A DNA stretch of 37,971 bases from Nitrospirota bacterium (GTDB lineage Bacteria > Nitrospirota > Nitrospiria > Nitrospirales > UBA8639), in NCBI GenBank assembly GCA_003696975.1, contig RFGT01000064.1, positions 1 through 37,971 of the forward strand. The letters run 5' to 3'. Numbering within the stretch: the stretch's first letter is position 1; every line of letters starts with the position of its first letter. Shown here piece after piece: positions 1 to 37,971 of this stretch. Made by a program: the position numbers and the translations under genes. Under the pieces are notes generated by a model. That model had not been told where the DNA came from. It saw only the letters and a list, made by a program, of their open reading frames with translations, and made no database searches.

Positions 1-80
1 GACATTTGAGCTATCGCAAACAAACGAAACTCACTCCATCGAGTCAAATAGAAAAAAATCGTTGTCAGTTAAATTAATTC

Positions 81-102
81 GGTGGAGCCAAAAGCTGGCA
101 CC
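81..102 (-). terminator. Possible hairpin terminator after the Fic gene
   Basis: Just past the Fic stop codon the arms GGTG + GCCA and TGGC + CACC can pair around AAAGC, with a two-base bulge. On the minus strand the hairpin is followed by AT-rich sequence (AATTAATTT) rather than a clean U tract, so this is only a candidate terminator. The rest of bases 1-80 is AT-rich and shows no gene. Confidence 0.25.
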
Positions 103-104
103 CG

Positions 105-1265
105 TTATATTTCTGTACCCTCGCTCAGGATGGCCAGGTAGCGTTCGTAGGCGAAGATCCGGTTGCGGCGTTGGCCCGTGATCTCGCGAAGGATGCCGGC
201 GCGTGTCAGTTCATCGACTGCCTTGGAAACTGCCGGAAAAGAAAGACCGGTGCGCTCGCAAGCCTGCTTCACTCCAAGAAGCGGACGCTCGCAGAAAACG
301 CGAAAGACCCGCAACGCGGTAGATGAACGGCGGCCCATGTCCTGGATCGCGAGTTCGTCGCTCTGGAACAAGGCAACAAGCCGCCTGGCCGTATCCACGG
401 CATTGGCCGCCGTCTTCTCCACTCCTTCGAGAAAGAAATCGACCCAGGCCTCCCAGTCCCCAACCGTCCGCACCTGGTTCAGCATGCGGTAGTATTCCTG
501 GCGGTGTTGCTTGAAATAGAGGCTCAGGTAGAGCAGAGGCTCAGAGAGCACCCGTTCATGGTGCAAAATGAAGGCGATGAGAAGCCTTCCGATTCGGCCG
601 TTTCCATCGAGAAACGGATGGATTGTTTCAAATTGCACATGGGCGAGCGCTGCTTTGATCAGAGCCGGGTACGGGCTTTCCTGGTCGTGGAGAAAGTGTT
701 CAAGGTTTCCCATGCAAGCCTGGACATATTCAGGCGGAGGAGGCACAAAATGGGCGTTTCCCGGACGTGTGCCTCCAATCCAGTTCTGGGATCCCCTGAA
801 CTCTCCAGGAGATTTCTCGCTCCCTCTCCCCTGACGGAGCAAAACGGCGTGCATCTCACGGATCAGGCGGTTTGAGAGTGGAAAACCTTCCTTCAACCGA
901 CTAAGTCCATGTTCCAATGCGGCGACGTAGTTAGACACTTCAACGACGTCGTCGAAGGGAACGCCTGGGGCCTGTTCCAGTTCGAAAAGCATGAGCTGGG
1001 CCAGGGAGGACTGGGTTCCTTCGATCTGCGACGAAAGAACCGCCTCGCGCCGCACGTAGGCATAGAGAAAAAGATGAGGATCGGGCAACAGCAGAGCGAT
1101 GCTGTCCAGACGCCCCAAGGCAAGGGTCGCGGCCTCCAGTAATTTCCGCCTCTTCCCCGTCCACTGGAGCGGTGGATCTGCGGGCAGCGGGTGGGGGATG
1201 AAAGCGCGCACCTGTTCGCCCAAGACCGTGCTTACGTGGTATCTTCCTGTTAGACCGCGCTCCAA
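105..1265 (-). CDS. Fic family protein (class II, probable AMP-transferase) with C-terminal winged helix
   Basis: The protein has 386 aa. The catalytic Fic motif HPFLDGNGRIGR lies at residues 216-227 and is complete: catalytic His216, the Asp220 that binds metal, and both arginines. An inhibitory motif of the form [S/T]xxxE[G/N], SSQIEG, lies at residues 78-83, in front of the Fic core. That order defines class II Fic proteins, in which the Glu blocks ATP binding until inhibition is relieved. Residues about 315-375 look like a winged-helix DNA-binding domain, as in many Fic proteins of this length. The family usually transfers AMP from ATP to a hydroxyl side chain of a target protein; the target here is unknown. 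The gene is flanked by decayed mobile DNA and has a perfect palindrome 43 bp upstream of its ATG, which suggests self-regulation (inference). The ATG at 1263-1265 fits the family start. Confidence 0.9.
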   Translation of the reverse strand: MERGLTGRYHVSTVLGEQVRAFIPHPLPADPPLQWTGKRRKLLEAATLALGRLDSIALLLPDPHLFLYAYVRREAVLSSQIEGTQSSLAQLMLFELEQAPGVPFDDVVEVSNYVAALEHGLSRLKEGFPLSNRLIREMHAVLLRQGRGSEKSPGEFRGSQNWIGGTRPGNAHFVPPPPEYVQACMGNLEHFLHDQESPYPALIKAALAHVQFETIHPFLDGNGRIGRLLIAFILHHERVLSEPLLYLSLYFKQHRQEYYRMLNQVRTVGDWEAWVDFFLEGVEKTAANAVDTARRLVALFQSDELAIQDMGRRSSTALRVFRVFCERPLLGVKQACERTGLSFPAVSKAVDELTRAGILREITGQRRNRIFAYERYLAILSEGTEI

Positions 1266-1307
1266 AATCCGATCCCTTGTTTTTCAAACGCTAAATAGGC
1301 TCGCATA

Positions 1308-1339
1308 CTATTAAACGATATACAAATTTCGTTTAATAG
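1308..1339. promoter_or_regulatory. Perfect 11-bp inverted repeat, candidate operator of the Fic gene
   Basis: CTATTAAACGA at 1308-1318 is exactly complementary to TCGTTTAATAG at 1329-1339, with a 10-bp AT-rich spacer. It begins 43 bp upstream of the Fic start codon, where the promoter should be. Size and symmetry suit a dimeric regulator. The winged helix of Fic itself is the obvious candidate, but that is inference. It also overlaps the tail of the broken reading frame upstream, so it could be a hairpin in that transcript. Confidence 0.5.
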
Positions 1340-1583
1340 CAAGAGGCGTCACTCCGCAAACCCCAGCACTTCCCATATTCTTCTTGATCTCCGCTTCCAG
1401 CCTGTGGGCTTCCTCGAACTGCTCGTAGAGCGTGGCCGTCAGTTCGCGGCCGAGCGGGTCCTTGACACCGCTTACATTCGAGCGTGTATGCCTTTCTCGC
1501 TTGTCCTGCCATCATGCACCTCCTGGCCAAGTCTGCCTCGGGCGTTTCGAGGTGTCCACTTCCATATAGACCACAACACCCTT
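1311..1583 (-). pseudogene. Broken gene fragment of uncertain family
   Basis: One minus-strand frame runs from about 1583 to a TAA at 1311-1313 and is interrupted by an in-frame TGA at 1512-1514. Below that stop it reads 66 codons with a protein-like, helical and charged stretch (KDPLGRELTATLYEQFEEAH, then RLEAEIKKN). This resembles the C-terminal tail of type I restriction-modification M subunits, which often neighbour Fic genes, but the identification is a weak recollection. It lies directly upstream of Fic on the same strand. It is probably a remnant truncated at its 5' end by the adjoining transposase remnant. Confidence 0.3.
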
Positions 1584-2036
1584 AAGGCCGGCCGCCAAGC
1601 TGCGGCCGCCGTGCTCGAGCGTGGCGGGAGGGAGTCCCCCTCGGCCATGGCCAGCTTCTCGGGCGACCTGGAAGCCGGGCTGCCCACCTGGAGGCGCCGT
1701 GGTGCCCGCAAATACCTCAGGACCACCACCCTGAGCGAGCGCAGGTTTGTGGAGGAGCACCCGCGGACCATGATCATCCCCCGCTTCTTCAACGAACGGA
1801 GTGGCTGGAAGCTGGTGTTCGCCGTTCTGTGGCGGGCCAGCGAACGCTGGCAGCGGGTGCGGATGTCGGAGGGGGAGCGCAGGCCACGGGAGGTGCTCCG
1901 GGCATGGCTCAGTCTCACCCACGAGCCAGGTTCTGTCCGTCAGGCGGTCAGGCCCAACAGGGAGGCGGTGCATGAAGCAGAGGCACCCAGGCCGAATGCT
2001 TTTTACAGTGCTTTTTACAGAAAGATTAGGACTTGA
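1584..2036 (+). pseudogene. 3' remnant of an IS256/mutator-type transposase
   Basis: The plus-strand frame carries the conserved C-terminal block of this transposase class: LRTTTLSERRFVEE (usual form LRTTNLxERxFxEE), IIPRFFNERSGWKLVF and VLWRASERWQRVR. The upstream half, including the first two acidic catalytic residues, is absent. Several normally conserved residues are altered (for example TTT for TTN, EEHPRT for a basic run). The frame stops in TTTTTACAGAAAGATTAGGACTTGA, shown here only to mark an element-end-like sequence, and TTTTTACAG occurs twice 13 bp apart (about 1991-2010). I infer a decayed, non-mobile copy. No matching left end is visible in the window. Bases 2037-2196 downstream hold two short hairpins (2049-2062 and 2133-2150) and no gene. 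Confidence 0.6.
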
Positions 2037-2196
2037 CCCATCTCAGACACCCCGTATGGGGTTGTTATGACTTTGGTTGGGGAAAGCAGGTTGCGCGGGA
2101 AAGTCAGGGTTGTTTCTTGCCCTTACTCAGCGCTGATAGCCCTTTATCAGAATATCACGTGGCCTAGTCAGGAGACCACTGGGGAACGCAAAGAGG

Positions 2197-4368
2197 TTAC
2201 TTCACAATCACCACGTTCAGGGGGTCATCTTTTCGGGTGACGTTAATGGAGACGTCTTCCTCTGCGGTGCGAACCATCATCAAGTCCGCCGAGGCCTTGC
2301 CAATGGCCAAATTTTTAATTTGGACAAATGGCAGAAATTCCGGCAGGTAGGGATTAGTGAAGCGAATCTCGTTGTCCGCACCTTGAATCGATAAGCCTAA
2401 GCAGGCTTGAAGGAGTAGAAAAACAGCCCCGGCCGCCCAAGTCTGCGGAGCACAGGCCACAGGATAGAGAATAGGTCCTTCACCAGGCCGGCGGTTGAAT
2501 CCGCATACGAGTTCCGGAATCCGATGAAGATCAACATGAATGCTCATGTCGAACAAGCCGGCGAGAATTTGATGCGTGCGAGCCGCAAATCCGTAGCGAC
2601 TGAACCCATAGGCAATAAGCGCGTTGTCGTGGGGCCATACAGAACCGTTATGGTAGGACATCGGGTTGTAGCGGACTTCAGACCGGGGGATCGTCCGAAT
2701 CCCCCATCCTGAAAAAAAGTCGTCACTGAGCAGGTGTTCGGCGACTGAGGCGGCGTATTCAGCGGTGGTGATTTCCGTAAACAGGCAGTGGCCGGCATTA
2801 GAGGAACGCACCCGGCAAGGCCGCTTGTCTCCGTCAAGGGCGAGAACAAACATGCCGAGTTTATCCGACCAAAAGCGCTGGTGAAACTGTTCTCGCAATT
2901 GCTGGGCCTGCTGGAACAAGTCTCCGGCTTTTTCCGAATACCCCAAGATGGTTGCTAGATTGGACGCGGCCATTTTGGCGGCGAAGACATACCCCTGCAC
3001 TTCACACAAGGCAATGGGCCCTTGCGCCAGTGTACCATCGGCATGGAAGACGGAGTCAAACGAGTCTTTCCATCCCTGTTGCACGAGACCGTGGGACGAA
3101 TGGCGGAGGTATTCGACGAAGCCATCCCGATCCTGGTCGCCGTATTGATTGATCCAGGTAAGGGCTAATTCAATGTGAGGCCAGAGCGAGGCAATGAAGG
3201 CTTTGTCGCCTGTCCGCTCATAATAGGCGCTGGCCAGCATGATAAAGAGTGGGGTGGAATCGATGCTGCCGTAATAGCGGGCAAAGGGGATTTCATGCAG
3301 GGCGGCCATTTCCCCGCGGCGGGTCTCATGCAAGATCTTGCCGGGTTCGGCGTCTTGTTCAGGGTTGGTCTCTTGGGCTTGGTTGGCGGCCAGGTAGGCG
3401 AGGACTCCCCGGGCGATAGAAGGATTGGCCCAGAGGCATTGCAAGGCTGTGATAATACTGTCGCGACCGAACACTGTGCTGTACCACGGGACCCCGGCGT
3501 AGGGAACGGGACCTTGGGGAAAGTCGGTAATCATCATGGAGAGGTCTTCCAGTGACCGGTTGACCCAGTCATTGAACTGCTCATTGCCGGTATAAATGGA
3601 GCAAAATTGAGCCTTGCGGGATTCCATAGTACGGGAGGCTGATGCCTGAGCGGTAGAGAAAGTAGTGATGGGAAGTGGCGTCTCTCCTATTTTGCAGGCT
3701 ACGAGCAGTTCATAGACGGTTTCTTCTCGAGGAGCCAGTACCGTTTCAAAGGTCAATGACGAATCCGTGAGAGCCGAAGGATGAGAAGAGGAAGAAATAT
3801 GGGTGGTCCTCACAATCCCGTCAAGCCCCAGATATTCAATGATGACAGTATCCTGATTGACGACGCGAGCCGATTGTTTCCCCCGCTGACTTCGTTTTTC
3901 CCCGCGCACCTCAAAGATATCGCGAAAGTCGGCTTCGAATTGGATAGAAAGCGCAAGGGCTAAGGGATCGCGCGTGTAGTTGGTCAATCGGATCCGTTCG
4001 TAGCAACAGCCATTCCAGAGCACCTTGGCCCGGGAGAGATGCAAACTGCCTCGAGGAATGAGGGTGAGTTCGTCGAGATAGATGTCGGGGTTTGTGAGGT
4101 CTACGGCCAGCAAGGTATTGTCTTGCCGGACGGTCGAGCTCAATAAGAAGGGATGGGCGGTGCCCAAGAACAGCTCGAAGCGAGACAGGAAGCGGGTGCC
4201 CTCATGATACAAGCCTTGCTCTCCCAACCCCACTGGTTGGATGTCCCCGTACCTATTGAAGAGTCCAAAGCTGTCGCCATGTTTCAAGACACGCGTTCGG
4301 TCATCAGCGAGGGCTGAAGTTGCCAGAATATAATGAGCGCTCCCAATCTGAATGACGTGGCCGGCCAT
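2197..4368 (-). CDS. Glycogen-debranching-like amylo-alpha-1,6-glucosidase
   Basis: The protein has 723 aa. The N-terminal third (residues about 25-235) is the beta-rich domain seen before bacterial glycogen-debranching glucosidases, with the recognisable stretch GLFNRYGDIQPVGLGEQGLY. The C-terminal part is an (alpha/alpha)6 barrel-type glucosidase domain with PWYSTVFGRDSIITALQ (residues about 294-310), a HGLVQQGWKDS segment and the end block YPVACAPQTWAAGA. Members hydrolyse alpha-1,6 branch points or related glucosides in the cytoplasm; no signal peptide is seen. The start ATG is preceded by AGGAGAG at good spacing. It is the last gene of a minus-strand cluster with a GT4 glycosyltransferase and an MscS-type channel, which suggests glucan or compatible-solute turnover. 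The 248 bp between this gene and the channel gene holds a CGGCC-TTA-GGCCG hairpin (4585-4597), so partial termination or processing is possible there. Confidence 0.88.
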   Translation of the reverse strand: MAGHVIQIGSAHYILATSALADDRTRVLKHGDSFGLFNRYGDIQPVGLGEQGLYHEGTRFLSRFELFLGTAHPFLLSSTVRQDNTLLAVDLTNPDIYLDELTLIPRGSLHLSRAKVLWNGCCYERIRLTNYTRDPLALALSIQFEADFRDIFEVRGEKRSQRGKQSARVVNQDTVIIEYLGLDGIVRTTHISSSSHPSALTDSSLTFETVLAPREETVYELLVACKIGETPLPITTFSTAQASASRTMESRKAQFCSIYTGNEQFNDWVNRSLEDLSMMITDFPQGPVPYAGVPWYSTVFGRDSIITALQCLWANPSIARGVLAYLAANQAQETNPEQDAEPGKILHETRRGEMAALHEIPFARYYGSIDSTPLFIMLASAYYERTGDKAFIASLWPHIELALTWINQYGDQDRDGFVEYLRHSSHGLVQQGWKDSFDSVFHADGTLAQGPIALCEVQGYVFAAKMAASNLATILGYSEKAGDLFQQAQQLREQFHQRFWSDKLGMFVLALDGDKRPCRVRSSNAGHCLFTEITTAEYAASVAEHLLSDDFFSGWGIRTIPRSEVRYNPMSYHNGSVWPHDNALIAYGFSRYGFAARTHQILAGLFDMSIHVDLHRIPELVCGFNRRPGEGPILYPVACAPQTWAAGAVFLLLQACLGLSIQGADNEIRFTNPYLPEFLPFVQIKNLAIGKASADLMMVRTAEEDVSINVTRKDDPLNVVIVK

Positions 4369-4616
4369 GGATCTCTCCTACCGAAGCGTCAACATATCCA
4401 GTTTTAGCAGCGTTGGACAATAGGCCAGGAGTCTCAGGGTTATGAATGACATTCCATCCTGGAGTGAATCTCTGGGCTCCTGCACGGTGCGTTGGGGGTT
4501 TTCCTTGTCTGTGTAAATGGCATAACGGGATGAGAATACGCATGAGGTTCGCTGAATGCAATAGCCGGTGACAGAAATCTACTGCGGCCTTAGGCCGAAG
4601 TGGTGGATGCAGCGTT

Positions 4617-5528
4617 TCAAAAAATAGAGCCAACCGCTGGCTCCTGGACCGACTCAGGGAGAGAGGAAATCGGAGTCTGACGAGGAGTAAATTCCTGGAG
4701 AAACCTGCGGAGAATGGCCTGTTCCAGGTTGGCGGGGCCGTGAGCTGGACAAGGAATGCGCAGGAGCAGTTTGATGGTGTGTGGATCGGAAAGTTGAATG
4801 GTCACCTGAGGTTCCACAGAGGGGGCATCAAGCCAATGCTTCCCCTCCAGTCTCTTCATATGCCGTTTGGCATCGTCGAGAAACGGCTGGCATTCGATGC
4901 GGGCCGCTTCCAGCAGCAGGCGCTCTGCGACTTGCCAATTCTCGCCTATTGCGAGCGGAACCGTGATGGTGTGGAGAATATACTTTTGCGTGTAGGTTTC
5001 ATTAGTCAGGGGACCGTTGAATAGCAAACTATTTGGAAGAAACATCACCCGTCCCGTGTATTGGTGAGATGTGTGGCCCGGACCAATTTCTAGCAGAGTG
5101 GTGGTAAGCCATCCATGATCGAGGACAATGCCCCGCACGCCGTTAACCTCAATGCGATCCCCCGGGGAAAAGAATTTTCCCACCATACGTAGATAGGCGG
5201 CGCTCAGACACAGCAAGAGTTCTTTGATGGCAAATACGATAGCCAAGGCTATGGCGATCAGGGTGAGAGCCAAAGAGCGGAGTTGAGGGGCCCAAACTAG
5301 GAGGAGTCCTAGCAGAAAGATGAGAGCCAAGGTGTTGCGAATAGCGACGATCCAGCGCCGTTTGGTCTCAATGGGAAGGGCGTCTCGGTTCAGAACCATC
5401 CGGATGAGCAACATCCGGATGGTCAGGAGGATCCCAAGAAAGACAAGAGTCGCCACCCCGCAGCGAATGGTATCGTTCTCGAACAACCATGACCACGAGT
5501 CTGTCAATGAAGGAGCCATGAAGCCCAA
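4617..5528 (-). CDS. MscS-family small-conductance mechanosensitive channel
   Basis: The protein has 303 aa. Three hydrophobic segments occupy residues about 15-40, 60-85 and 85-115. The last merges into the MscS pore-helix/beta-domain signature: FSPGDRIEVNGVRGIVLDHGWLT, read in part as GDRIEVNGVRGIVLDHGW, followed by the Leu/Pro-Asn element FLPNSLLF. A soluble C-terminal domain follows. Such inner-membrane channels open under membrane tension and release solutes during hypo-osmotic shock. The gene starts 9 bp after the upstream glycosyltransferase stop, so the two are almost certainly cotranscribed. A second in-frame ATG lies three codons later. The segment between the pore helix and the Asn-containing loop is longer than in E. 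coli MscS (GPGHTSHQYTGRV), which points to a divergent subfamily. Confidence 0.85.
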   Translation of the reverse strand: MGFMAPSLTDSWSWLFENDTIRCGVATLVFLGILLTIRMLLIRMVLNRDALPIETKRRWIVAIRNTLALIFLLGLLLVWAPQLRSLALTLIAIALAIVFAIKELLLCLSAAYLRMVGKFFSPGDRIEVNGVRGIVLDHGWLTTTLLEIGPGHTSHQYTGRVMFLPNSLLFNGPLTNETYTQKYILHTITVPLAIGENWQVAERLLLEAARIECQPFLDDAKRHMKRLEGKHWLDAPSVEPQVTIQLSDPHTIKLLLRIPCPAHGPANLEQAILRRFLQEFTPRQTPISSLPESVQEPAVGSIF

Positions 5529-5537
5529 CGGGCGGTG

Positions 5538-6599
5538 TCAGGCCGCTTTCTTTTCCCCAGGTTTCTCTTTCGCGTTGAGTGCAGCGAGTTGTTTATAGAT
5601 GGCCACGTAGCGCTCGGCCATGATGCTTGCGCTGAAGCGACGCTCAAAGGCGATACGGCACTGTTTCCGGCTGATGGTGTCGATCTTTTCAACTGCCCGA
5701 ATGGCCTCGTCTAGGTCATGGACCATGAAACCGGTCATTCCATGGTCCAGAACTTCGGGTACGGAGCCGCGGTGATAAGCAATCACAGGCGTTCCACAGG
5801 CCAAGGCTTCAATCATTACCAGGCCGAAGGGTTCAGGCCAATCAATGGGAAACAACAGAGCCTTGGCATGACCTAAAAAGTCGTTCTTTTCCCCTTCCCC
5901 AATTTCTCCAATGAAGTCGATGAGCGGGTCATTCAAGAGCGGGCGGATCACTTGGTCGAAATAGGGAGAATCGACCTTGTCGACTTTCGCCGCGATGCGT
6001 AATGGCAATCCGACAGCTTTGGCAATCTCGATGGCGCGATCCACACGCTTCTCCGGAGAAATCCGCCCCAAAAATGCCAGGTAGTCGCCTGGTTGTTCCA
6101 CATAGTGGTACAGGTCCAGTGGAAGGCCGTGGTGGACTGTTCCTGCCCAGTTGATCCATGGTAAAGGAGTCCGCTGGGCGTCCGAGATGGAGACCACAGG
6201 CATGTCATGGAACTCCTTAAAGAGAGGGACCAAATCAGGGATGTCGAGCCGTCCATGGAGTGTGGTCAGTGTCTTGTGCCGTACGCTGCGAAACAGCGGA
6301 AAGTGGATGTAGTCGATGTGAAAATGAAGCACATCGAATTTGTGAGCCTCACGAAACACCATTTCGATTTCCACAATGTGATGGGCCAACGTATCCTGGC
6401 AATGAGGGTCAAGCCGCAGCGCTCGATGACAAGGAGCTCGGAGATTCGCTCTAGTGACAGAGTCACCCGAGGCGAACAGGGTCACTTCATGCCCTTGCCG
6501 TAAGAGCTCTTCGGTTAAGTAGGACACCACGCGTTCCGTCCCTCCGTACAGCTTGGGTGGTACACTTTCAAATAATGGAGCAATTTGGGCAATTTTCAT
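5538..6599 (-). CDS. Glycosyltransferase family 4
   Basis: The protein has 353 aa from the ATG at 6597-6599, chosen because AAGGAGAGGAG stands at ideal distance and the protein then opens MKIAQIAPLFESVPPKLYGG. That opening is the GT4 first beta strand plus the glycine-rich donor/acceptor loop. A second Rossmann-like half contains FLGRISPEKRVDRAIEIA and the GT4 signature EPFGLVMIEALACGTPVIAY followed by GSVPEVLDHG, with the E-x7-E pair that holds the nucleotide sugar. It is a retaining, GT-B-fold enzyme of the cytoplasm or inner membrane face; the exact sugar cannot be read from sequence. It heads the cluster with an MscS-type channel and a debranching-like glucosidase, so a glucan or glucosyl-solute product is plausible. 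Confidence 0.9.
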   Translation of the reverse strand: MKIAQIAPLFESVPPKLYGGTERVVSYLTEELLRQGHEVTLFASGDSVTRANLRAPCHRALRLDPHCQDTLAHHIVEIEMVFREAHKFDVLHFHIDYIHFPLFRSVRHKTLTTLHGRLDIPDLVPLFKEFHDMPVVSISDAQRTPLPWINWAGTVHHGLPLDLYHYVEQPGDYLAFLGRISPEKRVDRAIEIAKAVGLPLRIAAKVDKVDSPYFDQVIRPLLNDPLIDFIGEIGEGEKNDFLGHAKALLFPIDWPEPFGLVMIEALACGTPVIAYHRGSVPEVLDHGMTGFMVHDLDEAIRAVEKIDTISRKQCRIAFERRFSASIMAERYVAIYKQLAALNAKEKPGEKKAA

Positions 6600-6704
6600 G
6601 TTGTGGTCTCCTCTCCTTGATGACAGGTCACCCCCACGCACTACCTAAACGCTTTTTTAATGCTTTCCTGAGGGTACAAATAAAAATAAAGGGTGGTGTT
6701 TCGT

Positions 6705-6732
6705 GTAATAACCTCTTTTTCCAGGAAGTCAA
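6705..6732 (-). promoter_or_regulatory. Candidate sigma-70 promoter for the GT4-MscS-glucosidase cluster
   Basis: On the minus strand, TTGACT (6727-6732) and TATTAC (6705-6710) are separated by 16 bp. The site lies about 105 bp upstream of the glycosyltransferase ATG, with no better pair closer in. Confidence 0.4.
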
Positions 6733-6749
6733 GAGACTTAAACAACTCA

Positions 6750-6840
6750 GGTGCGGGGCTACGACAGGCGTATCCGACTCTGGGGTAAGCGCGGACCCGA
6801 AACGCGAGCTAAAGAAAGGTGGTACTCCCTGTCCCGCACC
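6750..6840 (+). ncRNA. Unassigned structured RNA-like element (leader candidate)
   Basis: GGTGCGGG (6750-6757) pairs with CCCGCACC (6833-6840), and inside it ACAGG (6764-6768) pairs with CCTGT (6828-6832). Both helices are perfect and collinear, with a six-base bulge on one side. Within the 59-base interior, GGGT (6783-6786) can pair with ACCC (6795-6798). CGCG from that loop (6790-6793) can pair with CGCG at 6803-6806, a geometry that would form an H-type pseudoknot. I do not recognise it as a known riboswitch class. It precedes the orphan gene at 6948 on the same strand, but transcription from the minus strand is equally possible because the complement folds similarly. Confidence 0.35.
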
Positions 6841-6901
6841 CCGGGCTTGCAAAAAATCTCGATTTCGTGTTCACTAATAGGAAGAAAGCGAGTAAGCAGG
6901 T

Positions 6902-6928
6902 AAACTGGGAGGTGTTCTAGCCCAGTTT
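6902..6928 (+). promoter_or_regulatory. Hairpin directly before a ribosome binding site
   Basis: AAACTGGG (6902-6909) pairs perfectly with CCCAGTTT (6921-6928) around an 11-base loop, followed by TTTTG and then the GAGGAGGAAGGAAG ribosome site of the gene at 6948. It could act as an attenuator, a translational switch or an mRNA-stabilising stem. There is no long U tract, so it is not a convincing terminator. Confidence 0.35.
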
Positions 6929-6947
6929 TGAGAGGAGGAAGGAAGTA

Positions 6948-7247
6948 ATGGTTTCAATTATCTGGCCAACCGTTACCCATTGCCTCTTCGCCGCATTGGT
7001 CTTTGGGGGGCCAGACACATCAAAGCATGAGTACCAGCCTGTGACTGTCGAAAGCAATCCGTGTTCCGCCTTTGTGGCCTATGTCAGTCACAGCGCTGTG
7101 GTGTTGGAACGAGGGCATCACCGCGTTGAGATTCCACTCCCCTCTGACGCAAAGTGGCATCGACTGCAATACTATTGGGGAACGGACGCCGCGTTTGTTG
7201 AAGATCAACTCGTTCCCGTGAGGATGGGGCCCATTGGAAGTTACTAA
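6948..7247 (+). CDS. Orphan 99-aa protein, possibly exported
   Basis: I do not recognise this protein. The ATG is preceded by a very strong purine-rich ribosome site (GAGGAGGAAGGAAG), which supports a real gene. Residues 1-20 are hydrophobic and could be a short signal or membrane anchor, though the N-terminus lacks a Lys/Arg. The remainder is a small, beta-looking domain (VTVESNPCSAFVAYVSHSAV, then VVLERGHHRVEIPLP) with a single Cys and a WHRLQYYWG segment. It stands alone between a structured leader and a convergent TPR gene, with 88 bp between their stops and no clear terminator. Confidence 0.6.
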   Translation: MVSIIWPTVTHCLFAALVFGGPDTSKHEYQPVTVESNPCSAFVAYVSHSAVVLERGHHRVEIPLPSDAKWHRLQYYWGTDAAFVEDQLVPVRMGPIGSY

Positions 7248-7335
7248 AAAACCCGCTTCTCTTGCTAGTGGTTCCTGCCCTCTGTAGTCATCTGTCAGCT
7301 CTTCCCGGGGATAAGATTGAACTAGATTGACTGTT

Positions 7336-7725
7336 TCAACGTCCGCCGTGCGCGGAGTGTGTGCCTTGAAGGCGCTGTTGCAGGATGCGTGACTGCTGGA
7401 TAAAGGGATTCACGCGCCCAAGCTCTTTCGCTTTTTTGAAGTGCTTCAGAGCTCGCTGTTGTTGGCCCATGCGTTCTAGCGTCAGGGCGAGGTTATAGTG
7501 GGCTACAGCAGAGTGAGGATTTATCTGGACCGCCTTTTGAAAATGGGTCAAGGCGTTCTTCCATTGCATTTGCTGGAAATATTTCACTCCCTCGTTGATT
7601 ACCGCTTCTCCTTTTGTTCCTGTGAGCGGGTAAATGGGCTGAGCTGCGAGCTCTATCCCGTCATGCCCCAACAAGAATACCATAGTACAGACAATTGCAA
7701 GGCCGAATTGATAACAGATCTTCAT
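7336..7725 (-). CDS. Exported TPR-repeat protein
   Basis: The protein has 129 aa from the ATG at 7723-7725, chosen because AGGAGGAACGAGGGG precedes it and it then starts with a clean signal peptide (MKICYQFGLAIVCTMVFLLG, cleavage near residue 28). Residues about 42-110 hold two tetratricopeptide repeats: the first runs through AVINEGVKYFQQMQWKNALT and ends near QINP, the second through AVAHYNLALTLERMGQQQRA. TPR domains scaffold protein-protein contacts; here the site would be the periplasm or outer-membrane inner face. No catalytic domain is present and the partner is unknown. Bases 7726-7888 upstream hold no recognisable gene. Confidence 0.8.
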   Translation of the reverse strand: MKICYQFGLAIVCTMVFLLGHDGIELAAQPIYPLTGTKGEAVINEGVKYFQQMQWKNALTHFQKAVQINPHSAVAHYNLALTLERMGQQQRALKHFKKAKELGRVNPFIQQSRILQQRLQGTHSAHGGR

Positions 7726-7888
7726 CCCCTCGTTCCTCCTGGTTTGTAGAGTCTTTTGGACATCCCGATGAGCCCATGCCAAAGGGGTTAATGTGTATCG
7801 GGCCACCCCAAGGCTGCCCCTTGTTCCGACGGATGGCAGCCAGTACCTTCTTTCGGCCTTTCCCTGGGGAGAGTTGAGCCCTGATTTT

Positions 7889-9292
7889 TTATGGCCTCAG
7901 TTCATCCAATGTGGAGAATCGGGATGATGAAGGAGGATGTGCAGGGACAAGGATGAGGCACCAAGGAGTGACTTCCTCCCGCAGAGCGGGAAACTGGCGC
8001 GCAGTGAAACTGGCAGGAGCATGGGGGAAAACGGCTCCCCGATAGATGAGGACGGCGTGCAGTTGGGCCGGAGCGCACAAGTCTGAGAGAAGTGGTTGCG
8101 GGGTAGGGAGTGGGGAACGCAGTGGAGCGAGATCAGACAAGTCAAGAAGATCGCCTGGTGCCATGGCTGAGAGTTGACTGTACAAGTCGCCGAAAATTGC
8201 TGGCAGATTCTGCGGGGAAAAAACCACGTTGGTTGGGCGATACCGCTCTGGGGTCACCAGTTGCGCGAGCACTTCCCAAAAGACCTCCTGATCCACGGCG
8301 GTCAGTAGGCATACATGCCCAAAGTGGAGCATGACCGCGAGGAGCGCGAGCGGGCCGTGAATATCAAACTTCCATGGGGGAAAGAGGAGCTCCCGGTCTT
8401 GATGCCAGACAGCTAGGGCTTCTTCCCCGGAGACACGAATTTTTCTGAACGGGCCCTTTGAGTGTCGAAGATGGGCGTGAATGACCTCTGGGGATAATCG
8501 TGATGGCTCAAGCGCGAAAGTAGGGGTCGCCGGGGCATGACAGGTGACCAGCGTATATCGAGGCAGGATCCCGGATAACCTAGGAAGATCAAGGAGATCG
8601 ACCCCACCCCAGAACCGGAAACGAAGTTGTGCGGAGGGATAGCGCTTCAGACGGGCTAATCTGGCAGGATCCGCTTGATACACTCTGCCAAATTGAGAGC
8701 CCGGTTGTAGCCGGTCTATGGCATGCACAATCAATGGCGGGTGATGTAGTCGGGGAACATACTGCGCCACGAGTTCTTCTTCAAACTGCAGGTTCCCCGC
8801 TCCCACGTCCAATAAAGATGGGGTCTGTGCCTGCAAGAGCAGGTCATAGGGGTTTGGCTGTTGCTTGATGAAGGTCACAATCTCCAGAAGAGAGAGTGTT
8901 TGTCCTTTCTCTCTCTCAGGGGGTGAAGGGATTAAGCCAAAGAACAGGCACAACGCACGAAGGGCTTTTGTAGGGGGCATGCCTGTGAGTCGTTTGAGTT
9001 GGTCTGTGTGAAGAATTGGAGCATGGCCTGGCTGAGGGATTTCCCAGGCGTGAAGCAGGGCCATCTGGAGTGGGAGGGGCAGAGTACTACGCCGGATGTG
9101 CACGGTCAATCTGGTTAGGGTCGTTGGAAGTTGCTCCTGGGTCACAAGCCGTTTAGTGGCTTCCCACCAGGCTTTGTGACTTTCGCGAACCCGTTGGACC
9201 CGATGGCGAAACGCCTCAATCGTGACAGGGTGTTCAGCGGAACTCGGAGAAGAACGAGGAGACTGACTCATGAGCGTGAGCCTATTCGTCAT
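7889..9292 (-). CDS. Orphan methyltransferase-like protein (Rossmann motif)
   Basis: About 467 aa from the ATG at 9290-9292. A TTG at 9307 and an ATG at 9268 are alternative starts, and no strong ribosome site decides between them. The middle (from about residue 160) contains PSLLDVGAGNLQFEEELV, which matches motif I of class I S-adenosylmethionine methyltransferases, followed by a beta strand ending in an acidic residue (VHAIDR) that could bind the ribose. The N-terminal 150 residues are helical and the C-terminal half contains FPPWKFDIHGPLALLAVMLH. I recognise no substrate-binding motif and cannot name a substrate. The protein is cytoplasmic by composition. It sits alone, divergent from the ChaN-like gene. 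Confidence 0.6.
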   Translation of the reverse strand: MTNRLTLMSQSPRSSPSSAEHPVTIEAFRHRVQRVRESHKAWWEATKRLVTQEQLPTTLTRLTVHIRRSTLPLPLQMALLHAWEIPQPGHAPILHTDQLKRLTGMPPTKALRALCLFFGLIPSPPEREKGQTLSLLEIVTFIKQQPNPYDLLLQAQTPSLLDVGAGNLQFEEELVAQYVPRLHHPPLIVHAIDRLQPGSQFGRVYQADPARLARLKRYPSAQLRFRFWGGVDLLDLPRLSGILPRYTLVTCHAPATPTFALEPSRLSPEVIHAHLRHSKGPFRKIRVSGEEALAVWHQDRELLFPPWKFDIHGPLALLAVMLHFGHVCLLTAVDQEVFWEVLAQLVTPERYRPTNVVFSPQNLPAIFGDLYSQLSAMAPGDLLDLSDLAPLRSPLPTPQPLLSDLCAPAQLHAVLIYRGAVFPHAPASFTARQFPALREEVTPWCLILVPAHPPSSSRFSTLDELRP

Positions 9293-9325
9293 GGAGAAAG
9301 CCGTCAAGTCAGGAGGTATACCCTA

Positions 9326-9379
9326 GTGACTTGCGGGGAAAACGCTGGTGTGCTACTAGAAGGCCATGGCACTCATTAA
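9326..9379 (+). CDS. Possible 17-residue leader peptide overlapping the ChaN-like gene
   Basis: A near-ideal ribosome site, AGGAGGTATACCC, stands before the GTG at 9326-9328. The frame is VTCGENAGVLLEGHGTH and then TAA at 9377-9379. It overlaps the first 14 bases of the ChaN-like gene, which has only a weak site of its own. This suggests translational coupling, but a 17-codon frame can arise by chance. Confidence 0.25.
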   Translation: MTCGENAGVLLEGHGTH

Positions 9380-10346
9380 GCACTCACTGGCAGGTTGGGG
9401 AGGGAAAACGCTGTGCGTGGTTGGAGTTGTGTTGACCCTCGGTTGCACTCCTCTTAAGGAAGAGTACACAACACCGCGCTATCAGGTTGGTCAGATTTGG
9501 GACGTCAAACAGCACAAAATCGTTTCCTTCGCAGAGTTTACTTCCGCTTTGCTCAAGGCGGATGTCATTTACCTTGGAGAAGCCCATTATACTCCCCCTC
9601 ATATTGATGCGGCGCTTCGTATCTTGAACGCCTTGGTTCACGCGCACAAGCGGCCTGTTCTGGCGATGGAAATGTTTAGCTGGGACGCACAGGAGACGCT
9701 GAACCAATATATCCAAAATGGGAAGACGCTTGGGGAGGATGAATTTCTTCAAGCTGTTCACTGGAAGGAAAATTGGGGCGGAACGTTTTCTCCCTATAAA
9801 CGGCTTGTGACATTCGCCCATGCCCATGCGATTCCTCTTTACGCCTTGAATCCACCGCGGAGCCTGATTCGCCGAGTGGCTTCACAAGGCTTTGCTCGCG
9901 TGCAGCAAGACTCGCTCTTTCAGGGATGGAAGCTCGCAGGAGCCAAATTGCCGCATGATCCGGCATATCGTGCGGTGATTTTTGACCAGATCATTCGCTG
10001 TCATCCTCATCTCAAGCCGGAAGTCTACGAGCATTTGTATGAGGCCTCGGTGGTACGAGATGAGGGGATGGCAAAAGTCATTGCCGATTACCTCGCCCAT
10101 CGCCAAGCTCCTAATAGGCCACTTGTGAGTTATACTGGAGGTGGACATATTCAATATGGATTGCCGGTGCCCAAGCGGGTCTCACGGCGGTATGGGAAGC
10201 CGCTTCACCAGATTACGGTGTATCTTCACGCCTTTGATCCCAAGCAGGCAGACGAGGTCACCACCCTCTTGGCAGACCGGATTGCTAATTACCTGTGGCT
10301 GACTCCTGTGGGACCACAGGGTCCCTCTCCACGGTGTGGAGCGTAA
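9366..10346 (+). CDS. ChaN-like (DUF399-type) lipoprotein
   Basis: The protein has 326 aa. Residues 1-27 form a lipoprotein signal ending in the lipobox LTLGC, with Cys27 the lipidation site. The mature domain carries the family hallmark VIYLGEAHYTPPHIDAA (residues about 61-77) and later RPVLAMEMFSWDAQETLNQY and the C-terminal VSYTGGGHIQYGLP with a conserved His. Family members such as Campylobacter ChaN are outer-membrane-associated lipoproteins linked to haem or iron uptake; binding here is inference. The start at 9366 gives a proper signal peptide although its own ribosome site is weak (see the peptide at 9326). A double CDGSH iron-sulfur gene follows 92 bp downstream on the same strand, which loosely supports an iron-related role. 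Confidence 0.82.
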   Translation: MALIKHSLAGWGGKTLCVVGVVLTLGCTPLKEEYTTPRYQVGQIWDVKQHKIVSFAEFTSALLKADVIYLGEAHYTPPHIDAALRILNALVHAHKRPVLAMEMFSWDAQETLNQYIQNGKTLGEDEFLQAVHWKENWGGTFSPYKRLVTFAHAHAIPLYALNPPRSLIRRVASQGFARVQQDSLFQGWKLAGAKLPHDPAYRAVIFDQIIRCHPHLKPEVYEHLYEASVVRDEGMAKVIADYLAHRQAPNRPLVSYTGGGHIQYGLPVPKRVSRRYGKPLHQITVYLHAFDPKQADEVTTLLADRIANYLWLTPVGPQGPSPRCGA

Positions 10347-10438
10347 TGTAAGCGGCATCCATACGGCATTATGGGATCAATTCTCTAGCAAGACTTTGTT
10401 TAAGAACGAGAACCTTTTTGAGAAAGGAGGTATACCCG

Positions 10439-10681
10439 ATGAGCGATCCTGTGGTTATTGCCCAACGCTCACCCTACGTTATGGAGATGGAGCCAGGAAA
10501 ATATTATTGGTGCCGGTGTGGACGATCAAAGACCCAGCCATTCTGCGATGGGTCTCATACAGGCACAGAGTTTTCCCCAATTGAAGTGGAAATTTCCGAA
10601 AAGAAGCGCGTCGCCTGGTGCGGATGCAAGCATAGCCAGAAGCAACCATTTTGTGATGGCACCCATGCTCGTCTGGACTGA
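10439..10681 (+). CDS. Double CDGSH-type [2Fe-2S] protein
   Basis: An 80-aa protein from the ATG at 10439, with AAAGGAGG eight bases upstream. It contains two CDGSH iron-sulfur motifs: C25-x-C27, C36 and H40 in CRCGRSKTQPFCDGSH, and C61-x-C63, C72 and H76 in CGCKHSQKQPFCDGTH. Each should hold one [2Fe-2S] cluster with the typical 3-Cys/1-His ligation, which is redox-active and acid-labile. It has no signal peptide and should be cytoplasmic. Proteins of this type are thought to move electrons or clusters, but the partner is unknown. The length is typical of bacterial double-motif forms. Confidence 0.92.
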   Translation: MSDPVVIAQRSPYVMEMEPGKYYWCRCGRSKTQPFCDGSHTGTEFSPIEVEISEKKRVAWCGCKHSQKQPFCDGTHARLD

Positions 10682-10736
10682 GAAAAACGCTCTTGCACTC
10701 ATTAAAAGAAGTTGACTACAATCAGCGCTCTTATGC

Positions 10737-10775
10737 CCTGCTTTTCTACGAGCAGGAAGAATGATGATTCATTCT
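10737..10775 (+). promoter_or_regulatory. Two adjacent perfect hairpins in the leader of the 57-aa gene
   Basis: CCTGCT (10737-10742) pairs with AGCAGG (10751-10756), and AGAATGA (10758-10764) pairs with TCATTCT (10769-10775) around TGAT. Both lie between the CDGSH gene and the ribosome site of the small gene at 10801. A TTGACT at 10712-10717 could be part of a promoter. There is no U tract, so this looks more like a structured leader than a terminator. Confidence 0.35.
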
Positions 10776-10800
10776 CACTGTACAAAGGAGGAACCGCACG

Positions 10801-10974
10801 ATGAAACAGATCACCACGGGAATTGTCGGCACCGGGCTGCTTCTCTTAGGCAGCACTCCAGCATTCGCCAATGAAGCGGGTGGGGGCTATGAGGGCATTA
10901 CCGCCATGTACTATAGTCTCATTGCGCTTATTCTAGCCTATGGGGTCTACGATATTTTCTTCAAAAAAAGCTGA
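10801..10974 (+). CDS. Small membrane protein (57 aa), unknown function
   Basis: A strong ribosome site, ACAAAGGAGG, lies nine bases before the ATG. The protein opens MKQITTGIVGTGLLLLGSTP followed by AFANEAGG: a textbook signal peptide with probable cleavage after AFA. After a short Gly-rich linker comes a single transmembrane helix (YYSLIALILAYGVYDIFF) with a basic KKS end, so the mature peptide would be about 35 residues, N-out in the inner membrane. I do not recognise the family. Such peptides often accompany respiratory or transport complexes, but no such complex is adjacent, so function is open. No clear terminator follows (10975-11142 holds no gene). Confidence 0.75.
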   Translation: MKQITTGIVGTGLLLLGSTPAFANEAGGGYEGITAMYYSLIALILAYGVYDIFFKKS

Positions 10975-11142
10975 CAAACGCTGAAGGCCGTCCGCCTCCT
11001 GTTTGCCGGAATGTCCTTCTGACGAAATCCACTTCCCGAACAACTCCAGCCTTCCTTATCTCACCTGCTATTTCGCTGAGGAAGAGTACCAGGAAGTTTG
11101 AGTTGTGTGGAAAAATGCGTTGTAGCGAGGAGACCAAGCAGG

Positions 11143-11925
11143 CTAGAGGTGTGCCGACTTGCGCAACAGGGGTTCGAGTACTTGCATCAGATGGTCAACG
11201 ATGATGTGATAGCCCTGGGCTGTAGGGTGGATTCCATCCGCTTGGTTGAGCTGGGGGTTGCCGGCGACACCTTCGAGGAAGAAGGGAATGAATGTTACGG
11301 TATAGTGTACAGCCAGTTTTTTATACAGGGCTTCAAATCGGGTGGTATAGAGCTGGCCATAATTAGGGGGCAATTTCATCCCGGCTAAGATGACGATTAT
11401 GCCCTCGGCACGCAAGCGCTGAATAATCTGTTCTAGATTCGTATAAATTTCCTCAATGGGAAGTCCGCGGAGCCCGTCATTTGCCCCGAGTTCAAGGATA
11501 ACGATCTGCGGATGATATTTGAGGATCCATTCAAGTCGGCGAAGCCCACCAGCCGTCGTCTCCCCGCTGACGCCGGCATTAATCACGCGATACGAATAAC
11601 CGAGCGCATTGAGTCGCTGTTGTAATTGTGCAGGATAGGTTTGATCGGCAGGCACCCCCAAGCCGGCAGTCAGACTGTCTCCAAATGCAACGATCGTTGG
11701 CAGGGTCTCCGTTGCCTGCGAAGCAGGTGTGGACGATGTGGAAGGTAGGCTATCGGATAACCGAGTAGTACCTTTCCCGAGCCCCTCAGGCTGTTCCTCG
11801 ATGGGTGGTCTCCCACTTCCTTGTGAATCACATCCTGCTCCCCCTACTAAAATAATGAGGATGCCCAGAAGTGCTGCCAGCAGATCATAGTATGCAGGGT
11901 GTTTGAGAAAGGGTCGGCTGATCAT
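11143..11925 (-). CDS. tesA: Arylesterase / acyl-thioesterase I (SGNH/GDSL hydrolase), lipoprotein form
   Basis: The protein has 260 aa. Block I is TIVAFGDSLTAGLGV with nucleophile Ser84, the oxyanion Gly is in INAGVSGETTAGG, block III is ELGANDGLRG with the Asn, and block V is ADGIHPTAQGY with the catalytic Asp and His. This is the TesA/TAP layout. E. coli TesA is periplasmic and hydrolyses acyl-CoA, lysophospholipid and aryl esters. Here the N-terminus reads as a lipoprotein signal with Cys32 in VGGAGC, and a Ser/Thr/Pro-rich linker (residues about 33-75) separates the anchor from the enzyme, which is unusual compared with soluble TesA. It is divergent from ybbA-ybbP-like genes, an association also seen in E. 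coli. Confidence 0.88.
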   Translation of the reverse strand: MISRPFLKHPAYYDLLAALLGILIILVGGAGCDSQGSGRPPIEEQPEGLGKGTTRLSDSLPSTSSTPASQATETLPTIVAFGDSLTAGLGVPADQTYPAQLQQRLNALGYSYRVINAGVSGETTAGGLRRLEWILKYHPQIVILELGANDGLRGLPIEEIYTNLEQIIQRLRAEGIIVILAGMKLPPNYGQLYTTRFEALYKKLAVHYTVTFIPFFLEGVAGNPQLNQADGIHPTAQGYHIIVDHLMQVLEPLLRKSAHL

Positions 11926-11965
11926 GGAGGGCCCGTATCAGCTTCTCGTTGGTTTCTTCGATTTC

Positions 11966-11995
11966 ATCATAACGAAGCATCGTCCTAAATCACAA
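11966..11995 (-). promoter_or_regulatory. Candidate sigma-70 promoter for tesA
   Basis: On the minus strand TTGTGA (11990-11995) and TATGAT (11966-11971) are 18 bp apart, about 40 bp upstream of the tesA ATG. The rest of the 277-bp divergent region shows no equally good pair toward ybbA. Confidence 0.42.
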
Positions 11996-12202
11996 AAGAT
12001 CTTTCGCGTAGATACAACTCCGCCTCAGCCATTCTCCTGTGACAAGATGGGTCTGCGCCCATATCTTGTCCCTCGGTTTCATCTTCTCGCAATCGTCATC
12101 CAATCTTTGTAGAGTGAGTGATGTGTGCGGTAAGCTCGCTCGTATGCCGTATGTGCCGACAACGATGAGGTAGAGTGTCCGACCCGTGAGGATGAGAAAC
12201 AG

Positions 12203-12889
12203 ATGATGATCGCCGTTGACAATGTGTCCATGCGACTGCGAGCTGGTCACCAAGAGGTGACCATCTTGGACAGCGTGTCGTTTTACGTGCCCGCCAAACA
12301 AATCGTGGCGATTGTGGGACCATCGGGAAGCGGCAAATCCACACTATTGGGGTTAGTGGCTGGTCTGGACAAACCCACGGCCGGCTCCATTCGCTTAAAC
12401 GGCCAAGAAATTACGGCATGGTCGGAAGCCGCCATGACAGAATTTCGACGCCGGCACATTGGATACGTCTTTCAAGCCTATCATCTCATTCCGACTCTCA
12501 CCGCGCTGGAGAATGTGGCGCTTCCACTGGAGTTGAGTGGTGATCCCCGTGCCCTATCCCGCGCACAGGAGTTGCTTCATCAAGTCGGACTTGCTGACCG
12601 AGCAGGGCATTATCCTGTCCAACTTTCTGGAGGAGAGCAACAGCGTGTGGCTGTGGCCCGAGCGTTTGCCTGTTACCCTCCTATTCTCTTGGCTGATGAG
12701 CCTACGGGCAATTTGGACAGCGTCACCGGGCAGATGGTGATTGATCTCTTACTTGCGCTCAACCACGATCATGGCAGCACGTTACTTCTCGTGACACATG
12801 ATACCCAGCTTGCAGAACGGGCCGAGCGAATGATTGCGATGCGTGACGGCAAAGTAGTATCGGATACGGCTCCCGTGCTCCCAGAGTAG
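12203..12889 (+). CDS. ybbA: ABC transporter ATP-binding protein, YbbA-like
   Basis: The protein has 228 aa. Walker A is GPSGSGKST (residues about 39-47), the Q-loop lies in YVFQAYHLIPTLTALENVAL, the signature is LSGGEQQRVAVARA, Walker B is ILLADEPTGNLD and the switch His is in LLVTHD. The sequence is of the LolD/MacB/YbbA class that powers FtsX-type permeases. The permease gene begins 8 bp after the stop. The divergent tesA gene matches the E. coli tesA-ybbA-ybbP arrangement, so YbbA is the best name, although LolD-like function cannot be excluded by sequence alone. Two ATGs stand in tandem at 12203 and 12206; either could be used. Confidence 0.88.
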   Translation: MMIAVDNVSMRLRAGHQEVTILDSVSFYVPAKQIVAIVGPSGSGKSTLLGLVAGLDKPTAGSIRLNGQEITAWSEAAMTEFRRRHIGYVFQAYHLIPTLTALENVALPLELSGDPRALSRAQELLHQVGLADRAGHYPVQLSGGEQQRVAVARAFACYPPILLADEPTGNLDSVTGQMVIDLLLALNHDHGSTLLLVTHDTQLAERAERMIAMRDGKVVSDTAPVLPE

Positions 12890-12897
12890 GTCAGCCT

Positions 12898-15552
12898 ATG
12901 TCGTCACTCGCACTCTCATTGCGGCTTGCGTGGCGTGAAACCAAGGCAAGCTGGCGGCGATTTGTGTTTTTCTTCCTCTGTGTCGCCATTGGTGTGGGGA
13001 CTGTGGTCGGGGTTGGCCTCTTTGCGGCCAATGTCGAACACACCATTTTGCGGGAAGCCCGGAGCCTGCTGGGTGGAGATATCGAGATTCGGTCCTCTCG
13101 CTTGCTGACGCCGGCCGGGCGCCAGGTACTCGAGGACCTCCGTGCCCGCGGGGTTGTCGTTTCCCATGTGCGCGAATTAGTTGCAATGGCTGCCGCTTTT
13201 CATCGAGATGATCGGCCTGCATCAAGTACCCGATCCGTCCAGCTCGTGGAGCTCAAGGTTGTGGATCATCTGTATCCTCTCTATGGCAAAGTCGAGGTTG
13301 AGCCCTCTCTCCCTTTGGACACGTTACTGATCCCCCCAGATTGTCCCGCCTCCCCGTGTTGGGGAGCAGTGGTCCAGCAATCCCTGCTTATCCGTTTGGG
13401 GCTTACCGTTGGCGATTATCTAACCATTGGGCGAGCACCCTTTCTCATTACAGGTCTTCTTCGCAAAGAGCCGGATCGAGTAGCGAGCGCCTTTAGTCTA
13501 GGACCCCGGGTGCTAATTGCTCAGGAGGCTCTTGCTGCGACGGAATTAGTCAAGCCTGGGAGCCGTATCCGTGAGCGGTATGTGCTGCGAGTGCCGGCAT
13601 CCATGTCGATCGGTCCCCTCCTAGGCGAACTCCAGGGACGGTTGGGAAAAGAAGGCGTTCGAATTTCCGACTACCGTGAGGCCCAACCTCGTATCCGGCG
13701 GTTTTTGGATCAGCTTGCGACATACTTAGGGTTGATCGGGCTAACCGCGTTATTTGTAGGGGGTATTGGGGTAGCCTGCACGATCCAAGGGTTTGTGGCT
13801 CAAAAAAGCCAGACCATCGCCATTCTCAAAACATTGGGTGCTCCAGCATCCATGATCCTACGAACCTATCTTGTACAAAGCCTGTGGTTGGGGGGACTAG
13901 GGAGCCTGTTGGGTCTCTGCTTGGGAATAATGCTCCAATGGGTCTTCCCTCTCTTGTTTGCCGATCTTTTCCCCATAACCATGACGCCTCGGCTCGAAAT
14001 CCAACCATTGTTCCATGGATTGGGGCTGGGAGTACTCTCAACGGTGCTGTTTGCCCTTTGGCCGATTCTTGGCATTCGAGCCATTCCGCCGGCCTGGGTG
14101 TTTCGACGCGAGGTCGACCAATCCCAGAGGCAAGACAATCAAGACTCTGTGTGGATCCAATGCCTGTCGCGGTTGCGGGCCATGCTGCGTGATCCTCTGC
14201 AACTATTGGTCGGGGGGATTATGGGTGCAGGGTTAAGTGCCTTGGCTATCTGGCAGGCCGGGTCTCTATGGTTAGGGATGCTGTTCCTCGCCGCCTTTCT
14301 TGTGGCGCTTCTGGTCCTGCAAGGGGCGGCTGCGATGCTTCTGGCCTTGCTCGGATCCTGGAGGCCACCACGCCAATTTGCGATCCGCCATGCGCTGGCC
14401 AGCCTGCGGCGCCCTGGGAACTATACGGCTGGGATGACAGTGTCTCTGGGAATTGGCGTAATGGTGATGGTGACCATCTCTCTCATTGAGACGGCACTTC
14501 TCCGAGCTATCGAGGACCATCTCCCAGCCGATGCACCGTCGTTTTTCTTTATCGATATTCAACCAGACCAGGTACACACCTTTAAACATCTGGTCCAAAC
14601 CACTACCCGCTCTGCCGAACCGGAGCTCATCCCCGTGGCCCGGGCACGACTGGCGGCCATTGACGGCCGGCCTGTTGATCCCCAACGCTATACGCGCTCT
14701 CGCTATGGCTGGTATTTCACCCGGGAATATGTGTTGACCGCTCTGCCGGAGCTCCCTAAAGGCAATACGCTGGACAAGGGGCAATGGTGGGGAATCCATC
14801 AACGATCTTCGGAGCCGGGGCTTACCTCATCTTCTACGCCGATTGGCGTGTCGGTGGAGGTGGAAGCCGCGAGGCATCTGGGAGTGGATATTGGCTCGAC
14901 CCTCACCTTCGATATCCAAGGTATGTTGGTTACGGCTCATGTCCAAAGTCTCAGGACTGTGGATTGGAGCAGTTTTCGCACCAATTTTTTCATGATCCTT
15001 TCTCCCAATGCGTTCCAAGCGGTACCGATAACCTACATCGCGTCGGCGAAAGTGGATGCCCGAGAAGAAGTTCCTCTTCAGCAAGCGCTTGTCCGTGCAT
15101 TACCCAATGTCACCGCCATTCAAGTGGGTGATGTCTTAGCAAATGTGGCGCGACTACTGGATCAACTGGCCTGGGCCATTCAAGGGGTTGCGACCTTGTG
15201 CGTTCTCAGCGGGCTGATGGTGATGGTCGCCGCCCTTTCCACAACACGGTATCGCCGTCTCTATGAGGCCGCCATTCTCAAAACGCTTGGAGGCACACGG
15301 CGGACGATTCTCACCTCCTTTGTGATGGAGTTCCTGATCGTTGGTACCATAGCCGGGCTCATTGGAATTGGGCTTGCCAGTCCGTTGTCCTGGATTGTGG
15401 TAGAGTATTTCTTGGATATTTCATGGACCGCGGTGCCTCAGGTCCTGGGAGGAGGATTGCTGGCTACGGCTATGCTCACGGTGCTTGTCGGGTGCCTGGG
15501 AACATTTCGTCTTTTGGGAGAACCTCCACTCGCTGTCCTACGGCAGGAGTAG
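12898..15552 (+). CDS. ybbP: FtsX-like ABC transporter permease, YbbP-like
   Basis: The protein has 884 aa. An N-terminal membrane helix (residues about 20-45) is followed by a large periplasmic domain (about 45-270), a first FtsX-type block of three helices (about 270-395), a central pair of helices (about 440-500), a second periplasmic domain (about 520-760) and a C-terminal FtsX block (about 760-880). The internal duplication with two FtsX blocks is the YbbP/DevC-like layout, and 884 aa is close to the roughly 800 aa of E. coli YbbP. Members do not form a classic pore; they couple ATP hydrolysis to periplasmic conformational change, often on lipids or lipoproteins. It starts 8 bp after ybbA. 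The substrate is unknown; proximity to tesA suggests lipid chemistry. Confidence 0.88.
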
Positions 15553-15608
15553 GGCAGGGCGTTTGGGTGAGATGGGTGGACCAACGAAACCGAGAAGGCG
15601 TAAAAAAA

Positions 15609-15693
15609 TGGTGCCGAAGGCGGGACTCGAACCCGCACGGGTTTCCCCACACGCCCCTCAAACGTGCGTGTCTACCAGTTCCACCACTTCGGC
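15609..15693 (-). tRNA. tRNA-Leu (anticodon GAG)
   Basis: Read on the minus strand, the acceptor arm GCCGAAG pairs with CTTCGGC, followed by A and an encoded CCA. The D arm is GGTGGAACTGGTAGACAC. The anticodon stem CACGT/GCGTG surrounds the loop TTGAGGG with anticodon GAG. A long variable arm (TGGGGAAACCC) marks it as class II. The T arm is GCGGGTTCGAGTCCCGC. It decodes CTC (and CTT by wobble). A T-run directly follows the CCA on the minus strand (15602-15608) and may serve termination. Confidence 0.95.
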
Positions 15694-15712
15694 ACGACCG
15701 CCGCTTCAAAAA

Positions 15713-15742
15713 ATTATAGGAATGGGTTCAAACTCTTGTCAA
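15713..15742 (-). promoter_or_regulatory. Near-consensus sigma-70 promoter of the tRNA-Leu gene
   Basis: On the minus strand TTGACA (15737-15742) and TATAAT (15713-15718) are both perfect consensus hexamers with an 18-bp spacer. The -10 box ends 19 bp before the tRNA 5' end, which would give a leader of roughly a dozen bases. It is the strongest promoter in the window. Confidence 0.85.
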
Positions 15743-15834
15743 TGAATTACCCCTTCGGTAGAATCCTTTCCCAATCCGTTTGTCAGGCAAGAATCCTCCG
15801 AGATGAGCTGTAACACTACGTAGGGTTGTTCTTC

Positions 15835-16503
15835 ATGGGTACTCCTCTCCCCCGAGAGGTCGGCGCATTTTTTGATGTGGACAATACCCTCGTTCCTGGA
15901 CAATCAATCGAGATTCGGTTTTTTCGCTATCTGTGGCGCCATGGGCTCCTCTCACCTCGCGTCGTGCGCGAGAGTGTATGGTACTTGTGCCGGAACATCT
16001 TGTCTTTTTCCTTTGCACCCTTGCGGGAGCGTAAGATCTATTTAATCGGCAAGCGACCGGAAGGGATTGAGCCATTGGCGAAGTGGTTTGTCCGCTCGGA
16101 AATTTGCTCCAGATTGTCCCTCAAGGGGACAGAAGCTCTGGCTCGACATCGACAAGCGGGCCACCAGGTGGCCCTGGTCAGCGGAACGCCGGAATTTTTG
16201 GTCAAGCCGTTGGCGCATTTTTTGGACATCCCCCATGTGTTGGCAGCACGGCTTGAGGCGACACGTGACGGCTATACTGGTCGTGTCCTGCCACCCTATC
16301 CTTATGGAGAAGGGAAGCGACGATTGCTTGAAATGTTTGCCGCGACTCATGGAGTGGATTTGGCCAAAAGCTATGCCTATGGAGATAGCCCTGGTGACAT
16401 TCAAGCCTTGGCGTCAGTGGGGCATCCATTAGTGGTCAATCCCATTCGGGGGATGGCTCGTGTGGCCCGTCGTCACCGATGGCCGGTCGCGGTGTGGGCC
16501 TAA
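15835..16503 (+). CDS. HAD-superfamily hydrolase, subfamily IB (SerB-like phosphatase)
   Basis: About 222 aa. Motif I is FFDVDNTLVPG, with the nucleophilic Asp and the acid/base Asp two residues on. Motif II is LVSGTPEF (Ser), motif III Lys is in GEGKRRLLE, and motif IV is YAYGDSPGDIQAL. The cap is all-helical, as in subclass IB proteins such as phosphoserine phosphatase and CicA-like enzymes. The substrate is not readable. The ATG at 15835 is preferred; a TTG at 15826 is in frame but less likely. The stop codon directly abuts the QueE start, so the two genes are cotranscribed, although HAD phosphatase has no known place in queuosine synthesis. Confidence 0.85.
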   Translation: MGTPLPREVGAFFDVDNTLVPGQSIEIRFFRYLWRHGLLSPRVVRESVWYLCRNILSFSFAPLRERKIYLIGKRPEGIEPLAKWFVRSEICSRLSLKGTEALARHRQAGHQVALVSGTPEFLVKPLAHFLDIPHVLAARLEATRDGYTGRVLPPYPYGEGKRRLLEMFAATHGVDLAKSYAYGDSPGDIQALASVGHPLVVNPIRGMARVARRHRWPVAVWA

Positions 16504-17211
16504 ATGGGTGGGACGACCCTCTCTATGAGATCCCTTCGTGGATCTGGTCATCTTCAGATCATTCCCGCTGCACGTCTCCGAATCACGGAAATCTTTCATA
16601 GCATCCAGGGTGAATCAACGCATATGGGACGGCCCTGTGTCTTTATTCGGCTGGCAGGCTGCCCTTTACGTTGCACATGGTGTGACACGACCTACGCCTT
16701 TCATGATGGCGCGGAGATGGATCTCGCGACGGTGATGGGGCGTGTGCGGGAGATCGACTGCCGGTTGGTCGAAATTACAGGGGGTGAACCCTTGTCGCAA
16801 CCTATGGTCTTTCCCTTGATCACTTGGTTGTGTAATGAGGGATTCGAGGTGTTGATTGAAACCAGCGGCGCGGTGGATGTCACTCCCGTGGATGTACGCG
16901 CACAACTGATCTTGGATCTCAAATGTCCCGGAAGTGGAATGACGGAACGGATGCAGTGGGCAAACCTGGATCATCTCCAGCCCCATGATCAGGTCAAGTT
17001 CGTCATCCGTGACCGAAAGGATTATTGCTGGGCTCGGGATATCATGACTCAGTATCGTTTGACGGAGCGATGTACGGTATTGGTGGGCCCTGTCTTTGGA
17101 GAACTGGAACCACGCCTGTTGGCGGAGTGGGTACTTGCCGACCGGCTTCCTGTCCGGATGCAACTCCAATTGCACAAGTATATTTGGGATCCTGCTCAAC
17201 GGGGAGTCTAA
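16504..17211 (+). CDS. queE: 7-carboxy-7-deazaguanine synthase (radical SAM)
   Basis: The protein has 235 aa. The QueE N-terminus LRITEIFHSIQGESTHMGRP is present, with GES where most homologues have GEG. The radical-SAM cysteine cluster is CPLRCTWCDT, that is C-x3-C-x2-C, which binds the [4Fe-4S] cluster. ITGGEPL is the SAM-binding glycine motif. QueE converts 6-carboxytetrahydropterin to 7-carboxy-7-deazaguanine in queuosine synthesis. No queC, queD or queF is in this window. The ATG at 16504 immediately follows the HAD stop; a second ATG at 16525 gives a shorter N-terminus that still precedes the conserved domain. Confidence 0.93.
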   Translation: MGGTTLSMRSLRGSGHLQIIPAARLRITEIFHSIQGESTHMGRPCVFIRLAGCPLRCTWCDTTYAFHDGAEMDLATVMGRVREIDCRLVEITGGEPLSQPMVFPLITWLCNEGFEVLIETSGAVDVTPVDVRAQLILDLKCPGSGMTERMQWANLDHLQPHDQVKFVIRDRKDYCWARDIMTQYRLTERCTVLVGPVFGELEPRLLAEWVLADRLPVRMQLQLHKYIWDPAQRGV

Positions 17212-17370
17212 AGGCGCTGGGTTCACACAATAAAGTCAACCGGCGAACCCTCATTGAGGGGTCCAAAGATTGAGAGACGAGAAAGTGTAGGGTTTGACAG
17301 GAATTCTGCTCGCAAAACGTGGGATGACATTTTTTCTGTTTGTAATGGAAAGGGGGAAGAGTAGAACCAT

Positions 17371-18882
17371 ATGAAGATCCAGGTCAAGAAAGGTGATGTG
17401 GTCAAAGAACCCGCCGAGGTGCTGGTGCTTGGAGGATATGAAGATGAAACCCAGATGGATGCCTGGATCGACGCGGTCGATCGGCTCCTGAATGGCCAGC
17501 TTCGCACACTCCGAACGACTAAGGAATTTCAAGGCAAACTCAATCAAACCGTGCTCGTGCATACCCCAAACAAACACCGAGGCCCCAGGCGCGTCTTATT
17601 AGTAGGATTGGGGAAGCGGGGCGAGGTCACGTTGGATCGGGTGCGACAGGCCATGGGAACAGCGGTCAAGCGCGTGCGTCAGGCAGGGGCTCAATCGTTG
17701 ACGGTTCCGCTGCTCGGTGGAAACACGGCCAGCTTTGAGGCTACCGATCAAGCCCAGGCCATGGTAGAAGGAACGATTCTGGGGAATTATCGGTTTACGC
17801 ATTATCTCACGAATGCCGACGATCAGCCAAAGGCTGTGCAGGTCATGACCCTTCTGGCGACCGATGCAAGCCAACTCCCTACCCTGAAACGCGGGGCATT
17901 GCGGGGAGAAATCAGTGGGGAGGCCACCGCCTACGTTCGCGATCTATGCAATCATCCAGCCAATGTGATGACACCGGCGCGGATCGTGGAGGAGGCGAAA
18001 CTGGTGGCCAAGGAAAAAGGGGTCCGGCTCACAGTGCTGGATCGCAAACAACAGGAAAAACTGGGTATGGGCGGGCTCTTAGGCGTGTCCCGGGGAAGTG
18101 CGGAACCGGCGAAATTTATCGTGTTGACCTATTCTGGGGCTGCAAAACGTGAGCCGCCGGTGGTTCTGGTTGGGAAAACCGTCACCTTCGATTCTGGTGG
18201 GATCTCCCTCAAGCCCGCTGAGAATATGGAGCAGATGAAGGCGGACATGACTGGAGGGGCTGAGGTTTTGGCCACGGTTCGCGCAGCCGCACGCCTTCGC
18301 CTTCCCCTGAACCTGGTGGGTATCTTGCCGGCGACCGAGAATATGCCGGGCGGTCGAGCGATCAAACCCGGAGATATTCTGCGGATGCTCTCCGGGAAAA
18401 CCGTTGAAGTCCAGAACACTGATGCGGAAGGGCGGCTTGTCCTCGCTGATGGGCTCGCGTATGCCGTTCGATTGAAGCCCGCGTGCATTCTGGATGTTGC
18501 CACCTTGACGGGAGCCTGTATGGTGGCGCTGGGCCAATTCGCGATTGGCATGCTGGGCAATGACGACTCGCTCAAAGCTCAAGTCAAAGCTGCCGGCGAA
18601 CAGGCAGGCGAGCGCGTGTGGGAGATGCCGCTTTGGGAAGAGTATTTCGAACAGTTGAAAAGTGATGTCGCTGACATGCGAAATATTGGCGGGCGAGGCG
18701 GAGGGATGATTACGGCCGCCATGTTTTTAAGCAAGTTCGTCGAGAATGTTCCGTGGGTCCATTTGGATATTGCCAGTACGGACTGGAGCCAATCAGAACG
18801 CCCCTATGTCGGCAAGGGGCCCACAGGAATAGGGGCTCGATTGCTCCTCCAATTTTTACTCAACCGCACGCAAGGAAAGTGA
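17371..18882 (+). CDS. pepA: Leucyl aminopeptidase (M17)
   Basis: The protein has 503 aa, the usual length. The C-terminal catalytic domain holds the metal-site segments VGKTVTFDSGGISLKP (Lys and Asp ligands), MKADMTGGAEV (Asp) and the M17 signature NTDAEGRLVLADGL (Asp, Glu, Arg). The N-terminal 170 residues are the less conserved macrodomain-like part. It is a cytoplasmic hexameric metallopeptidase that removes N-terminal residues, and in E. coli it also binds DNA. The ATG follows AAAGGGGGAAGAG. The 159 bp upstream hold no gene; TTGACA at 17296-17301 lacks a good -10 partner. nagZ follows 7 bp after the stop. Confidence 0.96.
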   Translation: MKIQVKKGDVVKEPAEVLVLGGYEDETQMDAWIDAVDRLLNGQLRTLRTTKEFQGKLNQTVLVHTPNKHRGPRRVLLVGLGKRGEVTLDRVRQAMGTAVKRVRQAGAQSLTVPLLGGNTASFEATDQAQAMVEGTILGNYRFTHYLTNADDQPKAVQVMTLLATDASQLPTLKRGALRGEISGEATAYVRDLCNHPANVMTPARIVEEAKLVAKEKGVRLTVLDRKQQEKLGMGGLLGVSRGSAEPAKFIVLTYSGAAKREPPVVLVGKTVTFDSGGISLKPAENMEQMKADMTGGAEVLATVRAAARLRLPLNLVGILPATENMPGGRAIKPGDILRMLSGKTVEVQNTDAEGRLVLADGLAYAVRLKPACILDVATLTGACMVALGQFAIGMLGNDDSLKAQVKAAGEQAGERVWEMPLWEEYFEQLKSDVADMRNIGGRGGGMITAAMFLSKFVENVPWVHLDIASTDWSQSERPYVGKGPTGIGARLLLQFLLNRTQGK

Positions 18883-18889
18883 ACCAGAC

Positions 18890-19975
18890 ATGCCGGTCCT
18901 TCCTCCTGTCGGTCAGGTCTTCCTGATCGGCTTTCATGGGACCGATCTCACCTCTGAGCAAATTGCCTGGTTGCAAGAATTGCGACCAGGTGGGGTAATA
19001 CTATTTGCCCGAAATCTCGAAAGCCCTCTTCAAGTTGCAGCCCTGACAGCCGCTCTTCAGACACATGTGGGGGATGAGCCATTGTTGATTGCGATTGATC
19101 AGGAAGGCGGTCGGGTCTCGCGGCTTCCCAAGGGGTTTACCATTTTCCCCGCGGCGGCCACCATTGCCGCTTGTGGTTCACTTGATGTGGCCTATGCCGC
19201 GGCGGCGGTGACAGCCAGGGAACTGAAGGCCGTGGGGATTAACATGAATCTGGCTCCGGTGCTGGACGTGAATACCAATCCAGAAAACCCCGTCATTGGA
19301 GATCGGGCCTTTGGGAGTGACCCTGAACAAGTGAGCCGCTATGGCCTGGCGACGATGGAGGGACTTCATGATAACGGCGTTGTGGCATGTGGCAAACATT
19401 TTCCAGGACATGGCGACACTCTGTTAGATTCTCATCATGCCTTGCCTACCGTAGGTCTTTCTCGTGAACGGCTGGAGACGATCGAGAGTCACCCGTTTCG
19501 ACAGGCCATTGCCCGAGGGCTTGAAGCAATCATGAGTGCCCATGTTGTCTATCCAGGATTCGATCCGATGCAGCCGGCGACCTTGTCCTCGATTCTGCTT
19601 ACGGAAGTACTCCGGGAGCAACTGGGATTTCGCGGTGTCGTCTTGACCGATGATCTTGAGATGCGGGCGATTATCGATCATTTCTCGATTGAAGAGGCGG
19701 CTGTGCGGGCGCTCCAAGCCGGAGCGGATATGATCCTGATTTGTCATGATTCCGCACGCCAAGTGGCAGCGTTTCGGGCTGTGCAACAAGCCCTGGAGGC
19801 AGGAGAGCTAGACCCCGGACGGATTCAGGCGAGCATTGCCCGCATTCAGGCCCTCAAGAAGCGGTTTCGGATATCAAGAAGTACCTGCGAGCGTGCGTAC
19901 GTATCTCAGGTTGTGGGTGCACCGCGCCATCGCGAATTGGTTGAAAAAATTAAAAAAGTGGCGGGAATGGCTTGA
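18890..19975 (+). CDS. nagZ: Beta-N-acetylhexosaminidase (GH3)
   Basis: The protein has 361 aa. The GH3/NagZ signature KHFPGHGDTLLDSHHALP holds the conserved Asp-His dyad used as acid/base, and the nucleophile Asp lies in GVVLTDDLEMRAI. IAIDQEGGRVSRLP is the substrate-pocket motif. NagZ releases N-acetylglucosamine from muropeptide fragments in cytoplasmic cell-wall recycling, and no signal peptide is seen. It lacks the second GH3 domain of beta-glucosidases, as expected for NagZ. It is 7 bp after pepA and probably cotranscribed. The tail after residue about 330 is longer than in E. coli NagZ (341 aa) and basic. Confidence 0.93.
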   Translation: MPVLPPVGQVFLIGFHGTDLTSEQIAWLQELRPGGVILFARNLESPLQVAALTAALQTHVGDEPLLIAIDQEGGRVSRLPKGFTIFPAAATIAACGSLDVAYAAAAVTARELKAVGINMNLAPVLDVNTNPENPVIGDRAFGSDPEQVSRYGLATMEGLHDNGVVACGKHFPGHGDTLLDSHHALPTVGLSRERLETIESHPFRQAIARGLEAIMSAHVVYPGFDPMQPATLSSILLTEVLREQLGFRGVVLTDDLEMRAIIDHFSIEEAAVRALQAGADMILICHDSARQVAAFRAVQQALEAGELDPGRIQASIARIQALKKRFRISRSTCERAYVSQVVGAPRHRELVEKIKKVAGMA

Positions 19976-20070
19976 GGTTGACCGGGCAATCAGTGTAAGA
20001 ACGTGGCAAGGAGATCGGATGCAGATTCAGCGGGTTCTTGTATAAAAGAAACTCAAAAAAAGGAGAAGCA

Positions 20071-20463
20071 ATGCCATTGAAAAAGGGTGACATCCTCGAC
20101 GAGCATAAACGCCACCCGCAAAGCTGCGGGCTGCTTGTTAAAGTCATGGCTGGAGGGGAAGGCTTCGAGAAAATTGTCTGTTGTGACTCGGAGCTCACAG
20201 AAGACGACCGGGTACCGACCGTCGTCCGGTCCAAGGGCCGTAAGCGAGGGTATCTTCCTCCTGCGGTCGTCTTGGATGAAAAAAAATTATACCCCAATTC
20301 CTGCGGCCTGCGGGTCATGATCATGGATGGAGGCGCTGGCTTTAAGGAAATCATTTGCTGCGGGCATTCCCTCACCATAAGCTCCATGCGAGAATTTCAG
20401 TATGGTCACTATCGCCAGGAGTCGCTTCCCGATACCTCAGAAGAACGATCTGGTCACGCCTGA
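20071..20463 (+). CDS. Tandem desulforedoxin-like protein with three Cys per unit
   Basis: 130 aa from the ATG at 20071, selected because AAAAAAAGGAGAAG precedes it. Two similar units are visible: residues 7-41 with HPQSCGLLVKVMAGGEGF then CC, and residues 66-101 with YPNSCGLRVMIMDGGAGF then CC. Cys positions are 19, 37, 38 and 78, 96, 97, so the spacing is 18 in both. Desulforedoxin has C-x2-C, then CC; here the first Cys of the pair is Pro (HPQSC, YPNSC), leaving three. A metal site would need another ligand (for example His15 or a dimer partner), or the domain is no longer rubredoxin-like. The assignment is by pattern, not by search. The linker 42-62 is basic. It follows nagZ by 95 bp on the same strand. 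Confidence 0.55.
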   Translation: MPLKKGDILDEHKRHPQSCGLLVKVMAGGEGFEKIVCCDSELTEDDRVPTVVRSKGRKRGYLPPAVVLDEKKLYPNSCGLRVMIMDGGAGFKEIICCGHSLTISSMREFQYGHYRQESLPDTSEERSGHA

Positions 20464-20595
20464 CTGTTCGCGTGGAGGCGGTCCACAAGCGGAGTGCGTG
20501 CCTGCGCCTTAGGTTTCGCAGTTGCGTGCCTTGCGTCTCTCTTCGTGGGTATGGCACTATTCTTTCTCCCTTTTCCCAGCCTCTGGGACTAAACC

Positions 20596-21003
20596 ATGAG
20601 CGCGCTACCCGAATTCGTCGGCACGATCCACATTTTTTTGGGCCCCTACCGGGGGAATCCTATTGCCTTGTATTTGCGTAAAAAAGGCGATCAGGTAACG
20701 ATTGCCCCGACAATTTATCCATGGAATCGGATCGTGGGGAGAGGAGAGACGGCTAATAAAGCCGCAGCCGACTTTGAAGAGAAATGGAAGCAGAATGGGC
20801 TTGCACCGGAGATGTATACAGGACCTCACTGGGAAGGCGGAATTAAGCCGGAGAAACCCAAACCTGCAGCCCCTCCACCGAAGTCTGCGGCTCCGAAGCC
20901 CTTGGAAGAAGGTAAGCCTGCAAAGCCCCCATCACCATCGCCGAATGAATCCTCCTCTGCTGCACCTTCTGCTGAAGCCATCAAAAGGTCGGCAGCCTCA
21001 TAG
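20596..21003 (+). CDS. Orphan 135-aa protein with Pro/Ala/Lys-rich tail
   Basis: I do not recognise the family. Residues 1-80 look like a small folded domain (FVGTIHIFLGPYRGNPIALY and ETANKAAADFEEKWKQNG), without a signal peptide. Residues about 84-135 form a low-complexity tail rich in Pro, Ala, Lys and Ser, likely disordered. The start ATG has only GGGAC nearby, so the start is moderately sure. It lies 132 bp after the desulforedoxin-like gene. It is convergent with the amidotransferase gene, with 32 bp between their stops. Confidence 0.65.
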   Translation: MSALPEFVGTIHIFLGPYRGNPIALYLRKKGDQVTIAPTIYPWNRIVGRGETANKAAADFEEKWKQNGLAPEMYTGPHWEGGIKPEKPKPAAPPPKSAAPKPLEEGKPAKPPSPSPNESSSAAPSAEAIKRSAAS

Positions 21004-21035
21004 CTTGGTCACTCCGCAGAGAACTATTACGGGCG

Positions 21036-21809
21036 TCAAGTCACGCGGTGGGTGAAAGAAGTTCTGCGAGAGGCTTGGAAGGCTTGGGCAGCCTTGATGA
21101 AGGTTCTGAACAACCGCTGCTGCGCGGGATCTCGATCATAGAGATATTCAGGGTGCCACTGGACACCTACAATAAAGGTACGCGATGGGGCTTCCAGAGC
21201 CTCAATTACTCCATCGGGAGCTGTGGCCGTGGCAACGAGAACCGAAGCCACCTGTTTCACGGACTGATGGTGCGAGCTGTTGACCCGTAATGATTCTCTC
21301 CCAAGAATCCGCGCTAATTGGCTCTGGGAACGGATGTGAATCACATGGGCTGTTGAGGTGGCGGAACGGATTGGTTTATGGTTGACAGATGAGGAAAGTT
21401 CCGACGGAATGTCTTGGATCAAGGTCCCCCCTAATGCCACATTCAAGGTTTGCATTCCCCCACAGATCCCCAGTGTAGGCATATTCATCCGATAGGCGTA
21501 TTTCGCTAGTGTTAGTTCCAAGGTCGCACGTTCACGACTCATGCAAGGGAAGCGGAAGCGTTGCCGTTCCCCATAGAATTCCGGAGACAAATCGCTACCG
21601 CTTCCCGTGATAACGAGTCCGTGAAGCATGTTCATAATTCGCCGTACGGTGCTGGCGCCTGTGAAAAATGGCAAGACCAGAGGGAGACCTCCAGCATGGA
21701 GAAGAGCCTTGAGATAACGAGCCCGTAAAAAATAGGTTGGTTCCCGTTGCGTGCGATCGCGCTGATGCCCGGGATGGAAATCTGGCGTCACCCCAATGAC
21801 CGGTTTCAT
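21036..21809 (-). CDS. Class I glutamine amidotransferase-like hydrolase (peptidase C26, PuuD-like)
   Basis: 257 aa from the ATG at 21807-21809; a TTG five codons upstream is in frame. The nucleophilic Cys is in TLGICGGMQTLNVALGG, and the His-Glu pair is in VGVQWHPEYL. The N-terminal VIGVTPDF and VITGSGSDLSPEFYG segments match the gamma-glutamyl-gamma-aminobutyrate hydrolase family. That family cleaves gamma-glutamyl bonds, in E. coli during putrescine breakdown. No other putrescine gene is present, so the true substrate is open. The insert SGSDLSPEFYGERQRFRFPC is of normal length. The protein is cytoplasmic. Confidence 0.85.
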   Translation of the reverse strand: MKPVIGVTPDFHPGHQRDRTQREPTYFLRARYLKALLHAGGLPLVLPFFTGASTVRRIMNMLHGLVITGSGSDLSPEFYGERQRFRFPCMSRERATLELTLAKYAYRMNMPTLGICGGMQTLNVALGGTLIQDIPSELSSSVNHKPIRSATSTAHVIHIRSQSQLARILGRESLRVNSSHHQSVKQVASVLVATATAPDGVIEALEAPSRTFIVGVQWHPEYLYDRDPAQQRLFRTFIKAAQAFQASRRTSFTHRVT

Positions 21810-21843
21810 GGTTTGAGGAATCAAACCCCGCGCGAGTCTGTTT

Positions 21844-22266
21844 CTATTCCATCTCCGTCGTGGGCTCCATCATGTGTTCGTCTTCATAGGGGGACACGCC
21901 GAAAAATCGAATAGGTTTTTCGCCTTTTAAGTGCTCAGGAGTAATCACGTACGTGCCATAAATACTAGGCTCCCACACGGCCTTAGCGGCCTCATTATCT
22001 CCGCCGGTCAGGATCCATGTAAATCCTCCGACTATGCCGCCAACCCCTGCATAGACGATTTTCGCAACGCCATAAGGGATCGTAACCAAAAAGCTGAGGA
22101 CACTAAGACCGGCTTCCGTGGCCGAATCGGTTTCTTCCTCGTCATCCGCTGCCGCTCCAGAAGGCATAAGCAAGGGAGAAAGACATAAGGTTACAACTAA
22201 GATGCTCGCAAGTACACGTTTCCCCAGGACATGAGAAATACCCGCTGACGTTTGCTGATTGTCCAT
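21844..22266 (-). CDS. Exported protein with Gly-rich membrane segment, unknown function
   Basis: The protein has 140 aa. AAGAGGAGG precedes the ATG. A signal peptide covers residues 1-40 (RVLASILVVTLCLSPLLMPS, cleavage near AAA), then an acidic stretch (DDEEETDS). Residues about 52-90 are hydrophobic and Gly-rich (VAKIVYAGVGGIVGGFTWIL), which could insert into a membrane. The C-terminus is acidic with the segment YVITPEHLKGEKPIRFFG. I do not recognise the family. It stands 35 bp downstream (stop to start) of nothing on this strand except the amidotransferase gene at its 3' side. Confidence 0.7.
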   Translation of the reverse strand: MDNQQTSAGISHVLGKRVLASILVVTLCLSPLLMPSGAAADDEEETDSATEAGLSVLSFLVTIPYGVAKIVYAGVGGIVGGFTWILTGGDNEAAKAVWEPSIYGTYVITPEHLKGEKPIRFFGVSPYEDEHMMEPTTEME

Positions 22267-22310
22267 ACCGATTCCTCCTCTTATGAATGTTTGCTAATGT
22301 AGCTATTGAC

Positions 22311-22335
22311 CTAAGTGTTAAGGACTAAGTGCTAA
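22311..22335. repeat. Imperfect 11-bp direct repeat upstream of the exported-protein gene
   Basis: CTAAGTGTTAA (22311-22321) and CTAAGTGCTAA (22325-22335) differ by one base and are spaced by three, a 14-bp period. They lie 45-69 bp before the ATG at 22266, in the promoter zone. A direct-repeat operator for a regulator is one reading, chance is another. Confidence 0.3.
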
Positions 22336-22401
22336 TCATGCGGTCAAGATGCCTGAGGAGTATTTACTCTATTCTCACCGCTGTTGCAAATGGGGAATGA
22401 C

Positions 22402-22848
22402 TTAGTGTTCAAGGTCGAGCTGGCGAGCGATTTGTGCCTTCACCGTTTCTCGTTGGGCTTTTAAGCTTTCGGCGAGTTCGGTCTCAAACTGCTGCCATCC
22501 GAGGCGGGAAGTATCTGGGGGGATCCCACGCTCAATGGCCACTTGGAGTTTCAATTGGCAGAGCTGCTGAACGAATATGTCGTGACCAAGTGGCGTGTAT
22601 TCGGCCCGTTCACTATCCGGCAGGCGCTGCAACAGGTCGGCATACCAATGTTCGAAGTCGAGAAGACGTTTGGCCTGTGCGAGTTGCTCAGTATTGAGTT
22701 CCACGACGACCTGAATGCCTCCCTTCCAACTCCGCTTCTTTAAGTTAAAGACACAATAGACGATCTGCGGATCGGCTTGATCAGTCTCCGGCCCAAAGAA
22801 TAGGGTGAACCGATAGGGAGGAATAGGTGGTGGAGACAGCTCAGTCAT
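22402..22848 (-). CDS. Orphan 148-aa cytoplasmic protein
   Basis: I do not recognise this protein. The ATG follows AAAGGAGG at ten bases, so expression is likely. Residues 11-52 look like a small beta domain (YRFTLFFGPETDQADPQIVY, KRSWKGGIQVVVEL). Residues 53-148 are mostly helical and Gln/Leu/Glu-rich (LAQAKRLLDFEHWYADLLQR, AQRETVKAQIARQLDLEH) and could form a coiled coil. There is no signal or membrane helix. It is separated from the gene at 21844-22266 by 135 bp and is divergent from tatA. Confidence 0.7.
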   Translation of the reverse strand: MTELSPPPIPPYRFTLFFGPETDQADPQIVYCVFNLKKRSWKGGIQVVVELNTEQLAQAKRLLDFEHWYADLLQRLPDSERAEYTPLGHDIFVQQLCQLKLQVAIERGIPPDTSRLGWQQFETELAESLKAQRETVKAQIARQLDLEH

Positions 22849-22949
22849 TCTCTCGTTTCCTCCTTTCCCCCAAGAAAAATCGCATCGAAGACCAGAAGGC
22901 AGTCATAAAGGAGCAACCTCGTCCTCATAACCGAGACAGCACTGATGGG

Positions 22950-22977
22950 TTGACACGTGCTAGCGAAGGTCTATACA
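22950..22977 (+). promoter_or_regulatory. Candidate sigma-70 promoter for tatA
   Basis: TTGACA (22950-22955) and TATACA (22972-22977) are separated by 16 bp, 46 bp upstream of the tatA ATG. The -35 box is perfect consensus and the -10 differs at one position. Confidence 0.6.
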
Positions 22978-23023
22978 GTTGAAACCACAACATCTTCTTT
23001 CTCAGGGTGAGAGAAAACACACA

Positions 23024-23869
23024 ATGTTTGGCACATTAGGGTTTTCTGAACTTATTATCATCTTAGTTATCATCTTGATTATATTTGGAGCGGGTCGGCT
23101 CCCTCAAATTGGAGAAGGTGTCGGCAAGGCGCTCAAGGGATTTAAGAAGGAAGTGCAGGATATTCCTCCTCCCCCAACAGAGTCCCCTTCCGGACCGGTG
23201 CCGCAACAGCAGCCCCAGCCTACGCAAGCAAGTGCGGATCCTCAGGTGCAGGATGGCACAAGTAGCTCTCCGACTCAGCCTTTCAGGCCGGGTCCTGAAC
23301 AGACACCGGGGACCACAGCCGCCCAAGCCTATAGCGGTATTCGACCTGAGGTTGTGAATCCTGTAAGCCAGGAATCGCAGGGTTCTCCCGCCTCCGCGGT
23401 CTCACCAGTTAATCCGGCTGCTTCTTCCCCTCCACCACTTGCCTCGGGTGGGATGGAACCACCGCATCCAACTCCTATGACTCCAGGGGTTCAGCAACCT
23501 CAAGGGCAATATCCTCCGCTTCCTCCTGGTGCTATACAGAAGCCTGGGAGGAAACGGCCGTCTGCGATCGTCAATAAAGCGGCCGTGGCTCGTGTGCAAG
23601 CCCAGCGGGCCGCAATGCAGGCCAAGTCGGCGCAACAAGCGCAACAGCGGGACACAGGCTTATCACCCCAGGAGATGCAACATGTCGGTGAGGGGTTGGG
23701 CAGTGCGCTTCGGACATTCAGGCAAGCCGCCGCCGACGTACGAAATGCCGTTGATCCGGAAATGCGCACGATTCAAGCTGAATTGGAGGCGGCACAGAAA
23801 GAAGTCGAAGAATCTATTGAAATTGCCAAGCAACCGCCGGCATCCCAAGATCCCCCACCTTTATCGTAA
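23024..23869 (+). CDS. tatA: Twin-arginine translocase subunit TatA/TatB type, with long Pro-rich extension
   Basis: 281 aa from the ATG at 23024, because MFGTLGFSELIIILVIILII is the standard TatA start. The single transmembrane helix is followed by the FGAGRLPQIG hinge and an amphipathic helix (residues about 28-47, IGEGVGKALKGFKKEVQDI). TatA oligomers form the protein-conducting part of the Tat pathway for folded proteins. Typical TatA has 60-100 aa; here residues 48-190 are a Pro/Gln/Ser-rich linker, and residues 220-240 repeat the amphipathic helix (HVGEGLGSALRTFRQAAADV) without a membrane anchor. A Glu-rich helix (250-270) follows. Whether it works as TatA or TatB is not decided by sequence. 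No tatC is in the window. Confidence 0.88.
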   Translation: MFGTLGFSELIIILVIILIIFGAGRLPQIGEGVGKALKGFKKEVQDIPPPPTESPSGPVPQQQPQPTQASADPQVQDGTSSSPTQPFRPGPEQTPGTTAAQAYSGIRPEVVNPVSQESQGSPASAVSPVNPAASSPPPLASGGMEPPHPTPMTPGVQQPQGQYPPLPPGAIQKPGRKRPSAIVNKAAVARVQAQRAAMQAKSAQQAQQRDTGLSPQEMQHVGEGLGSALRTFRQAAADVRNAVDPEMRTIQAELEAAQKEVEESIEIAKQPPASQDPPPLS

Positions 23870-23923
23870 CATTCGTACATCCATCATCCTGTGTGCTCTC
23901 TTACATTGGTTGCACCAATTGGC

Positions 23924-24676
23924 ATGTGGCTTGCCATTACTCTCATCAGCGTCGGTGTCGTGTTGTCGGGCTGCCAAGTTGAGGCTCCTATTCAAGACCC
24001 GATGATTGTCACGGCTCGCCTGGTGGATCTGCTTCATGACCCTGATCCTGAGGTCCGTCGGACCGCTGCGCTCTCGCTAGGGAAAATTGGACATTCCGCT
24101 GCCGCTCCGGCATTAGTTCAGGCACTCAGGGAAGATCCCGACCCGGTTGTTCGAGAATACAGCGCTTGGGCCCTTGGGGAAATTGGAGATACATTGAACC
24201 ATAACGCCAAGATCCACCTTGTTCAGGCGCTGGGTGACGAGAGCATTGCGGTGAAACAAGCCGCGGCGACGGCTTTGGGTAAGCTCGAGAGCTCCCAAGA
24301 GGTGATGAATTTATTAAGTGAAGTCCTTATCATTGGTGGACGCGACAGCCGACGCGCTGCAGTGAAGGCCTTAATGGATCTTGATGGCAAGGCCGTTTAT
24401 CCCGCTCTAGTCCAAGCGCTTTCGGATAGCGATCCCCAAGTCCGCCAGGGGGCAGTAGCGGCTTTGGGAGAATTGGGTGATCCGCGCGCTCGTCCCTTGT
24501 TGCGCAGGCGGTTGCTGCGAGATCCTGCGGTCGGCGTCCGAGCCGAGGCGGCTTACCGGCTGGGGTTGATGGGAGATCGGGACGATCTGCCTGCCTTGCA
24601 GCGTATTGCGCAAACTGATCCCACGCCGCTGGTTCACTTATGGGCCACTTGGGCCATTCAACGCATTACCGGATAA
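23924..24676 (+). CDS. HEAT-repeat lipoprotein
   Basis: About 250 aa from the ATG at 23924; a GTG at 23891 is an alternative and neither has a clear ribosome site. The N-terminus ends in VVLSGCQV, a lipobox with the Cys at about residue 17, though the n-region lacks a basic residue. The mature part holds five or six PBS-type HEAT repeats, each with the pattern DPDPEVRRTAALSLGKIGH and related units (DPDPVVREYSAWALGEIGD; SDPQVRQGAVAALGELGD). Such alpha-solenoids bind partner proteins. It follows tatA by 55 bp and may be cotranscribed; a role in the Tat pathway is not implied by the family. The gene is convergent with the receiver gene at 24736. Confidence 0.8.
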   Translation: MWLAITLISVGVVLSGCQVEAPIQDPMIVTARLVDLLHDPDPEVRRTAALSLGKIGHSAAAPALVQALREDPDPVVREYSAWALGEIGDTLNHNAKIHLVQALGDESIAVKQAAATALGKLESSQEVMNLLSEVLIIGGRDSRRAAVKALMDLDGKAVYPALVQALSDSDPQVRQGAVAALGELGDPRARPLLRRRLLRDPAVGVRAEAAYRLGLMGDRDDLPALQRIAQTDPTPLVHLWATWAIQRITG

Positions 24677-24735
24677 GCTGAAACACTGAAGCCCCACGGG
24701 TTGCGCTGCACGTGAACAGGGGTGGATTCGATGGA

Positions 24736-25368
24736 TCAGGGAGTATCACAAGAGGGATCAGCTTTAGCAGTTTTCAATTGGGGGGCAAGTTCAGTCCGGT
24801 AGCATTGGGGACACACGCCATGGCTGAATTGCACCTCGGCATGTTCTGAGAGGTAGTCTTCCACCTGCCGCCAGTAGTTCTTATCATCTCGGATCTTTTT
24901 GCAATAGCAACAAATAGGCAAGAGCCCCTGGAGGCGCTTGATTTGTTGGCAAGCTGCCTCGAGCTCACAAACGCGCTGGGCCAGACCCTCCTGTAGCTCC
25001 AAGATCCGCAGGCCGACATGGACGCGGGCGCGCAGTTCGTCGGCATCGAATGGCTTGACAATGTAATCGTCGGCTCCTGCTTCCAGTCCTGAGACCACGT
25101 CATGGCGTGAACTCTTAGCCGTCACGAGGATGAGATACGTGGAATGTCCCAAAGGTGACTGTTTAATCGTTCGGCAGAGCTCAAGTCCGTTCAACCCCGG
25201 CATCATCCAATCAATGATCGCCAGGCACGGACGGGGAAGGTGCTGGAGGACCCGCCAGGCTCCGAGCCCATCGGCAGCCTCCACAACGTCATATTGCGCT
25301 CGATTCAGGGCTGCAATGAGTCGGTGTCGTGAAAGTGGATCGTCGTCGGCAATCAGGATCGACTTCAT
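24736..25368 (-). CDS. Response regulator: receiver domain plus C-terminal Cys-rich motif
   Basis: 210 aa from the ATG at 25366-25368 (MKSILIADDDPLSRH). The receiver domain (residues 1-125) has acidic pocket ADDD, phospho-acceptor Asp in IIDWMMPG, Thr in LVTAKS and Lys in IVKPFD. After a helical linker (VHVGLRILELQEGLAQRVCE), residues about 147-190 carry ICCYCKKIRDDKNYW, then VEDYLSEHAEVQFSHGVCPQC. This module, with C-x2-C pairs and a His, is often found at the ends of PAS/GAF sensor proteins and looks like a zinc-binding motif, though its role is not established. There is no DNA-binding or enzymatic output domain. It is the last gene of the STAS/receiver cluster. Confidence 0.85.
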   Translation of the reverse strand: MKSILIADDDPLSRHRLIAALNRAQYDVVEAADGLGAWRVLQHLPRPCLAIIDWMMPGLNGLELCRTIKQSPLGHSTYLILVTAKSSRHDVVSGLEAGADDYIVKPFDADELRARVHVGLRILELQEGLAQRVCELEAACQQIKRLQGLLPICCYCKKIRDDKNYWRQVEDYLSEHAEVQFSHGVCPQCYRTELAPQLKTAKADPSCDTP

Positions 25369-25464
25369 TCCTATGCTCCCCGGGGAAAGACTTCTTGAGG
25401 GTGTCACAGGCCCACCGACGTGTTCAGCGGACCATGAGTGGGCTTAATGCACATGTGGAAACAC

Positions 25465-25887
25465 TCACAGGGAGACATATTGTGAAGACACAACACCTGG
25501 TTGGGTTACCTGGGAGATAGGCCCCACAAGCAGTTGTTCGACGAGTTCGAGCATATGAGAGAGGTCAAATGGTTTAGCTAAGATACAGGAGACTCCTAAC
25601 TGGCTAGTCAGCACTCTGCTCGTAGCACCAAACTGTTGGGTAAACCCTGACATCATGATTGCCTTGAGCGAGGGGAACTCGGGAAGGAGTTCTTGCAGAG
25701 TCTGAATTCCGCCTTTTCCTGGCATGGCCAAATCACAGATGATCAAATCCGCTGGCTGCATTCGATACGATCGAATACCTTCCTGACCGTTGGGGGCTTC
25801 CCGAATCTGATATCCAGCACGTTCCAACACTTCGCGGAGCAAGCGGCGAAGCTGCTCATCGTCTTCTATGAGAAGAATAGAAGCCAT
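25465..25887 (-). CDS. Single-domain response regulator (CheY-like receiver)
   Basis: The protein has 140 aa. The receiver opens MASILLIEDDEQLRRLLREV. The phosphorylation Asp is in LIICDLAMPGKGG, Ser replaces the usual Thr in IMMSGF, and Lys is in ILAKPF. The C-terminal 20 residues beyond the domain are unstructured-looking. With no output domain it must act by protein-protein contact or phosphotransfer. It lies between the STAS gene upstream (130 bp) and the receiver-Cys gene downstream (96 bp), all on the minus strand. Confidence 0.88.
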   Translation of the reverse strand: MASILLIEDDEQLRRLLREVLERAGYQIREAPNGQEGIRSYRMQPADLIICDLAMPGKGGIQTLQELLPEFPSLKAIMMSGFTQQFGATSRVLTSQLGVSCILAKPFDLSHMLELVEQLLVGPISQVTQPGVVSSQYVSL

Positions 25888-26017
25888 ATTTCCCCCATTT
25901 TACTCACTCAGAATCATCATGATGCTTCTGCACGACATGTGCCACCCATCGTTTACAAGAGCGGCTCAGATTCCTCGGGTTTTCCTTATTGAGAGGGGGG
26001 CATTGAATCACGTTTCG

Positions 26018-26362
26018 TTACGCCATGGCATGCTGCATGACAGCCTCATCAACGCTGTTGTAAACGGGAATGAACTTGGGAAAATTGGCGAGATCAAGAA
26101 TCTTCCGAACGTATTCCTGAGGAGCGGCTATGCTCAGCCGACCGTTGTTGAGTTTCAAGGTTTGGTGAGCTAGCGCCAGTAATCCCAGGGCCGCGCTGTC
26201 GACAAAAGGAACGCCTTGAAAGTTCAAGACAATGTGGCGTTCAGGATGTTCTTGCGCTTTCTCCAGGGCGGCTGTGAAGGTTTTGCGGACAGTGAATTCG
26301 AACCGACCAGACAGATCAAGGATAATCGCTCCGGGCACCGTCCTCTGAGTAATGGTCATCAT
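26018..26362 (-). CDS. STAS-domain anti-sigma-factor antagonist
   Basis: 114 aa, a single STAS domain. GAIILDLSGRFEF opens the fold and VPFVDSAALGLLALAHQTL carries the DSAA loop in which the Ser is the phosphorylation site of SpoIIAA/RsbV-type proteins. In that switch, an HPK-like anti-sigma kinase phosphorylates the STAS Ser and a PP2C phosphatase reverses it. Neither partner is in the window. The ATG (26362, or 26359) follows GGGAGGAATC. With two receiver genes downstream it may link partner switching to two-component signalling, which is inference. Confidence 0.88.
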   Translation of the reverse strand: MMTITQRTVPGAIILDLSGRFEFTVRKTFTAALEKAQEHPERHIVLNFQGVPFVDSAALGLLALAHQTLKLNNGRLSIAAPQEYVRKILDLANFPKFIPVYNSVDEAVMQHAMA

Positions 26363-26389
26363 GAGTTGATTCCTCCCTTTCCTGTGTTT

Positions 26390-26470
26390 CCTGGCGCCTG
26401 CCAGGAGCCAGGTTTCCCGTCAAGACTGTGCGGTGTGTGGTAACGCTTTCAAAGCGACCTATGAAAGGTC
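26390..26470 (-). promoter_or_regulatory. Hairpin cluster in the leader of the STAS/receiver genes
   Basis: Three perfect short stems lie within 81 bp: CCTGGC/GCCAGG (26390-26405, loop GCCT), CGCTTT/AAAGCG (26444-26456, one-base loop, so better seen as a palindromic site) and GACCT/AGGTC (26456-26470). They sit 28-108 bp upstream of the STAS start. They could be operator sites or structured 5' leader; no U tract is present. Confidence 0.3.
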
Positions 26471-26578
26471 TGTACAGAAGAAAACACATTTTACTCGATT
26501 TCGGATCGTGTTTTACAAGTGTATCGGCGAATTTCTCGTCGGCCTAAATGGTGGAACGAGTTATGGGGATCGATAGGA

Positions 26579-28582
26579 TTAGGAGAGCGCAGGTTTGGTG
26601 TCAACAAGGAGGCTGATGGCCCGGCGGATTTGCTCGCGGTTACCGAGAAGGACGAGAACATCACCGAGTTCAAGGGTCATCTTCCCCGATGGATTGGATT
26701 GGGTAATGCCCCCGCGCATGAGCGCGATCACCGAAGCTCCCGTGCGCAGTCGGATATGCAACTCCTCTAAGGATTTACCAAGAGCAGGAGAGTCCTCGTC
26801 GATTCGACAGGTTTCCACCTCGACGTCTAAGAGCGTGCCCGCGCGAAGGTGATGAGCCAGCTCCGGCAGTTCACCGCGCCGGAGTAGGGCATAGCCTTCG
26901 CGCCGAATTTGTTCCGCTTTCTCGAGAATGAACGATTGAGGCACATGATATGTTTGCAAGACCAGCGTGAAAATTTCGATGGATGTTTCGAATTCTTCCG
27001 GGATCACTTCATTGGCGCCGAGGGCGAGCAATTCGTCGAGTTCCTTGAGATATCGGGTCCGTACCACAATATGAAGCGAAGGAGCCAGGGCTCGGGCCAG
27101 GCAAACGATTCGCCTGGCGCCAAATGGATCAGACGTGGCAATCACAAGCACCCGGGCGGAATCAATCTGTACGTGCTTGAGCACGGTGGGATTTGTAGCG
27201 TCGCCATAGCGAATGGGCACGCCTTTGACCACCTCCCGTTGGACGACATCACCTCGAATCTCGAGGATCACATGAGGGATCTCGACTTCACGGAGTACCC
27301 TGGCGAGATTGCGGCCATTGAGCCCGTAGCCTACGATGACGACATGATCACGCAGTTTCAAGGGAGGTGCATCTACGGGAGAGGACATCCGTCGCGGCCA
27401 CCAGTGATGCAGGCGCTGCATGGCTTCGGTTCGGCGGGCCAAGCGTGGAGACCATTGAATAAGGAAAGGGGTGATGATCATTGTTAGAACTGACACGACA
27501 AGAAAAACGTTGTAGGCCTCAAGAGAGAGAATACCCAACTGGTGGCCCTCCTGAGCCAAGATAAATCCAAATTCTCCCACTTGCGCCAGAGCAATACCGG
27601 ATAAGATAGCCGAACGAAAGGGAGCGCCCGCGGCAAGGACCGCGCCAACGCCTGTGAAAAATTTTCCCGTGATGACGAGGACCACCAGTAGAAGAATTAA
27701 TGCGGGATAGGTCAGAAGGACGTGTGGATCCATTAACATGCCGATGGAGACAAAAAACAGGCTGTTGAAGCTGTCGCGAACGGGGAGGATTTCCGCGATG
27801 GCCTGATGACTGTACTCCGATTCAGAGATAAGTAGCCCGGCAATAAAAGCGCCAAGCGCGAGCGACAGTCCGGCCAATGAGGTCAGCCAGGCGGTTCCCA
27901 ACCCTAAGACAACCACAGTTAAAAGGAACAATTCTCGGCTTCTGGTGCTCACGATATGTTGCAACAATCTGGGGACGATTACGCGAGCGGTGACGACAAT
28001 GACAGCGACCATAAGCCCAGACTGTCCCAGGGTGAGCACGACCTCTCCTATGCCTTGTGAATCCTGCTCGGCTAAGAGCGGAGCAATAAGGATCATGGCA
28101 ACCACAGCGAGATCTTGAAAAATTAAGATGCCGATGGTCGAACGCCCATAGAGCGTTTCACTCTCGCCTCGTTCAGCAATGGCTTTGAGCACAATGGCCG
28201 TACTACTCAACGACAGGAGCAACCCCCAGAAGATGGCTTGTCGGGCCGGCAGCCCCACAGCGAATGCTCCAAGAAAGGTGAGAAGCAACATGCTGAGAAT
28301 TTGTATGGGCCCGCCGATCAGGAACAAATTGCGCGAGGCTTTCAGGTGGGTCAGGGAAAACTCCAACCCAATGGTGAATAAGAGAAGAATGACCCCGATT
28401 TCAGCGAGATACCGCACTTGATCATGGTCGGAAATCAGATTCAGGCCATAGGGACCGACCACTGTGCCGGCAACAATGAAGCCGGCAATCGAGGGTAAAC
28501 GGAGCTTCTGGAACAAAAAGACAATGCCGATTGAGACGGAAAAAATGATGAGAATGTCACGCAGAATGGACGGATCAGCCAT
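26579..28582 (-). CDS. CPA2-family monovalent cation:proton antiporter (Kef-type) with TrkA domains
   Basis: The protein has 667 aa. Residues about 5-385 hold about twelve membrane helices of the Na+/H+-exchanger type (LRLPSIAGFIVAGTVVGPYG; LGAFIAGLLISESEY in the ion-path region). A TrkA-N nucleotide-binding domain follows from about residue 405 with VIVGYGLNGRNLARVLREVE, the Rossmann GxGxxG loop. The C-terminal TrkA-C domain (about 580-660) has LEELHIRLRTGASVIALMRGG. It should exchange K+ or Na+ for protons at the inner membrane and be gated by a nucleotide or ligand. The length is normal for this family. It is alone on its strand: 215 bp separate it from leuD upstream and 216 bp from the STAS gene downstream, with no obvious terminator. 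Confidence 0.9.
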   Translation of the reverse strand: MADPSILRDILIIFSVSIGIVFLFQKLRLPSIAGFIVAGTVVGPYGLNLISDHDQVRYLAEIGVILLLFTIGLEFSLTHLKASRNLFLIGGPIQILSMLLLTFLGAFAVGLPARQAIFWGLLLSLSSTAIVLKAIAERGESETLYGRSTIGILIFQDLAVVAMILIAPLLAEQDSQGIGEVVLTLGQSGLMVAVIVVTARVIVPRLLQHIVSTRSRELFLLTVVVLGLGTAWLTSLAGLSLALGAFIAGLLISESEYSHQAIAEILPVRDSFNSLFFVSIGMLMDPHVLLTYPALILLLVVLVITGKFFTGVGAVLAAGAPFRSAILSGIALAQVGEFGFILAQEGHQLGILSLEAYNVFLVVSVLTMIITPFLIQWSPRLARRTEAMQRLHHWWPRRMSSPVDAPPLKLRDHVVIVGYGLNGRNLARVLREVEIPHVILEIRGDVVQREVVKGVPIRYGDATNPTVLKHVQIDSARVLVIATSDPFGARRIVCLARALAPSLHIVVRTRYLKELDELLALGANEVIPEEFETSIEIFTLVLQTYHVPQSFILEKAEQIRREGYALLRRGELPELAHHLRAGTLLDVEVETCRIDEDSPALGKSLEELHIRLRTGASVIALMRGGITQSNPSGKMTLELGDVLVLLGNREQIRRAISLLVDTKPALS

Positions 28583-28797
28583 GGAGCTTGTAATGCCGGA
28601 AGATAACGTTGGGCTTCAAGATGCCTCACTATACATGGGAGAGTGGAGTATGACAAAAGCGAGGGACGGTCTTCCTGAGAGCATGTCGGCTCTCTTCTCG
28701 AACGCGAGGCTGCGAACGATGTCACGCCTTCCCGCCCGGTTCTTTTCAGCCAAGGCTAATGATTGATAAGGCTTCTCGCAAATTCGACAGCAAAGGG

Positions 28798-29418
28798 TTA
28801 ACGCAAGTCCTCAAACAACCATGGGGCTTCTTGTTTTCTCCGTTGCTCATAAGCGCAGATCGCAGCCTCTTTTTGAAGCGTCAGCCCGATGGCATCGAGC
28901 CCTTGGAGTAGACAGGTTTTCCGAAAGGGGTCGATGGAAAAGGAAAAGACGTGACCATAGGACGTGGTAACCGTTTGGGTTGGAAGGTCGACCGTGATGG
29001 GATCTTCTGGATGGTGGGCAACCATATCGAACAAGGTTTGAATCGCCTCAGGGGAAAGGCGCACCGGGAGCATCCCGTTTTGTAAGCAATTGTTGTAGAA
29101 GATATCGGCAAAACTGGGAGCCACAATGGCGCGAAATCCATAGTCGAGCAAGGCCCATGGGGCATGTTCTCGCGATGACCCACATCCAAAATTTTCTCGG
29201 GTTAACAAAATGCTGGCACCTTGAAATTGGGGTTGGTTCATAAAAAAGTCTGGGTCTGGTGACCCATCGGCCCGATAGCGCCAATCCGCAAACAATCCTT
29301 CCTTCAACCCGGTCCGGTGGATCGTTTTGAGATACTGTTTGGGAATGATTTGGTCCGTGTCCACATTGACGCGATCCAAGGGAGCGACTTTTCCCGTCAG
29401 CGTGACAAAGGCCTGCAT
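28798..29418 (-). CDS. leuD: 3-isopropylmalate dehydratase small subunit
   Basis: The protein has 206 aa, normal for LeuD. VNVDTDQIIPKQYLK opens the swivelling domain. ENFGCGSSREHAPWAL is the aconitase-family signature that contributes the Ser-Arg substrate loop, and IVAPSFADIFYNNCLQNGMLP follows. It joins LeuC to isomerise 2-isopropylmalate to 3-isopropylmalate in leucine synthesis. It lies 67 bp after leuC on the same strand and is probably cotranscribed. leuB is not in the window. The 215 bp beyond its stop (28583-28797) hold no gene. Confidence 0.95.
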   Translation of the reverse strand: MQAFVTLTGKVAPLDRVNVDTDQIIPKQYLKTIHRTGLKEGLFADWRYRADGSPDPDFFMNQPQFQGASILLTRENFGCGSSREHAPWALLDYGFRAIVAPSFADIFYNNCLQNGMLPVRLSPEAIQTLFDMVAHHPEDPITVDLPTQTVTTSYGHVFSFSIDPFRKTCLLQGLDAIGLTLQKEAAICAYEQRRKQEAPWLFEDLR

Positions 29419-29485
29419 CTTACCCTCTTCTTGACTGATGAACGGTGTACGATCAAATCCGGTGAGGGAACATCCTCGTGATAGC

Positions 29486-30889
29486 TTATTCCCACTGGCG
29501 AATGTCCACGAAATGTCCTGTGACCGCTGCAGCGGCAGCCATGGCCGGGGAGACTAAATGGGTTCTCCCCCCCTTACCCTGCCGGCCTTCGAAATTGCGA
29601 TTGCTCGTTGACGCACAGCGTTCACCTGGTTTTAGGACGTCGGCGTTCATCGCTAGACACATGCTGCACCCAGGTTCGCGCCATTCCGCTCCTGCAGCAC
29701 AAAAGATGTCGGCGAGGCCTTCCTGTTCGGCTTGCTGCTTGACAAGCCCTGATCCTGGGACAACCATGACCTGGACCCCTGGGGCGACTTTCTTGCCTTT
29801 CAGGTAGGCGGCGGCCACTCGGAGATCCTCAATGCGTGCGTTCGTACATGAACCGATAAAAACCCGGTCAATAGCAATCTCTGTGATAGGCGTGCCCGGT
29901 GTGAGCCCCATATACTCCAGGGCTCGTTCGGCTGCACGGCGGCGTTCTTCGTCAGGGAAGCTTTGAGGGTCTGGCACGTGGCCCGTGACACTAGTGACCA
30001 TTCCGGGATTGGTGCCCCAGGTTACTTGGGGGAGCAGTTTGCTGGCATCAAAGGTGACGGTGGCGTCATAGCGGGCTTCTGGATCCGTGTGCAAGGTTCG
30101 CCATGAAGCGACAGCCTGTTCAAACCAGTGCCCTTGGGGGGCCATGGGTCGGTTTCGAAGATAAGAAATCGTGATGTCATCAGGGGCAATCATCCCCGCA
30201 CGAGCACCGCCTTCAATGGACATATTGCATAGGGTCATTCGGCCTTCCATAGTGAGCGCACGAATGGCCGGTCCGGTATATTCGATAACATAGCCTGTCC
30301 CTCCTGAGGTGCCGATGGTTCCAATAATGGCCAGGATAAGATCCTTTGGCGAACAATAAGACGGCAATGTCCCTTCCACCCGGATTTCCATGGACTTGGG
30401 ACGTTTTTGGACGAGGCATTGGGTGGCCAACACATGTTCCACCTCACTGGTTCCGATACCAAAGGCGAGTGCACCAAAGGCGCCATGAGTAGAGGTGTGT
30501 GAGTCTCCACAGACAATCGTCATGCCGGGGAGCGTAAGCCCTTGTTCCGGACCGATGACATGAACGATACCTTGTCGAACGTCGTGCATGCTGAAAAATG
30601 GGATGTCGAATTCCTGGCAATAGGCCTCAAGAGTTTGGACTTGGATAAGACTCAAGGGATCGGAGATCCCGCTCCGTCGATCTGTGGTAGGAACGTTATG
30701 GTCAGGGACCGCCAATGTCGCTCGGGGACGGCGGACCCGCCGTCCGGCAAGTTTCAGCCCTTCAAACGCTTGGGGGGAGGTGACTTCGTGGATTAAATGT
30801 CGGTCGATATAGAGCAATGTCGTGCCATCGGGTTCCTCTTCCACGACATGAGCCTCCCAAATTTTTTCAAAAAGTGTCTTGGGGGGCAT
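29486..30889 (-). CDS. leuC: 3-isopropylmalate dehydratase large subunit
   Basis: 467 aa from the ATG at 30887-30889, preferred over an in-frame TTG at 30907 because TAGGA stands nine bases before it and the protein then opens [16 protein letters not shown]. The [4Fe-4S] ligands are seen as Cys in [12 protein letters not shown] and the pair in [27 protein letters not shown] is the aconitase signature. It forms the active LeuCD dehydratase with the product of the next gene. No leucine-rich leader peptide was found upstream, so classic attenuation is not evident. Confidence 0.95.
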
Positions 30890-31339
30890 CGCTGTTGTCC
30901 TACTCAATGAAATTCAATAAAGTTTGGATACGAGCGAACGCAAGGTGAGTCAGCGTTTATTCGATGACTATACCAGAGTTTCGCGTGATCCTGAAGAGCT
31001 TGTGGCAAATTGCCCCAGAGCGATCGAGCTGTTGTCGCAAACGTCATGTGGCATAGTGAGTAAGATATTGCTCTATCATCAGGAAATCAATTGGATTTTT
31101 GTCGCAAGGCATGAAGTTTGCTATACTCAAGTGGGCGTGATTTGTATCGCGAAATTAATGGTCTAGAGACTGAACGATCAAATAAAGGAAGGCTTTTTCT
31201 CTTCCCAGCGGTAACCCCTTCCCAGTCACAGGATGTGACACATGCTGTTCAGATCCATTCCAACTCGTGGGTCAAAGAAATTCTTCGCAACCAAAAGAGA
31301 GCACCGGTCCTCGTATTGAGACATTAGAGAGAACAACCC
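30890..31339. promoter_or_regulatory. 450-bp divergent region between leuC and mreB
   Basis: No convincing gene lies here. Toward mreB there is a good promoter at 31099-31127. Toward leuC the best -10 is TATAGT (rc, at about 30970) with a poor -35 (TTCAGG), so that promoter is doubtful. TTGTCGCAA occurs twice, at 31032-31040 and 31099-31107, the second overlapping the mreB -35 box. In the mreB leader GTCACA-GGA-TGTGAC (31225-31239) forms a perfect stem. Confidence 0.5.
31099..31127 (+). promoter_or_regulatory. Candidate sigma-70 promoter for the mre/rod operon
   Basis: TTGTCG (31099-31104) and TATACT (31122-31127) are separated by exactly 17 bp. Transcription from here would start near 31134 and leave a leader of about 205 bases before the mreB start, long enough for the stem at 31225-31239 to matter. 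Confidence 0.55.
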
Positions 31340-32377
31340 GTGGGGTTTATCAGGCAACTGCTCAGTTGGTTTTCTCAAGACATGGCCATTGATTTGGGAA
31401 CGGCTCATACCCTGGTCTACGTTCGAGGGCAGGGCATCGTGCTCAATGAACCATCGGTCGTTGCGGTGGAAAAACAGACCAATACGATTTTGGCCGTGGG
31501 GCATGAAGCGAAGCGAATGGTGGGCCGAACCCCCGGGAACATCTCCGCCATTCGTCCCATGAAAGAAGGAGTTATTGCCGACTTCGAAACCGCCGAGCGG
31601 ATGCTTCGGTATTTTATTCACAAGGTCCATAATCGGAGTACCTTTGTACGCCCTCGGATCATCATTGGCGTGCCTTCTCAAATCACCCAAGTGGAACAAC
31701 GGGCGGTCAAGGAGTCGGCTGAACTGGCTGGAGCTCGCGAAGTGTATTTGATCGAGGAGCCTGTGGCTGCGGCGATCGGGGCAGGACTGCCTATTACCGA
31801 GCCTTCAGGAAACATGGTGGTGGACATCGGGGGTGGCACCACAGATATTGCCGTCATTTCCCTGGGGGGGATTGTGTACAGCGAGTCCGTGAAAGTCGCG
31901 GGCGATCAGTTGGATTTGGCGATCATGAGCCACCTGAAACGCGAGTATAACTTGCTGATTGGGGAACATATGGCTGAGCGGATCAAGATAGAAATCGGGT
32001 CTGCCTATCCCCTCTCTGAAAAGGCTCAGATGCTGGTTAAGGGCCGAGATTTGGTGTCTGGAATTCCCCGAACAATTGTGGTGGAGGACTCCGAAATCCG
32101 GGAAGCCTTACAAGACTGTATTAGTACTATTGTGACGGCCATCAAGGTGGCCTTGGAAAATACACCTCCAGAGTTAGCTGGAGACATCATTGAGCGGGGA
32201 ATTGTCTTGACAGGCGGGGGATCCCTTCTCAAAGGCTTGGAAGCACGGTTGCGCGAGGAAACGGCGTTGCCTATTGTCATGGTCGACGATCCGCTGACAT
32301 CGGTGGTCCTCGGGGTAGGCAAGACGTTGGAGGAACTCTGGCTCCTCCAACGTGTGGCATCGCGCTCGCATCGATGA
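31340..32377 (+). CDS. mreB: Rod-shape-determining actin homologue MreB
   Basis: 345 aa. The GTG at 31340 is the start because it gives the standard N-terminus ([20 protein letters not shown]), whose amphipathic head binds the membrane. Phosphate 1 is in [12 protein letters not shown], phosphate 2 is [20 protein letters not shown], and the adenosine motif is [14 protein letters not shown]. MreB polymerises with ATP on the inner face of the membrane and guides the elongasome. It heads the plus-strand operon. The usual ATG is replaced by GTG, with a weak upstream site (AGAGAGAAC), so translation efficiency may be modest. Confidence 0.97.
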
Positions 32378-32400
32378 ACGCATAGGAAAGGACTCATCCC

Positions 32401-33306
32401 ATGATTGGTCGTCTTCGTCCGGGGATAGTGGGGGGTCCCAATGTCAGGCGCTTCATCATTGTCGTCCTCACGATCGCTGTGTTGGTGATGGTCTTTCTTC
32501 CACGGACCGCCCATCTTGTCCTGCAAGGCATTGGCCAACCCTTTGCTGAGGCGGTCGCCATCCCGCTGAAGGGGCTTGCGAGCTTAGACTATGCCGTCCG
32601 AGAATGGTGGAACCACTATGTGGCCTTGCAAGGAATCTATGAACGGAATCGTCAACTCCGTCAACAGATTCAAATACTCCAGGGTGAACTCAATCGGTAT
32701 CGAGAGCAAGCGCAGGCTGCCCAACGTCTCGCTGCGCTCCTCCGTTTCCGAGAGCACGTGCCTGTTCCCACGGTGGCCGCCCGCGTGATTGGTCGGAATG
32801 CCTCGAATTGGTACCAAGCCCTGATTCTTGACAAAGGTCAGAATGACGGAGTGGAGAAGGAGATGGGGGTAGTGACGCCCGCAGGGATTGTGGGACAGAT
32901 CGTAAAAACGACCGCTTCCACGAGCATTGTCTTGTTGATTACAGATCCTAATCTGGCTGTACCCGCGGTTATCCAACGAACCCGCGATGAGGGTCTTGTT
33001 CAAGGTATAGCCCACGAACAGAAGGTGCGAATGAAGTACATTCCGCCTCTTTCTGCGGTGAAGGTGGGGGATATGGTGGTCACGTCAGGGTTGACAGGAG
33101 GATTTCCGCGCGGTCTGCTCATTGGTGAGGTGCTCAAGGTCGAAAAAGGTCCTGGCGACTTGTTCCAAACAGCCTGGGTCGTTCCATCTGTAGATGTTCA
33201 AACCTTGGAGGAGGTTCTGATCATTCTGCAAGCCCGTCCCCAAGAAGTCCGAGAAATGTTGGAAACGCCGCTGGGATCTCCCGGTGGCATGATGACATCC
33301 CCATGA
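32401..33306 (+). CDS. mreC: Cell-shape protein MreC
   Basis: The protein has 301 aa. A short cytoplasmic head is followed by one membrane helix (FIIVVLTIAVLVMVFLPR), a coiled coil (residues about 70-110, NRQLRQQIQILQGELNRYRE) and a beta-rich periplasmic domain with VAARVIGRNASNWYQALILD and GMGVVTPAG-type turns (seen as GVVTPAGIVGQIV). MreC bridges MreB, MreD and PBP2 and activates the RodA-PBP2 synthase. It starts 23 bp after mreB with GGAAAGGA at proper spacing, and its stop overlaps the mreD start by four bases. Confidence 0.95.
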   Translation: MIGRLRPGIVGGPNVRRFIIVVLTIAVLVMVFLPRTAHLVLQGIGQPFAEAVAIPLKGLASLDYAVREWWNHYVALQGIYERNRQLRQQIQILQGELNRYREQAQAAQRLAALLRFREHVPVPTVAARVIGRNASNWYQALILDKGQNDGVEKEMGVVTPAGIVGQIVKTTASTSIVLLITDPNLAVPAVIQRTRDEGLVQGIAHEQKVRMKYIPPLSAVKVGDMVVTSGLTGGFPRGLLIGEVLKVEKGPGDLFQTAWVVPSVDVQTLEEVLIILQARPQEVREMLETPLGSPGGMMTSP

Positions 33307-33791
33307 AACTTCTTCTCTATGCAGGACTGATTTTTCTGCTCGTTCCCATCCAGACCACGATCCTTCATTCCTTGAGTCCTTTTGGGATCAGGCCAGATCT
33401 CTGTCTGGTCGCTGCGTGCCTCATCGGGTTTTGGACCGGTCATGTGGAGGGAGGAGCTATGGGGGGGCTCCTAGGGTTTGTCCAAGATCTCTTTTCTGGC
33501 GGGACCCTCTGGTTAAATACGGTAACGAAAGCCCTTGTGGGGTTTTCCATGGGAGTACTGATCAAACATTTTGCCAATTTGACGTCGCAGTGGATCTTTT
33601 TCCCGGTAGTGATTTTTTCTCTCATAAGCGGGATGGTCTTCCTGGTATTTGCACGTGGAGCGATAGAACTCATCGGCGTGGTGCAGCACCTCTCTATTAT
33701 GCTTGTGCCTCAAGCCCTGCTCGATGGCATGCTCGCCGTGGTGGCGAACTGGGCCTTGACGCGGAGGATTGCTCAGACCGATAAGCTGTGA
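33303..33791 (+). CDS. mreD: Rod-shape-determining membrane protein MreD
   Basis: 162 aa with about five membrane helices and the MreD core block IRPDLCLVAACLIGFWTGHV followed by GFVQDLFSGGTLWLNTV. Sequence is poorly conserved in this family, but length, topology and position between mreC and the PBP2 gene settle it. The ATG overlaps the mreC TGA (translational coupling). It works in the inner membrane with MreC and RodA. Confidence 0.93.
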   Translation: MKLLLYAGLIFLLVPIQTTILHSLSPFGIRPDLCLVAACLIGFWTGHVEGGAMGGLLGFVQDLFSGGTLWLNTVTKALVGFSMGVLIKHFANLTSQWIFFPVVIFSLISGMVFLVFARGAIELIGVVQHLSIMLVPQALLDGMLAVVANWALTRRIAQTDKL

Positions 33792-33841
33792 GGACATGGC
33801 ATCTCGGGAGCTGGGGTATGAGAAATACGGGAGAAGGCAAT

Positions 33842-35677
33842 ATGCAAGGCCTGATGGATTCTGGGAGAGAAACATCAGAGTTCACAGAGCTGCAACAACG
33901 ACTGGTCTTTCTCAAGGTCGGGGTGATGTTGTTGATGGGAGTGCTGGTTCTCCGGTTGTGGCAGCTCCAAATCCTCGATGGCGCCTATTATCGCGATCTT
34001 GCCCAAGATAATCGGACCCGCTCCGTTGTCTTGCAACCTGCTCGGGGCTTGATCTTTGACCGGCATGGAGTCTTACTCGCCAACAACGTCCCAAGTTTCA
34101 ACTTGTACGTCGATCTCAAGGACGTCCCGGATCGAGCGGAGTTGGTTCGCGAGTTAGGCACCCTCTTGAAGGTGGATCCTAAAACACTTGCAACCAAACT
34201 CCAACCTCGCGGCGTACTGACTCGCGTGAAAGTGAAAAGCGGGTTGACGCTTCGAGAGGCCGCCTTGATCGAATCCCATCGGCTGAGTTTACCCGGTGTT
34301 GTGATCCAAGCGGAATATCAGCGCAACTATCCCGTGGGTGCGTATGCGGGCCATGTATTGGGATACGTCGGAGAGATCTCAGAAGACCAATTGCGGCAAA
34401 AAGAATACGAGGGGCTCATTCGCGGAAGCATCGTCGGGCAATATGGTATTGAGCGGACCTATGATCGGATCCTTCGAGGACGAGCAGGGCGCAAGCTGAT
34501 TGAAGTGGATGCCTTGGGCCATGAAAAACGCACGCTCTCGGTCGAGAAACCACGGGCGGGTGATGACATTTACCTTACTATTGATTTCCGCCTTCAGAAA
34601 TTGGCGGAAGACCTCTTAGGAGAGGAAGCCGGTGCGATCGTTGCTCTGGATCCCACCAACGGGGAAGTTCTGGCCTTGGCGAGCCGGCCGAGTTTTGATC
34701 CCAATCAGCTTTCACGAGGTCTCTCCCCCCGCCAATGGCAAGCGATTCTGAACGATCCGCGCTATCCCTTGACCAATCGTGCGATCCAAGGCCTCTATCC
34801 TCCAGGGTCCACGTTCAAGATTATTATGGCAGTCGCTGCGTTGGCGACCGATACGGTGGAAGGAAGCGACTCGCTCCAATGTCTTGGGCGTTATCGCTTT
34901 GGGCGCCGAATCTATCGTGATTGGAAACCTGGCGGGCATGGATTGGTCAATCTCCATCAGGCACTCGTTCAGTCGTGTGATGTGTATTTCTACAAGGTCG
35001 GACATCGGATGGGGATCAACACGATCGCCACTTATGCGAAGCGGTTCGGATTGGGGCAAAAAACCGGAATTGATCTGCCTGGCGAGCGCGCAGGCATTGT
35101 GCCCTCTCCGGAATGGAAACAACAGACTCGCGGGGAACCCTGGTATCCAGGCGAGACGATTTCTGTATCCATCGGGCAAGGATATGTGACCGTCACGCCG
35201 ATCCAGATGGCCGCAGTTGTGGCCGCTGTCGCCAACGGAGGGCTTGCCGCTCCCCCTCGACTGCTCCTTGCTGTGCGACCACGAGAAACGGAACGCTTGG
35301 TACCCGCCCACTCAGTCTCGGCGAAACCGGTGATCCAGCAGGCAGACTGGCTGCCACAGGTTCAAGCGGCCCTCGCTTCCGTGGTGACAAACGGAACAGG
35401 GAAACGAGCCTATTCCGCGGTGGTCCCGATTGCTGGAAAAACGGGGACGGCTCAGGTGGTGGCGCTGCGGAAGAGAGAGTATGAAGGCGAGGTTCCTAAG
35501 GTGTTGCGCGATCACGCCTGGTTTGTCGCCTATGCGCCCACGGATCATCCTCGCATTGCCCTGGCGGTGCTGGTGGAGCATATGGGACATGGTGGATCAG
35601 CCGCCGCTCCATTGGCGAAGCAATTGATTGAAGCCTACTTTCAACAGAACAAAGAAGCAGTGTCCGCAACCCCCTGA
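33842..35677 (+). CDS. mrdA: Penicillin-binding protein 2 (peptidoglycan transpeptidase)
   Basis: 611 aa from the ATG at 33842, chosen for GGAGAAGG five bases upstream; GTG at 33788 and ATG at 33818 are in frame. A membrane anchor (residues about 25-45) is followed by the pedestal domain with RGLIFDRHGVLLANN. The transpeptidase domain has Ser323 in PPGSTFK (SxxK), SCD at 378-380 and KTG at 533-535 (AGKTGTAQVV), all intact. It cross-links wall peptides during elongation, together with the glycosyltransferase RodA, whose gene follows. The start is 50 bp after the mreD stop if 33842 is right, whereas the GTG at 33788 would overlap mreD. Confidence 0.96.
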   Translation: MQGLMDSGRETSEFTELQQRLVFLKVGVMLLMGVLVLRLWQLQILDGAYYRDLAQDNRTRSVVLQPARGLIFDRHGVLLANNVPSFNLYVDLKDVPDRAELVRELGTLLKVDPKTLATKLQPRGVLTRVKVKSGLTLREAALIESHRLSLPGVVIQAEYQRNYPVGAYAGHVLGYVGEISEDQLRQKEYEGLIRGSIVGQYGIERTYDRILRGRAGRKLIEVDALGHEKRTLSVEKPRAGDDIYLTIDFRLQKLAEDLLGEEAGAIVALDPTNGEVLALASRPSFDPNQLSRGLSPRQWQAILNDPRYPLTNRAIQGLYPPGSTFKIIMAVAALATDTVEGSDSLQCLGRYRFGRRIYRDWKPGGHGLVNLHQALVQSCDVYFYKVGHRMGINTIATYAKRFGLGQKTGIDLPGERAGIVPSPEWKQQTRGEPWYPGETISVSIGQGYVTVTPIQMAAVVAAVANGGLAAPPRLLLAVRPRETERLVPAHSVSAKPVIQQADWLPQVQAALASVVTNGTGKRAYSAVVPIAGKTGTAQVVALRKREYEGEVPKVLRDHAWFVAYAPTDHPRIALAVLVEHMGHGGSAAAPLAKQLIEAYFQQNKEAVSATP

Positions 35678-35684
35678 TGGGCTG

Positions 35685-36854
35685 ATGGACTTGTTGCAGA
35701 AAGGAAAACCATTGCAGATGCTCTTGGGGAGTACAAATGAACGACGGCGATCAGAACGTGGATTCGACGCGATTGATTGGTGTCTGATCGGCGTGGTGAT
35801 AAGTATTCTCTTTTTAGGAGTTCTTTCAATTTACAGTGTCACATCCAGCACGCACCAGGCACGCTTCCCAATTTATCTCAAGCAGGTGGTGTGGATCGGT
35901 GTAGGAAGTCTGGCTTTCTGGATTCTGGCAAGAACGGACTATCACAAGTTGGCTCGGTTTGCCTATGTTTTTTATGGCATAGGGCTCATCGTGCTGCTTC
36001 TTGTGCTCGTGGCAGGAAAAAGTAGCCGAGGGGCGCAGCGATGGATTGCCTTGGGGCCTGTGGCCGTTCAACCCTCTGAGTTTGTGAAGGTGACCTTGAT
36101 TGTGGCGCTCTCTGTGTATTACGCCTCGAAGGCTCGGCATGGCTGGCTCTATCGCGTCATTGTGCCAGGACTCATCACTTTGCCGGGCTTTTTGTTGATC
36201 TTGAAGCAGCCGGATTTGGGTAGCAGTCTGAGTTTTCTCGCCTTGTATCTCACACTCGTGCTGGCTGTTGGTGTAAAGTCAAAGGCTTTTGGATTGGTTG
36301 TCTTGTCCAGTCTTATGGTGTTTCCCTTTGTGTGGGGTGAGGTTTGGGGGTCGCTCCATGATTATCAGAAAGCCCGTATTATGAGTTTTATGGACCCCAT
36401 GTCTGACCCTGGAGGAACCGGGTATCATGGGTTACAATCCCGTATAGCGATTGGCTCAGGGCAACTGTGGGGAAAAGGGCTTTATGGCGGCACGCAGATA
36501 CAATTTAAGTTTTTGCCGGAAGGCCATACGGACTTTGTCTTTGCCGTCTTTGCAGAGGAATGGGGGTTTCTCGGATCCCTGGTCTTAGTTATGCTTTTTG
36601 TAGCACTGTTTTTGCTTGGGTTCGAGATCGCCGCAGAGGCCAAAGATAGGCTTGGCGCACTGCTTGCCATTGGGGTGGTGGGGATGATGGCGTTTGGAGT
36701 CATTGTCAATATGGCCATGACGGTGGGACTTGCCCCCATCGTGGGTATTCCTTTGCCATTGATGAGTTATGGAGGGAGCGCAACCGTGGTGAACTTGGCA
36801 GCTCTAGGGATCCTGCTCAGTGTTAGACGCCACCGGTTGACCTTACTTCAATAA
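35685..36854 (+). CDS. rodA: Peptidoglycan glycosyltransferase RodA (SEDS family)
   Basis: About 389 aa from the ATG at 35685, 7 bp after the PBP2 stop; ATG at 35718 (with AAAGGA upstream) is an alternative. Ten membrane helices are visible. SEDS landmarks include RWIALGPVAVQPSEFVKVTL, LLILKQPDLGSSLSFLALYL with the catalytic-loop Asp, LPEGHTDFVFAVFAEEWGF and the terminal GIPLPLMSYGGSATVVNLAA. RodA polymerises lipid II in the inner membrane as the partner of PBP2. After the stop a short stem (AATCCC/GGGATT, 36866-36883) lacks a U tract, so readthrough into the RNase gene is possible. Confidence 0.96.
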   Translation: MDLLQKGKPLQMLLGSTNERRRSERGFDAIDWCLIGVVISILFLGVLSIYSVTSSTHQARFPIYLKQVVWIGVGSLAFWILARTDYHKLARFAYVFYGIGLIVLLLVLVAGKSSRGAQRWIALGPVAVQPSEFVKVTLIVALSVYYASKARHGWLYRVIVPGLITLPGFLLILKQPDLGSSLSFLALYLTLVLAVGVKSKAFGLVVLSSLMVFPFVWGEVWGSLHDYQKARIMSFMDPMSDPGGTGYHGLQSRIAIGSGQLWGKGLYGGTQIQFKFLPEGHTDFVFAVFAEEWGFLGSLVLVMLFVALFLLGFEIAAEAKDRLGALLAIGVVGMMAFGVIVNMAMTVGLAPIVGIPLPLMSYGGSATVVNLAALGILLSVRRHRLTLLQ

Positions 36855-37010
36855 AAGAAACGACAAATCCCGGTGCTGGGATTGCGACAATAATGAGGAC
36901 ATGGAAGAGCGACACACGCGGGCATAGCATGAGGATACCATCGTGTGCAAGGTGGTTACATAGATAGCCCTTCTTCTATGTTCCGTTTCTGCATGGATGG
37001 AGCGTGATCG

Positions 37011-37971
37011 ATGAGTCTTGAAATTGCTATCAATGTCACACCTGAAGAAACTCGAGCGGCGGTGCTGGAGAACCGGGTGGTAACCGAATTATACGTGGAT
37101 CGTGCGAAGCAGAAAGACTTCGTGGGTGATATTTACAAAGGGAAAGTGGTCAAAGTGCTGCCGGGCATGCAAGCCGCGTTCATCGATATTGGGTTGGATC
37201 GGGCAGCGTTCATGCACGTCTCGGATCTCTCCGTCGGCACGGAACCCGGCGATATTCTGGTGGAGAGCGAAGAAGAAGATGAGAAAGGCCCGGAAGTTCC
37301 TCGGCCACGCCGTCAGATCCTGCGACCAATTGAAGACTTACTGACGGAAGGGCAGGAGTTAATGGTGCAGATTTCCAAAGGCCCGATCGGCACAAAAGGC
37401 CCACGGGTTACCTCCTATTGCTCCTTGCCGGGGCGATTTTTGGTGTTCATGCCCAATGTCGATCATATTGGCATCTCCCGGCGTATTAGCCACGATGAGG
37501 AGCGAAGTCGACTCAAGGAGCTCATGAGGCGTCTGCGCAAGCCAGGCTATGGCTATATTGTTCGGACGGTCAGCGAAGGGGTCAGCGAGGAAGAATTGCG
37601 ATCCGATGTGGAATTTCTGGCTGCCTTGTGGGAAGACATTCTCAAGAAATACGAACAGTCCGTCGCCCCGGCGTTGCTCCACACGGATTTGACCCTTACC
37701 CTTCGGATCGTGCGTGATCTGTTCACCAAAAAGGTGGATCGGCTGCTGATTGATTCCAAGGAGGAATTCGAGCAAGTCAAAGAGTTCGTGCGGCGGTATC
37801 TTCCGGAACAAACCTCCCGTGTGTATCACTACGACAAGGAAGAAGGACTGTTTGAGTATTTAGGCATCGAGATGGAAATCTCCCGCGCCTTGAACCGAAA
37901 AGTCTGGTTGAAATCGGGAGGCCATATCGTCATTGATCACACGGAGGCCATGACGGTCATTGATGTGAATA
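37011..37971 (+). CDS. rng: Ribonuclease G/E, 3' end outside the window
   Basis: The first 320 codons are present; the window edge cuts the gene. The N-terminus MSLEIAINVTPEETRAAVLE is typical, followed by an S1 RNA-binding domain (GDIYKGKVVKVLPGMQAAFI, HVSDLSVG) with an acidic insert (EEEDEKGPEVPRPRR). The sensor region then leads to HTEAMTVIDVN, where the Asp is the first catalytic metal ligand in this family. It cleaves single-stranded RNA, including rRNA precursors. rng directly after mre/rod genes is a widespread order. Length and the Zn-link motif cannot be judged, so RNase E is not excluded. Confidence 0.93.
   Translation, partial: MSLEIAINVTPEETRAAVLENRVVTELYVDRAKQKDFVGDIYKGKVVKVLPGMQAAFIDIGLDRAAFMHVSDLSVGTEPGDILVESEEEDEKGPEVPRPRRQILRPIEDLLTEGQELMVQISKGPIGTKGPRVTSYCSLPGRFLVFMPNVDHIGISRRISHDEERSRLKELMRRLRKPGYGYIVRTVSEGVSEEELRSDVEFLAALWEDILKKYEQSVAPALLHTDLTLTLRIVRDLFTKKVDRLLIDSKEEFEQVKEFVRRYLPEQTSRVYHYDKEEGLFEYLGIEMEISRALNRKVWLKSGGHIVIDHTEAMTVIDVN

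Follow-up and report, generated by a model that had tools for sequence, protein, structure and literature searches.

A small gene in the genome of a Nitrospirota bacterium raises the question of what a desulforedoxin-like domain becomes once the first of its four cysteines is missing, here from two copies within one chain. The gene lies in a window of 37,971 nucleotides (the whole stretch of DNA analysed, contig RFGT01000064.1 of assembly GCA_003696975.1), to which all positions below refer. A search of a limited literature collection found no paper pairing either desulforedoxin or PsiE, the family of a membrane protein often encoded next door, with Nitrospira.

The Tandem Gene and Its Duplicated Units

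The open reading frame of 130 amino acids and two units that had been proposed from the letters was confirmed at exactly its claimed position, with an ATG start at 20071, a GGAG upstream of it and a stop codon ending at 20463. The start codon position is kept in homologues, and no obvious signal peptide was seen in the 130-residue protein. The chain is laid out as unit 1 (residues 10–43; HPQSCGLLVKVMAGGEGFEKIVCC), a linker bearing a conserved GRK-x-G, unit 2 (residues 69–102; YPNSCGLRVMIMDGGAGFKEIICC) and a variable tail, and its features are as follows.

20062–20065, forward strand: likely ribosome-binding site GGAG (sequence)
20071–20463, forward strand: coding sequence of the tandem three-Cys desulforedoxin-like protein (open reading frame, homologues, dN/dS)
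20098–20199, forward strand: unit 1, residues 10–43, pattern DE..K..P.SCGL...M.GG.GF..I.CC...LT (conservation, hhalign)
20275–20376, forward strand: unit 2, residues 69–102, same pattern (conservation, hhalign)
20452–20460, forward strand: C-terminal G-x-A after the variable tail (Gly in 67/67 homologues, Ala in 66/67)

The terminal G-x-A is a possible recognition tail. A plasmid search with the tandem protein gave no match.

Two units of one pattern at a spacing of 18 had been described for the window, and the same arrangement extends to the whole family: among 67 distinct homologues, which give 134 units for all conservation counts, the gap from SC to CC is 17 residues (18 positions from Cys to Cys) in every unit. 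The family profiles of unit 1 and unit 2 align end to end in hhalign with a score of 102, and the window's own two units share 47% identity across 43 columns (hhalign); the pair is therefore attributed to tandem duplication and not to chance.

Relationship to Desulforedoxin

Desulforedoxin is a homodimer of domains of this kind. In Pfam, the window protein matches a single model, Desulfoferrod_N (PF06397), which is found twice with an E-value of 7.8e-5 and reaches 22.7 bits against a cut-off of 23; the same model matches 20 of the 26 family members tested, three of which (L016, L028 and L031, at 24.6–25.5) exceed its gathering score. The NCBIfam desulfoferrodoxin models likewise match the window protein below cut-off, for example TIGR00320 at 20.5 bits against 146.9. 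When compared by hhalign with 34 true four-Cys desulforedoxin-type domains collected from Nitrospirota genomes, unit 1 and the pooled units give probabilities of 67–89% and unit 2 alone 34–75%, and the alignment places the first cysteine of desulforedoxin on Pro16 and Pro75. The observed alignment score of 27.2 exceeds the maximum obtained from full column shuffles (15.1), from shuffles with the Cys columns held (20.6) and from shuffles with both Cys and Gly columns held (26.1), none of the 60 shuffles of each kind reaching it; with the strict desulforedoxin set alone, 2 of 60 Cys- and Gly-held shuffles reach the observed score. The relation to desulforedoxin drawn in the preliminary description is upheld by the breadth of the Pfam matches and by hhalign scores above those of shuffled controls; shared ancestry appears to be the best reading of these profiles, with part of the signal sitting in a few Cys and Gly columns. 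A PDB profile match to designed TOD proteins (E 1e-4) was rejected as the sum of many tiny matches to a repeat.

At the profile level, the units share with desulforedoxin and the N-terminal domain of desulfoferrodoxin (PF06397, TIGR00319) the pattern CG-x2-V-x-V ... G-x-G ... CC. Each tandem unit, however, holds three cysteines where desulforedoxin has four (CxxC plus CC), and the distance from the second of these to the CC pair is 17 residues instead of the classical 15; a His two positions after CC (CC+2), an Asp-Glu before the site, the presence of two units per chain and the restriction to Nitrospirales are further differences. Desulfoferrodoxin, the 2Fe superoxide reductase of TIGR00320, is matched in its N-terminal domain, but the 130-residue protein carries no superoxide reductase domain and hence no His4Cys centre. 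Close in profile are small desulforedoxin-like proteins of Nitrospirota (L121, L124 and L127–L130) that share CGL-x-V-x-V and a longer loop before CC, yet consist of a single unit with an intact CxxC and no His after CC, most of them with K-rich tails. Such small proteins (L121, L122, L124, L125 and L127–L130) occur in the Nitrospirota families f19, f23, f26 and f37, and in most cases show Lys/Ala-rich N-terminal tails and extra Cys in the loop.

The first Cys of CxxC is missing from both units in 67/67 homologues and present in 34/34 relatives from the phylum; the tandem protein represents a derived form of the desulforedoxin domain, duplicated and with three Cys per unit. Relative to classical four-Cys desulforedoxins, both units of the family have in common the missing first Cys, C-x17-CC, the upstream Asp-Glu, SCGL and the His at CC+2. 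Either CGL or a longer loop also occurs in some of the phylum's four-Cys relatives, which leaves the absent Cys, the Asp-Glu and the His to set the units apart. That both units share derived features points to a single event, and the first Cys was most likely lost once, ahead of the duplication, as had been suggested earlier; among the shared features, notably the Asp-Glu and the His are lacking in the 34 true desulforedoxin domains. No single-unit three-Cys intermediate was seen among the PF06397 matches read from Nitrospirota.

Conservation and the Candidate Metal Site

The residues that bear on a putative metal site are the following.

20116–20118, forward strand: Pro16, first-Cys position of desulforedoxin in unit 1 (Pro in 62/67)
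20125–20127, forward strand: Cys19, unit 1 (invariant, 67/67)
20179–20184, forward strand: Cys37-Cys38, unit 1 (invariant, 67/67)
20188–20190, forward strand: Ser40, CC+2 position of unit 1 (His in 66/67 homologues; conservation)
20293–20295, forward strand: Pro75, first-Cys position of desulforedoxin in unit 2 (Pro in 58/67)
20302–20304, forward strand: Cys78, unit 2 (invariant, 67/67)
20356–20361, forward strand: Cys96-Cys97, unit 2 (invariant, 67/67)
20365–20367, forward strand: His99, CC+2 position of unit 2 (His in 64/67; conservation), candidate fourth ligand

All six cysteines are invariant in the 67 homologues, so that free variation of the Cys residues, the outcome that would have spoken against the earlier reading, did not arise. 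The replacement of the first Cys by Pro holds for both units of the window protein, but other members depart from it: 14 of 134 units have Ser, Gln, Thr, His or Ala at this position, and none has Cys; Pro as an invariant functional substitute was accordingly ruled out. Since the six cysteines are invariant, dN/dS is low (0.04–0.08 in seven close pairs of the tandem gene) and Pro is replaced in 14 of 134 units, the Cys trio is, on this comparative evidence, under strong purifying selection and Pro is not essential.

The CC+2 His is present in 130 of 134 units as against 0 of 34 four-Cys desulforedoxin domains of the phylum, which makes this near-invariant residue the best candidate for the fourth ligand; C-C-x-H could complete a Cys3His site. 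The window protein, with Ser in unit 1, and its near relative L003, with Arg in unit 2, are each left with one His-bearing site, and in two more homologues the CC+2 residue of unit 2 is Arg or Asn. With Ser40 in place of His in the window protein, and three other members carrying Arg or Asn at position 99, Cys3His coordination cannot be a requirement for both units. Asp10, Glu11 and Glu70 are each found in 67/67 homologues and are placed before the site in both units; Glu11 and Glu70, being more strictly kept than the His, could be alternative ligands.

Structure prediction was too poor for fold or ligand geometry, both with AlphaFold on the full protein (12-row alignment, pLDDT 51) and on a single unit from an alignment pooling the two (22 rows, pLDDT 58), and Foldseek searches of the PDB with the two low-confidence models returned chance matches only, none significant. 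The tandem protein most likely still holds a metal site.

Proposed Explanation and Its Rivals

The overall explanation, to which we give about an even chance, is an ancient loss of the first Cys followed by duplication, leading to a single-chain pseudo-dimer with two putative Cys3His-type metal sites. A desulforedoxin-type domain would have lost its first Cys and gained a loop longer by two residues together with a His after CC; the altered domain would then have been duplicated into one chain in the Nitrospirales ancestor. Given the homodimeric state of desulforedoxin, the most likely product is one chain that forms a pseudo-dimer and carries two mononuclear metal sites. In the consensus member, each site would probably be Cys3His (the Cys of SC, the CC pair and the CC+2 His), bind Zn or Fe and lie in the cytoplasm, while His-less sites, such as the window's unit 1, may have water, another residue or nothing as fourth ligand. 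It probably serves as a small metal-thiolate protein that is a partner in redox chemistry, sensing or structure, working in many members with the PsiE-like membrane protein of the neighbouring gene.

Among the rivals, three-thiolate sites with the fourth position open, exchangeable or occupied by Glu11 and Glu70 would serve the putative binding of a substrate, a soft metal ion or NO in place of a saturated Zn or Fe site. That the three cysteines of each unit are absolute and the His is not, and that Asp10, Glu11 and Glu70 precede the sites without exception, both agree with such sites, but a His in nearly all units and in none of the four-Cys relatives is what would be expected of a replacement ligand, and we regard this rival as fairly unlikely. 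A metal-free descendant, in which the Cys trio would be a putative thiol/disulfide redox or purely structural element, draws on the fact that each unit lacks one of four ligands and on the capacity of a vicinal CC with a nearby Cys to form disulfides; as the protein has no visible signal peptide and is probably cytoplasmic, where its thiols would be reduced, and as three cysteines with a conserved His in both units are closer to a metal site than to a thioredoxin-like motif, this reading seems distinctly unlikely. An unrelated zinc finger, for example a RING-like one whose likeness to desulforedoxin is a convergence of short Cys/Gly motifs, is very improbable: the Rtf2 RING-finger model (PF04641) matches 6 of 26 members weakly, with E-values down to 5e-4 and in several over the CGH segment, and Cys and Gly columns do carry part of the desulforedoxin score, but Desulfoferrod_N matches more members with better scores, the Rtf2 scores stay at or below 19.1 bits among the members listed against a cut-off of 27.4, which makes convergence on the Rtf2 side likely, and the desulforedoxin score beats 60/60 Cys/Gly-preserving shuffles of the full set, although 2/60 reach it with the strict set.

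Gene Neighbourhood

The tandem gene follows nagZ in 12/12 loci, pepA preceding in 11/12, and an Atg22-like MFS gene is interposed in some of these pepA–nagZ–tandem loci. The neighbours in the window are given below.

17371–18882, forward strand: pepA (Peptidase_M17), upstream (syntenic in 11/12 loci)
18890–19975, forward strand: nagZ-like gene (Glyco_hydro_3), upstream (syntenic in 12/12 loci; marks the empty site in comammox genomes)
20596–21003, forward strand: small conserved protein with no Pfam match, downstream (syntenic in most loci; kept in clade A comammox lacking the tandem gene)

Further along, positions 21844–22266 and 22402–22848 encode two small conserved proteins with no Pfam match, adjoining a Peptidase_C26 gene and syntenic in nine loci. 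A gene for a PsiE-family membrane protein (PF06146) lies directly downstream of the tandem gene in most Nitrospiraceae and in several genera of the window's family. Because no PsiE-like gene was found in the window's genome, which keeps the tandem gene, the two genes are associated and not inseparable; PsiE was ruled out as an obligate partner, being absent from several other tandem-bearing genera as well.

Distribution and Absence from Comammox Genomes

Strong family matches occur in 89 of 396 Nitrospirota genomes, all of the order Nitrospirales. A scan of 84,980 species genomes, which detects close relatives only, yielded 11 loci, all under Nitrospira or close names except one titled Nitrospinota. 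The latter (L003, JACZVJ010000006.1) encodes a protein identical to that of G379, a genome grouped in the window's family, and its title is probably wrong.

Among 118 Nitrospirales genomes, the tandem gene was found in 81, AmoA (PF02461) in 21 and both in none; in other words, the tandem gene is present in 0/21 amoA-bearing genomes and 81/97 others (Fisher p 1.4e-13, uncorrected for kinship). In six genomes of genus g7 (G169, G177, G193, G208, G212 and G222), neither the tandem gene nor AmoA was found. A check for amoB or hydroxylamine dehydrogenase covered the first three of these: G169 has amoB, and G177 and G193 have a multihaem cytochrome of the hydroxylamine-dehydrogenase type; all three fall within the comammox clade of the tree. 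Of the ten further genomes with neither gene, five are of the window's family (most of them incomplete and one also without nagZ), four belong to another family, f34, and one, 71% complete, to f33.

Comammox clades A and B were labelled here from amoA, amoB, hydroxylamine dehydrogenase and the tree. In clade A genomes, nagZ is followed directly by the next conserved gene, the tandem and PsiE genes both being missing; in the five amoA-bearing genomes of genus g10, no gene of the usual downstream set was found after nagZ. A single origin of all comammox rows is rejected by the pepA+nagZ tree (p-AU 3e-50), which calls for two or more independent losses; since only two independent pairs are supported, no significance can be claimed for a coupling of loss to amoA. 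The absence of the tandem gene from complete ammonia oxidisers is suggestive at the level of gene content; reversed causation, hitchhiking or shared ecology may lie behind the exclusion.

Two other genes were considered as discriminators. Cyanase was stated in a 2018 review to be lost in all known comammox, or complete nitrifiers (PMC6311188); contrary to that statement, it is present in the amoA-bearing genomes G050, G091, G200 and G204, and also in G169 and G177, which bear amoB or the hydroxylamine-dehydrogenase-type cytochrome. A link of the tandem gene to cyanase was ruled out: the window's genome lacks cyanase but has the tandem gene, and in four amoA-bearing genomes the reverse holds. 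Assimilatory nitrite reductase (PF01077) was rejected, being present in 116/118 genomes.

Significance

The tandem protein may be needed in nitrite-only Nitrospira and would be dispensable or unwanted in complete ammonia oxidisers. A bolder version, which we consider unlikely, holds that it would be a Nitrospirales-specific twin Cys3His (or Cys3 open-site) metalloprotein tied to nitrite-only life that must go once ammonia oxidation is acquired, the loss in both comammox clades being functional and not incidental. The family offers a clean natural case of a duplicated putative metal site in which one thiolate disappeared ahead of duplication and the remaining three were retained in every member, and the replacement ligand of its units is a testable candidate. 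Whereas cyanase, found in at least four amoA-bearing genomes, does not separate the two groups, an unstudied and strongly conserved gene separates nitrite-only from complete ammonia-oxidising Nitrospira among the genomes compared.
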